Source of the DNA: Kordiimonas sp.
Lineage (GTDB): Bacteria; Pseudomonadota; Alphaproteobacteria; Sphingomonadales; Emcibacteraceae
DNA length: 64,000 nt
Direction of reading: 5' to 3'
Assembly (NCBI GenBank): GCA_002700365.1
Contig: PADB01000010.1
Span: forward strand, 606,504-670,503
The notes below the pieces were generated by a model. The model was not told the DNA's origin and did not search any database. It saw only the letters and a list, made by a program, of their open reading frames with translations. Both the position numbers and the translations under genes were made by a program. Within the stretch, counting starts at the first letter, position 1, and the number at the start of each line of letters is the position of its first letter. This document shows, piece by piece, positions 1 to 64,000 of the stretch.

Positions 1-2
1 TG

Positions 3-1757
3 CCCAAAAAGGGACGAGGTAAAGGCCAAGCGCTCGATCCTTTAAGTATTCCGAGTAAGCTAAAAACAGCACTCGAAGCGCTGTACGGGCATTACGAAAA
101 AACTTTCGAGCTGTGGGAAAAAGAAGGCATAAAAGTCCCGCCGTGTTTTATTGTTGTTTGTAACAATACCTCAACGTCGAAGCTGGTTTTTGACTATATC
201 TCAGGCTTTCATCGTGAAAACGAAGACGGTTCGACCGAACTTGAAAATGGCCGATTAAAACTCTTCAGAAACTTCGATGACCACGGAAATCCGCTAGCCA
301 GACCAAACACGCTGCTTATTGATAGTGAGCAACTGGAATCCGGTGAAGCCTTGGATACAAATTTCCGCGCTATGGCTTCAGATGAGATTGACCGCTATCG
401 TCGCGAAATCATTGAGCGAACCAAAGACGTTCGCGCAGCAGATAACATCACAGACCAAGACCTCCTTCGCGAGGTAATGAATACCGTAGGAAAATACGGC
501 GCACTGGGTGGCAATATCCGTTGTGTAGTATCGGTTTCGATGCTGACTGAAGGATGGGATGCCAACACAGTTACCCATGTTTTGGGTGTAAGAGCATTCG
601 GTACGCAGCTCCTTTGCGAGCAGGTAATCGGTAGAGCGCTACGACGCCAATCCTACGACCTTAATGAAGAGAACCGCTTCAATGTCGAATATGCTGACGT
701 TCTAGGTATCCCCTTTGACTTCACCGCCAAGCCTGTTGTCGCACCGCCGCAGCCACCACGAGAAACCATTCACGTTAAAGCTGTTCGCCCTCAGCGTGAC
801 CACCTCGAAATCCGTTTTCCGCGTGTAACCGGCTATCGTGTTGAATTACCGGAAGAGCGATTAACCGCAGAGTTCAATGAAGACTCCATTCTTGAGCTAA
901 CCCCCGAACTGGTCGGCCCATCCGTTACCCAAAATGCTGGCATTATTGGTGAAACAATTGATCTAAACCTAATTCACACTGGCGATTTAAGACATTCCAC
1001 ATTACTTTTCAATCTCACTCAACGCCTGCTTTACACCAAATGGCGAGACCCTGGTGAGGAGCCAAAACTACACCTATTCGGCCAGCTCAAGCGTATTACC
1101 AAACAGTGGCTCGATGGCTGTCTGGTATGCAAAGGTCAGACGTATCCTGCGCAGCTCATGTATCAGGAGCTGGCGGATATGGCCTGTTCGAGAATAACCG
1201 CTGCCATTACCCAAGCCGAGCAAAATAAAGACAGGCCGATTAAAGCGCTACTCGATCCCTATAACCCAACAGGCTCGACAATGCATGTCAGCTTTAATAC
1301 CTCGAAAACCGAAAGGTGGGAAACCAACCCACTGAAATCGCATATTAACTGGGTGATCCTCGATAGTGATTGGGAGGCTGAGTTTTGCCGTGTTGCCGAG
1401 TCACATGAGCGTGTGACCGCCTACGTTAAAAACCATAGCCTTGGTTTAGAGGTTCCGTATCGCTATGGTTCAGAAACCAGAAAATACAGGCCGGACTTTA
1501 TTGTTCAGATCAACGATGGCAATGAAGACCTACTAAATCTCGTTGTTGAGATTAAAGGCTACCGCAGAGAAGATGCTAAAGAAAAGAAACTCACGATGGA
1601 TACCTACTGGATACCAGGCGTAAACAATTTAAAAAGTTATGGCAGGTGGGCCTTTGTTGAGTTTGGGGATGTGTTTGAGATGGAGCATGATTTTAAAAAG
1701 AAAGTCGAAGAGCAATTTAATAAGATGATAGAAACAGCGTTGGGGAAAGGACAATAA
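3..1757 (+). CDS. res: Type III restriction enzyme, Res (helicase-nuclease) subunit, 5'-truncated by window
   Basis: The frame is open from base 3, so this is the C-terminal 584 residues of a longer protein whose start lies outside the window. Helicase domain 2 is visible: an SMLTEGWDA motif V near base 540, then the QVIGRALRR arginine-finger motif VI near 630. The C-terminal quarter has a PD-(D/E)XK nuclease core, with PDF near base 1493 and EIK near base 1549. In type III systems Res translocates on DNA and cuts when paired with Mod. The Mod gene follows after one base. Gene order here is res-mod, whereas mod-res is the usual order. Confidence 0.88.
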   Translation, partial: PKKGRGKGQALDPLSIPSKLKTALEALYGHYEKTFELWEKEGIKVPPCFIVVCNNTSTSKLVFDYISGFHRENEDGSTELENGRLKLFRNFDDHGNPLARPNTLLIDSEQLESGEALDTNFRAMASDEIDRYRREIIERTKDVRAADNITDQDLLREVMNTVGKYGALGGNIRCVVSVSMLTEGWDANTVTHVLGVRAFGTQLLCEQVIGRALRRQSYDLNEENRFNVEYADVLGIPFDFTAKPVVAPPQPPRETIHVKAVRPQRDHLEIRFPRVTGYRVELPEERLTAEFNEDSILELTPELVGPSVTQNAGIIGETIDLNLIHTGDLRHSTLLFNLTQRLLYTKWRDPGEEPKLHLFGQLKRITKQWLDGCLVCKGQTYPAQLMYQELADMACSRITAAITQAEQNKDRPIKALLDPYNPTGSTMHVSFNTSKTERWETNPLKSHINWVILDSDWEAEFCRVAESHERVTAYVKNHSLGLEVPYRYGSETRKYRPDFIVQINDGNEDLLNLVVEIKGYRREDAKEKKLTMDTYWIPGVNNLKSYGRWAFVEFGDVFEMEHDFKKKVEEQFNKMIETALGKGQ

Positions 1758-1758
1758 C

Positions 1759-4548
1759 ATGGCGAGAACGACAAAACCCAAAGCCAAGAAGCAGGTCGAA
1801 ACCCTTACCCACGAAGATGCATCACGTAAGAACATTCCGACTGCCGAATATGAAGCGGTGCTTCATGAGAAAGACAAAAGCTCAGTTCGTGTTGCTTACG
1901 AGCGCCGTAACCGTGACCTCGACCCTCAATTAGTCTGGCGCGGAAAAGATGAGCAAGATTGGTCTGATCTGGTTGTCCACGCGCCGCCACTTTATATCCA
2001 GGAAAAAGTTCATCCCAAAGTCTTGATAGACGATTTACGCCGCCAAACTGAGCAGGCCCAGGCGGAAGCCGAAGAACAAGATCAGGGGTTTATGGGTGAT
2101 CTGTTTGCAGACTTCAATGGCTTGCCAAGTGAGGATGCTAAAACTGAGTTTTATCAGCACGATGCTCACTGGGCCAATCGAATGATTCTTGGTGATAGTC
2201 TTCAGGTCATGGCATCTTTAGCTGAGAGAGAAGGTTTAAGGGGGAAAGTGCAGACAATCTTCTTTGACCCGCCATATGGGATTAAATTTAATTCTAACTT
2301 TCAATGGTCAACAGAGAATAGAGATGTCAAAGATGGTAAATCCGACCATATAACTAGAGAGCCTGAAATGGTGAAGGCTTTTAGAGATACGTGGCGTGAC
2401 GGAATTAATTCATACCTAACCTATTTTAGAGATAGGGTAACTGTCGCGAGAGATTTATTGTCTGATTCCGGATCAATTTTTGTACAAATTGGCGAGGAAA
2501 ATGTTCATCGTGTTCGGTCGGTGCTAGATGAAGTGTTTGGAGAAACAAATTTTTGCGCACAGATCTCATTTGTAAAGGCAGGGGCGCTCGGTGCAACTGG
2601 ACTACCTCGAAGGCTCGACTACATATTATGGTACGGCAAGAATGGTGAGCTAACGAAATTCAGAAAAGCGCTAGTTGCGAAGAGTTTGGATGATCTGGGT
2701 CAGTATACTCAAATTGTTGAGGATGACTACTCACTAAGGCCTCTCTCAAAGGAAGAAAAACGAGACTTAAAAAAAATTCCTGTAGATCGTCTTTCTAGGC
2801 TGGTCTCATTCACAAAGCCAGGCCCTGGTGCGCGATATGGTTTATCTTTTGAAGGTAAAGAATTTGATCCAGGAAAACGATGGTGGGGTTTTCCAGAGAA
2901 TAGTACAAATAGAATAATTAAGGCTGGTCGTATTCGGCGACAGGGTAAATCTATTGCCAGTTTGAGATATTGGAACGATTACGCGGTGGAAGAGTTATCG
3001 AATCTATGGACTAACACTGCGTCGGGAAGTGGCATGGATAAAGTTTATGTTGTCCAAACTAACATCGAAGTCGTTAAGCGTTGTATTTTAATGTCAAGTG
3101 ATCCAGGTGATCTTGTTCTTGACCCAACTTGCGGCTCCGGAACAACTGCATATGTTTCAGAGCAGTGGGGTCGTCGTTGGATCACTATCGACACTTCTCG
3201 CGTTGCATTAGCGCTAGCTAGAATTAGAATAATGGGCGCTAAATTTTCATATTATCTGCTTGCAGATTCTCCAGAGGGCCAACAGAAAGAGGCAGATATT
3301 ACGCGCGCTGCTCCTTCCATTAAACCGACCGCAGGTAATATTAGTTACGGATTTGTATATGAACGTGTGCCTCACATTACCCTAAAAGCTATAGCAAACA
3401 ATACTGAAGTAGACGTTATATGGGAAAAATTTCAGGAGAAGCTTGAACCTCTTCGAACTGAATTAAATAAAGAGCTTGGTAAATACTGGGAAGAATGGCA
3501 AATCCCTAGGGAGGTGGAAGATTCGTGGTCAAAGAAAGCTAAGAGTGCTCACAAGTCCTGGTGGGAACAACGTGTAAAAAGACAGAAAGAAATAGATGCG
3601 TCAGTAGCTGCGAAAGCTGATTTTAAATATCTTTATGATAGGCCTTACGAAGACAAAAAAAAGGTACGAGTAGCAGGCCCTTTTACTGTAGAAAGCTTAT
3701 CTCCACACCGTGCCTTAACGGTAGGAGTTGATGATGAGCTAATTGACCCTTTGAATCAAAAAGAAGAATTTGAGGGCGAACAAGACTTTGTTCAGATTAT
3801 CCTTGAAAATCTTAAAACCGCTGGTGTTCAGCAATCCAATAAGCAAGACAAAATCGACTTTATTTCATTGTCTCCCTGGCCAGGTGATTTGGTCTGCGCC
3901 GAAGGCAAATACATTGACGAAACTGAAACAGAAAAACGCGCCGCGATATTTATCGGGCCGGAATTCGGCACAGTTTCTCGTCCCGACCTAGTTCAGGCAG
4001 CAAGAGAAGCCGCCGACGCTGGTTTTGATGTGTTGATTGCCTGTGCCTTTAACTATGATGCCCATTCTACTGAATTTGAAAAACTTGGCCGTGTTCCCGT
4101 GTTGAAGGCACGCATGAATGCCGACCTGCACATGGCTGATGACCTGAAAAATACAGGAAAAGGCAATCTATTCGTTATCTTTGGTGAGCCGGACATTGAT
4201 GTACTGGATGCTGAAGACGACAAAATTCAAGTCAAAATCAACGGCGTTGATGTGTTTCACCCCAATACTGGCGAAGTGCGTAGCGACGGAGCCGAAGGCA
4301 TCGCTTGCTGGTTTATCGATACAGACTACAACGAAGAAAGCTTTTTCGTTCGCCAGGCATATTTCCTCGGTGCAAATGATCCATACAAGTCACTCAAGAC
4401 AACCCTGAAGGCAGAAATCAATCAAGAGGCCTGGGATACGCTGAATAGCGATATATCACGGCCATTTGATAAACCTAAAAACGGACGCATTGCAGTCAAG
4501 GTTATCAACCACCTTGGCGATGAAGTCATGAAAGTTTATCGGGTTTAA
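1759..4548 (+). CDS. mod: Type III site-specific adenine-N6 DNA methyltransferase (Mod)
   Basis: 929 residues. The catalytic motif IV, DPPYG, is near residue 170, and the AdoMet-binding motif I, DPTCGSGTT, is near residue 455. That IV-before-I order marks a beta-class N6-adenine methyltransferase. The region between the motifs is the likely target-recognition domain and is AT-richer than the ends, as expected of a shuffled specificity segment. The C-terminal 300 residues are unusually long for Mod and resemble the extended Mod proteins paired with DEAD-box Res subunits. It starts one base after the res stop, so the two are coupled. Function follows from the family; the recognition sequence cannot be read. 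Confidence 0.88.
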   Translation: MARTTKPKAKKQVETLTHEDASRKNIPTAEYEAVLHEKDKSSVRVAYERRNRDLDPQLVWRGKDEQDWSDLVVHAPPLYIQEKVHPKVLIDDLRRQTEQAQAEAEEQDQGFMGDLFADFNGLPSEDAKTEFYQHDAHWANRMILGDSLQVMASLAEREGLRGKVQTIFFDPPYGIKFNSNFQWSTENRDVKDGKSDHITREPEMVKAFRDTWRDGINSYLTYFRDRVTVARDLLSDSGSIFVQIGEENVHRVRSVLDEVFGETNFCAQISFVKAGALGATGLPRRLDYILWYGKNGELTKFRKALVAKSLDDLGQYTQIVEDDYSLRPLSKEEKRDLKKIPVDRLSRLVSFTKPGPGARYGLSFEGKEFDPGKRWWGFPENSTNRIIKAGRIRRQGKSIASLRYWNDYAVEELSNLWTNTASGSGMDKVYVVQTNIEVVKRCILMSSDPGDLVLDPTCGSGTTAYVSEQWGRRWITIDTSRVALALARIRIMGAKFSYYLLADSPEGQQKEADITRAAPSIKPTAGNISYGFVYERVPHITLKAIANNTEVDVIWEKFQEKLEPLRTELNKELGKYWEEWQIPREVEDSWSKKAKSAHKSWWEQRVKRQKEIDASVAAKADFKYLYDRPYEDKKKVRVAGPFTVESLSPHRALTVGVDDELIDPLNQKEEFEGEQDFVQIILENLKTAGVQQSNKQDKIDFISLSPWPGDLVCAEGKYIDETETEKRAAIFIGPEFGTVSRPDLVQAAREAADAGFDVLIACAFNYDAHSTEFEKLGRVPVLKARMNADLHMADDLKNTGKGNLFVIFGEPDIDVLDAEDDKIQVKINGVDVFHPNTGEVRSDGAEGIACWFIDTDYNEESFFVRQAYFLGANDPYKSLKTTLKAEINQEAWDTLNSDISRPFDKPKNGRIAVKVINHLGDEVMKVYRV

Positions 4549-4561
4549 GGAGAGGCTGGCC

Positions 4562-6643
4562 ATGGAATTTCGCATATCAGATTCATTTACCAGTAGCCTC
4601 GCCAAACTGACTGGCGATGAGCAAAAGGCCGTTAAAACAACGGCCTTTGATCTACAAATGAATCCTGAAAATCCAGGTAATAGCTTCCATAAGCTGGATC
4701 GCGCTCAGGATAAGAATTTCTGGTCGGTGCGTGTTAATCGAGACATACGCATCATTGTCCATCGCTCTAAAGCGAGCTTATTGCTCTGCTATGTAGATCA
4801 CCACGATGATGCCTATAAATGGGCCGAAAAACGCAAACTTGAAACGCATCCCAAGACGGGGGCCGCCCAGCTCGTTGAAATCAGAGAGCGCGTCGAAGAG
4901 ATACGTGTACCTTACTATGTCAATGTGGAATCTACCCCACCGCCTAAGCCTCTGCTTTTTGATCGTTTTGATGATGACAAGTTACTGGAATATGGTGTAC
5001 CGCCAGAGTGGTTGGCCGATGTAAAGGCATCCGATGAAGATTCAATATTAGAATTGTCGGATCACCTTCCCGCAGAAGCCGCAGAAGCCCTCATTGAAAT
5101 TGCCGTTGGTGGAACGCCAAGAGCGCCAGTAGTTATTTCACCAGAGAGCAATCCATTCGAACACCCTGATGCGCAGCGCAGATTCCGTGCTATGGTCGAT
5201 ACGGAAGAGCTGGAGAGAGCGCTTGATGCACCATGGGAGAAGTGGACTGTATTCCTTCACCCAGATCAGCAAGAACTGGTTGAAAAAGATTTCAATGGGC
5301 CTGCTCGTGTTTCCGGTTCGGCTGGAACAGGCAAAACCATTGTGGCACTGCACCGCGCAGTGCATTTAGCGAGAGAGAATGCTGAAGCGCGTGTTTTGCT
5401 TACGACTTTCTCCGACACGCTGGCCAACGCACTAAAAGAAAAGCTTAAACACCTTATTGGTAATACACCGCGACTGGCGGAACGCTTGGAAATCCATTCA
5501 ATGGATTCTATCGCTGTCCGGCTCCACAAATTCAATGTCAGTAACAAAAAGCTACTCAATCGAGAGCAATTATTTGAACTCATCTCGAAACATTCTCAAG
5601 GCATTGACGGACTTCGCTATTCGGTGGCATTCATTTTCGAAGAATGGCTTCAGGTGGTCGATGCCTGGCAGATCAATACGTGGGATGAATACAAAGACGT
5701 TCAAAGATTAGGCCGAAAAACCAGACTGGCAGAAACCCAGCGACAAGTTTTATGGACGATATTTGAAACGGTAAATGCTGAATTGGTTGAGACTAACTCA
5801 GTATCTATGGCTGGCATATACCTCGATCTAACCCATTCCCTGGAAGAAAAGAAAAACAGTCCCTTTGATTTTGTAGTTGTCGATGAGGCCCAAGACATTA
5901 GTATTCCGCAGCTTAGATTTCTTGCTGCGCTTGGTGGTGCAAAGCCAAATGCATTGTTCTTTGCAGGAGATTTAGGTCAACGCATATTCCAGCAGGCTTT
6001 CTCTTGGAAATCCCTTGGCGTTGATATTCGCGGCAGGTCTAAAACGCTTCGCGTGAATTACCGCACTTCGCATCAGATAAGGATGCAGTCAGACCGTTTG
6101 CTTGGCCCCAGTGTTGCAGATGTTGATGGTTACGAAGATGATCGAACCAGCACCGTCTCAGTATTCAATGGCCCTGAACCGACCATTCGAAATTTTGATT
6201 CCCACGAAGATGAAATCGAGTTTGTTGCAGATTGGCTGGTGAAGCTTTCTGGCGACGGATATGAGGCTCATGAAATCGGCTTGATTGTTCGTTCAGACAA
6301 GGAAATAGCAAGAGCTGCATCGGCAATTGAAAAGGCAGGGATCACTTACAAGCAGCTAGACAGTTACATACAGCTTGCACACGGTTACGCTTCAATTTGC
6401 ACAATGCACTTAGCTAAAGGACTAGAATTTAGAGCGGTTGTTGTAATGGCCTGTGATGATGAGATTATTCCGTCTCAGGAGCGTATTGAAGCAGTCGCCG
6501 ATAATGCCGATCTTGAAGAAGTATACGATACAGAAAGACACTTGCTGTACGTAGCTTGTACAAGAGCAAGGGATAGGCTTCTTGTTACCAGTGGTGAGTT
6601 GCCATCAGAATTTTTGGATGATTTGTCCCCTGTCAGTTTGTAG
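4562..6643 (+). CDS. RelE/ParE-like domain fused to UvrD/Rep-family SF1 helicase
   Basis: 693 residues, preceded by AAGGAG at good spacing and 13 bases after mod. Residues 1-95 look like a RelE/ParE fold: FWSVRVNRDIRIIV followed by VDHHDDAYKWA, the typical C-terminal strand and helix of such toxins. No antitoxin gene is adjacent. From residue 250 it is an SF1A helicase: Walker A GSAGTGKT near 251, Walker B VDEAQD near 440, motif IV NYRTS, motif V LAKGLEF and motif VI YVACTRARDRLLV near 664. It sits between a type III RM pair and a SIR2-HerA pair, so a role in DNA sensing or processing during defence is inferred. The RelE domain may be a recognition or effector module. Confidence 0.82.
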   Translation: MEFRISDSFTSSLAKLTGDEQKAVKTTAFDLQMNPENPGNSFHKLDRAQDKNFWSVRVNRDIRIIVHRSKASLLLCYVDHHDDAYKWAEKRKLETHPKTGAAQLVEIRERVEEIRVPYYVNVESTPPPKPLLFDRFDDDKLLEYGVPPEWLADVKASDEDSILELSDHLPAEAAEALIEIAVGGTPRAPVVISPESNPFEHPDAQRRFRAMVDTEELERALDAPWEKWTVFLHPDQQELVEKDFNGPARVSGSAGTGKTIVALHRAVHLARENAEARVLLTTFSDTLANALKEKLKHLIGNTPRLAERLEIHSMDSIAVRLHKFNVSNKKLLNREQLFELISKHSQGIDGLRYSVAFIFEEWLQVVDAWQINTWDEYKDVQRLGRKTRLAETQRQVLWTIFETVNAELVETNSVSMAGIYLDLTHSLEEKKNSPFDFVVVDEAQDISIPQLRFLAALGGAKPNALFFAGDLGQRIFQQAFSWKSLGVDIRGRSKTLRVNYRTSHQIRMQSDRLLGPSVADVDGYEDDRTSTVSVFNGPEPTIRNFDSHEDEIEFVADWLVKLSGDGYEAHEIGLIVRSDKEIARAASAIEKAGITYKQLDSYIQLAHGYASICTMHLAKGLEFRAVVVMACDDEIIPSQERIEAVADNADLEEVYDTERHLLYVACTRARDRLLVTSGELPSEFLDDLSPVSL

Positions 6644-6708
6644 CTTGGAAAATGGGCTTTTGAGATCGGCCAATTTGGATAAATCGAAGTTAAGAGTGGG
6701 TCTAGGAT

Positions 6709-8013
6709 ATGAACGAAGAATCAAACCTTGCCAGTTGGAACGATTGTAACCTCTATAAGGTTCGCGATCAGCGCCAGCCTGTCAAGCTCGAAGAGCTGGA
6801 AGCGGAGAAACTTCGTTCAGAGATTGAACCGTGGCTAACAGCGCTGTTTCAAAGTGAGCATTTGTCACTTTTGCTGGGCGGTGGAATATCCTCTTCACTT
6901 CATTGGATGGCAAAAAATGAAGCCGGAGCGGGAATGGCACAAATTCCCTTTTCTGTTTTCAAAGAACAAATTGCAACGGCCTCCAAAGAAAGTGCTCTTA
7001 AGTCTGGTCGCGGTGAGGCGAATATTGAAGACCAGATTCGTGTCTGTAATGAGCTAGTAAAAGGCTTGGGTATCTATGTTTCTGAAGATGTATATGGGAG
7101 CAAGAAAATCAGAAAAAACCTTTCCAAGTTTGAAAGGGAGCTTGAGGATGGTCTGGCAGAATTTGCAAATCTGATTCTGAAATGTGAATACAACATTATC
7201 AATTCGACCAATGCTCAACAAGCGGCTGAGTACCTAATGAGTTTTCTCATTAGCTTCGCAAGTCGCTCAGCAACGAGAGAACGCCTAAATATTTTCACAA
7301 CAAATTATGACCGCATAATCGAGTACGGCTCTGAATTGGCTGGTATTCGCCTGATTGATCGTTTTGTTGGGTCTGTTAATCCGGTTTTCCGATCTTCCCG
7401 AATGGAGGTCGATATGCATTACAACCCACCCGGTATTCGCGGAGAACCGCGATACTTGGAGGGTGTGGTTCACTATTCAAAGCTTCACGGGTCGCTGGAC
7501 TGGAGTGCCAAAGACGGTGTTGTCCGTCGATATGCTTTGCCGTATGGCGCTAGCGATATCGGCACGTACTTGGAGGACGGGTGTGAGAATCTCCTTATCT
7601 ACCCCAACGCAGCAAAGGACAAAGAAACCTCTGAATACCCTTACGTTGAGCTGTTTCGGGACTTTGCTGCATCAGTATGTCGTGCCAATTCGACGGTCGT
7701 AGTTTACGGATACAGTTTTGGTGACGACCATATCAATAGAGTTATTGCCGACATGCTAACGATCCCTTCAACACACTTGGTAATCATTAGTTTTGATGAC
7801 CAAGGAGATAGGATCAAACATTTCTACGAGCGGGTTAAAAGACCTGCACAGATATCACTTCTCATCGGTGGGCATTTTGGTGATCTGAAGTCGTTGGTTG
7901 ACAACTACCTGCCCAAGCCAGCCATTGATCGTACTACCATTAAAATGGCTGATCTTCTGAAAGCGCGGGGTATTGCAGCTCCCCATGTCGAACATGGTCA
8001 GGAGGAATCATGA
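6709..8013 (+). CDS. SIR2-like protein of SIR2-HerA defence module 1 (putative NADase)
   Basis: 434 residues. SIR2 motifs in order: LLGGGIS near residue 53 (nucleotide-binding glycines), FTTNYD near 196, LHGSLDW near 259 and YGYSFGDDHIN near 332. Defence SIR2 domains of this kind hydrolyse NAD+ after phage sensing; here the activity is inferred from family. The stop overlaps the next start (ATGA), and AGGAGG precedes that start, so translation of the HerA-like partner is coupled. It lies 65 bases after the RelE-UvrD gene. The paired SIR2-HerA organisation corresponds to the described Nezha-type system. A second, divergent copy is at 16578. Confidence 0.85.
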   Translation: MNEESNLASWNDCNLYKVRDQRQPVKLEELEAEKLRSEIEPWLTALFQSEHLSLLLGGGISSSLHWMAKNEAGAGMAQIPFSVFKEQIATASKESALKSGRGEANIEDQIRVCNELVKGLGIYVSEDVYGSKKIRKNLSKFERELEDGLAEFANLILKCEYNIINSTNAQQAAEYLMSFLISFASRSATRERLNIFTTNYDRIIEYGSELAGIRLIDRFVGSVNPVFRSSRMEVDMHYNPPGIRGEPRYLEGVVHYSKLHGSLDWSAKDGVVRRYALPYGASDIGTYLEDGCENLLIYPNAAKDKETSEYPYVELFRDFAASVCRANSTVVVYGYSFGDDHINRVIADMLTIPSTHLVIISFDDQGDRIKHFYERVKRPAQISLLIGGHFGDLKSLVDNYLPKPAIDRTTIKMADLLKARGIAAPHVEHGQEES

Positions 8014-8444
8014 GCATTTCTCCGGTAGAGCACTCGGCCTCGTTACGGATTGGTGCAGTCGAATTTGTATCACCGGATGAGATAAAGGTAGCTCTGGATT
8101 TGGAAGCTCCAGACGGAATAGCGGCAAATGCTGGCATTCCGAGAGCATTCCCTCGTATCAATAGTTACGTGCTCGTTGCTACTGAGTCCGGTCATATCGT
8201 GGCGCAGGTAGAATGGATAGCAGTTGAACGGTCTCCATTTCCCAAACGTAAGGGGTTTCAAGACTACGGCCTTGTAGATTTGCCGTTTCCTCTTCGTAAG
8301 ATGCGAGTCAATCCGCTTGGCATTATTAAAAAGGATGGTGAGACCTTTTTATTCAAGCGAGGCGTACACGGATTTCCAAGCGTTGGCGAGCCAGTTCTTA
8401 TTCCGACGGATGAACAGCTAAGAGCCATCATTGAGTCAGGTTAA
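8010..8444 (+). CDS. N-terminal HAS-barrel part of HerA-like ATPase, ended by an in-frame ochre stop
   Basis: 144 residues of beta-rich sequence matching the N-terminal barrel domain of HerA proteins, as also found fused in the second HerA at 17842. It starts by ATGA overlap with SIR2 and has a strong AGGAGG. It ends at TAA 8442-8444. The same frame continues for ten more codons, including an IGTS motif that HerA-2 also has just before its P-loop region, directly into the ATPase ORF at 8475. Joined, the two pieces give about 687 codons, close to the 683 residues of HerA-2. This is therefore probably one herA gene interrupted by a nonsense codon, or a natural split or readthrough gene. Confidence 0.75.
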   Translation: MSISPVEHSASLRIGAVEFVSPDEIKVALDLEAPDGIAANAGIPRAFPRINSYVLVATESGHIVAQVEWIAVERSPFPKRKGFQDYGLVDLPFPLRKMRVNPLGIIKKDGETFLFKRGVHGFPSVGEPVLIPTDEQLRAIIESG

Positions 8445-8474
8445 AAAAGGCGTGTAAAGATTGGTACAAGCCCC

Positions 8475-10073
8475 ATGGCTGCAAATGCTGATGTCTGTGT
8501 TGACCCTGACAGACTTTTTGGACGGCATCTTGCAGTTTTAGGAAACACAGGTAGCGGGAAGTCTTGTTCCGTAGCAGGGTTGATTCAGTGGTCAATCGCT
8601 GCGGCTAAAGAGGCATCGAGTGACAGCGAGATTGCCCCAAACGCAAGGTTTATTGTTCTTGACCCCAATGGCGAATATTCTAAAGTATTTCAAGAATCGG
8701 GGCGAGTTTTCAAGGTCGGTGATACCACGAATCCATTGCAAGTTCCGCTCTGGTTTTGGAATAGCGCTGAATGGTGTTCATTCACGCAAGCTAGCGCGAG
8801 AGCACAAGTACCGCTATTAAAGCGAGCGCTCCGCTCTATGCGTAATGAAGAGTTTGAGCTGACAGAAGAAGTCAGTATCAGAGTGAAACGCTTCTTGAGT
8901 TCAATTCTAATAAGCGTAAAACACGAATTGAGCTTAGGTTCTCCCTGGGGATCGTTTCCAAGACCAAAAAACTTTTACGAAAAAGTCTGCAAATGGCTGG
9001 ATAGCGTTGAATCCCTTAAGGCTATGCTGGAGGCCAACGATGACAGACTAGATGCGCTGACAAATAGTCTTTCTACTTACAGAGACAATCGATCAGGACA
9101 ATACCCAACCTACGAATCTGATATTAACGAAGTGTCAGGTATAGCCAACCAGATATCTAGTGCCTTCGTATCGTTTGGTGGAACGGAGCAAGACTTGCTT
9201 CCTAAGAGCGAAGACATTCCAACGCGATTTACTGGTGAAGTCTTTGTTAATTATCTTGAGGCTTTAGCGCAGGAAACAGGTAACGAACAATATGTGGAGT
9301 TTTTGTTGGCGCGTATACGCACAATGCTTGCCGATACGCGAATGAAGGACATTATTGGAGACGATGTTGATGTATCGCTTGGTGATTGGCTTGGTAATTA
9401 CATCGGTGAAGACGGAGCCACAAATGGTTGTGTAACGATCATCGATCTTTCTTTGGTTCCCGCAGATATCATACATGTAGTAACTGCCGTAATTGCTCGC
9501 ATGACGTTTGAAGCTTTGCAGCGGTACAGAAAGCTAAACGAAAAGTCATTACCGACAGTGTTAGTGATGGAGGAAGCCCACACCTTCGTTAAACGACACA
9601 AGGAAGATGCAGAAAATCAGAGCGCGTCGTCAGTTTGCTGTCAAATGTTTGAAAAAATTTCAAGAGAAGGCAGAAAATTTGGTCTCGGTCTTGTTTTGTC
9701 TTCTCAAAGACCGTCCGAGCTATCTCCAACAGTGCTTTCGCAGTGCAATAGCTTCTTGTTGCATCGGGTAAGCAATGATAGAGACCAAGAGCTGATTCAT
9801 AGGCTTGTGCCGGACAATCTAAGAGGATTGCTTCGAGAGTTACCATCATTACCTTCCCAGCAAGCAATTTTGCTTGGATGGGCATCAGAACTACCTATCA
9901 TGGTAAGGATGAATGACTTAGCAGATCATGAGCGTCCGCAATCTGATGATCCAGATTTCTGGGATGTTTGGTCGCGAACTAAGGACAGAGCACTCGACTG
10001 GCCCAAGATCGCTGAAGATTGGCAGCAAATCGCTCAGGACGATGATCAAGGAGCCGATGATGGGCAGGAATAA
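8475..10073 (+). CDS. herA: HerA-like hexameric translocase ATPase domain (module 1), 3' part of stop-split gene
   Basis: 532 residues from the ATG at 8475. Walker A GNTGSGKS is near residue 22, Walker B VMEEAHTF near 365, and the SSQRPSELSPTVLSQCN segment near 410 is typical of HerA/VirB4-like ATPases. HerA partners of SIR2 proteins form hexameric DNA motors that assemble with SIR2 oligomers. It is in the same frame as the upstream barrel ORF, separated only by TAA at 8442. No convincing ribosome-binding site precedes 8475, apart from a weak A-rich AAGG about 25 bases upstream, so independent translation is uncertain. The preceding IGTS codons lie upstream of this ATG, which argues for ancestral fusion. 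Confidence 0.85.
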   Translation: MAANADVCVDPDRLFGRHLAVLGNTGSGKSCSVAGLIQWSIAAAKEASSDSEIAPNARFIVLDPNGEYSKVFQESGRVFKVGDTTNPLQVPLWFWNSAEWCSFTQASARAQVPLLKRALRSMRNEEFELTEEVSIRVKRFLSSILISVKHELSLGSPWGSFPRPKNFYEKVCKWLDSVESLKAMLEANDDRLDALTNSLSTYRDNRSGQYPTYESDINEVSGIANQISSAFVSFGGTEQDLLPKSEDIPTRFTGEVFVNYLEALAQETGNEQYVEFLLARIRTMLADTRMKDIIGDDVDVSLGDWLGNYIGEDGATNGCVTIIDLSLVPADIIHVVTAVIARMTFEALQRYRKLNEKSLPTVLVMEEAHTFVKRHKEDAENQSASSVCCQMFEKISREGRKFGLGLVLSSQRPSELSPTVLSQCNSFLLHRVSNDRDQELIHRLVPDNLRGLLRELPSLPSQQAILLGWASELPIMVRMNDLADHERPQSDDPDFWDVWSRTKDRALDWPKIAEDWQQIAQDDDQGADDGQE

Positions 10074-10096
10074 AACCTCAGCTAAGGTGATGATGC

Positions 10097-10276
10097 TCAA
10101 GGACATAGTGCCCTTGAAGCCAGTTCATTCTGAATATTCTCGATGGATGCCAGAGCGTTTCGCCGCTGATGCGTATCAAACTCACTTTTCGCAAGTGCAT
10201 TAAAAGCCTCTCTCAATAGTCCGCGCAGCTCATTTTCATTTTTCGCTGCCAGTTCAAATCTTGTTACCAGTTTCAT
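10097..10276 (-). CDS. Small hypothetical protein, 59 aa
   Basis: ATG at 10276 with GGAGG seven bases upstream; the stop is at 10097, convergent with the HerA gene. The product begins MKLVTRFELAAKNENELRGL and is a mostly helical, charged small protein. I do not recognise a characterised family. Its position next to ardA and mobilisation genes suggests it belongs to the mobile-element backbone rather than to the defence genes. The strong start signal is the main support. Confidence 0.55.
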   Translation of the reverse strand: MKLVTRFELAAKNENELRGLLREAFNALAKSEFDTHQRRNALASIENIQNELASRALCP

Positions 10277-10769
10277 TTTAACCTCCAGGTTTTGGAGGCC
10301 GCGCCTATCGCGGCCTTTGATGGGGCCGCTTGTGCGCGTTAGGTCATGGCTTGCACCTGTGGTCGAAATATATGGAGGAGCGTGAAATTCACGCTTGCTG
10401 GGTACATGGGCTATCGCCGCTAAGTATCGGACGAAGAAAAGGCCGCTTAGCGCGGCTTGAACAATGGAGCGTTAATCTGAGACTGATACGAGATGAGAGT
10501 TTAAGGCAATGAAAACGCTGACTGCGTTTTTGAGAAGTTGGTTTTACCTTGCAGGTAATCGTTTCCCCGAAGAAATACGGGGCATTGCATCCCCGCAAAA
10601 TCAAGAAAAATGACGGTTTCCGCCTGATCCACTACGTGGGGCAGACCCTCCGCAATTTTTCTGGATTTTTTCACCCCCGCCTAGTCGGCCTAGTCGCCAG
10701 AGGTTCATGAGCAGCGCACCTCAAGCGGTGCTTGTAAGAACCTCAATAGCGAATTTAGGAGCAAAGACA
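10277..10769. other. Intergenic region with several inverted repeats upstream of ardA
   Basis: About 490 bases with no convincing gene. It holds a 7-bp stem GGCCGCG/CGCGGCC around 10297-10315, a near-perfect palindrome GCGTGAAATTCACGC at 10380-10394, a GCCGC/GCGGC hairpin near 10440-10455, and a CCCCG/CGGGG hairpin near 10566. A short frame from 10549 (TTG) to 10710 is open but has no start signal. ardA genes commonly lie in the leading region of conjugative elements, so this stretch may hold a promoter or transfer-origin elements. That is inference. Confidence 0.4.
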
Positions 10770-11285
10770 ATGAGTGAAGAAATCAGAATTTACGTGGCAG
10801 ACCTCGCAGCTTATAACAACGGCAAGCTACACGGCGTATGGATAGACGCGACCCAAGACCTTGACGACATTCAAGATCAGATTAACGCCATGCTGGAAAA
10901 AAGCCCCGAAGGTTTCGCGGAGGAATACGCTATTCACGATTATGAAGGGTTTGGTGGTTGTTCAGTGAGCGAGTATCAAGGCATTCAGTCAGTGCACGAA
11001 ATTGCCTGTTTTATCGAAGGTTATCCCGAGCTTGCAGGGGAATTGCTTAGCCATTTTGGCGACAGCATTGAAGATGCCAGAGAAGCTATAGAAGAGAGTT
11101 ATTCCGGCTGCTACAAGTCCCTGGCGGACTACGTCGAGGAACTCACCCAGGACACAAGCCAAATACCCGAAAATCTGGCTTACTATATCGACTATGAACG
11201 CATGGGGCGCGACATGGAAAGGAGCGGCGATATTTACACCATCGAAACCGCTTATGATGAAATTCATGTTTTCTGGAGCCACTGA
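10770..11285 (+). CDS. ardA: Antirestriction protein ArdA
   Basis: 171 residues from the ATG at 10770, which has AGGAG at good spacing; an in-frame ATG at 10707 would add 21 unlikely residues. ArdA proteins are acidic DNA mimics that block type I (and some other) restriction enzymes during conjugative entry. The sequence is strongly acidic, contains the family-typical YVADLAAYNNGKLHGVWID stretch and an EEYAIHDYEGF segment, and has the usual length. It is the immunity gene of the mobilisable part of the island and sits beside the relaxase genes. Confidence 0.92.
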   Translation: MSEEIRIYVADLAAYNNGKLHGVWIDATQDLDDIQDQINAMLEKSPEGFAEEYAIHDYEGFGGCSVSEYQGIQSVHEIACFIEGYPELAGELLSHFGDSIEDAREAIEESYSGCYKSLADYVEELTQDTSQIPENLAYYIDYERMGRDMERSGDIYTIETAYDEIHVFWSH

Positions 11286-11304
11286 CCGCAGGCAGTAGAA
11301 TGAA

Positions 11305-11394
11305 GCCGCCGGATTATCCGGCGGCAAATTTTCGCACAATGTTTATTGTGGAGGTTTGCGAAAATTTGCGCCGCCAAGCGTGTGGCTTGGCGGC
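11305..11394. repeat. Nested inverted repeats between ardA and the relaxase gene (terminators and/or oriT candidate)
   Basis: A 9-bp stem with a 3-nt loop (GCCGCCGGA/TCCGGCGGC, 11305-11325) follows ardA. An 11-bp inverted repeat CAAATTTTCGC/GCGAAAATTTG (11325-11335 and 11358-11368) encloses an inner ACAAT/ATTGT pair. A 10-bp stem GCCGCCAAGC/GCTTGGCGGC (11370-11394) lies just downstream of the minus-strand relaxase. The outer stems suit terminators for the two convergent genes. The central long dyad is more than a terminator needs. Confidence 0.7.
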
Positions 11395-11413
11395 AGAACG
11401 CGGCGCTTGCCGC

Positions 11414-12739
11414 TTAAATCTCGGGTTCATACCCTCGATCATTGCCTCTTTCTTTTTTCGGCTTTTTGGTCTTTCTCGCCTTTTCGGAAGCGTTGCGAAA
11501 TTCTTCCTTCAGTTTGGAGGGCTTATCAGTTTTGAGATTCCTATATTCCTGAATATCCTGGCGCAACAGTTCGATTTCCAGCTCATGGGTATGGATTTCA
11601 CTACGCTGACGCAGACTGAGCTGCTGGCGTTGTTGGATATGCTTGAAAATCAGCTCGTCTTTTTCCTGGCGGTCTCGCTGAAATGCGACAAGCGAATCCA
11701 GTTCATTTTGACGTTTGGTTTTCTCATACTTGCCTGTAAGCCGATGCCAGATGCCCATAAGCCCTTTGGATAGGCGCTGTGAACGCTCTTTTGTTTCTGC
11801 ATCCCAGCGTTTGCTGTGGGATTGCTCCAAAAGTTGCCGCTCTTTGCGCTGTTCTTCCACCAATCGCTGGCGTTTGAATTCAAAGGCAGCGGAGCGTTTT
11901 TGTTTGGTTGCCTCAGCATGGGAAAGGTGTTGCTGAAGCTTCCTGGACATATCCGCCGCTATTTTCTCATTGGCTTGCTCAATGGATGGCAGGGTTTGCG
12001 GGTCACCCAGCCGCTCTCGAACATCCTTGGCCTTTACACCAGCATATCTGGCGATGGCGTAGGACTCACCACGGTAATCGACAGCAACAAAGCCTCGCCG
12101 ATCACCGCGAGCAAGAACAAAGCCTTTACTGAGCAGAGCCGCCGCAAAGGCGTTGCGGTTATCAGAGATAGCCCAGCTTTCCTGAAAAGTCCGTTTAATG
12201 TCTTTAGGGTTCAGCCCCACACGGCGGGCTTGCTGCCATTCCTCGCGGCTGAAGTTGAGCGGGTTCCGATCCTTGCGGTCGATGATTCCTGGCGGAATTT
12301 TCCAGCCATGTTCCAAATACAGCTCCCTGGACACGTCCTTCAGCTTCATCTTGTAGAAAGGCAGGTTTACAGCCTTCATCTCGTCCGTGTCGATCCTCGA
12401 CCAAACTACATGGGCATGGCGGCGACCTTCTTTCTCATGGAATACTATGGCGCGAGGCTGATCTTCCAGGCCGAGCTTTTGCTCTATTTGCTCGATAGCC
12501 GTTTCAAACACCTCAATCGGCACGCGCTCATTGGGAGGTGGACTGAGGCTCAGGGAGAAAAACGGCTGCTTGGCGCGAGTGCCCTTGCTAACCGCATGGA
12601 TTTCATTGAAGGCAGTCGGCAGGTCTTCCGACATGAAGCCCCTCAGCTCATGGACTTCGACATGCTCGTTCTCTTCTGTTTTGAGTAAATGCGCTGCGAG
12701 CTGTTTACCACCTGAGCGCTGGCTTCCCTTCAAAATCAT
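11414..12739 (-). CDS. Relaxase / mobilisation nuclease (MOBP-like)
   Basis: 441 residues. The N-terminal relaxase domain has the metal-binding HxH motif at His108 and His110 (RRHAHVVWSRID) with a further His101, and opens with GSQRSGGKQLAAHLL. No tyrosine occurs before the HxH cluster, so the DNA-linking nucleophile is not the usual N-terminal Tyr; a histidine such as His17 is possible. Residues 270-440 are long charged coiled-coil helices. The start has GGAGG upstream and follows the mobC stop by two bases. It nicks oriT to start mobilisation; no conjugation pore genes are in the window, so transfer would need a helper. Confidence 0.85.
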   Translation of the reverse strand: MILKGSQRSGGKQLAAHLLKTEENEHVEVHELRGFMSEDLPTAFNEIHAVSKGTRAKQPFFSLSLSPPPNERVPIEVFETAIEQIEQKLGLEDQPRAIVFHEKEGRRHAHVVWSRIDTDEMKAVNLPFYKMKLKDVSRELYLEHGWKIPPGIIDRKDRNPLNFSREEWQQARRVGLNPKDIKRTFQESWAISDNRNAFAAALLSKGFVLARGDRRGFVAVDYRGESYAIARYAGVKAKDVRERLGDPQTLPSIEQANEKIAADMSRKLQQHLSHAEATKQKRSAAFEFKRQRLVEEQRKERQLLEQSHSKRWDAETKERSQRLSKGLMGIWHRLTGKYEKTKRQNELDSLVAFQRDRQEKDELIFKHIQQRQQLSLRQRSEIHTHELEIELLRQDIQEYRNLKTDKPSKLKEEFRNASEKARKTKKPKKERGNDRGYEPEI

Positions 12740-12741
12740 GG

Positions 12742-13146
12742 CTACACCTCCGAGGAGTAGTAGCCCAGAGCCTGCATAAGTAATATGCGCATGGTTCTTA
12801 CATCGTCACAGGCATTTTGGAGCGCCTTTTCGGTATCCGGCGTGACAGGCAAGGAGCCGGAGTTGGCGGCTTTAGCAAGCTGGTTGACGTTGCTGGCAAG
12901 GCGGGATTCACCCAGTTTGCCCAGCAGTTCACCCAGGGCTTTTTCGTCTTTTAGAGGCTTTCTGGTACGGCTGCGCCGTTTTCTCGGTGCTTCCGTGCCG
13001 CCGAAGAGCTTTGAGCGTATATAGGCTCCCAGAGGCCGATTGCCAGCCGATTGTTCCAGGGCGGCGCGTTCCTCAAAGGTCAATCTAAGGGAGAATGGCG
13101 TAGGTAACTTGCTGTTTTTGCTTGAATTTGAAGGAGATGTGCTCAT
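12742..13146 (-). CDS. mobC: MobC-like relaxosome accessory protein
   Basis: 134 residues. A basic N-terminal region containing FSLRLTFEERAALEQSAGNRPLGAYIRSKLF looks like a ribbon-helix-helix DNA-binding domain of the MobC type. It is followed by an RKRRSRTRK linker and a helical tail. Such proteins bind oriT and help the relaxase nick. The start overlaps an upstream stop as TAATG, and its own stop lies two bases before the relaxase ATG, so the order is a coupled mob operon on the minus strand. Confidence 0.82.
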   Translation of the reverse strand: MSTSPSNSSKNSKLPTPFSLRLTFEERAALEQSAGNRPLGAYIRSKLFGGTEAPRKRRSRTRKPLKDEKALGELLGKLGESRLASNVNQLAKAANSGSLPVTPDTEKALQNACDDVRTMRILLMQALGYYSSEV

Positions 13147-13250
13147 TACGCCACCTCCTTGAAGAATGGCGCATATTTCTTGAGAAACTCATTCCATTCC
13201 TCTAATGTCTGGAAAAGGCGGTTCGAAGTTTCTCCTTCGAAGTGCGCCAT
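13146..13250 (-). CDS. Small ORF or 3' remnant of a gene upstream of mobC
   Basis: A 34-codon frame from the ATG at 13250 ends with TAA overlapping the mobC ATG. It encodes MAHFEGETSNRLFQ followed by LEEWNEFLKKYAPFFKEVA, which looks like a genuine protein tail. It overlaps the last 16 codons of the serine recombinase in another frame. The TAATG coupling suggests it is the end of an original mob-operon gene into which the recombinase element inserted, the first codons being element-derived. A short genuine peptide gene is the alternative. Confidence 0.35.
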   Translation of the reverse strand: MAHFEGETSNRLFQTLEEWNEFLKKYAPFFKEVA

Positions 13251-14836
13251 TCCCGAATATAATTGGGAACTTTCTCATCCCCCATTTTAACTGACTGCAT
13301 TGAAGCCGCGAGAGCCGCCTTCGATCCCTTGATAGTCACTTGCTCTTTACCAACCTCAATTTGGTCTACGAGCAAATGCAGATATTCTTTTCGGAAAGCG
13401 AAAGGGCCGGATAGAAGCATCTTTTGCAATTTCTTGCCAAACAATTCCAGTTGTCGCGTTGAAATACGTTTCAAACCTACCTGCAACCTTCTGTCTTTAA
13501 TGGCGATAAGCCGCATGAGTTCTTCACGTTCTGCCTCTAATTTATTTTGCGACCGCCTGAATGCAGAACTGTCCGTTACCACACCTTCAGACACCGCATC
13601 GAATAATCGGTCCAGTTTGCGGTCTACATCACGCAATTGACGACGCAGCTCTTTTGCCTCCGTATGCAACTTACTCTTTGTCTGCGTATGATTGTCAAGA
13701 ACAGCCCCCACCAAGCCCTTCAGGCGTGAAGGTGCCAAGACGCGATGTGCCACTTGTTCACTTACCAACTGGTCTAAATTCTGTTCAGGAACACGTATAG
13801 GCCGTTCACAACTACTATCCCCCTTTAGATGCTTTCCCGAACAACTGTAGTAGCGATATCGGCCACTTTTCCCCGTTGTCAGCATTAAGGGACTACCGCA
13901 ACTCTCACAATATGCAGCACCTGTCAGCAGAACTTTGCTATTGCTGATACGTGGTGCCTGCACTTCGGGCTTGCGGGACGCCAATTTGTCTTGGACCCTT
14001 TGGAATATTTCAGGCTCAATAATAACAGGCACTGCCATCGGCACCCATTCATCACGCGACTTGAGTTTTCCTGTCTTGTTGTCTCGCTGATTATAGTAAT
14101 GCATTCCCATATAACTGGTGCGGCCCAAAATCTTATGAACCTGCCCAATATAAAAATCACTGCCCGTTGCCGTTTTATAACCACGTCGGTTCAAATAATC
14201 CGTAATACTCTTGATCCCCATTGGCCCTAGGTCATCTATACCTTCGAGATAAAGGCTAAAAATCAATTTCACAATCTCAGACGATTTCGGATCAATCTTC
14301 AGTTTCTTTTTTGCTTTCTCCCCTCTCTTTTCGCTTACGTACGTTACGTAACCTAACGGAGGACGCGCACCATTCCAGAATCCCTGTCGTGCATTCTCGA
14401 TCATGCTCCGGCTCACGTGCTTTGCCGTTTCCGCAGACTGGTGCTGATCACAGGCCCCAATAATCGTTGAGATAAGATCAGCTTGCGCCCCTTCCCCAAA
14501 ATCCTGCGTCATAGACTTTAGCAAAACGTCATGCTGTTCCAGCTTGCGCTTATATAAACCCTGATCAATCGCATCACGGGAAAAGCGCGATAGACTATGC
14601 ACTAAAATGATATCGTAGGGGGACGGTGAAACACACGCATCCGCAATCATTCTTTGGAAAGCTGGACGGCGATCATTTGTCGCACTGGCCCCGGCCTCAA
14701 TATATTGCTCGACAAGCTCCCAGCCCTTCTGCTGACAATAGTCCTCTGCCTGCCGGATCTGATCCGGTATAGACACGTCATTCACAGCCTGACGTACCGT
14801 TGAAACCCGAACATACACAGCAACACGTTTAGTCAT
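13202..14836 (-). CDS. Large serine recombinase (resolvase/invertase superfamily)
   Basis: 544 residues. The catalytic N-terminal domain starts VAVYVRVSTVRQ with the nucleophile Ser12, followed by LVHSLSRFSRD. A Recombinase domain lies at about 160-280, a zinc ribbon at about 310-350 (CESCGSP and CSGKHLKGDSSC), and a coiled coil at about 380-440. This architecture belongs to integrases and transposases that recombine attP and attB without homology. It overlaps the preceding small ORF by eight bases (ATGACTAA). A 10-bp core shared with the island's direct repeats lies inside its last codons (13243-13252). Confidence 0.92.
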   Translation of the reverse strand: MTKRVAVYVRVSTVRQAVNDVSIPDQIRQAEDYCQQKGWELVEQYIEAGASATNDRRPAFQRMIADACVSPSPYDIILVHSLSRFSRDAIDQGLYKRKLEQHDVLLKSMTQDFGEGAQADLISTIIGACDQHQSAETAKHVSRSMIENARQGFWNGARPPLGYVTYVSEKRGEKAKKKLKIDPKSSEIVKLIFSLYLEGIDDLGPMGIKSITDYLNRRGYKTATGSDFYIGQVHKILGRTSYMGMHYYNQRDNKTGKLKSRDEWVPMAVPVIIEPEIFQRVQDKLASRKPEVQAPRISNSKVLLTGAAYCESCGSPLMLTTGKSGRYRYYSCSGKHLKGDSSCERPIRVPEQNLDQLVSEQVAHRVLAPSRLKGLVGAVLDNHTQTKSKLHTEAKELRRQLRDVDRKLDRLFDAVSEGVVTDSSAFRRSQNKLEAEREELMRLIAIKDRRLQVGLKRISTRQLELFGKKLQKMLLSGPFAFRKEYLHLLVDQIEVGKEQVTIKGSKAALAASMQSVKMGDEKVPNYIREWRTSKEKLRTAFSRH

Positions 14837-15017
14837 CCATCACCCCATTATCGTTTGCAAACGTGGACAATAAGTCCCCCAAATAGCGAGAGATAAGCTC
14901 TACTTCCCCGCTTAGTATGCCCATATCTTGTGGCAACTGACAATCGACATGACGGAGCATAAGCGGCTTTTTGCATGAAGACTTGCCTTTTTTCTTTTTA
15001 TCTTCTGGTTCTTTCAT
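14829..15017 (-). CDS. Small hypothetical protein between rep and recombinase, 62 aa
   Basis: It starts by ATGA overlap with the stop of the Rep-like gene and ends overlapping the recombinase start, so three genes are translationally coupled. The product has a lysine-rich N-terminus (EPEDKKKKGKSSCKK) and a helical C-terminus with GEVELISRYLGDLLSTF. I do not recognise the family. The tight coupling and intact frame support a real gene, perhaps a recombination directionality factor or copy-control protein; neither role is shown by the sequence. Confidence 0.6.
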   Translation of the reverse strand: MKEPEDKKKKGKSSCKKPLMLRHVDCQLPQDMGILSGEVELISRYLGDLLSTFANDNGVMDD

Positions 15018-16105
15018 TGGCCCAATCTCCGCTTTTTCATCCGTTGCCCCACATCATTTCGCCAAACGGTATCCTGATGAGTTCTCGATAACATGGACGG
15101 CAACAGCTCCAGAAGGCGGATAAAGGCTATTGGCTCCTCTTTGCCCTGCATGAGGCTCAAAACACTGCCAACAGCCTTTAAATCACCATACAGGGACCTT
15201 AACTGACGCTCTAATGTCAATACGTTGCTGATGTCTCCTCTGGCCGTCGCAATAAGTCCAGTTTGCGGCTCATGCTCAATGGCCTCTAGCAATGCCATCC
15301 ATAATGGGTGATAAGGCCAACGCGAGCGGTTCTGGTCACCCGTTGGCAACCGCAGGCTCGTATGCTGCGTTGCCAACTCCCTAAGCAAATCCCCTTTGAA
15401 GGCTCTCAAGTCCTCCAACCTGTTAATCCCGATCGCTTTCAGTTTATCCTTACGAACCTGAAACTCGACCCGCCAAACCTCTGCCTTCTGCCCCCATAAG
15501 TCGTAAAACCAGTACTTCTGGCTTTGCTGTTCAATTTCGGCAACTTTGTCATAAACGCGCACGACAATCGCACCCTTACCCATGACAAAGGTTTGGACCT
15601 TTCCACTATCACGCCATTGCGCGTCTTTTTTCGCGCGGGTCACAAAACTCTCTGCCGTAAAGTCCATTTCGGGCAAATGGAAATCAAACGCCAGATCAAC
15701 ACGGGAAACACTCTCTACCCGTGTTTTCTGCACACCCAATTTTTTAAACCAATTTTCCAGTCGCTGGTTTAACCAAGCCTCCCCCTTTTTCCAGAGGCCT
15801 TCACTCAAATACTGAACGTAACAATTAGGCTGATTGGCTTCCGCTAACTTCACCGTGAAATAGGGATTTCTCAGAACATAACGATAAGGGTAACTGCCAC
15901 TGGCAGACAAAGCCCATTCCTCACCGCCCAACCGGAGAGATAAAAACTCTGATCGCGGATCTTGTCTCAGCTTTTCTTTCTGGAATGACAATTCATCCCA
16001 ATCAAGCGCAAGGCCATCTAGGTAATAACTGACATAGAGACTATCGATGCCAGAAAGTAATAAGGCAGGATAAGTAGGGACTTCTGTCCTGTGGATTTCG
16101 ACCAT
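15014..16105 (-). CDS. Replication-initiation-factor (Rep_trans-like) protein
   Basis: 363 residues, ATG at 16105 with AAGGAG upstream. It resembles the Rep_trans family of rolling-circle initiators found in plasmids and integrative elements: an N-terminal GIDSLYVSYYLDGL, a central SRVDLAFDFHLPEMDF with acidic and histidine residues suited to metal binding, and a VRVYDKVAEIEQQS segment whose YDK motif could hold the catalytic tyrosine. Neighbouring upstream DNA has palindromes and a repeated 9-mer suited to an origin. Together with the recombinase it suggests a small element that excises and may replicate as a circle. Confidence 0.72.
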   Translation of the reverse strand: MVEIHRTEVPTYPALLLSGIDSLYVSYYLDGLALDWDELSFQKEKLRQDPRSEFLSLRLGGEEWALSASGSYPYRYVLRNPYFTVKLAEANQPNCYVQYLSEGLWKKGEAWLNQRLENWFKKLGVQKTRVESVSRVDLAFDFHLPEMDFTAESFVTRAKKDAQWRDSGKVQTFVMGKGAIVVRVYDKVAEIEQQSQKYWFYDLWGQKAEVWRVEFQVRKDKLKAIGINRLEDLRAFKGDLLRELATQHTSLRLPTGDQNRSRWPYHPLWMALLEAIEHEPQTGLIATARGDISNVLTLERQLRSLYGDLKAVGSVLSLMQGKEEPIAFIRLLELLPSMLSRTHQDTVWRNDVGQRMKKRRLGQ

Positions 16106-16448
16106 AGGTTTTCTCCTTAAATGAAAAAAAAGAGAAAATCCGGAAGGACCATTTCTTTATGTGGGACTATTTGCAGAATGCTGTCAACACTAGTTCTGAA
16201 ATGCGCCCCATAGACGGGCCTACATAAACGTTACGTACGTACGTAGGAAAATTCGCATTTTAAAAAAAATTTCTTGACAGCCTATATACGTATAAAAACG
16301 TTACCCCCAAACGACACTAATTGACGATATCTGCCTGATTCGAAAATAATATCCCGCAGTAACGTCTTGCATAAAGCACATTCCTATAGTTTCATAACCA
16401 TGTATTTTAAGCCCCCCGTGTTACTCACAACGGGGGCAGGGGGGATAT
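16106..16448. promoter_or_regulatory. AT-rich region with palindromes and repeats upstream of the rep operon (origin/operator candidate)
   Basis: No gene. It contains the 14-bp palindrome TACGTACGTACGTA at 16232-16245, the 10-bp palindrome TATACGTATA at 16285-16294, and a repeated 9-mer AAACGTTAC at 16226 and 16296. There is a TTGACA box on each strand: 16274-16279 (plus) and 16182-16187 (minus). Near the right end, CCCCCGT/ACGGGGG at 16413-16436 forms a GC-rich hairpin just before the MmeI-like stub. The arrangement suits a divergent control region or a replication origin for the Rep protein. That is inference. Confidence 0.5.
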
Positions 16449-16577
16449 ATGAACGTCGCAGAAATAGAGCTTGAACTGAAAGAGCTTGTGTCAACACCAT
16501 TTGATGTAAACGAATTCGTTTATCATTTTCTAGAAATCTATCAAGCTCCAGCAACCTTAGTAAAGAGAGCGGGGTGA
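16449..16577 (+). pseudogene. N-terminal stub of an MmeI-like (type IIL) restriction-modification enzyme
   Basis: 42 codons from the ATG at 16449 (GGGGG upstream) to TGA at 16575, directly abutting the SIR2 start. The product, MNVAEIELELKELVSTPFDV then NEFVYHFLEIYQAPATLVKR, matches my memory of the N-terminus of MmeI/YeeA-type methyltransferases (AEIE...PFD.EEF...FLE.Y). Those proteins run to about 900-1100 residues, so only the first 4-5 percent remains. The SIR2-HerA cassette appears to have replaced the rest of the gene. It could also act as a short leader peptide that couples translation into SIR2. Confidence 0.5.
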
Positions 16578-17855
16578 ATGATGGAATTTTTCAAAGGAAG
16601 CCGCGACGAATTCGAAAAACTCAAGGGCGAGGGTTCTTGGAAAGACAAGGCTAAAATCATCCAGCGGCAAATGGCTGAAGTCTTTGGTTCCAAGAATCTC
16701 TCCTTCCTGATGGGGTCAGGTTGTTCTTCCTTGCGACCTGAAGACGAGGACCTGGGGATTCCTACGATGAAATTTCTGGCAGAAGAATTTCAAGCGCTAC
16801 TCGCCACTGACGATGAAGCAGGGCTGGCTTTCGTCAACGCAACGCAAAAAGCAGAACTCTACGAAAAGCTCGGAATCGATCTTTCCTCTGACGACGTGAA
16901 GGGTAATTTGGAGCAAATGATGGCTGTTATGATAAATGCCCATCAGTTCTGCCAGACAAGTGATAAGGATGAGCTGAATACCGTCGCTGCTCTAGTGGAA
17001 AGTATTATTGTCGGCATCAAGAAGTTCGTTCTTTACAAATGCACTACAGGGCCTTTTTCCAACGGTAACGATAGCGTCGTCGCGCACTATCGTAGGTTCT
17101 ATCAGTCTTTGACGACACGCGCGCGCGGCCTCGCGCCGCCTTGGGTCTTCACCACCAACTACGATCTATTCAATGAACGTGCGATGGATCGTTCAGGTAT
17201 ACCTTACTCGAACGGCTTTTCGGGAACGGTCGAACGGCGGTTCAACCCTGCCACCTACCGGCTGGCGCTAGCGGAACAGTTGGACATCACCTCCCGCCGC
17301 TGGGCTGCCGTTGATGGTTTCGTGCACTTCTGCAAGCTGCATGGCTCCGTCAACTGGACTGAAGAGGATACTGGGCTCTTTCCCATCCGCGAGTCGCATG
17401 CGCCACTCGATCCTTCCAAGGATCGAGTCATGATCTATCCCACGCCATCGAAACAAACGGCAAGCTTCGGCTCACCGTACGCGGATATGTTTCGCGAATT
17501 CCAACGACAGGTCGTGCAAGACCAGAGCGTCTTGATGATCTTGGGCTACAGCTTTGGAGATGAGCACGTTAACAACATCATCTTCCAAGGGCTTACCTTG
17601 CCAGGTTTCAGGGTCATCGCGTTCATGGACCCCGAGACGAATGACATCACACGTGAACTTGCAGCGCTCGGCGATCCGCGCATCTGGTTCATTTGGGGCG
17701 ATGGTAAGGAAGTAGGAACAAAGGCGCATTACTTCGATAGCGTAGTTAATCATCTCATGCCCACCAGCGCCGATCAGAAGATCGACCAGACGATAGAGAA
17801 GGCATTGCAAACGCTTCTTGCCAAGCCGCAGGATACTGAAGATGGCCAGGGATGA
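16578..17855 (+). CDS. SIR2-like protein of SIR2-HerA defence module 2 (putative NADase)
   Basis: 425 residues; ATG at 16578 with a second in-frame ATG at 16581. Motifs: FLMGSGCSS near residue 46, FTTNYD near 192, KLHGSVNW near 254 and LGYSFGDEHVNN near 322. It shares these motifs and the overall length with the SIR2 at 6709 but differs widely elsewhere, and its base composition is more GC-rich, so it was acquired separately rather than duplicated locally. It overlaps the start of its HerA partner by 14 bases. Expected role: NAD+ depletion on phage sensing, by family analogy. Confidence 0.86.
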   Translation: MMEFFKGSRDEFEKLKGEGSWKDKAKIIQRQMAEVFGSKNLSFLMGSGCSSLRPEDEDLGIPTMKFLAEEFQALLATDDEAGLAFVNATQKAELYEKLGIDLSSDDVKGNLEQMMAVMINAHQFCQTSDKDELNTVAALVESIIVGIKKFVLYKCTTGPFSNGNDSVVAHYRRFYQSLTTRARGLAPPWVFTTNYDLFNERAMDRSGIPYSNGFSGTVERRFNPATYRLALAEQLDITSRRWAAVDGFVHFCKLHGSVNWTEEDTGLFPIRESHAPLDPSKDRVMIYPTPSKQTASFGSPYADMFREFQRQVVQDQSVLMILGYSFGDEHVNNIIFQGLTLPGFRVIAFMDPETNDITRELAALGDPRIWFIWGDGKEVGTKAHYFDSVVNHLMPTSADQKIDQTIEKALQTLLAKPQDTEDGQG

Positions 17856-19893
17856 TGCAAGTCGCGCCATCGGGAAGATCGTCAGCGTCTCTGCTGACCG
17901 TTTGGTTGTCGAGCTGCACGGCGGCAGTGACAACTTCACTATCGTAGGCTTTGACGATATCCACTACGTGGCAACCCTCGGCTCATATCTCACGGTTCCG
18001 ATGCAAGCTGAATATGTGGTTCTGGAGGTCGTCGGCCTTCGCGAAAAGGATAGTGCACAGCCCCACGCATCTCAGACTGAATTGGACAAGGCGTCTTCCG
18101 CCAAATTCCTTGACGTGATTCCGATAGGCTCGATGCCGATACAGGGAGGGAGTTTTCGCTTCGGCGTTTCCACATTTCCGCCGCTTTATGCGGATGCCCT
18201 TTACGCGCGGGATGAAGACCTCGACCGTATATTCAACGTCGAACTCCCATCTGTAACCGAGACGAAAACGGACGCAGCGGGCGTCGAGCAACAAGGCAAT
18301 GTTCCGCATAATATTGAAATTGGCACGTCGGCTGTCTTCAAGGGCTATCCTGTCAAATCACGCCTTGATGAGCTGTTCGGCGGTCATGTAGCGGTGCTTG
18401 GCAACACGGGAAGCGGAAAGTCCTGTACCGTTGCTTCTATCTTTCAGTCTGTTTTCATGAAGCCCGAAGCGTTTGCACCGCTGGGCGCGGCGTTCGTGAT
18501 TTTTGACGTGAATGGGGAATATCGTCGAGCGCTTGATAACGTCCCTGCCTGGATCAAGTCTTGTTATCTCAAGGCGACTGAGCCGGACATGCCGATCCTT
18601 GACCCTTCTGAGAAGAGGCAGGAGGCGGAGATCAAAGACAGATTCAAGTTGCCGCACTGGTTCATGAGCGTCGATGAATGGGCTTTGCTTTTGCGCGCGA
18701 GTGAAAAGTCGCAACTGCCCGCTCTGCGGACAGCACTCGGTTTGACGACCCTTTTTCAGGAGACGCCTGAACAGGCAGTGGTTGATGGTGCGGGAGCCGG
18801 GAATGATCTCAATGCGATTCGGAATCACGTCTTAGCAAAGATCATTCTGTCTATCTTGCACAGCGACTCCAGCTCTCCGAGCAAGGCAGACCGCATCCAA
18901 GCGCTGCTGAATACGTTCTCGACAGATGAGATTTCGAAAGGAACAGTCTCGTTAGGTCTGACTGTCTACTACGGGCAATTTCGCGATGGGCAGCATCAAG
19001 AAACGACAGCCAACTATGATGCGCTCCTAGAACTTCTCAAAGGGCATGAACAAGATGAACCCGTGCTTCCAGGTTACGGGAATACGCCGTTTTCATTCGA
19101 GCGGCTTCAAGCCGCGCTCGACCTTGCGCTGTTCTATGAGGAAGCGAATGGAAACAAGCAAATTCGCGAATATTGCTCGCAGTTGGTTACACGGCTGAAA
19201 TCTGTGATCGATAACCCCGACTATGAGTTTCTACGAGCTGACGTGGGCGCGTTGCAAGATCATGACCGTGAGCCCACCCACTATGTGAATCGTCTGCTAG
19301 GGATCGAAGTCGATGATGGGCGCTATAAGAAGGAACGTCAGATTTGCATCATCGATCTCAACGACGCATCGGACGAAATTGTCGAGCTTGCCTCAGCCGT
19401 TGTTGCCCGTCTGATTTTTGATCGTATGCGCCGTGCTGATCCCCGTAACGCGATGCCTGTTCATCTGATTTTGGAAGAAGCGCATCGATATATTTCGGAG
19501 AAGCCAAGTCGCTTCGCTATTGATGCGGGCATTACGTTCCAAAGGATTGCGAAAGAGGGCAGAAAATACGGTGCTTTCTTGATCGTGGCCTCTCAGAGAC
19601 CAAGCGAGCTATCGAAAACGGTTCTCTCTCAGTGCAACAATTTTATTATCCACCGCATTCAGAACCCTGACGATCTCTCCCAGATCAGGCAAATGACTCC
19701 TTTCATTTCGGAGACAGTGCTGAGGCGACTACCTTCCTTGCCAAAGCAGCATGCACTCATTTTTGGCAACTCAGTCAATATTCCGACTACGTTCCGTGTT
19801 CGCGACGCAGATCCGACACCTTACAGCAACGACACGCAGATCAGGGACATCTGGTATGTGCCGACCGATCCAGAAGTCAGTTGGACGGCGTAG
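17842..19893 (+). CDS. herA: HerA-like ATPase of SIR2-HerA module 2 (intact)
   Basis: 683 residues from the ATG at 17842, which has AGGA upstream; an upstream TTG at 17818 is less likely. An N-terminal HAS-barrel (residues 1 to about 110) is followed by an IEIGTS segment, Walker A LGNTGSGKS near 187, Walker B LEEAHRY near 543 and the ASQRPSELSKTVLSQCNNF segment. This is the complete form that shows how module 1 HerA is split. HerA forms a hexameric DNA translocase that works with SIR2. The start overlaps the end of the SIR2 gene, typical of the fixed gene pair. Confidence 0.9.
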   Translation: MARDDASRAIGKIVSVSADRLVVELHGGSDNFTIVGFDDIHYVATLGSYLTVPMQAEYVVLEVVGLREKDSAQPHASQTELDKASSAKFLDVIPIGSMPIQGGSFRFGVSTFPPLYADALYARDEDLDRIFNVELPSVTETKTDAAGVEQQGNVPHNIEIGTSAVFKGYPVKSRLDELFGGHVAVLGNTGSGKSCTVASIFQSVFMKPEAFAPLGAAFVIFDVNGEYRRALDNVPAWIKSCYLKATEPDMPILDPSEKRQEAEIKDRFKLPHWFMSVDEWALLLRASEKSQLPALRTALGLTTLFQETPEQAVVDGAGAGNDLNAIRNHVLAKIILSILHSDSSSPSKADRIQALLNTFSTDEISKGTVSLGLTVYYGQFRDGQHQETTANYDALLELLKGHEQDEPVLPGYGNTPFSFERLQAALDLALFYEEANGNKQIREYCSQLVTRLKSVIDNPDYEFLRADVGALQDHDREPTHYVNRLLGIEVDDGRYKKERQICIIDLNDASDEIVELASAVVARLIFDRMRRADPRNAMPVHLILEEAHRYISEKPSRFAIDAGITFQRIAKEGRKYGAFLIVASQRPSELSKTVLSQCNNFIIHRIQNPDDLSQIRQMTPFISETVLRRLPSLPKQHALIFGNSVNIPTTFRVRDADPTPYSNDTQIRDIWYVPTDPEVSWTA

Positions 19894-20207
19894 GTCTTTC
19901 AAAGCCTTTGGGATACAGGTCGCTGAATTTTTGCAATACGCATCCTAACGGATCGGGCTCTAGTGAACTGAGCCCTCAAGCTGCCTTGACCATACGTTTT
20001 CGTATCCCTTGTGAGCACCGTCATGCAATCAGACTACTGATAGATGACGATACAAAAATGCAGATCATTATTGAATAGGTTAACGTCGTGAGCCCACTAC
20101 CTGATTAACAACCTTTATTCACAACAATGACCTAGTTCTCACCTTCCTCTTCCCCCATGCGCCATTCTCCCCACATGTCAGATTGGTTACTTTATTTCTC
20201 GCACCAC
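19894..20207. other. Intergenic region after HerA-2 containing an att-like repeat
   Basis: A hairpin with GGGCTC/GAGCCC arms near 19963-19983 may end the SIR2-HerA-2 transcript, although no T-run follows. A reading frame across 19881-20078 ends in LTIRFRIP and MQIIIE and has no start signal; it could be a gene fragment, but I cannot assign it. The left copy of the island's direct repeat lies at 20134-20171. The convergent minus-strand gene ends at 20208. Confidence 0.5.
20134..20171 (+). repeat. Left copy of 38-bp direct repeat (att-like)
   Basis: Ungapped alignment with 25090-25127 gives 32 identities in 38 bases, including the shared TGCGCCATTCTCCC end. The 10-bp core TGCGCCATTC (here 20158-20167) also occurs at 13243-13252 in the recombinase 3' end, same orientation, and inverted at 13164-13173. 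The two 38-bp copies lie 4,956 bases apart and bracket the NACHT/nuclease pair and two remnants. Confidence 0.65.
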
Positions 20208-21977
20208 TTATTGTGATCGCGTCAAATCAAGCACAACGATTGCAATGTCCCCGCGCCTATCTGCGTGCAGAGAGCTTTCCAGCATTACACACATTTCTTC
20301 AGCGGAATTTGGTTTCGCAACGTTTTTGCCAGGTGATTTTAATTTCTTATTCATACAGACATCGTCACCAAACCAGAACACCACATAAATTCCTATAGAA
20401 TCAGCGCTATAATTTGGGCTGTAATAACGGTCTAACTGTGCGGAGGCCGCATCCCAAACCTCCCTATGCCATTGGCCTTTCGCCTCCAAAGGCACGGCAT
20501 ATTCTCCATAGGTGAAAGCCGAGTCACTGCGCCTGCCTTGCGGCATAGGAAACTCAGGTGGGCACTGAATCTTGTAAGGTAGATCACCCAGCGCAATCAG
20601 CATCTGATCACGACATTCAGTTTCACTCCTTGGTGCCCCATTATCATCATAAAAATTATTTACCAAGTTTAGTGGGTGTCCACGTAAACGCAGATTTAAG
20701 TCATGCAGTTTATCCAGTACAACAGCCTGAACATCTGCTGCAGATTGTGGAGGGGCATCTAGGATAACGGCCTTAAATTGTTTCAATGACGGGCTATTAA
20801 ACTGCGCCTCTACTTTCACGCGATCATAGGCCGCAATCGCATCTTTTAAGGCAATTGTATAACCGTCCTGTTCCATATCCCTTAATTGCACAAGCGCCTC
20901 TCTCGCTTCAGAAGACTTATTCTGCGCAATACTGCCAATAGCCCATTCAATAAAACGTGTCGCATCCCAAGCATTGTGACGACCCGTACTGCATCCATTA
21001 GGATGTTCTGAATAAGGCCAAAGCTCCCTGTATGTTGCTATAATCCATTGCAACTGCGGAATAGAGACCACCGCCTCATGGTGATAATGTGAATTAGGGG
21101 ATTCGAGGATCGCCGCAATTGCCCAAAGACCATTACGATCTTGCACTGATAAGATATTAAAATCATCTCTTGCCGCTTCAAAAGCCACCAGGAACTGAAC
21201 CGACCGCCAAAACATTTTCCGCTCGTCGTCCAGCGCCAAACTCGTCAGCCGGTCTGCCGCAATACCTGCTAATGCCTGCCATGCAGGCTCACGGTCAGCA
21301 TTGGGCATATGTATCAAGCAACGGACAAATTCTCTCTCTACATTAACGACCAGATCCGCATACTGATCTAGCCACTCTAGACTTAGTCTGGTGGATAAAG
21401 GATACTCCCGATCCTCACGCAGAAATCTATATACACCTGTAAGATGCTCTTTTCCCTGCCTTAATTGAGGTTCGATTTTCTGCCGAATATATGCTTCATA
21501 AACGTGTAAATCCTGACGCAGGAAAGTTTCTAGTTCATTACCAATTTCTTGTACTGGCAGTTCTCCCCACCCATCGTATAAACCCGCAGCCATTGCCAAG
21601 GCAGCAATGACATCATGTGATAAATCATCAAAACCTTTATGGTTATAACGTTCATGTGCCGCAGCCAGCATCGGCACGACATAATATAGCATAGTATTTT
21701 GGGCATAGTTTTCTGCAATGTCCTGTGCCGTCGGCAAGTCTGCCCGGCGCAAGCACGCCTCAAACCCTTTCAGTGCAGACTCACATATTTCTTCCCCCAA
21801 CCACTCCTGCACTCTATCGGCTGGCAAATCCTCATATAAATCTCTAAAGCCCCCCATATAAGCAATTGCTGGATCATAAATCCATTTCAGATCACCACCC
21901 TCAACAGCCTTAATATGATCTTTATATTCGTTCCGACTTTTTTTTCTTTTCAGCTGCTGTTCTTTGAAATGCCGCAA
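20208..21977 (-). CDS. Protein with putative C-terminal PD-(D/E)XK nuclease domain, partner of the NACHT NTPase
   Basis: 589 residues. It starts at TTG immediately after the upstream stop (TAATTG) with AGGA seven bases before, so it is translated with the NTPase gene. Residues 1 to about 450 are mostly helical, without a family I recognise. The C-terminal 110 residues have Asp485, then Glu498-x-Lys500 (VPLEAKGQ), then IGIYVVFWFG, a pattern consistent with a PD-(D/E)XK nuclease core. The likely role is effector nuclease controlled by the adjacent STAND-type NTPase. An ATG start about 40 codons in is possible but leaves an unlikely gap. Confidence 0.65.
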   Translation of the reverse strand: MRHFKEQQLKRKKSRNEYKDHIKAVEGGDLKWIYDPAIAYMGGFRDLYEDLPADRVQEWLGEEICESALKGFEACLRRADLPTAQDIAENYAQNTMLYYVVPMLAAAHERYNHKGFDDLSHDVIAALAMAAGLYDGWGELPVQEIGNELETFLRQDLHVYEAYIRQKIEPQLRQGKEHLTGVYRFLREDREYPLSTRLSLEWLDQYADLVVNVEREFVRCLIHMPNADREPAWQALAGIAADRLTSLALDDERKMFWRSVQFLVAFEAARDDFNILSVQDRNGLWAIAAILESPNSHYHHEAVVSIPQLQWIIATYRELWPYSEHPNGCSTGRHNAWDATRFIEWAIGSIAQNKSSEAREALVQLRDMEQDGYTIALKDAIAAYDRVKVEAQFNSPSLKQFKAVILDAPPQSAADVQAVVLDKLHDLNLRLRGHPLNLVNNFYDDNGAPRSETECRDQMLIALGDLPYKIQCPPEFPMPQGRRSDSAFTYGEYAVPLEAKGQWHREVWDAASAQLDRYYSPNYSADSIGIYVVFWFGDDVCMNKKLKSPGKNVAKPNSAEEMCVMLESSLHADRRGDIAIVVLDLTRSQ

Positions 21978-24257
21978 TTAATCTTCCTGACGCTCCTGCT
22001 CCACTCCCCTAAGCTCTCGTTTCTTATAAAGAAACTCCTGCAAATCAGGATCACTTTCTGCGTATGGGGCGGCAAGTTCACGAATATCAGCTTTAATGTA
22101 CCCATCCGACCCACGACAAAAACTTACAAGATCCCGCCAGTGCTCTCTGTCGCCTGGGTCATTCCTTGAAACGATTTCAGATAAATAAAGCCGTATATCT
22201 TCCTCGGTCAGACTAATACCTCGATCATGCAACACGCCAGCAGTAAAATATAATTTCTCCTCAGATATAAAAAGAGCTAGCCTTTGTATCCCTTGTCGGA
22301 GACGGTCATCACTCATAATTAATTCTGAAAACTTTTCCCCTGTGCTTCTAGCGGACCAATAATCATGCACGACCATTTTTAACCACTGCCATAAATCCTC
22401 CGGCTTTACAGAGGCCAAATCATGTTCAAGGCGTCGGGTAATGAGCCCAATACAAAATTGGGACAATTCAGACCAATTGTGCTCACGGTCATAATCCCAC
22501 CAGTTCTTCCCCTCACGCAAGGAATTGACTGCCTCACCCAATATGGCAAGAAGGTCCTCTATTCTATCTATAGGAACATGCATCGATAATGGCTCTAACG
22601 CCCCATAAGACATCCTGGAATAATCATCGCTTTTCTCTCGATAGACACCCGAAACGGTGACAACAATCTTTGCTATTATATCAGTGTCGATTTGTTGGCA
22701 TTTTCTATCACCAAGTAATTCACATACAAGGCGAAGTGAATCTTCATCACCCAAATCGATAAGGGCCCCGTATAATTGTGGAATATCCTCAGCTAAGTCA
22801 TCCCGATCATTAAACGCCGTTCCAACCAAGTTACGCTCATGGTAGGTCCGGTCCACATCAAACATAATCTGTTTTAATTCAACCGTTAACCGCGTTGCTA
22901 CCGCACCTTCTGTTACCGCTTTCAGAATTAGGGACCGTAAATCAAATCGCCCCTTAGACCGATCCTGAATAATGTCTCTCATCTTGTCCGCAAGGCCTTC
23001 ATGATCTAATCCCTTTAAGGAAAGGTCATGCCAACCATCTTTCCTGAAAGATGGATTGTAATCAGCGAGATACTCTAGTTCTTCGATAATTCTTTCAGCT
23101 TGCCTGGCTGTCAAATGGTCACCATCACCATAACGCAACACCCCATACGGATCCTGCTTGATCACCATATCACCCAACCGTTCAGGATTGAAATATGTGA
23201 ACCATGCATGTAACCCTCGAAGGGATGCCGGTACTGAACCATTAACCGTTATCAGGCTAAATAGCCGTTTCGCTAACCGACCTGGATTCCCCACTTTTTC
23301 AATTTGACGAGATAACCATCTCGCCCCAAGAAATTCCGCGATGCTTCTGTGAAAAGGTAAAAATGCATCTGATCGTGTCGCGTCAACCCGAAATAGATTA
23401 CTCCCCAAAACCGCTTTCATATCGTTTTTAGTTACAAAATCAGAAATGCTAGAAATAGATAACTCCTGATCAACATTATCAGGACTCACAATGCTATCTT
23501 TTCCTGTTATCAACATAACCGCCATCAACACCCCTGCGGCATCCAACGCCTGGTCCTTTGACATATCTGCTAATCTGCTTTTACGATGTCGATCATTCTG
23601 TTCCCGCCTTAATTGTGAAACAGCACTCTCATACAAAGCGGCTTTCGTCTCTGGAATCTCACCCTCTGAAGACACAATCGTACTTACAAAATCAAGTTGT
23701 AGGGGGATCTGATAAAACTCAGAAAGGCCTATATTATCCAGTTTATTAATGGCCCTCCTGGCATCTTGAGCAGCAATTTTTTGAGATAAAAAACTCACAG
23801 CTTTCTGCGCTGTAAAAGGCTCAAGGAAAACCTCTTCTGCAGACTTCCCATAATCCTCTGCAATTTCTAATTGCCCTGTGACATTATTCCACTCCACAGA
23901 ACGACAAGAAATGACAAAGCGCGGCTGACAGCAGTCGTTTAATTTTGCCAACACATGATGAAGTGAATCACCTTCTTGCACCGCGGCAACCTCGTCCAAT
24001 CCATCAATAAGCAAAATTTCATTATCTTGCAGATCCTCTCTAGACTTACGAAGTAACTGAACGGCACGAATATATCGACAATCAGGACGTTCCCCCAGTT
24101 TCTCCATTAGTCTTGTTTTCCCCATTCCAGGGTCACCTAAAACAACTAAAGGAGGGGAGAAGCTCTCTAGTAATTGGCTATCTTCTATACTCTTCCGATT
24201 ATCATCTTTGTCGGCCCAATATAGTGTTCGGGTAATATACTTTGTCTGTTCAGTCAT
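21978..24257 (-). CDS. NACHT-type STAND NTPase, putative phage sensor/switch
   Basis: 759 residues. Walker A GDPGMGKT is at 41-48, Walker B ILLIDGLDE at 81-89 with the NACHT-like small residues after the acidic pair, then ISCRS as sensor. The segment FHRSIAEFLGARWL near 303 matches the conserved helix that follows the NACHT winged-helix domain. The remaining 440 residues are helical and probably the sensor repeats. There is no N-terminal effector domain; the effector is probably the next gene, which abuts with no gap. NACHT proteins in bacteria are antiphage sensors, so a two-gene defence unit is likely. No transmembrane segment is evident. Confidence 0.8.
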   Translation of the reverse strand: MTEQTKYITRTLYWADKDDNRKSIEDSQLLESFSPPLVVLGDPGMGKTRLMEKLGERPDCRYIRAVQLLRKSREDLQDNEILLIDGLDEVAAVQEGDSLHHVLAKLNDCCQPRFVISCRSVEWNNVTGQLEIAEDYGKSAEEVFLEPFTAQKAVSFLSQKIAAQDARRAINKLDNIGLSEFYQIPLQLDFVSTIVSSEGEIPETKAALYESAVSQLRREQNDRHRKSRLADMSKDQALDAAGVLMAVMLITGKDSIVSPDNVDQELSISSISDFVTKNDMKAVLGSNLFRVDATRSDAFLPFHRSIAEFLGARWLSRQIEKVGNPGRLAKRLFSLITVNGSVPASLRGLHAWFTYFNPERLGDMVIKQDPYGVLRYGDGDHLTARQAERIIEELEYLADYNPSFRKDGWHDLSLKGLDHEGLADKMRDIIQDRSKGRFDLRSLILKAVTEGAVATRLTVELKQIMFDVDRTYHERNLVGTAFNDRDDLAEDIPQLYGALIDLGDEDSLRLVCELLGDRKCQQIDTDIIAKIVVTVSGVYREKSDDYSRMSYGALEPLSMHVPIDRIEDLLAILGEAVNSLREGKNWWDYDREHNWSELSQFCIGLITRRLEHDLASVKPEDLWQWLKMVVHDYWSARSTGEKFSELIMSDDRLRQGIQRLALFISEEKLYFTAGVLHDRGISLTEEDIRLYLSEIVSRNDPGDREHWRDLVSFCRGSDGYIKADIRELAAPYAESDPDLQEFLYKKRELRGVEQERQED

Positions 24258-24390
24258 AGTGAATTAATACAAGCGGCGCTTTCTTCCCCAAGTTCTTCCT
24301 CTTCTACGCATACCCATAATAGTTTCATTATGGGGCATAATAAAAATATAAAATAAATCACACGTTATAAATCTTTTGAGTGATTTTCCG
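24258..24390. promoter_or_regulatory. Control region of the NACHT operon with an 8-bp inverted repeat
   Basis: AT-rich. CCCATAAT/ATTATGGG at 24313-24334 with a six-base loop could be an operator or hairpin between the NACHT operon (minus) and the kinase remnant (plus). No perfect promoter boxes can be fixed by eye. Confidence 0.4.
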
Positions 24391-24815
24391 ATGATCGAGC
24401 ATGTGCATGCCCTGCCTGAGGGTTACCTGTTATCCCAATATGAGATTTTAGGCGTTCTGGGGGCCGGGGGTTTTGGCATCACCTATAAAACGCGGGATAC
24501 ATCGCTCGACAAGCTGGTGGCCATTAAGGAATATCTGCCCGACAGCCTGGCCATACGCGATGCCACGTCCGAAGTGACCGCGCGGTCCACATCCAATAAA
24601 GATAACTTTGATTGGGGCCTTAACAGCTTCATGAATGAAGCCAAGGTGCTGGCCAAATTCCAGCACCCCAATATCGTCTCCGTGATACAGGTCTTCCCCG
24701 CCAACCAGACCGCCTCTATCGTCATGGAATATGTGGAAGGTCAGGAACTCTCCAGCATCATCGCCGAACAGGCCCGCTGGATGAACAACAGGTACGTCAG
24801 ATCCTGATCCCACAT
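24391..24815 (+). pseudogene. Ser/Thr protein kinase, N-terminal remnant with frameshift and truncation
   Basis: ATG at 24391. The frame shows a glycine-rich loop (GVLGAGGFGITY), the VAIKEYLP lysine motif and VMEYVEGQELSSII, all of a Pkn-type kinase N-lobe. After codon CAG at 24769 the sensible reading jumps frame: from 24771 a second frame gives GPLDEQQVRQILIP, the expected continuation. One base, probably a G from a run, is missing at about 24771. Similarity then stops near 24815, before the HRD catalytic loop, so the gene is both shifted and cut. Not functional as a kinase. Confidence 0.75.
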
Positions 24816-24820
24816 TCCTT

Positions 24821-25083
24821 ATGGCTCCAGTTCATCCAGTCGCAACCTACGCGCTTTACAATATTGATAAAGTAAAGCAGGAAAACCTTCTGCATCGCTT
24901 CTTTTCTGATGTTCGATTAGATATAGAAATAAAAGACCGTTCGGCAAAACGGTAAAACCAAGAGAATGGTTTCTGGTTTCAAAAGAAGTCATTGCTGAAG
25001 CTATTCACCGTCTTAAAGATGGTTCTATAACAAACTATTATTTTGATGCTGATAAAGGAAAGGTACTCAAAAGGGAACAATAA
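24821..25083 (+). pseudogene. C-terminal remnant of a GIY-YIG/MUG113-family protein, with frameshift
   Basis: The frame 24821-24955 encodes HPVATYALYNIDKVKQENLL, then FFSDVRLDIEIKDRSAKR, and hits TAA. The next frame from 24952 continues KPREWFLVSKEVIAEAIHRL and DGSITNYYFDADKGKVLKRE to the stop at 25081. The two halves fit the C-terminal region of GIY-YIG nuclease family proteins seen in defence islands, split by one missing base near 24952. The upstream nuclease part is absent. It directly abuts the kinase remnant, so a deletion has joined two dead genes. Confidence 0.62.
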
Positions 25084-25089
25084 CCTCCC

Positions 25090-25127
25090 AGTTCTCTTTT
25101 TCATCTTCCCCGGTGCGCCATTCTCCC
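25090..25127 (+). repeat. Right copy of 38-bp direct repeat (att-like), probable island border
   Basis: It is 32/38 identical to 20134-20171 without gaps. It begins seven bases after the last remnant stop and about 100 bases before the first chromosomal-looking gene. The core TGCGCCATTC is at 25114-25123. Confidence 0.65.
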
Positions 25128-25226
25128 TTTGCCCAAAAATATCGTCTTGCCTGCAAAAAATACTTTTTGCTAGGGACAGGGTAATGCTATTGCATGCATA
25201 TGTTCCCAAAACTGTAAGGACAGTCT

Positions 25227-26546
25227 ATGTCTGCTAAGGTCACAGGGCCTGTTCCGCAAAAAATCATCGGCTGGCTGTTTTTTCTCACCATTCTGGCCTC
25301 TATCATCGTCAGCTTGTCCTCCAGTCTCCTGTCACATGGCCTCCCGCGATTTTTACCAGGGTTGCTGATCTGGGGGGCAGCGATTTTTTTTCTTCCCGGA
25401 TTAAGTGCGGCACAAAAAAAGCAGGTCTATGGCATGTCCGCCATCGGGGTTGTCGGCCTGACGATCGGGTTCATGCTGAAAAGTGACCTGTCTTTTATTT
25501 TAAAGGCTTTAGAAGCGAACCAAATGGTTATCGCCATGATTTCCGCTGTCAGCTTGCTCAAAGTGATTAATCCGCCAACAGCAGATGAAGATGAAATACT
25601 GCCCCGAGGACGACTGGCGCTACTCAGAACAATTTTCGGGGTTCATGCCGTAGGGTCCGCCATCAATATTTCGGCGCTCTTTCTTGTCAGCGATCGCTTA
25701 AGTGCCCATCGTCCCTTAAGCCTCCTGCAAGCCGTGGTGGTCTCCCGTGCCTTTAGCACCTGCCCGTTCTGGTCCCCCTTTTTTGCGGCCATGGGGATCA
25801 TCCTGGTCAGTGCCCCGGGGGCTGAATTAACCACATTAATGTTATACAGCCTACCCGTGACAATATTAGCTCTCAGCATTACGGTCATCGAAGTCATGAC
25901 CCACCCTGAAGCCCCGGACACCCGTGGCTACCCCATGCATCTCAAGGCCGTATGGTTGCCTGTCCTGTTGGCTGTATTCGTTATTGCCGCGCATAATATC
26001 TGGCCCGAAATCCCGGTACTCACCCTCATTACCGTAATTTGCCTTATATTTACGCTATGTTATCTGGGCGCACGGCACCATGGCCACGGCCTACATATCC
26101 TGGAACAACAAATTAGCGGTCAGCTCCCCCGGTTTAGCGGGGAAGTGGCCATTATCTTTGCCGCATCCCTGCTCGCGGCGGGTATTGCGGCCGTCTTAAA
26201 TGGGTTGGAAATGCCCCTCCCTATTGACCGTTTTGGCGCATGGGAGGCCATCATGCTTGTGGTCGCCATGTTAGCCCTGTCAATGACAGGCATGCATCCT
26301 GTCGGTAGCGTCTCGCTTTTCGCCAGCCTGCTGACCCCTGTTGTCGATAACCCCAACCTTCTCGGGGCGGCTTTCTTAATGGGCTGGGGCCTTTGTATCG
26401 GACTGTCACCGTTCTCCGGCCTGCAAATCAGTCTGGCGTCCCGCTACCATATCAACCGACTGGCACTGATGCGCACCAATTGGAAATATATGATTATCAT
26501 GCTGGCCTGTTGCACGGCTCTTCTGCATATTTATGATCGCCTCTAG
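25227..26546 (+). CDS. Polytopic inner-membrane protein, transporter-like
   Basis: 439 residues with about 12 hydrophobic segments. Motifs such as VVVSRAFSTCPFWSPFFAAM and MTGMHPVGSVSLFASLL resemble the paired re-entrant loops of ion-transporter superfamily members (ArsB/NhaD/citrate type), but I cannot place it in a named family. It begins about 100 bases past the right repeat of the island, so it is the first gene of the flanking chromosome. AAGGACAG precedes the start. Substrate unknown. Confidence 0.7.
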   Translation: MSAKVTGPVPQKIIGWLFFLTILASIIVSLSSSLLSHGLPRFLPGLLIWGAAIFFLPGLSAAQKKQVYGMSAIGVVGLTIGFMLKSDLSFILKALEANQMVIAMISAVSLLKVINPPTADEDEILPRGRLALLRTIFGVHAVGSAINISALFLVSDRLSAHRPLSLLQAVVVSRAFSTCPFWSPFFAAMGIILVSAPGAELTTLMLYSLPVTILALSITVIEVMTHPEAPDTRGYPMHLKAVWLPVLLAVFVIAAHNIWPEIPVLTLITVICLIFTLCYLGARHHGHGLHILEQQISGQLPRFSGEVAIIFAASLLAAGIAAVLNGLEMPLPIDRFGAWEAIMLVVAMLALSMTGMHPVGSVSLFASLLTPVVDNPNLLGAAFLMGWGLCIGLSPFSGLQISLASRYHINRLALMRTNWKYMIIMLACCTALLHIYDRL

Positions 26547-26661
26547 CCAATAGTCGTCCTCTGTCATCCATAGATTCTACAGATTCTACGGCACCAATGG
26601 CCTAAAGCGCAGCGTACAGGAAGTGAGCACCCACGATAAAAGATATGCGCTGTAAGATGCG

Positions 26662-27432
26662 CTAATCCTGTTTTTTATCATCCTGTATAGACTGGCTGCT
26701 ATCCCCCGCAGAAGACGGTGCCTCTGCAGTGCCCGAAGTCCCGTCTGCGTTTTTATCTTTGCTATCTTCCGCTTTTGGCGTGCCAACATTCTTAAGCCCG
26801 GTCGGGGAAGATGCCGGAACGGTTGTATCCGGCTTGGAAGTTGCCGTTTTTTCTGTTTTTGATTGTTGTGGCTTTGTTTCTGGTTTTGTTTCTGGCTTTG
26901 ACCGCGTACTAGACGATGCAGACGAAGACTTCACAGTCTTTTTCACTGCCGGTTTTGATGCCGTTTTTTTTGCCGGGGCTTTCTTTACTGTAGATTTAGC
27001 CGTTGCCGTCTTGCGCGGGGGTGTTTTTGCCGATGTTCTCCCCGGGGATGATGGCATCGCTGTCGTCTTTTTTGTCGTAGCCGCCTTGTCTCCTTTGTTA
27101 GTCTTTTCTGCAGCCGCGTCGTCCTCTTTCCCGGCATCAGGCTCTGACTCTGGCTCCGGTGTGGGCCATTCGGCAAAAGGATAAGGAAGGACATCACTGC
27201 GGTAGGTCAGCACACGGATGATTTGCCGGGCATACGACCCAAGACTATCACCTAATGCCTGTAATTTGTCATTTGGTTTATCCATGACCAACCGCAAGAC
27301 AAACTGTACCAGGAAAATCACCCAGACAAGCACTTCCACCACATGATAGATAATCCCGAACATCACAACAAACAGCAGCCTAGACCACTGTCCGTCCATC
27401 ATCGTTGGCACCTTGTTTTCGTCTTTGGTCAT
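26662..27432 (-). CDS. DUF4389 domain protein with low-complexity tail
   Basis: 256 residues. Residues 10-100 hold a membrane segment (WSRLLFVVMFGIIYHVVEVL then WVIFLVQFVLRLV) and the YARQIIRVLTYRSDVLPYPF ending typical of DUF4389 proteins. The remaining 150 residues are Lys/Ala/Pro/Thr-rich (PAKKTASKPAVKKTVK; a KPETKPETKPQ repeat), probably a disordered cytoplasmic tail. Function unknown. Confidence 0.78.
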   Translation of the reverse strand: MTKDENKVPTMMDGQWSRLLFVVMFGIIYHVVEVLVWVIFLVQFVLRLVMDKPNDKLQALGDSLGSYARQIIRVLTYRSDVLPYPFAEWPTPEPESEPDAGKEDDAAAEKTNKGDKAATTKKTTAMPSSPGRTSAKTPPRKTATAKSTVKKAPAKKTASKPAVKKTVKSSSASSSTRSKPETKPETKPQQSKTEKTATSKPDTTVPASSPTGLKNVGTPKAEDSKDKNADGTSGTAEAPSSAGDSSQSIQDDKKQD

Positions 27433-27523
27433 ATTGACACCTTCAGTTCATGTTACACTGACTATCATCCCGCAAAGGCCCTAAGCCACTGGACCGGCAA
27501 AGAGTAAAAGCCTTTCGGGCTGA

Positions 27524-27955
27524 TTACTCACTCATCCCCAGCGCATCAATACCGGCTTGCGCACAAATGATGTCTTCTTCTTCAGAGGCAACAGAGACGC
27601 CGATCGCCCCTAACAATATGCCATTGCTTAAAATAGGTAACCCGCCCCCAAAGGCGGCAATACCTTCACGTTTTACAATTCCGGCCAATACGCCTGGGCC
27701 AGCATCCACCAACACATCATATAATACACCTGTTGGCGCCCCCGTTGCCGCAGATGTAAATGCTTTATCGCGTGCAATATCATAGGACATCAGCATCGCC
27801 CCGTTCATACGTAAGGATGCCACAACATTCCCGCCGTTATCGGCAACGACAATATTCACCGCACGGTCTATTTCCGTCCCTTTCGCTGCCGCAGCCTGTA
27901 TCGCAGCCATGGCCCCCTCAGCGGTAATAACAGAAGAAGATTTTTCATATGACAT
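27524..27955 (-). CDS. GlcG/HbpS family (heme-degrading domain, DUF336) protein
   Basis: 143 residues from the ATG at 27955 with AAGGG upstream; a longer frame to 28051 lacks a good site. Family marks are VVADNGGNVVASLRMNGAML, SYDIARDKAFTSAATG and IAAFGGGLPI. Members form small cytosolic or secreted oligomers, some binding heme or cobalamin; the role here is not clear. It stands alone, divergent from the stress-protein gene. Confidence 0.85.
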   Translation of the reverse strand: MSYEKSSSVITAEGAMAAIQAAAAKGTEIDRAVNIVVADNGGNVVASLRMNGAMLMSYDIARDKAFTSAATGAPTGVLYDVLVDAGPGVLAGIVKREGIAAFGGGLPILSNGILLGAIGVSVASEEEDIICAQAGIDALGMSE

Positions 27956-28192
27956 TATGTATAACCCTTTTACAAAATACGCCTTTAGACAACGCATTAA
28001 TTTCATTTCTTTAAGAATCATGCCAAGGAAATAATAAAGGTCAACCTCCAAAACGGCCTTCCATCAGATATTTCACATAAGCAGCATGAATTACATCATA
28101 GTATTGATCTATTCGGTCCACTTTCGCCTGCAAATAGTGTAGGTTAAAACAATATTATGCAGTCAACAGCCAGTCTGATGGAGAAGGTAAAT

Positions 28193-29056
28193 ATGGAACG
28201 TCTGCGCACTATTATTGCGGTCATTGATCCCAGCGAAGAAAAACAAATCAGTCTCGAAAAGGCACTCCCCCTCGCCCGCAAGACTAAGGCGAACATTATA
28301 GCCTATCTTTGTGATTATCTTCCTCATGAGAAAATGACGAAAGCCACATCGGTACGTGAAGGCCGCAAAACATTCGTTGCAGAACGCAAAGCCTGGCTTC
28401 AAGGAATCATTGATACTCTGGACACCAGCGATGTCATGGTTGAAGCAAAAGTTGAATACGGCAAGTTTTGGTATACTGCCGTGTTGCGTGCCGCCTCACG
28501 GTTGCGTGGTGACCTCATTATCAAATCGACAGAAAAACACAGTAAAAGCAAACGTCTCTTAACGAAAACCTCTGATTACACTTTACTGCGCCGCAGTCCC
28601 TGTCCTGTGCTTCTGGCCCGTGATAGCCAGCCGTGGCAGCAAGGCAAGTTATTAGCGGCCCTAGACCTGGAAAGCGAAGACGAAGGCCATTTCAGACTCA
28701 ATAGCAGCATCATGCACAAAGCGCACTTCTTCCATGATTTGCTTGGCCTTGATGTCCATATCGTGAGTGCTTGCAACCCTAAAGGGGAATTCGCACAGCT
28801 TAGTGCGGACGACAGTCTGGACGACGGCCTTACCCCGGCAGAGCAGGTTGGAGAGTATTTCGATGTCCCTACCGATCATATTCAGCTCATTGACGGGCCT
28901 GCTGTTGATGTCATCACCAAAACGGCGAAGGATATGTCCCCCGATATGATTATCATCGGCACAGTTGCCCGTACCGGGGTCAAGGGTATATTGGTCGGCA
29001 ATACCGCCGAACGGATTCTCGATGGCATTGATTGCGATATTCTCGCCATTTCATAA
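28193..29056 (+). CDS. Tandem universal stress protein (UspA family)
   Basis: 287 residues from the ATG at 28193, preceded by GGAGAAGG; an upstream ATG at 28157 is less likely. It has two Usp domains. The C-terminal one ends with IIGTVARTGVKGILVGNTAERIL, the GxxG...G(S/N)TA nucleotide-binding motif, while the N-terminal one has IIKSTEKHSKSKRLL in the same position. It resembles UspE. It probably binds ATP and responds to stress in the cytoplasm. Confidence 0.9.
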   Translation: MERLRTIIAVIDPSEEKQISLEKALPLARKTKANIIAYLCDYLPHEKMTKATSVREGRKTFVAERKAWLQGIIDTLDTSDVMVEAKVEYGKFWYTAVLRAASRLRGDLIIKSTEKHSKSKRLLTKTSDYTLLRRSPCPVLLARDSQPWQQGKLLAALDLESEDEGHFRLNSSIMHKAHFFHDLLGLDVHIVSACNPKGEFAQLSADDSLDDGLTPAEQVGEYFDVPTDHIQLIDGPAVDVITKTAKDMSPDMIIIGTVARTGVKGILVGNTAERILDGIDCDILAIS

Positions 29057-29144
29057 TGGGTCAGGAATTTTGTCACGAATGGTCGTCACACGACCCTTCA
29101 ACCAGAACAAAATAAATGCCCGCGGCAATAGATAGACGATAAAT

Positions 29145-29927
29145 ATGTGGAAAAGAGACATACGCTCCTTCGTCTTTAACGTGTTGTTTTATACCCTGAC
29201 CACCATGGCAGCCCTATTGGTGGCCATCACTGCCTTTATGCCGGGGGCCCGTTTGATGCGCCCGGCAATTTTAATGTGGATTGATCTGGTCTTCTGGTTA
29301 TTGAAGGTCATTGTTGGTCTGCGTATCAGAATTATTGGGCAGGAACATCTCCCCTTAAATCGCGGCTTTATTCTATGTGCGAAACACCAGAGTAATATAG
29401 ATCCCCTGATTGCCTTCAAAATCTGCCCCCATATGACCGCCATGGCGAAAAAAGAATTGTTTGCCGTACCTGTCCTTGGGCTTATCTTGCGGAAATTGGG
29501 GATCATTCGTATTGATCGTCAAGCTGGCACCGCCCACAAGGATACGGCGCACATCGCTGTGAGCGTCTTTAAGGCTCATCGGCCCTTGCTCGTCTATCCT
29601 GAAGGAACAAGGGTTAAGCTGCACGATAATCGCCCCCTGAAAAAAGGCGTCTTTCACCTACAGACGGACGTGGATCTTCCTGTAGTAACCATGGCAACAA
29701 ATTCCGGCCTTTTCTGGATGAAGGGTTCTTTCAGAAAAAACCCCGGCATGTTGGAGGTTGAAATCAGTCCGCCTATGGACAAGGGATTGCAGAAAGCTGA
29801 ATTTATGCAGGATATACATAACCGCATTATCCAACGCAGCGATGAACTGATGCACCGTGCGCGAGAAACAGACCCGACCCTCCCGGATTTCACACCCGTA
29901 TCAGACATGGTCGTCAAAAATTCTTAA
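29145..29927 (+). CDS. plsC: 1-acyl-sn-glycerol-3-phosphate acyltransferase (PlsC)
   Basis: 260 residues. Two N-terminal membrane helices precede the catalytic HX4D box (KHQSNIDPL) near residue 85 and the substrate-binding YPEGTR near 150. It transfers an acyl chain to lysophosphatidic acid to make phosphatidic acid at the inner membrane. It is a single gene convergent with the exporter operon. Confidence 0.92.
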   Translation: MWKRDIRSFVFNVLFYTLTTMAALLVAITAFMPGARLMRPAILMWIDLVFWLLKVIVGLRIRIIGQEHLPLNRGFILCAKHQSNIDPLIAFKICPHMTAMAKKELFAVPVLGLILRKLGIIRIDRQAGTAHKDTAHIAVSVFKAHRPLLVYPEGTRVKLHDNRPLKKGVFHLQTDVDLPVVTMATNSGLFWMKGSFRKNPGMLEVEISPPMDKGLQKAEFMQDIHNRIIQRSDELMHRARETDPTLPDFTPVSDMVVKNS

Positions 29928-29961
29928 ACGCACATCAGCAAAATCAGGCTTTCATGCCATT

Positions 29962-31161
29962 TTAGGAACGCAATCGCACCCTTACACCATCATCAATTTT
30001 ATTACTGGGATGCACAATCACAGCATCACCAACAGACAGGCCCGAGACCACCTCGGCCTTGGTATCATTTCGGCGCCCTAGGATAACGTGCTGTACGACC
30101 GCCTGGCCATCGCGCAAGACAAAGACCGCCCAATTGTCCTCTGTTCTGAATAAAGTACTGATCGGCACGCTCATGACATCTGTTGCCTCATCAATAATGA
30201 TTGCCGCCTCCACACGATAACCATCGCCTAATGTCCGATAGGCCTCCACAGGGCCTGTAAAGTCCAAAATGACATTCACCCGTTGTTCTTCTATCCCTAA
30301 TGCGGAAATTTTCGTAAAACCGGACGGTTCAATACGACGCACCCGTGCCGCCAACGGTTTATCACCACCCCAATGTTCTATATAGGCTTTATCACCCGGT
30401 TTAATTTTAACCGCGTCCGTAGAAAGCATATCCACAACAACTTCCAGGTCTTTAGGATCCCCGACCTCCATTAAAGCCGTCCCTGTTTCAACCACGCCTT
30501 CGCTTTCCTGCAATAAACGCAATATCACGCCACTCACTGGTGCTTTGACCAAAATACAACACGTGGACGGCACCCTTTCTTCACCCGGCTGTATCAATTT
30601 GGCCTGTGCCACTTCACGTTGATGCCGGGCCACTTCCAAATTGGCTTCCGCGCGTGACACTTCCGCGCCCCAGCGGCGCACTTCAATTTGCGCACGCTCT
30701 AATGTCCGTGAAGATATGTTCCCTCTTTTCGCTAATTCCTGATTGCGTTTTACCTCCGACAGGGCAAAGTCGCGTTCCGCACGCGCCCCTTCCAATTGTG
30801 CCTCTGCCAGTTTTATACTGGCTTCTGCCGCTTCGATTGCCGCTTCGGCTTCTGCTGCACTTCTAATATCCAGAAATAATGGATCCATAGGTTCCATTCG
30901 GGCTAGAATTGTCTTATCCGCCAGCACCTCATCCCCGGGCTCGCTTTCAATACGCGCAATACGCCCCCGGATTGGGGCGGACACCACATAAATATCGCGC
31001 ACCCGGCTTTTGCCTTCGCCCTGAATCCTGATATCAAGGTCCGATTTTTTGACCGTCGCCACATCAACAGCCAAAGGTTCAGGGCGGAAACTTAATACCA
31101 ACAGTGCAACGCCCATTAGACCCAACCCGAAAAGTATCATCTTTTTGATTGCAGAAGACAT
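29962..31161 (-). CDS. HlyD/RND-type periplasmic adaptor of an ABC exporter
   Basis: 399 residues from the ATG at 31161 (AGGG upstream). It has an N-terminal membrane anchor (MILFGLGLMGVALLVLSF), a lipoyl half-motif with IRGRIARIESEPGDEVLADK, a long coiled-coil hairpin at about 95-190, and beta-barrel and membrane-proximal domains. It is the last gene of a three-gene operon with an FtsX-type permease and a LolD-like ATPase. It resembles MacA-type efflux or DevBCA-like exporters. Substrate unknown. Confidence 0.88.
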   Translation of the reverse strand: MSSAIKKMILFGLGLMGVALLVLSFRPEPLAVDVATVKKSDLDIRIQGEGKSRVRDIYVVSAPIRGRIARIESEPGDEVLADKTILARMEPMDPLFLDIRSAAEAEAAIEAAEASIKLAEAQLEGARAERDFALSEVKRNQELAKRGNISSRTLERAQIEVRRWGAEVSRAEANLEVARHQREVAQAKLIQPGEERVPSTCCILVKAPVSGVILRLLQESEGVVETGTALMEVGDPKDLEVVVDMLSTDAVKIKPGDKAYIEHWGGDKPLAARVRRIEPSGFTKISALGIEEQRVNVILDFTGPVEAYRTLGDGYRVEAAIIIDEATDVMSVPISTLFRTEDNWAVFVLRDGQAVVQHVILGRRNDTKAEVVSGLSVGDAVIVHPSNKIDDGVRVRLRS

Positions 31162-31196
31162 TCTCACCCTATTCCTTCTTTCATTATGCTGCCCAT

Positions 31197-33560
31197 TTAT
31201 TCACCGGTCTTTAACGCCAACACCAGGTCCATTCTGATAATTCTAATCCACGCCATCAGAAGCGAAAATGCAGTCGATGCCAGTACGATCACGATCGCCA
31301 TCGCATATGTGGCCCGATCAATGACCAATGGCAAACGGTACAATTCCGTTTCCATTTTGGTCACAAAGCCAGAAGCCATCAAATAACCCAGACCACAGCC
31401 CAGCGGCAGGGCCACCAGAACAACAACACCAATTTCACCGAATAATATGGCCGCCACTTCCTCGCGGGTCATACCGATCACTCTCAAGGTCCCCAATTCC
31501 CGCGCACGCTCTGCAAAGGTAATTCTCACCATATTGTAAATCACGCCAAAGGCAATGAGGCCGGAAAAGGCCACATTAAAGAACGTCATGATCGAAATGT
31601 TTTCACGGACTGTGTCTTCAAACGCCTCCCACACCGCGGCCATCAGGGTCGACCCAATAATTGCAGGGATATTTTTCACATCGGCAAAAAAAGCATGTGA
31701 CAATTGCTCATCCAATAAAAGGGCCGCGCCGCTAATACGCGGGGACTGATCCAAAAGCGCGTTCATTTCAAATAGGTCAATATAAGCCGATGTCCCCAAA
31801 AACCCTTCGACAATCCCCGCCACGGGCACATGTAACGTTGGCCGACTTTCATTCAAAACATCAATCTGTACCGTTTGGCCGACTTGCACCCCCAATTTTT
31901 TTGCTAATGCAACAGACATCATCACACCTTGTTCAGGGATGTCGACATTACGTAGTTCTTCATTGACCAACCGCTGCAAACTGGCACCGGATGCCAAACC
32001 GGAAAGCGATGTGCGATGATGACGGTTCTTATAACGGAACCGCACATCTAAATGCCGCAGAGGTTCAACACGCAAAACGCCGGGCAAATGTGCCAATTCA
32101 TCCACAGCACGCATCGGGCGTGGCTCATTAAATGTCACTGACAGGTCTTCCCGATTAATCACTTCAAACTGGACATTCATCATATGGTCCATGGAATCCA
32201 TCATAAATGCCGACATGATATACAACCCCAAAGCCAGAGAGATCCCTGCACAGGAAATACTGACACGCATCGGTTGGCGGGCCAAAGAACGCATGATGAT
32301 CCGCGCGGGCTGTGACAATAATTGTTTCAGCCCTATTCGCTCTAAAAATAACGGCTTGTATGCCGGGGGCACTTCAGGGCGCATCGCTTCGGCCGGGGGT
32401 AATGTAACCGCACTTCGTACGGCTGACAGGGCCCCCAATACGGCCGCCAGCCCACAGAACACCGTTCCTACCAACAGCGTTTTCGTATCCAGACTATATT
32501 GCAGTATCGGGAAATGAAAAAAACGTGTGTACATTTTTGTCAGGCCATACCCCATCCATGCCCCGACAGCACTGCCGATAATGCTACCCATCAACACAAT
32601 CAGCAGAATAAATTTCAAATAATGCGCGCCCACGGCCCTATTGGAATAACCGTTCGCCTTCATGGTGCCGATGATATCTCGCTGGGTTTTGATTTGCCGC
32701 GACAGGACCACATTGAGCAAAAAAGCCGCCACCGCTAGAAAAATCGCGGGAATCAGCGTTCCCATCGTTTGTAATTGTTCAAATTCGTTTTCCAGGAACC
32801 AATTGGACAACTGATCGGACTGGTCATAAGGCGTGAGGCTGCCGTAAGGGGATAACAACACGTCTATTTTATCCATAATCTCGGCCGCATTGGCGCCATG
32901 GGAAAGCTGGACTGACAGATCATTAAAAGCCCCGTCCAGATCTACCATTGCCTCCAGGGCATGGTGGCTCATCCAGAAGACACCAAAGCGCCTATCGTCC
33001 GGCATAACGCCCCCCGGCGGCATGGCGTAGACATATTCCGGAGACAACACCACCCCAACAATCGTCAGTAGCTGGCGTTTGCCATTGATCAGCATGGAAA
33101 CCCTGTCCCCCAAACGCAGGCCGTGAGCCTGCACAAAACTTTCGTTCGCCAGAACCGCCCCCGACTCTCGCGGGGATAGCATCCGACCCTGACGCAGATA
33201 TAAACGGTTCATTGGGGCATCATAACCATCCGGTACAGATAGGACCGTGCCCGTTGCCGGTTCCACCATACCGGGAATATCCAGCAATACCCCATAGCGA
33301 ATACGGGCAAAAACCTTATTCACACCTTCAATCGCCTCTACCCGTGCCGCCATCCCCAGAGGCGCGCGTTTTAACGAGACAAAAAGATCAGCAAAACCAT
33401 AACGATCGTAATAAATGTCGCGGGTGTCGCGTAAAGACAGTAAATTGCTGGTTGTCATAACATACATGGCCACACCGCAGGCCATCACCAGCATAATTGC
33501 CAGGACTTGCTCCCAACTTCGCCATAATTCCCGAATGAGTTTGCGATCCAGAACGCGCAT
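31197..33560 (-). CDS. ABC exporter permease, FtsX/MacB-like with duplicated FtsX domains
   Basis: 787 residues from the ATG at 33560, two bases after the ATPase stop. Membrane segments lie near residues 20-40, 270-380, 430-450 and 665-770, with large periplasmic domains between, the layout of two tandem FtsX units. The C-terminal LRVIGMTREEVAAILFGE segment is the typical coupling helix. It works with the upstream ATPase and downstream adaptor in lipid or drug export. Confidence 0.88.
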   Translation of the reverse strand: MRVLDRKLIRELWRSWEQVLAIMLVMACGVAMYVMTTSNLLSLRDTRDIYYDRYGFADLFVSLKRAPLGMAARVEAIEGVNKVFARIRYGVLLDIPGMVEPATGTVLSVPDGYDAPMNRLYLRQGRMLSPRESGAVLANESFVQAHGLRLGDRVSMLINGKRQLLTIVGVVLSPEYVYAMPPGGVMPDDRRFGVFWMSHHALEAMVDLDGAFNDLSVQLSHGANAAEIMDKIDVLLSPYGSLTPYDQSDQLSNWFLENEFEQLQTMGTLIPAIFLAVAAFLLNVVLSRQIKTQRDIIGTMKANGYSNRAVGAHYLKFILLIVLMGSIIGSAVGAWMGYGLTKMYTRFFHFPILQYSLDTKTLLVGTVFCGLAAVLGALSAVRSAVTLPPAEAMRPEVPPAYKPLFLERIGLKQLLSQPARIIMRSLARQPMRVSISCAGISLALGLYIMSAFMMDSMDHMMNVQFEVINREDLSVTFNEPRPMRAVDELAHLPGVLRVEPLRHLDVRFRYKNRHHRTSLSGLASGASLQRLVNEELRNVDIPEQGVMMSVALAKKLGVQVGQTVQIDVLNESRPTLHVPVAGIVEGFLGTSAYIDLFEMNALLDQSPRISGAALLLDEQLSHAFFADVKNIPAIIGSTLMAAVWEAFEDTVRENISIMTFFNVAFSGLIAFGVIYNMVRITFAERARELGTLRVIGMTREEVAAILFGEIGVVVLVALPLGCGLGYLMASGFVTKMETELYRLPLVIDRATYAMAIVIVLASTAFSLLMAWIRIIRMDLVLALKTGE

Positions 33561-33562
33561 TT

Positions 33563-34276
33563 TTACCACTTTATCTCTGCGGGAGAGAGCCGTTGTGCAT
33601 TACGTTCTTCCCGGCCGACGCGGCCATCAATGAAACCGATAACCCGATCAGCCATATGCGCAATCGCCGCATTATGTGTGATAATAGCAACGGTGGTATT
33701 GAACTCACGGTTAATCTGTTCCAATACCTCTAAAACGACAACTCCCGTCTTCTGGTCGAGCGCCCCGGTCGGTTCATCACACAACAAAACGGCCGGATTC
33801 TTCGCGATCGCCCGGGCAATGGCGACACGCTGTTGTTCACCGCCAGAAAGCTGAGCAGGAAAATGATGACGACGTTTTGCTAACCCCACTACCTCCAACG
33901 CTGTGGCAGGCTCCATCGGTGCATCCGCAATATCGGTCACCAAAGCGACATTTTCCTCTGCCGTCAGGCTGGGCACTAAATTATACGCCTGAAATACAAA
34001 GCCGATATGGTGGCGGCGATATTGGGTCAATTGCCCCTCTGTCATTTGCCCCAAGGCCTGTTCCTGAAAGAAAATCTGTCCACTCGTCGGTGTGTCCAAC
34101 CCTCCCAGAATGTTTAAGAAAGTGGATTTTCCACTACCGGACGGCCCTAAAAGGACCAATAATTCACCAGCTCTAATTTGTAATGTGACCCCGCGCAAGG
34201 CATCTACCACCGTCTCGCCCGCCTGATATTGCTTCGTCAGGTTTTCAATATCATAGATTATTTGACTTTGGCTCAT
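33563..34276 (-). CDS. ABC transporter ATP-binding protein (LolD/MacB family)
   Basis: 237 residues from the ATG at 34276 with AAAGGA upstream. Walker [11 protein letters not shown]-loop [18 protein letters not shown], signature [14 protein letters not shown], Walker [12 protein letters not shown] and an H-loop in ITHN are all present. It energises the FtsX-type permease that follows after two bases. First gene of the exporter operon. Confidence 0.93.
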
Positions 34277-34384
34277 GCGCGGTCCTTTTCTTCCCGGCAG
34301 AATGTAACATAGCCCCATCCCCCTCCCAATTGATAAAGATCAGTTTTTTACTGTTAAATATGCCCCTCCTTTCGCATCAGACAT

Positions 34385-34413
34385 AAAAAAGGCGGGCAAT
34401 GCCCGCCTTTTTT
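34385..34413 (-). terminator. Strong bidirectional hairpin terminator after sodB
   Basis: A 13-bp stem AAAAAAGGCGGGC/GCCCGCCTTTTTT with a three-base loop, T-run on both strands. It lies downstream of the minus-strand sodB and upstream of the exporter operon. Confidence 0.93.
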
Positions 34414-34464
34414 ACAAAGATATTTTATGCACTATGCATCATATTAACCCAAAGAAACAGGTGC

Positions 34465-35061
34465 TTACTGGCCCAGATTCTCATTGGCAAAGTCCCAATT
34501 CACCAGGTGCGTCAGGAAAGTCTCAATATATTTTGGACGCAAATTCTGGAAATCCAGATAATAGGCATGTTCCCATACATCAATTGTCAACAATGCCTTT
34601 TGACCATGCGCCATTGGCAAATCGGCATTACCTGTTTTGGTGACTTTCAATTTGCCGTTGTCCAGTACCAACCATGCCCAACCACTGCCAAATTGTGTCG
34701 TCGCTGCCGCCGTAAATTCTTTGACAAAATTCTCATATGACCCGAAATCTTCGTCAATTTTCGCGGCGATCGCCCCGGTCGGCATACCACCGCCATTTGG
34801 TGACATGGATTGCCAGTAAAAACTGTGATTCCAGATCTGCGCCGCATTATTAAAAATGCCCACTTTATCCGCATCACCGGCAACTTTGATAATTACTTCT
34901 TCCAATGTCTGACCGGCAAGGTCTGAACCCTCCAGAAGATTATTTAAATTTGTCACATAACTGTTGTGATGTTTCCCATAGTGAAAGCTCAGCGTATGAG
35001 CCGTGATATGAGGTTCCAAAGCATCTTGTTCATAGGGGAGAGGTGGCAGTTCAAAAGCCAT
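34465..35061 (-). CDS. sodB: Superoxide dismutase, Fe/Mn family
   Basis: 198 residues. It converts superoxide to peroxide and oxygen. Metal ligands are visible: His in LSFHYGKHH near residue 27, His in WNHSFYW near 74, and Asp/His in the signature DVWEHAYYLDF near residues 156-160. Length and the GSGWAWLV segment fit the iron-type SodB. AAAGGA precedes the start. It has its own strong terminator, so it is probably monocistronic. Confidence 0.95.
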   Translation of the reverse strand: MAFELPPLPYEQDALEPHITAHTLSFHYGKHHNSYVTNLNNLLEGSDLAGQTLEEVIIKVAGDADKVGIFNNAAQIWNHSFYWQSMSPNGGGMPTGAIAAKIDEDFGSYENFVKEFTAAATTQFGSGWAWLVLDNGKLKVTKTGNADLPMAHGQKALLTIDVWEHAYYLDFQNLRPKYIETFLTHLVNWDFANENLGQ

Positions 35062-35399
35062 TTACGCATTCCTTTACGCTACTGATACAATTCTTTCTCA
35101 AGCCCTTTGTCGTTTGGACCTATAGCGTCTTAACAACATTTCTATTGCAAGACGTTATCGGTCGTATAATGCCCACATGCTGTTTCCATAAAAGGCACGC
35201 TTATGTTTTCGACAACTAGCCCTGCATATATCATATAAAAATTTTAAAAATCAATGTGCTATTTCTTTTATGGGATGAATTCTAAACTATCTGCCTAGCA
35301 CTATTCCCGTCCGGCTCTACGACCAATGTGTAATTGCGCGCTGCTATGGTTTTTCATCATATATACCCTTAAATACAAAAAATTTAAGGAGGCTCCTTA
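35062..35399. promoter_or_regulatory. Divergent control region between sodB and prpE
   Basis: No gene. The shared CGAC(T/C)AA motif, CTACGACCAATGTGTAATTG, lies at 35317-35336, 63 bases before the prpE start. A weaker TACGACC copy lies on the minus strand near 35158-35168. An AT-rich stretch CATATATACC near 35356 may be the prpE -10. TAAGGAGG precedes prpE. Confidence 0.5.
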
Positions 35400-37313
35400 A
35401 TGCCCGGGAACAATCAAAAGTCAGGCTATTTTGATGCCTACGAACACGCCCATCGTGACCCAGAAACCTTCTGGGCTGAACAAGCCGAAAAAGTACATTG
35501 GTTTAAAAAATGGGACCGGGTGTTAGATAATGACAATCCCCCCTTCTCCCGCTGGTTTGTCGGCGGGCAGACAAATACCTGCTATAACTGCCTCGACCGC
35601 CATGTTGAACAGGGACGCGGTGAACAAAATGCCCTTATTTATGATAGTCCCGTCACAGGGCAGATACGCCATTACAACTATCGAGAACTGCGCGACCAGG
35701 TTGCCCTTTTTGCCGGGGCATTGGTGGAATTAGGGATTACCAAAGGTGACCGGGTCATTCTCTATATGCCGATGATCCCGGAAGCCCTGATCGCAATGCT
35801 GGCCTGCGCGCGTATTGGGGCTATTCATTCGGTGGTCTTTGGCGGTTTTGCGGCCCATGAATTGGTCAAACGTATTGATCATGCACAGGCTAAATTAATT
35901 ATCTCCGCGTCATGCGGCATCGAAAACACACGGGTTATTCCCTATAAGCCTCTGCTGGACGAAGCAATTGATATGGCGGAAACGCCCCCCGAACACACCA
36001 TCATTTTGCAACGCCCCGATCATTATATGGCCGAACTCCATCCTGGCCGTGACATTCTCTGGGAAGATGCACTGGACCGCGCCCAGCCGGCCGACTGTGT
36101 GGTTTTAGAGGCCACAGACCCGCTTTATATTCTATATACCTCTGGCACAACCGGCCACCCCAAAGGGGTCATTCGTGACCATGGAGGACATATGGTTGCC
36201 ATGAACTGGACCATGGAAAATGTCTATGGCGTAACGCCGGGCGAAGTCTATTGGGCGGCCTCTGATATTGGCTGGGTCGTGGGACATTCTTATATTATAT
36301 ACGCGCCTTTGCTGGCCGGATGCACAACCGTTATGTTTGAAGGAAAACCTGTTGGCACACCAGACGCCGGGACATTCTGGCGTGTTATCAGCGATCACAA
36401 AGTAGCTGTGATGTTTACAGCACCAACCGCTTTACGCGCTATCAAACAACAAGATCCCGACGGCGATTTTATCAAGAAATATGACCTGAGCCATTTCAGA
36501 GCACAGTTTCTAGCAGGCGAACGGGCCGATCCACCCACCGTCAAATGGGCAGAAGAACATTTAAAAGTACCTGTTATTGACCATTGGTGGCAAACAGAGA
36601 CGGCCTGGACTGTGGCCGGAAACTATATGGGCCTCGGTCTGCTGGACTTCAAATACGGTAGCCCCGGGCTTCCGGCCCCGGGTTATGACATTCATATACT
36701 GGATGAGGCCGGGCATGACCTGCCCCCCGGAAAAACCGGGGCTATTGTTATCAAACAACCCCTTCCCCCCGGCACATTACAAAGCTTATGGCGTAATGAT
36801 GAAGGATACGTGGAAAAATATTACACTGAATTTCCCGGTTATTATCAAACCGGTGATGCTGGCCATATGGATGAAGACGGTTACGTTTATGTGATGGGCC
36901 GTACAGATGACATTATTAATGTCGCCGGTCACCGTCTCTCTACTGGGGCTATGGAAGAGGAACTCGCGGGCTTGCCGGAAGTCGCTGAATGTTGTGTTTT
37001 TGGCGTCGATGACAAACTCAAAGGCCAAATACCCATCGGGTTTTTAGTCTTAAAAGCAGGCATTGACCGCGACCATAACGAAATTGTGCAAGAAGCAATA
37101 CAGTGCATCCGCCACAATATCGGTCCCGTGGCCGCCTTCAAAACAGCAGCAATTGTTAAACGCTTGCCCAAAACACGTTCCGGGAAGATATTACGCGGCA
37201 CGCTGCAAAAAATTGCCAATGGCAGCGATTGGAAAATGCCCGCCACGATCGATGATCCCGCGACTTTGGACGAAGTCAGTGAAACCCTGAAGACTTTGGG
37301 CTTCCCGGTATAG
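35400..37313 (+). CDS. prpE: Propionyl-CoA synthetase
   Basis: 637 residues, with a strong TAAGGAGG before the start. It is an ANL-superfamily acyl-CoA synthetase: YTSGTTGHPKGV adenylate loop near 250, WWQTETAW near 397, and [13 protein letters not shown] near 600 with the acylatable lysine. The N-terminus RWFVGGQTNTCYNCLDRH and the overall length fit PrpE better than Acs, and a separate clear Acs is at 44870. It activates propionate for the methylcitrate or methylmalonyl pathway. It belongs to the short-chain fatty-acid locus by position and by its shared upstream motif. Confidence 0.88.
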   Translation: MPGNNQKSGYFDAYEHAHRDPETFWAEQAEKVHWFKKWDRVLDNDNPPFSRWFVGGQTNTCYNCLDRHVEQGRGEQNALIYDSPVTGQIRHYNYRELRDQVALFAGALVELGITKGDRVILYMPMIPEALIAMLACARIGAIHSVVFGGFAAHELVKRIDHAQAKLIISASCGIENTRVIPYKPLLDEAIDMAETPPEHTIILQRPDHYMAELHPGRDILWEDALDRAQPADCVVLEATDPLYILYTSGTTGHPKGVIRDHGGHMVAMNWTMENVYGVTPGEVYWAASDIGWVVGHSYIIYAPLLAGCTTVMFEGKPVGTPDAGTFWRVISDHKVAVMFTAPTALRAIKQQDPDGDFIKKYDLSHFRAQFLAGERADPPTVKWAEEHLKVPVIDHWWQTETAWTVAGNYMGLGLLDFKYGSPGLPAPGYDIHILDEAGHDLPPGKTGAIVIKQPLPPGTLQSLWRNDEGYVEKYYTEFPGYYQTGDAGHMDEDGYVYVMGRTDDIINVAGHRLSTGAMEEELAGLPEVAECCVFGVDDKLKGQIPIGFLVLKAGIDRDHNEIVQEAIQCIRHNIGPVAAFKTAAIVKRLPKTRSGKILRGTLQKIANGSDWKMPATIDDPATLDEVSETLKTLGFPV

Positions 37314-37338
37314 CATCATTACAATCTCTCCTATGCAG

Positions 37339-37364
37339 CAGATGTGTCCCGCGCGGCACATCTG
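37339..37364 (+). terminator. Hairpin after prpE
   Basis: CAGATGTG/CACATCTG 8-bp arms with a GC-rich loop, followed by TTATTT. It lies 26 bases after the prpE stop. Confidence 0.7.
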
Positions 37365-37408
37365 TTATTTCATTAATTTATTGTTATTTAACAAATACTT
37401 ACAACTAC

Positions 37409-37428
37409 ATTCGACTAAAGTTAGCTGT
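37409..37428 (+). promoter_or_regulatory. Candidate CrbR-type operator before the symporter operon
   Basis: ATTCGACTAAAGTTAGCTGT shares the CGACTAA core with sites before prpE, acs and the porin gene. It lies 72 bases before the DUF4212 start; TATAAA follows near 37466. Confidence 0.5.
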
Positions 37429-37500
37429 CTTTCCCACGCCCCCTTTGATAGGGTTTTCTCATCACTATAAATGGATGAAAACAACAATAGGGTGGCTACT

Positions 37501-37824
37501 ATGAGCGATTCACATAGTGCACAAGCTAAACAATACTGGAAGGAAAACATCCGCACGGTGTTACTCCTTCTTAGCGTTTGGTTCACTGCATCATTTATCC
37601 TCGGCATTTTGCTGGTCGATGAATTAAATACAATCCGCTTTTTCGGCTTCAAACTTGGTTTCTGGGTTGCTCAACAAGGGGCGATCTATGTCTTTGTGGC
37701 CTTAATCTTCATCTACGTATCGGCGATGAACAAACTCGACCACAAATATCAGGTGGATGAGGATCAGGACGATTACGTTCCCGATGAAGACTATTACCAC
37801 ATCGAAGAATCAAAAGCGGAATAG
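37501..37824 (+). CDS. DUF4212 small subunit of a sodium:solute symporter
   Basis: 107 residues from the ATG at 37501 with AGGGTGG upstream. It has two membrane helices (TVLLLLSVWFTASFILGILL and IYVFVALIFIYVSAMNKLDH) and an acidic tail. DUF4212 proteins are encoded just before large SSS-family symporters and are needed as small subunits. The symporter follows after 16 bases. Confidence 0.9.
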   Translation: MSDSHSAQAKQYWKENIRTVLLLLSVWFTASFILGILLVDELNTIRFFGFKLGFWVAQQGAIYVFVALIFIYVSAMNKLDHKYQVDEDQDDYVPDEDYYHIEESKAE

Positions 37825-37840
37825 TTGAGGGAGCTGAAAA

Positions 37841-39625
37841 ATGGACGCACAATTACTCACCTATATCTTTGTAGGCGTAACATTTACGCTCTACATCGGT
37901 ATCGCGATCTGGTCTCGTGCCGGATCAACAGATGACTTCTATGTTGCAGGGGGGGGCGTACCTCCACTCGCAAATGGAATGGCAACGGCGGCGGACTGGA
38001 TGTCTGCGGCATCTTATATTTCGATGGCGGGGATCATTTCCTTTGTCGGTCAGGATGGGGCCGTCTACCTGATGGGGTGGACAGGCGGTTACGTACTGTT
38101 GGCATTGTTGCTGGCACCTTATTTGCGGAAATTTGGTAAATATACGGTTCCTGATTTTGTTGGTGACCGGTATTACTCTGATCTGGCCCGTTTGGTCGCC
38201 GCGATCTGCGTGATCTTTATTTCCTTTACCTATGTCGCCGGGCAAATGCGCGGGGTCGGCATCGTGTTCTCACGCTTCTTACAGGTTGATATTAACACCG
38301 GCGTGGTCATTGGTATGGCCGTGGTCTTTATCTATGCCGTGTTAGGCGGGATGAAAGGCATTACCTATACCCAGGTGGCACAATATTGTGTGCTCATTTT
38401 TGCCTTTATGGTCCCGGCGATATTCATTTCCCTGTTAATGACAGACAACCCTATTCCACAATTGGGTTTCGGCAGCACCATGTCTGATGGGTCAGGCGTG
38501 TACCTGCTTGATAAACTGGATGGGCTCTCGGAACAGTTAGGCTTTAACACCTATACCGAAGGCAATAAGTCCACCATTGATGTCTTCTTCATAACGGCGG
38601 CATTAATGGTGGGAACAGCAGGCCTCCCTCACGTGATTGTGCGTTTCTTCACTGTACCGAAGGTTCGTGATGCACGTATTTCTGCGGGATATGCCCTGTG
38701 CTTTATCGCCATTCTTTACACCACAGCACCGGCTGTCGCTGCATTTGCCCGTGTGAACCTGATTAATACGGTCAGCAACGCCTCTTATGCGGAAACACCA
38801 GAGTGGTTCAAAAACTGGGAAGACAGCGGCCTGATCGCCTGGAATGATAAAAACGGTGATGGCAAAATTCAATATACTGCTGGAAAATCCTTCACAGGGA
38901 AGCCCAGCTTTGCTGAAGCACGCGGAAGCAATGGCGAACGCCTGTTGACGAATGCGCCGACAGACAACACCAATGAACTCTACATCGACCGCGATATCAT
39001 GGTGCTGGCTAATCCGGAAATCGCCAAACTTCCCAACTGGGTCATCGCATTAGTCGCCGCCGGGGGATTGGCCGCAGCCTTATCTACGGCCGCTGGCTTA
39101 TTGTTGGTGATTTCCACGTCAATATCCCATGACCTGCTGAAAAAGGTGTTTATGCCGGAAATCAATGACAAACAGGAATTGATGTTTGCCCGGTTAGCCG
39201 CAGCAGCAGCCATCGGTGTCGCCGGTTGGTTCGGCATTAACCCGCCCGGCTTTGTGGCACAAGTGGTGGCCTTTGCGTTCGGTCTGGCCGCAGCCTCTTT
39301 CTTCCCGGTCATCCTGATGGGTATTTTCTACAAACGGATGAACCGTGAAGGGGCGATCGCTGGCATGTTAACCGGCCTCATCTTCACCTTCAGCTACATT
39401 GTCTACTTCAAGTTCATTAGCCCTGAACTAAACAATGCTGAACATTGGTGGTTTGGTGTTTCTCCAGAAGGCATCGGGACCCTAGGAATGATCTTTAACT
39501 TCATCGTATCCTATGTGGTTTCCATGGTAACCGCTCCTCCTCCACAGGACGTGCAGGACATGGTGGATGACATCCGTATCCCGCAAGGGGCCGGGGCCTC
39601 ATATCACCACCATCTATCGCACTGA
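37841..39625 (+). CDS. Sodium:solute symporter, VC_2705-type subfamily (probable acetate/short-chain carboxylate uptake)
   Basis: 594 residues with about 13 membrane helices. SSS-family marks include GGGVPPLANGMATAADWMSA near residue 45 and the inner-repeat segment GLAAALSTAAGLLLVISTSI near 410. A loop near residue 330 holds DKNGDGKIQY, which resembles an EF-hand calcium loop and occurs in this subfamily. Context (DUF4212 partner, CrbS-like sensor, acs, prpE) supports acetate or propionate as substrate, by inference. GAGGGAG precedes the start. Confidence 0.88.
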   Translation: MDAQLLTYIFVGVTFTLYIGIAIWSRAGSTDDFYVAGGGVPPLANGMATAADWMSAASYISMAGIISFVGQDGAVYLMGWTGGYVLLALLLAPYLRKFGKYTVPDFVGDRYYSDLARLVAAICVIFISFTYVAGQMRGVGIVFSRFLQVDINTGVVIGMAVVFIYAVLGGMKGITYTQVAQYCVLIFAFMVPAIFISLLMTDNPIPQLGFGSTMSDGSGVYLLDKLDGLSEQLGFNTYTEGNKSTIDVFFITAALMVGTAGLPHVIVRFFTVPKVRDARISAGYALCFIAILYTTAPAVAAFARVNLINTVSNASYAETPEWFKNWEDSGLIAWNDKNGDGKIQYTAGKSFTGKPSFAEARGSNGERLLTNAPTDNTNELYIDRDIMVLANPEIAKLPNWVIALVAAGGLAAALSTAAGLLLVISTSISHDLLKKVFMPEINDKQELMFARLAAAAAIGVAGWFGINPPGFVAQVVAFAFGLAAASFFPVILMGIFYKRMNREGAIAGMLTGLIFTFSYIVYFKFISPELNNAEHWWFGVSPEGIGTLGMIFNFIVSYVVSMVTAPPPQDVQDMVDDIRIPQGAGASYHHHLSH

Positions 39626-39636
39626 TATTCAAAACA

Positions 39637-39666
39637 CTGCAAGGCAGGGTATCACCTGCCTTGCAG
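39637..39666 (+). terminator. Hairpin after the symporter gene
   Basis: A 12-bp perfect stem CTGCAAGGCAGG/CCTGCCTTGCAG with a six-base loop, followed by a small GGCC-TTCG-GGCC hairpin but no T-run. It may attenuate transcription or protect the mRNA end rather than act as a full terminator. Confidence 0.6.
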
Positions 39667-39703
39667 GCCTTCGGGCCAACACCTATAGTAGAGGGGAGAA
39701 AAA

Positions 39704-39931
39704 ATGACATACGAACTTGCCGAAAATATTCTATTGATCGTGGGCTTAATCGTTATGGGATGGTCCATGTATCGTTATTTCAGCAGAACAAAAGACAAAA
39801 GCCTGATTAAAAAAATATGGTTTGGTAAACTACAACTGACAAAAAACGAATATCTGCTAAACAGAATAGGGTTATATCTGGTCGTCATGGGCATCGCCGT
39901 ACGGTTTATTAATAATCTTTATATCGCTTAA
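39704..39931 (+). CDS. Small two-helix membrane protein of the CrbS locus
   Basis: 75 residues, with GGGGAG before the ATG. Hydrophobic segments lie at about 9-24 and 56-72, joined by a basic loop (RTKDKSLIKKIW). I do not recognise a family. Its place between the symporter and its sensor, with a good start site, suggests an accessory subunit of either. Confidence 0.65.
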   Translation: MTYELAENILLIVGLIVMGWSMYRYFSRTKDKSLIKKIWFGKLQLTKNEYLLNRIGLYLVVMGIAVRFINNLYIA

Positions 39932-40007
39932 AAAAGAACCGTTCTGACGTCAGTAAACCAATCGCCCACATATAAAAAACAGGGCTGCGGGGAGGGTTTA
40001 CGGGTTA

Positions 40008-43000
40008 ATGAATATTCTACAGGACTGGACCGTCATCTTTGTAGCACTAGCGTATATCGCGGTGCTGTTTGCATTGGCCTATTGGGGGGAAAAGCGCCCT
40101 GAACTTGATCGTCATCCTGTCCTCCGCCCGCTGATCTATGCCTTATCATTAGCCGTTTATTGTACATCATGGACGTTCTTTGGCGCCGTTGGGACCGCGA
40201 CAGCAGGGGGATGGGAATATCTGGCCATTTACCTGGGACCGATATTACTATTTATTTTTGGGCATTCTTTTTTACAGAAACTCGTCCAAACGGGTAAAAA
40301 CCAACATTCATCTTCTATTGCTGACTTCATCGCCGCACGTTATGGCAAAAGCCAGAAACTCGCTGCATTGGTAACCGTCATTGCTGTTATGGGCTCCCTG
40401 CCTTATATCGCTCTGCAATTAAAGGCCGTGGCCATGAGTTTCCACGTCCTGACCGCCGCCAATGAAAGTCACTTCCTCAAAGGGTTATCCACATCTGCCA
40501 ATGACACAGCATTTATTGTCGCCCTGACCTTGGCCCTGTTTTCAATTCTGTTCGGGACCCGTCATCTTGACGCAACAGAACATCACCGCGGCCTGATTTT
40601 AGCCGTGGCCTTCGAATCTATCGTCAAACTTGTCGCCCTTACGGCCGTAGGACTTTTTGTCATTTTTGGCATTTTTAAGGGTTTTGGCGGCCTCAGCACC
40701 GCACTAGAACAACTCAATGCGGAACGACAATTATTTTCCCGAAACCAATTCAATATGGAATTCTTTACGCTCATGTTTCTCAGCATGGGGGCTATTTTTT
40801 GTCTTCCCCGGCAATTTCACGTGGCCGTTGTTGAATGTAATAACCCCGGGGATATGCGTCACGCCCGCTGGCTGTTTCCCCTTTACCTCATCCTGATCAG
40901 TCTGGTCATTATTCCCATCACGATCGGCGGTTTGGCCGCGCTGGAAAGCGGGCAACATAACCCGGATAGTTTCGTCCTGGAACTTCCCCTGCAATATGGG
41001 GCGGAATGGCTGGCGGTTTTGGTCTTTATTGGTGGCTTTTCCGCCGCCACTGGCATGGTGATTATTGCCACTCTCACCCTCAGCACCATGATCTCTAATG
41101 ATATCGTCATGCCGATATTACTGCGTATCCGTGGACTAAAGCTGGATCAACGCCAGGATCTCAGCGGTATTTTATTACTAGTGAGGCGGGCAACTATTCT
41201 TTTGCTAATGATGTTGGCTTATTGGTACTTCATGGGCGGATCTGAACGGGCCTTGGCACGGATCGGTGTCTTATCATTTGCCGCAGCGGTTCAATTTGTA
41301 CCCGCCGTCATCGGGGGGCTTTACTGGTCACGCGGACACCGCCGCGGGGTCGTCTACGGCCTGACAATCGGCTTTCTTGTCTGGCTTTATACACTGTTAC
41401 TGCCATCATTAGACACCGGTATTGCCCCATTAATGGCCGACCCGACTGGTAACGCGTTCAGTGTTAGCTGGCTAAACCCTGATGGTCTGTTCGGTACAAT
41501 ACAAGTCAACGACCTTACCCTTGGTGTTTTTTGGAGCCTGCTGACCAATACCCTGTTTTACATCATTTTTTCACTGTCAGCCCGCCCACAGATCATTGAC
41601 CGGGTACAGGCCAGCCGATATGTCAGTTCTGCATCATCAGTGACAGAAAAAGCTGAGCAGCTCCCGAAAAATATCACAGCGAAAGTTGCCGACCTGCGAT
41701 TGCTCTGCGAAAAATTTATAGGTGTCCAGGGAACCCGAAAAGCATTCCAGCTGTACGAACAGGAAACAGGCCATAATTTACGCGAACGTGCGCCTGTAAC
41801 CCCTGCACTCATCAGTTATACGGAATCGCAGCTGGCCAAAATTCTGGGCGCAGCAGTCGCTCACCGTATTTTGTATTCAGCACTCGCCGGTAGCGATATT
41901 CATATTGAAGATGTTGTGTCGTTGCTTGACGAAACATCACAAGAATTACAGTTCCGTGGCGAATTATTACACGTTACGTTGGAAAACATCTCTCAGGGGA
42001 TATCCGTTGTTGATAAAGACATGCGCCTAGTCGCTTGGAATCGTCATTATCTGGAACTGTTTGAATTCCCTGAAGGTTTTATCCACGAAGGTAAAAATAT
42101 CGAAGACATCATCCGTTATAATGCCGAACGCGGGGAATGTGGCCCCGGTGAAGTGGAAGAACAGGTCCGTATCCGCCTCAGCCACCTCCAAGGGGGCAAA
42201 GCCCATAATTACATCCGTTACCGGCCTAATGGACGTGTGCTACAAAATCATGGCAATCCTATGCCCGGAGGTGGCTACGTTACCTCTTTCACAGACATTA
42301 CCGAACTGAAACGCATTGAAGAGGCCTTGCGCGAACGCGAACAAAGTATCCGTTTTTACATGGACAATGTTCCGGCACTTATCACCTATGTCGGCCGCGA
42401 TGAACGACTCCTGTTCGCCAACAAAGCATTTGAACGCACCTGGAATCCCCGCGGCGGATCCCTGGTCGGGAAAACCATTCGTGAGGTCGTCGGTGAAAAA
42501 GAATATGCGCTGCGAGAACCCCACATTCACGGCGCCTTAGACGGGCGCAAACAGACTTTTGATATTGAACTGCATCAATCAGGGGCAGATCTGCGCTTCG
42601 CACAAGTCATTTATGTCCCGCAAATTGATAGTAACGGTCATGTCCTGGGCTTCTTCTCCCTCTATCAGGACATCACCGCACGCCGCAAGGCGGAAACCGC
42701 CCTGCAAGAAGCCTATGAAACGCTGGAGGCCCGAGTTAAAGAACGCACACAGGCCCTATCGATACTGAATAAAGATATGCAGCGTGAAATTATGGAAAAA
42801 GAGGCCCTGGCCGATGCGTTACGCGATGCCGTCAAAAAAACCGAGGACGCCACAGAAAGTAAAACCCGCTTTCTTGCCGCGGCAAGCCATGACCTGTTGC
42901 AACCCTTGAATGCCGCCCGGCTCTTTGCCTCCTCACTGGAAGAAGACTTACACCAAAGCAATGCACCCCATGCAGAAACAGCCCGCAATATCATTAGTTC

Positions 43001-43958
43001 ACTTCAGGCCGCGGAAAAACTACTGCGCGCCTTGCTGGATATTTCCAAATTGGACGCGGGCGCACTGACGCCGAATGTAACCGACTTTAATATCGCGGAA
43101 TTGCTTGACCCGCTGGCAATTGAATTCACGGCCCTTGCCTCTGATAAAGGACTTGGTTTCCGGCATGTCCCCTCTACCGCCATCATTCGTTCTGACCGCG
43201 GTTTATTAATGAGCGTCCTGCAAAATCTGCTTTCTAATGCCCTTCGTTATACACAAAATGGAAAAATCTTGATCGGGTGCCGTTGTGCTGGCGATCGTCT
43301 CCATGTGGATGTGATTGATACTGGGATTGGCATCCCTGCAAATAAACAAAAAGAAATATTCAAAGAATTCCACCGTCTAAACGGCCATGACACCACAGAG
43401 GATCGCGGCATTGGACTGGGGCTCGCCATCACCGAACGTATCATTAACATGCTAGGTCATCACATCTCTGTATATTCCACACCCGGCCAGGGTAGCCGTT
43501 TTCGCGTCACCTTGCCCCTGGTCGGGAGACGCCGTCACGAGCCCTCTTCACACTCTACCCCCAACTGGAAAGTGGGCAATAAACTGGCCGGTATGACCGT
43601 TCTGTGTATTGATAATGAACCCAGCATCCTAGACGCCATGCGTGACTTGCTGCACCGCTGGCAATGTCATGTCCTAACCGCCCATGATATGGTCGAAGCA
43701 ACCCAAGCCACCACTGACCCGAATGTCATAGACCTCATACTGGCTGATTATCATCTGAATGACGGGGTCACAGGACTGGATGTTATGCGGGAATTGCGCC
43801 GGTCTGCGAAGCAACCTATTCCCGGTATTTTGATCACAGCGGATCAATCAGAAAAGGTGGCGGAACAAGCCGCATTGGAAGGTTATCAAATATTACATAA
43901 ACCTGTAGAGGCTGCCGCCCTGCGGGCATTAATGTCACAAATAGCCCGTCAACAATAA
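40008..43958 (+). CDS. crbS: CrbS-like hybrid sensor: SSS transporter domain, STAC, PAS, histidine kinase, receiver
   Basis: 1316 residues. Residues 1 to about 530 are a sodium:solute-symporter module with about 13 helices. A STAC-like linker lies at about 545-650 and two PAS domains at about 655-780 and 785-900. A coiled coil follows, then a HisKA with SHDLLQPLNAARL near 965, HATPase motifs (NLLSNALRY; GIGLGLAI), and a C-terminal receiver with the phosphoacceptor in LILADYHL near 1249. CrbS proteins sense acetate or a transport-linked signal and activate CrbR, which drives acs. The adjacent acs and LuxR regulator fit exactly. GGAGG precedes the start. Confidence 0.9.
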   Translation: MNILQDWTVIFVALAYIAVLFALAYWGEKRPELDRHPVLRPLIYALSLAVYCTSWTFFGAVGTATAGGWEYLAIYLGPILLFIFGHSFLQKLVQTGKNQHSSSIADFIAARYGKSQKLAALVTVIAVMGSLPYIALQLKAVAMSFHVLTAANESHFLKGLSTSANDTAFIVALTLALFSILFGTRHLDATEHHRGLILAVAFESIVKLVALTAVGLFVIFGIFKGFGGLSTALEQLNAERQLFSRNQFNMEFFTLMFLSMGAIFCLPRQFHVAVVECNNPGDMRHARWLFPLYLILISLVIIPITIGGLAALESGQHNPDSFVLELPLQYGAEWLAVLVFIGGFSAATGMVIIATLTLSTMISNDIVMPILLRIRGLKLDQRQDLSGILLLVRRATILLLMMLAYWYFMGGSERALARIGVLSFAAAVQFVPAVIGGLYWSRGHRRGVVYGLTIGFLVWLYTLLLPSLDTGIAPLMADPTGNAFSVSWLNPDGLFGTIQVNDLTLGVFWSLLTNTLFYIIFSLSARPQIIDRVQASRYVSSASSVTEKAEQLPKNITAKVADLRLLCEKFIGVQGTRKAFQLYEQETGHNLRERAPVTPALISYTESQLAKILGAAVAHRILYSALAGSDIHIEDVVSLLDETSQELQFRGELLHVTLENISQGISVVDKDMRLVAWNRHYLELFEFPEGFIHEGKNIEDIIRYNAERGECGPGEVEEQVRIRLSHLQGGKAHNYIRYRPNGRVLQNHGNPMPGGGYVTSFTDITELKRIEEALREREQSIRFYMDNVPALITYVGRDERLLFANKAFERTWNPRGGSLVGKTIREVVGEKEYALREPHIHGALDGRKQTFDIELHQSGADLRFAQVIYVPQIDSNGHVLGFFSLYQDITARRKAETALQEAYETLEARVKERTQALSILNKDMQREIMEKEALADALRDAVKKTEDATESKTRFLAAASHDLLQPLNAARLFASSLEEDLHQSNAPHAETARNIISSLQAAEKLLRALLDISKLDAGALTPNVTDFNIAELLDPLAIEFTALASDKGLGFRHVPSTAIIRSDRGLLMSVLQNLLSNALRYTQNGKILIGCRCAGDRLHVDVIDTGIGIPANKQKEIFKEFHRLNGHDTTEDRGIGLGLAITERIINMLGHHISVYSTPGQGSRFRVTLPLVGRRRHEPSSHSTPNWKVGNKLAGMTVLCIDNEPSILDAMRDLLHRWQCHVLTAHDMVEATQATTDPNVIDLILADYHLNDGVTGLDVMRELRRSAKQPIPGILITADQSEKVAEQAALEGYQILHKPVEAAALRALMSQIARQQ

Positions 43959-44000
43959 CGGTCAAACCGCAAATTCTGACAATCCTTTGCTATCGCCTGA

Positions 44001-44663
44001 CTATGCGTCGCTAAACTGATCCACCTCAACATCTAGCTGCGCTGCCATAATTACGGCCTGCGTACGCGTGTTGACCTGTAACTTTTTAAAAATCGCCGTG
44101 ACATGGGCTTTAATCGTTGCTTCGGACACACCCATATTATACGCAATTTGTTTATTCAATAACCCATCAGTCAAACCGATCAGAACGCGCATTTGCGCGG
44201 GCGTCAGACTCGCAAGACGGGCCGCATTTTCCATCTCTTCATCATCCAGACTCTGCAGTTCTTCCTCGACCCCTTCCGGCATCCAGATATCTCCCGCCAT
44301 AATCGCCTGTATCGCGTAGGATATTTGTGGCAACGGGGTTGATTTCGGAATAAATCCGGCCGCCCCATATTCAATGGCACGATGAATGGTCTTTGCCTCT
44401 TCACTTGCGGATACCACCACCACCGGCAACGATGGATGGTCATGCCGAAACATAATCAATCCGGAAAAACCATGACTATCGGACATATGTAAGTCCAGCA
44501 ATAACAGGGATATATTCCCCGATTGCTGAACCTCTTTTTGCGCCTCTGTTAATGAATTGACTTCATAAATTTCCGCATCGGGAAAGACTTTTGCCACGGC
44601 CTGACTTAACGCCACGCGGAAAAGCGGATGGTCATCCGCAATCAATATTTTTTTCGCTGTCAT
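44001..44663 (-). CDS. crbR: CrbR-like LuxR-family response regulator
   Basis: 220 residues. The receiver has the acidic pocket in ILIADDHPLFR, the phosphoacceptor in LLLLDLHM near residue 58 and lysine in FIPKS. The C-terminal LuxR HTH is LTPAQMRVLIGLTDGLLNKQ and EATIKAHVTAIFKKL. It is convergent with the CrbS-like gene and upstream of acs on the same strand. In Vibrio and Pseudomonas the homologous pair activates acs, so the same role is inferred here. A possible promoter is TTGTGA-17-TAGTAT on the minus strand near 44800-44770. Confidence 0.87.
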   Translation of the reverse strand: MTAKKILIADDHPLFRVALSQAVAKVFPDAEIYEVNSLTEAQKEVQQSGNISLLLLDLHMSDSHGFSGLIMFRHDHPSLPVVVVSASEEAKTIHRAIEYGAAGFIPKSTPLPQISYAIQAIMAGDIWMPEGVEEELQSLDDEEMENAARLASLTPAQMRVLIGLTDGLLNKQIAYNMGVSEATIKAHVTAIFKKLQVNTRTQAVIMAAQLDVEVDQFSDA

Positions 44664-44824
44664 GTATCCTCCCCATCATATTATGATCTATGAAGCAGCC
44701 CTCCCCGACTGACCGCACAGATTACAGCGTGATAACTCGCCCCTTGGTTCCGCATTGTTTCGCAATATGTTAATACTACGCCTTATCTCCTTTTGTCACA
44801 ATGGCCAGATAAAATAAGACAGCC

Positions 44825-44848
44825 AAAAAAGGCGCCCGAAGGCGCCTT
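44825..44848 (-). terminator. Rho-independent terminator of acs
   Basis: AAGGCGCC/GGCGCCTT stem (44829-44848) with a CGAA loop, and a T-run on the minus strand immediately downstream of the acs stop. Confidence 0.88.
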
Positions 44849-44869
44849 CTTAAAATTTATATTCTGCCT

Positions 44870-46807
44870 TTAACGGTTCATTCGGTTCTCAATTAAATTG
44901 TCAACAACCGACGGATCCGCCAACGTTGATGTATCGCCAAGATTACTGAAATCGTCCTCAGCAATTTTGCGCAATATCCGCCGCATAATTTTACCCGACC
45001 GCGTTTTAGGTAACCCCGGCGCAAATTGAATGAGGTCCGGTGAGGCAATAGGGCCTATTTCGTGACGAACCCATTTTTTCAAATCATCACGCATAGGTCC
45101 TGACCCTTCCAGTCCGGCATTCAGCGTCACATAGACATAAATGCCCTGCCCTTTTACAGGGTGCGGATAACCGACTACTGCGGCCTCTGATACCAGTTCA
45201 TGGGCCACCAATGCACTTTCAATTTCGGCGGTCCCCATACGGTGGCCGGATACATTCAGCACATCATCCACGCGCCCCGTAATCCAGTAATAACCGTCTT
45301 CGTCACGACGACAGCCATCACCTGTGAAGTATTTCCCGGGATAGGTAGAAAAATAGGTCTGAATAAACCGTTCATGGTCGCCATAAACAGTCCGCATCTG
45401 TCCCGGCCAACTATCAATAATACATAGATTACCCTCTGCTGCCCCGTCCAGAACCTGTCCGTCTCCATCCACAAGCTGCGGCTGCACCCCGAAGAACGGC
45501 CGTGTGGCCGACCCGGGCTTTAAGGCCGTTGCCCCGGGAAGCGGCGTAATTAAGATGCCGCCTGTTTCCGTCTGCCACCACGTATCAACGATGGGGCAAT
45601 GCTCCTTGCCGATTTTTTCGTAATACCAACGCCAGGCTTCCGGGTTAATCGGCTCGCCCACAGATCCCATTACGCGAAGAGAGGACATATCCTGCCCTTC
45701 GATAAACTGGTCACCCGCCCCCATCAAGGCCCGGATGGCTGTTGGGGCTGTGTAAAAAATATTGACCTTATGTTTTTCGATAACATGCCAAAAACGGGAG
45801 GCATCGGGATAGGTCGGCACACCTTCAAATACCAATGTTTGTGCCCCGTTCGCCAATGGCCCATACACGATATAGCTATGGCCTGTCACCCACCCCACAT
45901 CGGCCGTACACCAATAAACCTCGCCATCACGGTAATCAAACACATATTCATGTGTCATGGAGGCATAAACCATATAGCCGCCCGTCGTATGCAAGACACC
46001 TTTTGGCTGGCCCGTAGACCCGGATGTATAAAGAATAAACAGCGGATCTTCTGCGTTCATTTCTTCCGGTTCACAGCTGCTTGACGCTTCTGACATCATT
46101 TCGTGATACCAAACATCACGTCCTGCTTCAAAATTGATATGCTGACCGGTATGACGGATAACAACCACCGTGTCCACACCCTCGGCCTTGGTTAAGGCTT
46201 CATCTGTATTCGCTTTCAAAGGGATGGTACGACCGCCGCGGACCCCTTCATCTGCTGTAATCACACAAGTAGACTGGCAATCTGTGATCCGCCCCGCAAG
46301 AGCGTCCGGCGAAAACCCCCCAAACACAACAGAATGCACCGCCCCGATACGCGCGCACGCCAGCATGGCATAGACTGCCTCGGGAATCATCGGCATATAA
46401 ATCGTTACACGGTCACCTTTTTTCACCCCGCGGGCCCGCAAAACATTAGCAAACTTGCAAACCTGCTCATAGAGCTCCTGATAAGTGATATCTTTGGAAA
46501 ATGACGGATCATCTCCTTCAAAAATAATCGCCGTTTGCGCCGCACGGTCAGGTAAATGTCTATCAACACAATTGTAGCAGGCATTTAACGTGCCATCTTC
46601 AAACCACTTGATATCCACATTCCCTGTATATGAGGTGTTCTTCACTTTGGTATAGGGTTTAAACCAATCCAGCCTTTTGCCGTGCTCTCCCCAAAACGCT
46701 TCGGGGTCATCCACAGACTGCTGATACATGGCCTGATACTGTTCATCGTTACATTTTGTGTCGGTTTTCCAATCTGTTTGGACCGGATAGATTATCTGCT
46801 CAGTCAT
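44870..46807 (-). CDS. acs: Acetyl-CoA synthetase
   Basis: 645 residues, the usual Acs length. Motifs: [20 protein letters not shown] near 265, the acetate-pocket segment [16 protein letters not shown] near 414 and [15 protein letters not shown] near 610 with the lysine that is acetylated to switch the enzyme off. It converts acetate, ATP and CoA to acetyl-CoA. It has its own terminator. The upstream region holds a copy of the locus motif, consistent with CrbS/CrbR control. Confidence 0.97.
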
Positions 46808-47149
46808 TTGTTATCCCCGTATATTTTCTACAGGAGCCCATGGCTCATTATACTCTTGGCTTTTCAATAGCATGTCGCACCCTCGCATAAGAGTATGCCA
46901 AAATTTTACGCGATCATTCTAATTAATTTTTCCACATTTCGGTCGTGGACTAAATATTAATCTTCCCAATTTTCGAGCCTAGGTGAATTAGACATTAGTC
47001 GAAGCAATCCCGCCATACACCCTTTATTTCCGGGGCATTCAGCCATCTTTCCTGCCGTTCTACGACTAATTGCCAATATCATCTGCCCCCCACAATAAGA
47101 ATAATTTTCATATCACAGATTGCATTGCACAAAACTGGGAGGTAATAAT
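46808..47149. promoter_or_regulatory. Divergent control region of acs and the porin gene with two copies of the locus motif
   Basis: No gene. On the minus strand (46985-47004) CTTCGACTAATGTCTAATTC matches the prpE site at 16 of 20 positions. On the plus strand (47060-47079) CTACGACTAATTGCCAATAT lies 70 bases before the porin start. AT-rich TAAGAATAAT near 47096 may be the porin -10. The acs copy lies 178 bases from its start, implying a longer leader. Confidence 0.55.
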
Positions 47150-48472
47150 ATGCAACCGAAACAACGCAGATCACCTTTGCGCGCGGCCCTAATGGCATCC
47201 GCGGCCTTGGGCATGATATTGCCTGCAGGCATTGCCACCGCCGCCACCAATGCGGAACTCGAAGCCCGCATCAAACAACTTGAGACAATGCTGACAGACG
47301 TCAAAAATGAGCTCATCAGTCAAAAGCAGGCAACCGCTGACAACACCAAGCGTGTTGAAAAGGCGGAACAGGACAGCCGCAGCATCTATATGGGCAATAC
47401 CAAGGTTGCTATTGGCGGCTACATCAAGGCAGACTTTATGGCCACACGCACCAGTGACGGCGCATTAGGACCAGGAAGCGCCGGCCGCGATTTTTATATC
47501 CCCGGCACTATTCCTGTCACGGGCGCACCAAGCGAAGGCTTTAACACGGATTTCTCCGGCAAGGAAACACGCCTCAATGTAAAAACAACAACGGACCTGA
47601 ATGGCCATAAACTAGTTTCTTTTATTGAAATGGATTTCCATTTATCCCCCGGCGGTAACGAACGCGTCTCCAATAGTTACAACCCACGCATGCGCCATGC
47701 TTTTGTAAAATATGACAACTGGCTGTTTGGCCAAACATGGTCTACTTTCCAGGATGTCGCCGCACTGGCTGAAAATCTGGACTTTGTAGGACCAGCTGAA
47801 AGTACTGTTTTTGAACGGCAGCCCATGATCCGTTATTCCCGTGGCGGTTTTGATATCGCCCTGGAAAACCCGGAAACAACAGTAACCCCCTTCGGCGGTG
47901 GTGCGCGCATTGTTACGGATGACGGGGAAATGCCGGACGTTATTGTCCGCTACACCCATAAAGATGACTGGGGCCATGTGGCAGGGGCGGCGATCGTCCG
48001 TCAACTAACCTACGATGATAATATGGGAATTGATGACACCACCCTCGGATGGGGGGTTAGTCTGACCGGTAAAATCAAGGTCGGCAAAAAAGATGATATC
48101 CGCTTTATGGCAATAGGCGGGGAAGGCCTTGGTCGCTATCTGGGGCTGAACACTGCCAACGGTGCCGTCCTGGACGCTGCCGGGAATCTGAACGCTATTG
48201 GGTCATATGCCGGGAATATTTCTTATCGTCACTTCTGGAACGACAAATGGCGCTCCAATCTGACACTGGGTGCTTTCTGGGCAGATAACAGCACCGCTCT
48301 CACTGGTCTTGGTGTTACCAAAGAAGTCCAAAGTGTCCACGTTAACTTGCTTTATTCCCCGGTGCCCAAAGTTACACTTGGCGCAGAATATCTCTACGCG
48401 CGGCGTGAACTGGAAAGTACAGCAGACGGCGATATGAGCCGCGTACAGTTTTCTGCCAAATACGGTTTCTAA
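47150..48472 (+). CDS. DcaP-like trimeric outer-membrane porin
   Basis: 440 residues from the ATG at 47150 (GGGAGG upstream). Signal peptide: basic RRSPLRA, then hydrophobic ALMASAALGMILPAGI, with probable cleavage after ATA. A short coiled coil (residues 35-75, LEARIKQLETMLTDVKNEL) precedes the beta-barrel, which starts IAIGGYIKADF-like and ends with FSAKYGF, a terminal aromatic typical of outer-membrane barrels. DcaP porins pass dicarboxylates and related acids. Shared motif and position suggest uptake of short-chain acids for Acs and PrpE. Confidence 0.85.
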   Translation: MQPKQRRSPLRAALMASAALGMILPAGIATAATNAELEARIKQLETMLTDVKNELISQKQATADNTKRVEKAEQDSRSIYMGNTKVAIGGYIKADFMATRTSDGALGPGSAGRDFYIPGTIPVTGAPSEGFNTDFSGKETRLNVKTTTDLNGHKLVSFIEMDFHLSPGGNERVSNSYNPRMRHAFVKYDNWLFGQTWSTFQDVAALAENLDFVGPAESTVFERQPMIRYSRGGFDIALENPETTVTPFGGGARIVTDDGEMPDVIVRYTHKDDWGHVAGAAIVRQLTYDDNMGIDDTTLGWGVSLTGKIKVGKKDDIRFMAIGGEGLGRYLGLNTANGAVLDAAGNLNAIGSYAGNISYRHFWNDKWRSNLTLGAFWADNSTALTGLGVTKEVQSVHVNLLYSPVPKVTLGAEYLYARRELESTADGDMSRVQFSAKYGF

Positions 48473-48530
48473 GACACCTGTATCTCCCCCCACTGGACTT
48501 GTTCCCGGTGACTTACAGGTGTACTACTGG

Positions 48531-48566
48531 CCGGCTCCTTATCCCCCAAGGAGCCGGTTCTTTTTC
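48531..48566 (+). terminator. Rho-independent terminator of the porin gene
   Basis: A 10-bp stem CCGGCTCCTT/AAGGAGCCGG with a seven-base loop, followed by TTCTTTTTCT. A further ACACCTGTA/TACAGGTGT inverted repeat lies at 48474-48522 just upstream. Confidence 0.93.
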
Positions 48567-48641
48567 TATATCCCTGATTTTATAAACTGGTTTTTATAAA
48601 CTGGCCGTGCTCAATCCTGCTTTATCAACATTCGAGCCGCC

Positions 48642-49448
48642 TCACGTGCCAACAGCGCGGCGGTAGAGATGCCATGACGCATGACCCAAAACCGGCAACA
48701 CCGCAAATAAGCCCAGCAAACCTGAAAGTAAGGATAACCCTGTCAGCAGTGCAATAATCACGCACCAGACAATCATGGGACGCGGATTGGCAACGACGAC
48801 TTTAACGCTGGTGACCATTGCCGTGACAAAGTCAACTTCCCGGTCATACAACATAGGAAAAGACACCACAGAAAAAGAAAAAACCGCCAAGGCAATAACC
48901 GCTCCCACGCCATTACCAATAAGCAGAAACAGCCACCCGCTGGGCGTTGTAAAAATATAGTTGATAAGCTCCGTCGCGCTCATGGATTTCATGCCTAAAA
49001 AACCAAACGACAGTAACGCCGCAATATCCATCCAGATGATGAGCGAAAACCCTGTCACCAGGGCCATCCATCCCAGATCCCGGCCACCTGCTTCACGCAC
49101 CGCGCCTAATACGCCCCCCCAACTTAATGTCTTTTCCTGTTCCAGCAAATCACTAACGGCGTAGAATCCCGTTGCGATAAAAGGCCCGATCAGCGCAAAG
49201 CCCGCCGCCAATGGATAGACCAAAAAAGGCAGGTCAAAATGCAGCAGAAGGATAATCAATATCCAACCGCCCAGGGCATAAATCCCGGCAAACGCCAGTC
49301 CGTATAGGGGGGCGGCCCGAAAGTCCCGCAATCCGGCGGCAATGGCCGCAAGAATATCATTATAAGTTACAGGTAAGACCTCTGGCCCTATCTCCCCACG
49401 GCGTGACGTCTCCGCCTTTTTCGCCTTATTGGTTGCTGCCTTCGTCAT
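48642..49448 (-). CDS. DUF2189 family membrane protein
   Basis: 268 residues from the ATG at 49448, which has GGGGAGG upstream; a longer frame to 49517 is less likely. It has about six membrane helices. Family marks: the N-terminal LRDFRAAPLYGLAFAGIYAL, central GRDLGWMALVTGFSLIIWMD and C-terminal LPVLGHASWHLYRR. Its function is unknown, but relatives often lie near cytochrome oxidase or energy genes. Confidence 0.85.
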   Translation of the reverse strand: MTKAATNKAKKAETSRRGEIGPEVLPVTYNDILAAIAAGLRDFRAAPLYGLAFAGIYALGGWILIILLLHFDLPFLVYPLAAGFALIGPFIATGFYAVSDLLEQEKTLSWGGVLGAVREAGGRDLGWMALVTGFSLIIWMDIAALLSFGFLGMKSMSATELINYIFTTPSGWLFLLIGNGVGAVIALAVFSFSVVSFPMLYDREVDFVTAMVTSVKVVVANPRPMIVWCVIIALLTGLSLLSGLLGLFAVLPVLGHASWHLYRRAVGT

Positions 49449-49684
49449 TTTCGCCTCCCCGCTACTGATGATGACATCCCACAAAATATTTTCACGACCC
49501 GACATTTCCGATCGCACGATATTGCGGAGTATAGCCTATCTTTGTAATGACGGGAATGCATCGTATGGTGATCGGCATCAGTACCCGGCGCATCTATCCA
49601 GCGAATTTATAATGGACACCAATCGTGCTTATGCCCCCGTTATGTTCCCCCGTTGTGTTCTCCTGTGCCGTTACCTCCATGTTG

Positions 49685-50509
49685 TTATCCAAAGGCCTGC
49701 ACAAACATGCGTAATGCGACAACAAACAGGAAAAGGCCGAACAGAACACTTAACATGCGCGCCGTCAGGGCATGTGCGACTTTGGCACCCAACGGCGCCA
49801 TCCACACCGTCATCGGAGAAATAATCAAAAACCCCACCAGATTAACATAGCCCACAGACCCCGGGGGACGCCCCGCGACATCCCAACCCGCCACCATAAA
49901 ACCAAATGTACCCGGCAGGCTAATAAACAGCCCAAATAACGCTGCCGTTCCCACCGCCCGATGAACAGACTGCCCCATCAACGTCATCAGTGGCACAGCC
50001 ACCGTCCCGCCGCCAATACCCATCATGCTGGACACAGCACCAATCCCTATGGGCAAAACGGGTGACAAAATACCCCGCGGCACATCATCAGCAATTTGTT
50101 TATTGTCCAGCGGCAACATCATCTTGACCGCGACCAATGCCGCCACCACACCAAAGATCACCGACAGCACCCGACTGTCAACCTGTGCCGCTGCCCAGAC
50201 ACCGATCACCGCCCCAAGGAAGATCGGCCCGGCCCATCGCCTCATTAAGCTGAAGTCCACCGCCTCACGGCGGTGATGGGCACGACTTGAAGAAAGGGAT
50301 GTGGGAATAATCGTGGCCAATGATGTCGCCACAGCCACATGCATGCGTATGGCCGGGTCCACCCCCAACAACCCCAACGCAAATTCCAGTACAGGCACAA
50401 TGACAATACCGCCACCGACCCCCAAAAGTCCCGCCAAAAGTCCTGCCGCTGCCCCTGTCGCAATCATCAAACCCAATAAGGGAACAAATTCAAGCACAGC
50501 GTTCATCAT
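49685..50509 (-). CDS. TauE/SafE family sulfite exporter-like permease
   Basis: 274 residues, about eight helices in two repeats: GLLAGLLGVGGGIVIVPVL near the start and GAVSSMMGIGGGTVAVPLM in the second half, both with the family G-x-G-G-G signature. Such proteins move organosulfur anions across the inner membrane. It starts by ATGA overlap with mobB, so the two form an operon. Confidence 0.9.
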   Translation of the reverse strand: MMNAVLEFVPLLGLMIATGAAAGLLAGLLGVGGGIVIVPVLEFALGLLGVDPAIRMHVAVATSLATIIPTSLSSSRAHHRREAVDFSLMRRWAGPIFLGAVIGVWAAAQVDSRVLSVIFGVVAALVAVKMMLPLDNKQIADDVPRGILSPVLPIGIGAVSSMMGIGGGTVAVPLMTLMGQSVHRAVGTAALFGLFISLPGTFGFMVAGWDVAGRPPGSVGYVNLVGFLIISPMTVWMAPLGAKVAHALTARMLSVLFGLFLFVVALRMFVQAFG

Positions 50510-50997
50510 GATATCAGCATCTCGATATAACGCACCACCGCCTTTGGGTCGTTAACATCCAAAAGCGGCACGGTAGCCGCCAATGTCATATCATCTGTCG
50601 CAATGGCACAAACGGAGGGGTCATGAGGCGCCAGAAGCTCTTTGCCAACAGCAGGCCGATGCACTTCGATCTTGGGGATATCCCACCCTTTAAATCCTTC
50701 AACCAGCAAAATATCGACAGGTGACATTTTAGCGCATATCTCATCCAGGCCAATTTTCTCTGCCGGGGCAGCCTCATGCATCAAGGCCCATCGCTGATCC
50801 GACACCAGCATGACTTCCCCGGCCCCTGCCGTACGATGCCGATGACTGTCTTTACCCGGTTGGTCTATATCAAAATGGTGATGGCAATGTTTGACAACAG
50901 ACACGCTATGCCCCCTCGCCTGCAAAAGCGGGATCACCTGCTCCATTAACGTCGTCTTCCCGCTGCCACTCCAGCCTGCAATCCCGATGACTTTCAC
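50506..50997 (-). CDS. mobB: Molybdopterin-guanine dinucleotide biosynthesis protein MobB
   Basis: 163 residues. A P-loop GWSGSGKTTLMEQVIP at residues 7-22, followed by SVVKHCHHHFDIDQPGKDSHRHRTAGA, the typical MobB segment, and LLVEGFKGWDIPKIEVHR. It is a GTP-binding adapter in molybdenum cofactor maturation. No MobA is adjacent. It is upstream of, and coupled to, the TauE-like gene. Unrelated to plasmid mob genes. Confidence 0.93.
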   Translation of the reverse strand: MKVIGIAGWSGSGKTTLMEQVIPLLQARGHSVSVVKHCHHHFDIDQPGKDSHRHRTAGAGEVMLVSDQRWALMHEAAPAEKIGLDEICAKMSPVDILLVEGFKGWDIPKIEVHRPAVGKELLAPHDPSVCAIATDDMTLAATVPLLDVNDPKAVVRYIEMLIS

Positions 50998-51090
50998 GTT
51001 ACCTCCCGCCTGTGCCGCTGTCTTTACATGACGTTAGCCGACCGGGAGTAACCTGTCATTATGTTCGCAACAAATAAATAGGGAAAAAGA

Positions 51091-51165
51091 TGGTGCCGCT
51101 AGGTGGAATTGAACCACCGGCCTCATCATTACCAATGATGCGCTCTACCCCTGAGCTATAGCGGC
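51091..51165 (-). tRNA. tRNA-Thr(GGT)
   Basis: On the minus strand GCCGCTA (51165-51159) pairs with TAGCGGC near the 3' end. The anticodon loop TTGGTAA gives GGT, the T-arm has GGTTCAATTCC, and the discriminator A is followed by an encoded CCA. 75 bases. The four-arm fold is regular. Confidence 0.96.
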
Positions 51166-51395
51166 CCGTCTTAGTCTTTGCAGTCGTATTAGGGCTGACC
51201 CAAATGATGCTCTGAACATGTTGCCCGGACACATCCCATGGATCGGCGCGGAATGTGCCATAGACTCTACCCTGACGCAAGCCCTATTATGATTTTGTCC
51301 TCCCGTTTATCAGCCCTCTTTCCTCCCCCTGAAAGATTGCTTATAACAGATAAAAAAGTGAAGTTTATAACGATATCACAGACTGGAAGACCCGG

Positions 51396-51587
51396 ATGTC
51401 AAACACAGGAACCGGCCCTGCGCATAGAGGCAAAGCCCATAAACAAAAAATGCAGGATGATCGCGAAAAACGTCTGGCACAGGCTTTGCGCGATAATTTG
51501 CGCCGACGCAAAGCAGCAAAGCCTTCTACGGATTCCGAAATAGACCCCGAAGCACCCACGAAGCCTCGCCATCCCAACCCGTCCTAA
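51396..51587 (+). CDS. Small basic hypothetical protein, 63 aa
   Basis: Rich in charged residues: [20 protein letters not shown] then [10 protein letters not shown]. Short proteins with an ALR.NLRRRK core occur next to murA or dcd in other alphaproteobacteria, as I recall, and the position fits. Function unknown. Confidence 0.6.
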
Positions 51588-51661
51588 GCGTTCTTGCCTC
51601 ACCACCTGTGGTTAAGGTACAAACAATTCTCAACGAAGCTAACACAAGGAATACGGCCACC

Positions 51662-52231
51662 ATGTCCATCATGTCTGATAAATGGATCCGGGAAAAATCA
51701 TTGAACGAAGGCATGATCGAACCGTTTGTTGACCGCCAGTCCAATAAGGGGGTCATCTCCTACGGTTTATCCTCTTACGGTTATGACGCCCGGGTGTCAG
51801 AAGATTTCAAGATTTTCACCAATGTGGACTCCGCTGTGGTCGACCCGAAAGACTTTTCCCATCAAAGTTTTGTTGACCGGTCGGGGGACGTCTGCATTAT
51901 TCCGCCGAATTCCTTTGCACTGGCCCGCACGGTTGAATATTTCCGCATCCCCGAGGATGTACTGGTGATTTGTCTGGGGAAATCCACCTATGCACGCTGC
52001 GGTATTATTGTGAACGTCACGCCGCTAGAACCCGGATGGGAAGGGCATGTCACACTGGAATTTTCCAACACAACGCCTTTGCCCGCAAAAATCTATGCCA
52101 ATGAAGGAGCCTGTCAGTTTTTATTCCTGGAAGGAAATGAACCCTGTGAAGTCTCTTACAAAGACCGGGGTGGAAAATACATGGGGCAAACAGGTGTGAC
52201 CCTGCCGCGTATGATGAAACACAAAAGCTGA
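51662..52231 (+). CDS. dcd: dCTP deaminase
   Basis: 189 residues from the ATG at 51662 ([20 protein letters not shown]), the usual start in the family. The dUTPase-fold core includes [31 protein letters not shown] with the catalytic Glu following in [13 protein letters not shown], and the C-terminal [13 protein letters not shown] lid. It makes dUTP from dCTP for thymidylate synthesis. Trimeric cytosolic enzyme. Confidence 0.96.
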
Positions 52232-52310
52232 TAAGCCCGCCAAATCATACAGCGGCGATAATGACTGCCCTGCGCCCGGCCTCGCACGGCTCAATACAGA
52301 AAGCATAATC

Positions 52311-53594
52311 ATGGAAAAAATCGTCATTCAGGGTGGGGCCAGATTAGAAGGGCAAATCCCTATAAGTGGGGCAAAAAATGCTGCCCTCCCGCTGATGGCC
52401 GCCAGTCTGCTGACATCAGATACGCTCACTTTGGGGAATATCCCTGATTTAGCGGATATCCGTACGTTGTCCCAGCTGCTAACGGCATTGGGAGTGGGAT
52501 TAAATCATGAAAAAAGTGCGGAAAAAACGTCCCTTTCTTTTACCGCTAGGGATGTCTACAACACCACTGCCCCTTATGACATTGTCCGTAAAATGCGGGC
52601 CTCTATTTTGGTGTTAGGGCCTCTCCTTGCCCGTTTTGGGGAGGCAACAGTGTCCCTGCCTGGTGGTTGCGCCATTGGCAACCGGCCGATCGACCTGCAC
52701 CTTAAAGGATTTGAAGATCTGGGCGCCGACATAGAATTGGCCGACGGCTATGTCAGGGCCACGGCCCCTAAAGGATTAAAAGGCGCGGTTGTTCATTTCC
52801 CGGTTGTCTCCGTCGGGGCCACAGAAAATATCCTGATGGCCGCGTGCCTGGCCGATGGGGAGACCGTTATTGAAAATGCCGCCCGTGAACCAGAAATTTC
52901 AGACCTTGCCCATTGTTTGCAAGCCATGGGGGCGCAGATCGAAGGGCTCGGCACAGAGCGTCTTGTCATACAGGGACAGCCACAATTACATGGCGCACAA
53001 TATAATGTCATGGCCGACAGAATCGAAGCGGGTAGTTATATTGCGGCGGCCGCCATGACCCACGGCAAGATCGAAATATTAGGTCAGGACCTCCTGCCGA
53101 TCATGACGGGCTTTGCCGATACTTTAAAGTCTGCCGGGGTCTCCCTCACCCCCACAGACGGCGGCATACTGGCCACATTAAAACGCCCAAAAGTCAAAGG
53201 ACTAAATGTCGTCACACAACCCTATCCCGGTTTTCCTACGGATATGCAGGCGCAAATCATGGCCATGATGACATTATGTGACGGGGCGTCGGTCATAACC
53301 GAAACCATTTTTGAAAATCGTTATATGCATGTACCGGAACTGACCCGTATGGGCGCGGATATCACTGTACACGGATCAACGGCGACGGTTCGCGGCGTCA
53401 GTCACCTGACCGGGGCGCCAGTTATGGCAACGGATCTTCGGGCTTCTATGTCATTGGTCCTTGCCGGGCTCGCGGCAGAGGGAGAAACAACCGTGAATCG
53501 TATCTATCACCTTGACCGCGGTTATGAGCGTCTGACAGAAAAGTTATATGCGTGTGGCGCACGGATCCAACGCCAGAAAGCCGAAAATACATAA
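52311..53594 (+). CDS. murA: UDP-N-acetylglucosamine 1-carboxyvinyltransferase
   Basis: 427 residues. [14 protein letters not shown] at the start holds the substrate lysine. The loop [18 protein letters not shown] near residue 117 carries the catalytic Cys that fosfomycin attacks. The C-terminal [12 protein letters not shown] is also typical. It catalyses the first committed step of peptidoglycan synthesis. It is followed closely by the DUF2948 gene. Confidence 0.97.
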
Positions 53595-53641
53595 GGTTTG
53601 TGATAATATTTTCCGCATGATCGCGACAGGAATGAATATAT

Positions 53642-54130
53642 ATGGTCACTGCTCTTAAATTACGTGCGGAAGATAGCGTCGATTTGGCCGTTTTGGCGTC
53701 TTATCTGCAAGATGCTGTAGTGCAGGTCCGCGATATTGCCTGGCAACCGCAGCATCATCGATTCGCTATAATGCTGAACCGTTATGTCTGGGAACAAGAC
53801 AACGTGACAGATACGGATGCAAACCAAGACCTAAGCATGAATACATGCCAACGCATTCGCACCGGACTTCATTTTAATGGGATCCTGAAGGTCAGCAGCC
53901 ATGATCTCCCCCGTCACGATAAAAGCCATATTCTGGAACTTTTAACCATCAGTGGGGAAAAGGCAGAAAACGACCAGTATACCGTCACTCTTATCTTTGC
54001 AGGAGGTGGGGCCATTCGCCTGCATGCCGAATGTATTGAAGCATTAATGTCCGATATCGGTGACCCATGGCCGGCAAAATGCCTGCCGCACCACAAAATT
54101 CTGGACGAAATCCCGGCAAAAGACGTGTAA
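53642..54130 (+). CDS. DUF2948 family protein
   Basis: 162 residues. Starts LKLRAEDSVDLAVLASYLQD, has ARDIAWQPQHHRFAIMLNRYVW-type core and the IRLHAECIEALMSDIGDPWP ending seen in DUF2948 proteins encoded between murA and hisD/hisG in alphaproteobacteria. No known function; cytosolic. Confidence 0.88.
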   Translation: MVTALKLRAEDSVDLAVLASYLQDAVVQVRDIAWQPQHHRFAIMLNRYVWEQDNVTDTDANQDLSMNTCQRIRTGLHFNGILKVSSHDLPRHDKSHILELLTISGEKAENDQYTVTLIFAGGGAIRLHAECIEALMSDIGDPWPAKCLPHHKILDEIPAKDV

Positions 54131-54266
54131 TTTGCTCTCTTCTGCCGGAAAGCGTGATTTCACACTGGCAACTATGCCTACAATCCCTTACATAATGACG
54201 GCAGCAAACAAGCCCGTAACACTTATAGGCACTGGGCATTGATACGAACGTTAAGGAGAAGACAAG

Positions 54267-54941
54267 GTGTCTGGCAACGACCCGTTAGTCTTGGCATTGC
54301 CAAAGGGGCGTATTTTGAAAGAGGTCATGCCGATCATCCGCGCCGCTGGCATCGAACCGGAGGCCGCATTCGATGACCCGAAATCACGCAAGCTGAAATT
54401 CGAAACGAACCATTCTGATATACAAATCATTCGGGTGCGTAGTTTTGATGTGGCAACCTTTGTTGCCTTCGGCGCCGCCCATTTAGGCGTGGCTGGCAAC
54501 GATGTGCTGATGGAATTTGACTACAGCGAAATTTACGCCCCGTTGGATCTTGATATCGGACATTGCCGTCTTTCGGTCGCCGAACCGGAAGAACTCAGCA
54601 AAACAGATGACCCCCGTCGTTGGAGCCATGTGCGTGTGGCGACAAAATATCCGAATTTGACGCGCAAACATTTTGCCGAACGCGGGGTGCAGGCCGAATG
54701 TATTAAACTGAACGGTGCCATGGAACTGGCCCCCAATTTAGGGTTATGCCGCCGGATTGTTGACCTGGTCAGTACGGGCTCTACACTAAAAGCTAATGGT
54801 TTGGTCGAAGTCGAAAAAATAGTTGATATTACATCGCGTTTTATCGTCAACAGGCCCGCCTTTAAAACCCGTAATGCCGAAGTCGGCGGATGGGTAAAAC
54901 GCGTAGAGGAGGCCTTAAATGGTCTTAAGGCTGCACAGTAA
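54267..54941 (+). CDS. hisG: ATP phosphoribosyltransferase, short form
   Basis: 224 residues with a GTG start preceded by [22 protein letters not shown] at the N-terminus and the [23 protein letters not shown]-binding segment near residue 170 identify HisG. The C-terminal regulatory domain is absent, as in the short form that needs HisZ, which is not in the window. First step of histidine synthesis. The last 23 bases overlap hisD. Confidence 0.96.
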
Positions 54942-56214
54942 AGACGCAACATTTTCGCAAGACTTCAGCGCATTGCTGCATGCCAGCCGCGATGCACAGG
55001 ATGACGTGCGGGCGGTCGTGCTGGATATTCTGGCCGATGTACGCCGTCGTGGCGATACGGCTTTACGTGAATATACGAAACGTTTCGACCGTATTGATAT
55101 GACCGCCTCAACGATGAAAGTCACGACGTCGGAAATCGAAACCGCTTGGCAACAATGCCAGCAAGAGACGCTTGACGCACTATACGTCGCGGCAAAACGC
55201 ATAGAAGACTTTCACCATCGTCACCTGCCGACAGATGACAGTCTCACAGATAAAGAAGGCGTTGCCTTAGGGGTACGGTGGACCGCCGTCGAAGCCGCGG
55301 GCCTGTATGTGCCCGGGGGAAAAGCCAGCTATCCTTCTTCTGTTTTAATGAATGCCATCCCGGCGAAAGTGGCCGGCGTGGAACGCATCGTTATGGTGGT
55401 GCCCGCCCCAGATGGGGTTTTGAACCCCTTGGTCCTGGCCGCCGCGAAATTAGCCGGCGTCACAGAAATTTATAAAATCGGCGGTGCACAAGCCGTCGCA
55501 GCTCTGGCCTATGGCACAGAAACAATCCAACCGGTTGATATCATTACAGGCCCCGGCAATGCCTTTGTTGCCGAAGCAAAACGTGAAGTTTTCGGTACTG
55601 TCGGTATTGATATGGTTGCAGGGCCATCCGAAATACTGGTGGTTGCCGATAATAAAAATGACCCGCAATGGATAGCAATTGATCTATTAAGTCAGGCCGA
55701 ACATGACGAGGTCGCTCAATCCATCCTCATTACGGATGACGCTGATTATGCAACAATGGTCGAAGCCGCCGTTGAAAACCAGCTTTCTACATTACCGCGT
55801 GCCTCCATTGCCCGAAAAAGCTGGGAAGACCACGGCGTTGTCATTGTCGTAGATGATCTACGAAATGCACCGCCACTTATTAATAAACTGGCGCCGGAAC
55901 ATTTGGAGCTTGCCGTGGATAGCCCCGATACCATATTGGCAGATACCCGCAATGCAGGGTCCATATTCCTGGGCCGTCATACACCCGAAGCCATCGGCGA
56001 TTATGTTGCTGGCCCCAACCATGTATTACCCACGGCACGGTCAGCCCGCTTTTCATCAGGGTTGTCGGTTCTTAACTTCATGAAACGCAGCACCCTCATC
56101 CAATGCAGTGCCGCAAGCCTGGAACGCATCGGCCCTGCTGCCATAACCCTTGCCGAAGCAGAAGGGCTGCACGCCCATGCCCGTTCTATTGATATCCGTT
56201 TGACAGACAGGTGA
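54919..56214 (+). CDS. hisD: Histidinol dehydrogenase
   Basis: 431 residues. Signature stretches: [52 protein letters not shown] (zinc ligands Gln and His) and [17 protein letters not shown] near the C-terminus. Two NAD-dependent oxidations make histidine. The start overlaps hisG, and the next gene begins four bases after the stop. Confidence 0.97.
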
Positions 56215-56218
56215 TCTG

Positions 56219-56707
56219 ATGTCCGCAGCACAGAACAAACGCATCTGTGAAATAGAGCTGGATGAAAAAAGCATCATCAGCCGCAGTGCCGAAGTCGAAC
56301 ACGAAAGACGTGTGGCTATTTTCGACCTGTTGGAAGAAAATCATTTTGATCCGCAAACCAAATATGAGGGCGACTATGATGGTCCGTATAAGGTTGTCCT
56401 CAGCCTGATCGAAGACCGGCTCTCGATGGAGATCTTTTCCGACCAGGACCAATTGCTCGAAACCATAATTCTGCCGCTTAAGTCCTTTCGACGGGTTATT
56501 AAAGAATATTTTATGATCTGTGAAAGCTATTTTAATGCCATCAAAAAAGCCAGCCCCAGCCAGATCGAGGCTATTGATATGGGGCGGCGCGGACTTCATA
56601 ACGAAGGCTCAGAGATATTACGCGAACGCCTGGAAGATAAAATCGCGCTGGATCTGAACACGGCACGACGACTTTTCACTCTTATTTGCGTCCTGCAGAT
56701 TCGTTAG
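56219..56707 (+). CDS. UPF0262 family protein
   Basis: 162 residues. RICEIELDEKSIISRSAEVE near the start, EHERRVAIFDLLEENHFDP, and RRGLHNEGSEILRERLEDKI near the end match UPF0262. The family is alphaproteobacterial and usually follows hisD, as here. Function unknown; cytosolic. Confidence 0.92.
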   Translation: MSAAQNKRICEIELDEKSIISRSAEVEHERRVAIFDLLEENHFDPQTKYEGDYDGPYKVVLSLIEDRLSMEIFSDQDQLLETIILPLKSFRRVIKEYFMICESYFNAIKKASPSQIEAIDMGRRGLHNEGSEILRERLEDKIALDLNTARRLFTLICVLQIR

Positions 56708-56719
56708 GGAGTGACGTCC

Positions 56720-57220
56720 ATGGTGCCATTTCCTCCCCCCAGCCCGACTAACGCCAATCCAAACGTCATCAATGCGAGCCCCAGTAGCGTGCTTTTTATC
56801 TGCAACTTTAACGCTGTCCGCTCACCGATGGCCGAAATACTCGCACAGCATTTTATTGGGCGGCGTTGTTACGTGAAAAGTGCAGGAATCCGTGGAGATG
56901 ACGATCAGGAAGTGAACCCTTTTTGTGTTGAAGTGCTGCAGGAAATGGGCCTGGACCTCTCTCAACACCGCCCACAGAATCTGGATGAAATTGCTGACAG
57001 CTCCTTCGACCTCATTATTTCACTCACCCCCGAAGCCCAGCATAAAGCTGTCGATTTGACCCGTTCGATGGCCTGTGACGTGGAATATTGGCCGACAATG
57101 GATCCCACCTTGGTCCAGGGCAACCGTGAGGTCATCCTCACAGCCTTTCGCGAAACCCGTGACCAGCTCGCCGCGCGCATAAAGGAACGCTTTGACGTCA
57201 TGCCGCCACCACAGGTCTGA
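56720..57220 (+). CDS. Low-molecular-weight protein-tyrosine-phosphatase-like protein
   Basis: 166 residues from the ATG at 56720 with AGGGAG eight bases upstream; a GTG at 56711 sits too close to that site. The P-loop CNFNAVRS (CX5RS) near residue 29 and the later WPTMDPT with the catalytic Asp define the fold shared by phosphatases and arsenate reductases. In this conserved gene order phosphatase activity is the better guess. It may be co-transcribed with hisD and UPF0262. Confidence 0.9.
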   Translation: MVPFPPPSPTNANPNVINASPSSVLFICNFNAVRSPMAEILAQHFIGRRCYVKSAGIRGDDDQEVNPFCVEVLQEMGLDLSQHRPQNLDEIADSSFDLIISLTPEAQHKAVDLTRSMACDVEYWPTMDPTLVQGNREVILTAFRETRDQLAARIKERFDVMPPPQV

Positions 57221-57361
57221 CGGATGTCCCGACCACGCGCCAAAACAGCCTATATTACGAACCTGTCATAAGAAACCTTGGGAAAAACCTTGCTTTTTCT
57301 GCCGTTATGCATATTTTCCATGCAGAATATAGAAATCTATCTGCGGTATTAAGGAGCCCTA

Positions 57362-57580
57362 ATGGCTAAAGAAGACCTGCTTGAAATGCGCGGCACTGTG
57401 ACCGAGCTACTCCCCAATGCGATGTTTCGCGTTGTTTTAGAGAATGAACATGAAATTCTCGCACATACGGCGGGAAAAATGCGTAAAAACCGTATCCGCG
57501 TTCTGGCGGGTGATGATGTTTTGGTAGAAATGACCCCTTACGACCTGACCAAAGGGCGTATTACTTACCGCTTTAAATAA
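57362..57580 (+). CDS. infA: Translation initiation factor IF-1
   Basis: 72 residues, exactly the family length: [20 protein letters not shown], then [20 protein letters not shown] and a basic end RITYRFK. OB-fold protein occupying the ribosomal A site at initiation. TAAGGAG precedes the start. A terminator follows. Confidence 0.98.
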
Positions 57581-57602
57581 GGCGGGCTTTCCGTCCGCCT
57601 TT
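57579..57602 (+). terminator. Hairpin after infA
   Basis: AAGGCGG/CCGCCTT arms overlapping the infA stop, followed by TTTA. Weak T-run; it lies just before maf. Confidence 0.7.
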
Positions 57603-57607
57603 ACATC

Positions 57608-58204
57608 ATGCGCACCCCCTCCGCTATTTTGCCTCGATTGATTCTTGCCTCTGCGTCGCCGCGCCGATTGGACCTGCTGAAACAGATCAATATTATTCCT
57701 GACCTGATTGTTCCGGCAGATATCGACGAAACACCACATAAAGATGAAGCCGCCCGGGACCTGGCCTTGCGTCTGGCCATCGAAAAAGCCCAGACTCTTC
57801 AACCTGACTATCGTCATGATTACATTCTCGCGGCCGACACCGTTGTCGCTTGTGGTCGGCGCATACTCCCCAAACCCGCTGATCGTGAAGAAGCCCGCCA
57901 CTGCCTGACACTTCTGTCTGGCCGACGTCATACTGTCTACAGCGGCATTGCAGTCCTCAGCCCCGACATGCCCTGTCGTCATCGCGTTGTAAAATCCACG
58001 GTCACTTTTAAGCGTCTAAGCCCGGCAGAAATAGATTTTTACATCGACTCAAAAGAATGGCAGGGTAAAGCAGGCGGTTATGCAATACAGGGGATCGCAG
58101 CCCGGTTCATCCGCACGCTGAGCGGTTCTCATAGCAGCGTTGTCGGTCTGCCCCTCTTTGAAACCGCATCACTGCTTCAGGGAATTGGTGCCATCACACC
58201 ATAA
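57608..58204 (+). CDS. maf: Maf-like nucleoside triphosphate pyrophosphatase
   Basis: 198 residues. LILASASPRRLDLLKQ holds the conserved Ser-x-Arg-Arg near the N-terminus. Also AADTVVACGRRILPKPAD with the catalytic Asp, and GKAGGYAIQGIAARFI near the end. It hydrolyses non-canonical or UTP/dTTP nucleotides. Followed by the RNase gene. Confidence 0.94.
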   Translation: MRTPSAILPRLILASASPRRLDLLKQINIIPDLIVPADIDETPHKDEAARDLALRLAIEKAQTLQPDYRHDYILAADTVVACGRRILPKPADREEARHCLTLLSGRRHTVYSGIAVLSPDMPCRHRVVKSTVTFKRLSPAEIDFYIDSKEWQGKAGGYAIQGIAARFIRTLSGSHSSVVGLPLFETASLLQGIGAITP

Positions 58205-58285
58205 CGGCAGGGAAAAACATGGGAAATACATGGCCTATATACCATGGCACCGCATACCTGCGACACTTTACCGGGGGTCAGGGCA

Positions 58286-59755
58286 ATGAACACAACTTTG
58301 TTGCTTGATTGTTTTCTGGATGAACGACGACTGGCGATCATCGAAAATGGCATCACCCAATACTTCCATCTTTTCACAACTGCATACACCCATACTCACC
58401 AGATTTATCTCGGTCGTGTGATCGATATCAATACGCAGCTCAATGCTGTTTTCATTGATTTGGGCAATGGTCAGTCCGGGCTATTGCAGGCCCGCAGTGC
58501 CCGCAGCCTTCCCCTCCTTAAATCACAAACAGCCCATGGCCCTGAGAAGCGCAGTGACCTCATCGAAGATTACGTCCATCAGGGGCAGGCCATATTGGTG
58601 CAGGTTCTCCGTGCCGGCCACAATAAAAAGGGGCCAAAGCTCACCACAAGTATCACACTGACGCATCCTTTGATGATGTATCATCCTCTGGGGAGAAGTA
58701 TTTCAATACCGAAGCGTCTCGAAAATGAAGACCGTCAACGGCTGAAAACGTTCGCCGACAATACGCTCAACGGAGAGATGGGCTTGTCCTTTCGTCGCCG
58801 CGCGACGGGTTATAGTGACGATACATTAACCCAGGTCATAACCGCCCTGCAGCGCGACTGGCAACGGGTTCTGAAAATGGCCAAGACGGCCAATGCACCC
58901 ATATGTCTTTCCAAAGAACTTGGCCTCGACCTGCCCCCATGGCTAAAAACTCTTGAAGACATCCTGATTACGGCGAACGCCGATGCAAATCAGTCACTGC
59001 AATTGATCTGCAATAACGCAGATGACGTGCTGGCCATTCGCGAACGTACCCGGCTTTTCTTATCGGCCGATCGCGGCAATAACCAACTACAATATCTGAA
59101 TGCGCAAAACGGTGTTTTTAGCCACCACAATATCGAAGACCAATGGGAACAATTACTGGATAGTCATTGTCCATTGCCTGACCTGCCCGGAGCCTGGATC
59201 AGTATTGAACATACAACGGCCCTTACCGCCATTGACGTCAACATGGGAAGCGCACAGCCCCATCATGATCAACAAGAAGCCATCCTAAAGCTCAATCTGG
59301 CGGCGGCAAAAGAAATCAGCCGTCAGATTCGGCTACGCAACATCGGCGGCCTGATTGTGATTGATTTTGTCGATATGCTGGGTCAGCGCCATAAAGAGCA
59401 GTTACTGGCAACGCTGGATCACGAACTTGCCAGGGATCAAATGAACATTCAGCGCAGCAAGCTATCGCATTTTGGTCTGTTAGAATTAAGCCGCCCGGCA
59501 CAAACTCCCTGCCTGACACAACAATTGGCGCGGCCCACCCCGCGCTATCTTCACCCCCGACCAGCCACCAGCCTACGGCATAAATTACGTCAACTTCGCA
59601 CACAGTACCAATCCGGAGATACGGCCCCCCTAGAGCTCAGCACACTGGAAGCAGAATATCTCCATCAGGATCTTGAGGGACGGCCCGATATCTGTCATCT
59701 TTTTACACAACAGACTGGCATCACGCTGCAACTGCAAACTGAAAAGACATCATGA
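58286..59755 (+). CDS. rng: Ribonuclease E/G family protein
   Basis: 489 residues from the ATG at 58286; a longer frame from 58244 is less likely. S1 domain: IYLGRVIDINTQLNAVFIDL followed by GNGQSGLL. Catalytic region: SIEHTTALTAIDVN and IGGLIVIDFVDM carry the two metal-binding aspartates of RNase E/G. The zinc-link CPxC motif that joins subunits in classical RNase E/G is not present; the corresponding stretch reads LSRPAQTPCLTQQ. It ends overlapping yacG by ATGA. It probably trims rRNA and mRNA 5' ends. Confidence 0.88.
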   Translation: MNTTLLLDCFLDERRLAIIENGITQYFHLFTTAYTHTHQIYLGRVIDINTQLNAVFIDLGNGQSGLLQARSARSLPLLKSQTAHGPEKRSDLIEDYVHQGQAILVQVLRAGHNKKGPKLTTSITLTHPLMMYHPLGRSISIPKRLENEDRQRLKTFADNTLNGEMGLSFRRRATGYSDDTLTQVITALQRDWQRVLKMAKTANAPICLSKELGLDLPPWLKTLEDILITANADANQSLQLICNNADDVLAIRERTRLFLSADRGNNQLQYLNAQNGVFSHHNIEDQWEQLLDSHCPLPDLPGAWISIEHTTALTAIDVNMGSAQPHHDQQEAILKLNLAAAKEISRQIRLRNIGGLIVIDFVDMLGQRHKEQLLATLDHELARDQMNIQRSKLSHFGLLELSRPAQTPCLTQQLARPTPRYLHPRPATSLRHKLRQLRTQYQSGDTAPLELSTLEAEYLHQDLEGRPDICHLFTQQTGITLQLQTEKTS

Positions 59756-59946
59756 CCGCATCTTCCCCATCGGCCCGCCCCCAGAAGGGTATCTGCCCTA
59801 TTTGCAAAAAACATCTGTCCGAACAGAAATACCGGCCATTTTGTTCTGCCCGTTGTGCAGATGTTGACCTACACCATTGGCTTAAGGAAAGTTATAGCTT
59901 ACCCGGGGAACCAGCCAACCCATTCCCGACACAGGAAGAAGAATGA
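59752..59946 (+). CDS. yacG: DNA gyrase inhibitor YacG (zinc protein)
   Basis: 64 residues. Four zinc cysteines in CPICKK and CSARCADVD, then LHHWLKESYSLPGEP, the standard YacG form. It binds GyrB and blocks its DNA contact. ATGA overlap with the RNase gene shows coupling, a common alphaproteobacterial arrangement. Confidence 0.94.
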   Translation: MTASSPSARPQKGICPICKKHLSEQKYRPFCSARCADVDLHHWLKESYSLPGEPANPFPTQEEE

Positions 59947-60083
59947 GGGACGCGCCTCTGAAACCTGATTTTCTGACAGACGGTTATAAAAAAAGACATT
60001 TTCATGTCAGAAAAGCTAGACAGCCACAATGATTTTTCCTATAACGCCCCGGTCCACGGCCAAGAGCTCTTCTTGACCGTCAG

Positions 60084-60159
60084 GCCCGGGTAGCTCAGTT
60101 GGTAGAGCAGGGGATTGAAAATCCCTGTGTCGGTGGTTCGAATCCGCCCCCGGGCACCA
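60084..60159 (+). tRNA. tRNA-Phe(GAA)
   Basis: GCCCGGG/CCCGGGC acceptor, D-arm AGCTCAGTTGGTAGAGC, anticodon loop TTGAAAA (GAA), T-arm GGTTCGAATCC and an encoded CCA. 76 bases. Confidence 0.97.
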
Positions 60160-60225
60160 CTTCCTTTCCCCGAAAACATCATTTACCGTTACACATCCTG
60201 CATAACAAATATGGGCCGCGCTTCC

Positions 60226-61773
60226 TTACGAAGCAGAAGAGACGACATGCGGGATAACGATGGCCGGCAGACGCACTGTCACTGTTGTACCATGACCGCG
60301 TTCTGACTCGATTGTCATCCCGCCACCGTGCAAATCCACCAGTGACTGACTTAACGGCAGTCCTAAGCCCGTCCCTTCATGCGGACGGTTTAAGGCACTA
60401 TCCACCTGACCAAAGGGTGTCATGGCCACTTTCAGGTCCGCCGGATTCATGCCGATTCCTGTATCGCTGACAACTATGACGGCATCCGCGCCCGTTTCAT
60501 GGTGTTCACAATATGCTCTTAAGGTAATTCGGCCGCCCGGTTCCGTGAATTTGACCGCGTTCGTTAATAAATTGATGACAACCTGTTTCAAGGCCCGTGG
60601 ATCCGCCTCCAGATAATATGAGATATCTTCAGCGACCTCTACCCGCAACGACAAATGGCGGCGTTCCAACCGCACTGCAATCATATTCTGGGCCGCCTCA
60701 ATAATCTCGCGCAGGTCAATTTTTTCTTTATGCAATTCCATGCGACCAACTTCTATTTTAGACATATCTAAAATATCACTGACCAAATCCAGGAGGTGCA
60801 ATCCACTCTGTGAAATATGTCCTGCATATTCCTGATAACGGGGATCGCCCAGGCTGCCATAAAATTCACGCTCCATCAGTTCTGCGAACCCGATAATGGC
60901 ATTCAGCGGTGTGCGCAGTTCATGGCTCATATTAGCCAGAAAAGCTGATTTTGCCTGACTTGCGGCCAGTGCCTGACGGTGTGCAATAATGGTCTCTTTT
61001 TCCGCAGTTACTTTCGCCGTAATATCTTGTGCTGATCCACGATAACCAATGGTTGCCCCCTTTGAATCAATTACAGGGCGACTATTCACCTGCACAAAGC
61101 AACCACGACCATCCGGCAGAGTAATCTCTATAACGCAACGCTGAAATGCGTCAGAGGCCGCCTCACCATCGCGCAGCACCGCCCGTAATTTCTCCCCCAT
61201 GGCGGCTTCCAAAAAAGCAATTGGTCCCTCAGCCCGCACAGCCGAGTCCTGCCCGCCTGCCATTTCAAATATTTTTTCGCTGACATGGGTAAAACGTAAC
61301 TCACTGTCAGTTTCCCAAAGCCAGTCACTTGTTAATTCCAATACGTCTTTGTAACGCTTTCGCTCATACTCCAAGGCTTTTTGCGCCTCTGCCCGCTTTG
61401 TGATGTTGCGCAAGGAGGCAATAAAATAACGCGACCCTTGTAATTCGACTTCGGACAGACGCAATTCAATCGGCACAACACCCCGGTCCTTATGCACGGC
61501 CATGACATCCCGTCCAACACCCATAATGCCTGAATTGCCCGTCATCAAATAACGCTGGACAATTTCATCGTGATCCATGCCCCCGGCCATAGCTTCCGGC
61601 ATGGGAGGAATCAAAACACTGACATTCTTCCCGATAAGCTCTGCCGGCTCAAAACCCAGCACATCTTCTACGATGGGGTTAACATAGCGAATGATGCATG
61701 CCTTATCGGCAAAGAAGATCGCATCCGTACTATGTTCGACCAGCAATTGATAAAAATCATCTAAATTAAGCAT
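60226..61773 (-). CDS. Soluble PAS-domain sensor histidine kinase
   Basis: 515 residues, no membrane segment. PAS 1 at about 5-125 (STDAIFFADKACIIRYVNP), PAS 2 with PAC at about 140-260, HisKA with FLANMSHELRTPLNAIIGFA near 285, and HATPase boxes NLLTNAVKFTEPGG, VSDTGIGM and GTGLGLPLSQSL. It has no receiver and no cognate regulator on the same strand. It is divergent from the LuxR-type gene at 62301 across 527 bases, which may be its partner, although that receiver looks degenerate. Confidence 0.9.
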   Translation of the reverse strand: MLNLDDFYQLLVEHSTDAIFFADKACIIRYVNPIVEDVLGFEPAELIGKNVSVLIPPMPEAMAGGMDHDEIVQRYLMTGNSGIMGVGRDVMAVHKDRGVVPIELRLSEVELQGSRYFIASLRNITKRAEAQKALEYERKRYKDVLELTSDWLWETDSELRFTHVSEKIFEMAGGQDSAVRAEGPIAFLEAAMGEKLRAVLRDGEAASDAFQRCVIEITLPDGRGCFVQVNSRPVIDSKGATIGYRGSAQDITAKVTAEKETIIAHRQALAASQAKSAFLANMSHELRTPLNAIIGFAELMEREFYGSLGDPRYQEYAGHISQSGLHLLDLVSDILDMSKIEVGRMELHKEKIDLREIIEAAQNMIAVRLERRHLSLRVEVAEDISYYLEADPRALKQVVINLLTNAVKFTEPGGRITLRAYCEHHETGADAVIVVSDTGIGMNPADLKVAMTPFGQVDSALNRPHEGTGLGLPLSQSLVDLHGGGMTIESERGHGTTVTVRLPAIVIPHVVSSAS

Positions 61774-62300
61774 GACCGCGCCCCCACGCCTTCTTGGTCC
61801 TGTACCTCATCGATTTCATCGGCCATCTATCGGCTTTCTGTATTTCCCAGAGCTCTTATTTACAGATTTAAAATGCAAAATTATTATTTGACAGCTTTTT
61901 ACATTTATCGATAAATCTGCTCTCCCTTTATCGCCATCCCTCTTCAGCACCGGGCCCTATTAGGTGTCTTTTACGTGACCAGCCCTTATTTTTTGCTTCT
62001 TGATTGACTAATTCGTATATTCTAATAATAGTATCTTATGCTATCGTTCGATTCGTTAACAAGGGCTAAAAATAATTTTTTTTACATAAAAATCAGCAAG
62101 ATAATAATTTAAAGGACTTTTTAATATATCGTTGGATATAACCAACCGACAAAAAATAACACTGCATTTAATCCATAAGATGTACTTTATCTCCAAAAGG
62201 CATGGAATAATTTGCAGTCACAAAAATATAAGGCAGTATTTACACTATTGATTCGTTTCTGGATGTAACAACCAGATCAAGGGGGAGAAAGGACAGCGTC
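61774..62300. promoter_or_regulatory. Long AT-rich divergent region with a strong sigma-70-like promoter
   Basis: No gene. TTGACA at 61888-61893, a 17-base spacer and ATAAAT at 61911-61916 form a good plus-strand promoter about 385 bases before the LuxR gene. The perfect palindrome TTTATCGATAAA (61904-61915) covers the -10 and could be an operator. The rest, to 62300, is very AT-rich and could be a long leader or a small RNA. GGGGGAGAAAGGA precedes the LuxR start. Confidence 0.55.
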
Positions 62301-62999
62301 ATGCAGGTCCTGTTTATATGTGATTACGCGTTATGTTACCCGGGCCTTCGTCAGTTGCTTGATGACCTGGACGATGACGTCTCTTTGACCACTGTGACGA
62401 ATATAGACGATGCGGAACTGCCTCTTGCGAACAATAGCTTCGATCTTATCATTTCCATTTTTGACCCGGTTTGCAGTTTTCAAAAAGCCAATTGCGCGAC
62501 TGAACAGGACATTCAACATTGCCTGGAGCAGGCGGGCGACGTCAGCCTGCTTCGTGAACAGGCCAAGGGCGCTCCTGTTATACTATTCACCTTCCGCGAA
62601 AGTGTACATCTGGCCCGCAAAGTGATGGCAAATGGGGCGGCGGCATATATCCCGTTATCATCCAGTCGGGATGTCATGTTAAATGCCCTGCGCCTTGTGC
62701 TGGCAGGGGGGCGTTATATCCCGCCAGAATTATTAAGTGGTCGTTGGTCAGAACAGGACAGTCAGCAGCAAATTGTTATCACCACCGCACAACACGAGGA
62801 AGATGACCACATTCTGACACCGCGGCAACGTGATGTACTGAATTGCATGGCCGAAAGAAAATCAAATAAGGTCATTGCCCGGGAACTAAATGTCACCGAA
62901 GGCACCGTGAAAGTGCATGTCGCCGCCATTCTCAAGGCCCTTAAAGCGGAAAACCGCACCCATGCTGTCTTACTCGCCAACCAACAAAACCTAACCTAA
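62301..62999 (+). CDS. LuxR-family regulator with degenerate receiver domain
   Basis: 232 residues. The N-terminal domain follows the receiver fold (MQVLFICDYALCYPGLRQLL; GAAAYIPLSSSRDVMLNALRL). However, the phosphoacceptor position in FDLIISIFDP is not Asp, and the conserved lysine after the fifth strand is replaced in YIPLS. The C-terminal LuxR HTH is complete: LTPRQRDVLNCMAERKSNKV then EGTVKVHVAAILKALKAENR. It probably works without phosphorylation, or by ligand or partner binding. Divergent from a histidine kinase gene. Confidence 0.85.
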   Translation: MQVLFICDYALCYPGLRQLLDDLDDDVSLTTVTNIDDAELPLANNSFDLIISIFDPVCSFQKANCATEQDIQHCLEQAGDVSLLREQAKGAPVILFTFRESVHLARKVMANGAAAYIPLSSSRDVMLNALRLVLAGGRYIPPELLSGRWSEQDSQQQIVITTAQHEEDDHILTPRQRDVLNCMAERKSNKVIARELNVTEGTVKVHVAAILKALKAENRTHAVLLANQQNLT

Positions 63000-63100
63000 T
63001 ACCTTGTATAGCCCCCTGCCAGATTAGAGCAAATAACCGCCCATGGTTTGTTTGCTGCAGGATGTATTCTTTATCACCAACATGATAAACTTGAAACGAC

Positions 63101-64000
63101 ATGGAAGATATTATCCTTTATAAACAGCTTGGTATGGCTACTCTCTGCGGCCTGCTCGTTGGTATGGGGCGCTCTTGGAGCCGGGAAAGACTTTCACAAA
63201 ACACCCCTGCTCGCCCTGGGCACCCTGGACGAGCAGAAAAAAGCACAAAGGACATCGCAGAAGGCTGGGCAGGGATACGAACTTTCACACTGATCGGCCT
63301 TTTCGGTGGCCTTGCCGCACTGGTCAGCCTTTATACCGCGCAATGGGTTGCTGGTGTATTACTCGCAACATTTATCCTGCTGATGGCCGTAGTATACTTT
63401 CGCTTTGCGAGCAAACGTCGTGATTGGGGGACCACCACGCTTATTGCAGCATTGATTACCTTTGCGTTGGGTATTTTATCGTTTCATATAGATCTGGTGG
63501 TTATCGCCAGCATAACAGCCCTAATGGTCGTGATACTGGAAACAAAACAATGGCAACATAAAACACTGACAAAAATACAGGCCAGCGAATTTTCCGCATT
63601 CCTCAAACTTCTGGTGCTTGCCATCATTCTCCTGCCCCTTCTGCCCAATCAGGGATACGGGCCGGGCCATGTCCTGAATCCACAGGAAATTGGCCTGATG
63701 GTTGCGATCATATCAGCGATCACCTTTTTTGGACATTTCGCCATCCGCATTTTCGGGACCCGCACCGGACCACTACTTATGGGCGTTTTCGGCGGCCTGG
63801 CCTCTTCCACCGCCCTCACCGTATCCGCAGCACGCATTGCACGCCATCATCCTGCTTTATCGCGGGCCTTGGCTGGTGGCATTTCCATGGCAATAGCTGT
63901 CATGCTTCTCAGGACAACCATCCTTCTCAGCATTATCAGTCTGCCTCTGATGACGGCTCTCCTGCCTGTCTTTATCGGTGGCATCGCTGCCAGCCTTATC
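63101..64000 (+). CDS. MgtC/SapB and DUF4010 family membrane protein, 3'-truncated by window
   Basis: 300 codons are open from the ATG at 63101 to the last base, and the gene continues outside. The N-terminal MgtC-like segment is KQLGMATLCGLLVGMGRSWS, then GWAGIRTFTLIGLFGGLAAL. The later helices contain GPLLMGVFGGLASSTALTVS, typical of DUF4010. At least nine membrane helices. The family is linked to magnesium or acid-stress adaptation, but the role of this two-domain form is unknown. The ribosome-binding site is weak. Confidence 0.85.
   Translation, partial: MEDIILYKQLGMATLCGLLVGMGRSWSRERLSQNTPARPGHPGRAEKSTKDIAEGWAGIRTFTLIGLFGGLAALVSLYTAQWVAGVLLATFILLMAVVYFRFASKRRDWGTTTLIAALITFALGILSFHIDLVVIASITALMVVILETKQWQHKTLTKIQASEFSAFLKLLVLAIILLPLLPNQGYGPGHVLNPQEIGLMVAIISAITFFGHFAIRIFGTRTGPLLMGVFGGLASSTALTVSAARIARHHPALSRALAGGISMAIAVMLLRTTILLSIISLPLMTALLPVFIGGIAASLI

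Follow-up and report, generated by a model that had tools for sequence, protein, structure and literature searches.

The closest described relatives of the locus presented here are the SIR2-HerA systems (Nezha). The Nezha system of V. cholerae has been described as assembling from 12 SIR2 and 6 HerA subunits. When its herA was deleted, plaquing of three phage isolates rose significantly; in the authors' reading, immunity requires HerA (PMC11559045). A more distant homologue of the HerA studied here is found in HerA-DUF4297, where the effector is a Cap4-like nuclease and not SIR2. There, HerA has the same build of HAS barrel, RecA-like core and helix bundle, and the effector docks on, and is carried by, the HAS domains (PMC11291478, PMC12198126).

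Within the window, by which we mean the whole stretch of 64,000 nucleotides analysed, SIR2-HerA module 1 resembles Nezha systems with a HerA of clade PDLC04098: SIR2 precedes HerA, stop and start overlap, a single full-length model matches the two halves of HerA, and the catalytic motifs, putative in the case of SIR2, are present. Unlike in any relative examined, its HerA is interrupted by a single in-frame ochre codon.

6709..8013, + strand: SIR2 partner of module 1, 434 aa, intact; PADLOC SIR2 model PDLC04079, E 3e-162, residues 28-429; Pfam SIR2_2
8010..8444, + strand: HAS-barrel half of HerA (N-terminal), 144 codons before the ochre; PDLC04098 positions 3-144, E 3e-48
8442..8444, + strand: in-frame TAA; a sense codon stands there in 80 homologues
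8445..8474, + strand: ten sense codons, KRRVKIGTSP, holding the family's conserved V-x-I-G-x-S-P strand
8475..10073, + strand: ATPase half of HerA (RecA-like), 532 codons counted from an internal Met; PDLC04098 positions 159-684, E 5e-199; Pfam DUF87
16578..19893, + strand: SIR2-HerA module 2, belonging to another clade, with two open genes of 425 and 691 codons

The PDLC04079 gene lies directly 5' of the PDLC04098 gene, the pairing that characterizes SIR2-HerA. Judged by its sequence, the SIR2 protein of module 1 is a putative NADase effector, and its motifs FTTNYDR and KLHGS (putative active site) are identical in the nearest relative. The SIR2 stop overlaps the HerA start codon at 8010 (+), and a GGAGG before this ATG provides a good Shine-Dalgarno sequence with a duplex energy of -10.3 kcal/mol.

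Apart from the TAA at 8442-8444, the frame 8010-10073 (+) is a complete SIR2-associated HerA. The junction reads ATT GAG TCA GGT TAA AAA AGG CGT GTA AAG ATT GGT ACA AGC CCC ATG GCT: after the stop come the ten sense codons and then ATG 8475, in the same frame as 8010, from where the ATPase frame runs open to the final stop at 10071-10073. This bears out the first-pass annotation, which had described a barrel and an ATPase ORF in one frame, parted by the TAA and ten codons. Its statement that the joined length matches that of HerA-2 also holds, with 688 codon positions (internal and final TAA counted; about 687 codons) against 691 aa counted from the earliest possible start of HerA-2. A whole-genome search likewise lists the locus as an open frame of 706 with 1 TAA. 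When the two ORFs were compared with PADLOC models, a single HerA model of 686 positions, PDLC04098, was found to span both halves, with the barrel at 3-144 and the ATPase at 159-684. Because both ORFs align to the same model, they together make up one HerA. Both the HAS barrel and the RecA-like ATPase are encoded, but the TAA at 8442 keeps them from being one open chain. Walker A (GNTGSGKS) and Walker B (LVMEEAH) of the ATPase half are intact, in columns that are invariant or nearly so among 43 homologues.

Does such a split occur elsewhere in the family? A scan with the ATPase part, keeping one genome per species, returned 80 loci from many phyla at 54-91% identity. Four loci were also found on viral contigs; the codon-by-codon reading covered the 80 genome loci. 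Read in frame across the junction, barrel and ATPase form a single chain in 80/80 homologues. A stop in the column of 8442 was found in 0/80, which answers the earlier question of whether homologues carry it, and separate barrel and ATPase genes were seen at none of the 80 genome loci, so that a family of split HerA genes was rejected. The stop column mostly holds Glu or Asp (E 34, D 23, N 8, others), encoded by GAA (30), GAC/GAT (23), GAG (4) and others. Genes that are always separate, with a conserved start at 8475, would have spoken against a disrupted HerA according to the first-pass annotation; this pattern was not found, the column of ATG 8475 being Leu in 70 of 81 sequences. A seemingly second broken HerA, at locus L084, was discarded when the apparent break turned out to be a stretch of N in the assembled sequence. 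On the plasmids NZ_MT219824.1 and NZ_CP147132.1, the HerA match falls into two pieces; in the former an IS1-family transposase is annotated within the HerA stretch, apparently another way in which HerA can be inactivated.

The closest locus, L038 (Oleiphilus sp. MAG bin156, PZPK01000002.1), shares 91% identity in the ATPase; its HerA is unbroken, with 687 aa and a sense codon where the window has the stop. DNA identity between window and L038 is about 85% through SIR2-HerA and a 192-aa downstream gene that we would call ArdA-like, and both operons continue with a relaxase-like gene. At the stop the two differ by one substitution, and the neighbouring codons align without gaps. An indel or frameshift was therefore rejected, in agreement with the earlier exclusion of a pure indel: the relatives, too, align gap-free at this site.

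The shared segment covers window 6660-13146 and L038 4186-11729, with SIR2-HerA, the 192-aa gene and then the relaxase-like gene and its small partner in the same order; the identity of the relaxase-like gene is lower than the roughly 85% of the first three genes. This conserved order suggests a mobilizable island common to distant bacteria; no plasmid or phage sequence searched matched the DNA. The gene order in window 54919-59755 looks like hisD, a UPF0262-like gene, protein phosphatase, Maf and RNase G. Such an order would suggest an alphaproteobacterium, and the closest relative of this HerA carries a gammaproteobacterial label.

How old is the stop? Compared with L038, the barrel has a dN/dS of about 0.01, while values of 0.045-0.06 are found in the ATPase and of 0.03-0.06 in SIR2: both halves of HerA were under strong purifying selection until recently. 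A long loss of constraint would be expected to leave many more amino-acid changes on the window branch. With three outgroups, the ratio of nonsynonymous to synonymous changes is 28:94 on that branch and 24:97 on the L038 branch (p = 0.64), and since the window branch shows no excess of amino-acid changes, the stop in the HerA of module 1 is recent. By a rough estimate, the unconstrained share of the branch is at most about 6%.

A gene that still evolves like a working one, with no other lesion in the rest of HerA, is also what a sequencing or assembly error would produce, the true codon at 8442 being sense and HerA intact. This is the main rival to a nonsense mutation. The site adjoins a run of six A, which fits such an error as well; however, a homopolymer error would give an indel, and here we see a substitution with an unchanged frame. 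Neither does the surrounding sequence look error-prone. Searching the window for segments that share a frame, span at least 110 codons each and are parted by one stop gave five pairs, among which HerA is the only real split: the pair 24257-20208 consists of two consecutive separate ORFs, another lies antisense inside HerA-2, and two more are normal adjacent genes. The idea of an error-rich window was thus rejected. The neighbouring type III restriction gene, whose start lies ahead of the window, is open throughout, over 1018 codons, and the genome, at completeness 100 and contamination 0, is assembled into 12 contigs. Taken together, we regard an error at this codon as unlikely.

Another way for the locus to remain functional would be a lineage-specific HerA made of two chains: translation would terminate and re-initiate past the stop, either at ATG 8475 or from the rare start codon ATT at 8460, and the chains would assemble with each other and with SIR2 to give a working or differently tuned defence. 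The shared frame, the gap of only 30 bases, the internal Met and the purifying selection on barrel and ATPase are all compatible with this. In the predicted structure of the L038 HerA (mean pLDDT 74.5; 62 for residues 141-150), the stop maps to the inter-domain loop 143-148, between a helix and strand 149-154, where a split would be expected to do the least damage. Initiation at 8475 itself looks poor: its anti-Shine-Dalgarno pairing is weak (-2.8 against -10.3 kcal/mol at 8010), its Met is a variant of the usual Leu, and a start there would lose strand 149-154, in which G152 is invariant and V149, I151 and S154, like the adjoining P155, are nearly so in 43 homologues. ATT 8460 is preceded at better spacing by AAAAAAGG (-4.6 kcal/mol), although its use as a start is speculative. 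With no split homologue among the 80, we consider a two-chain HerA conceivable in principle and very improbable in fact. Were the split functional, it would mean that the HAS barrel of HerA and its motor need not be joined in one chain in order to work.

Still slightly less probable is readthrough, by which chance leakage or programmed recoding would yield some full-length HerA. All that speaks for it is that the frame stays open on either side of the stop. A programmed event, like a split-gene family, would be expected to conserve the stop among relatives, where it occurs in 0/80, and the 21-base sequence around it was not found in viral contigs. Genome-wide ochre suppression was rejected as well, as none of the 36 tRNAs in the genome has the anticodon TTA, a count that tRNAs missing from the assembly could escape. 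TAA is, moreover, the least leaky of the stop codons. Of the four options offered by the first-pass annotation, a nonsense mutation is thus strongly favoured, with the 80 homologues behind it, while readthrough and two chains appear unlikely.

It is highly probable, in our view, that a recent nonsense mutation in HerA inactivates SIR2-HerA module 1, while module 2 stays open. A single-base substitution would have hit the linker codon between HAS barrel and ATPase domain; translation would then stop after the 144-residue barrel, with the ATPase half not made or made in traces only, leaving SIR2 intact but unassisted and the module most likely inactive. The HAS domain, the effector dock in HerA-DUF4297, is the very part that is severed from the ATPase. 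Left with a barrel without motor and at most a trace of motor without barrel, SIR2 should lose its platform. As SIR2-HerA immunity depends on HerA, whose hexamer serves as the effector platform, module 1 is probably inactive, and we infer a loss of both full-length HerA and immunity. As a counterpoint, the remainder of the operon is intact, as would be expected of a functional gene too.

Module 2 sits 6 kb downstream and matches the PADLOC models PDLC04084/PDLC04090 and PDLC04102 (E 1e-170 and 4e-283); it possibly provides redundancy for module 1. The start of its HerA-2 (window 17818-19893) is ambiguous, either TTG 17818 or an in-frame Met nine codons in (~17842). Two more HerA-like ORFs lie elsewhere in the genome (C4:163304-164413 and C1:694287-695525, in frames of 584 and 583 codons), which brings the HerA-type genes to four.

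For annotation, the split matters in practice: scoring the two ORFs separately would give two HerA genes or an active system. What we see is an ordinary mutation in an ordinary two-gene anti-phage system and not a new kind of split gene; nothing points to a new kind of system. Its value lies in the clean evidence of a very recent loss: the locus clearly captures a freshly inactivated defence gene, next to a second, intact SIR2-HerA module.
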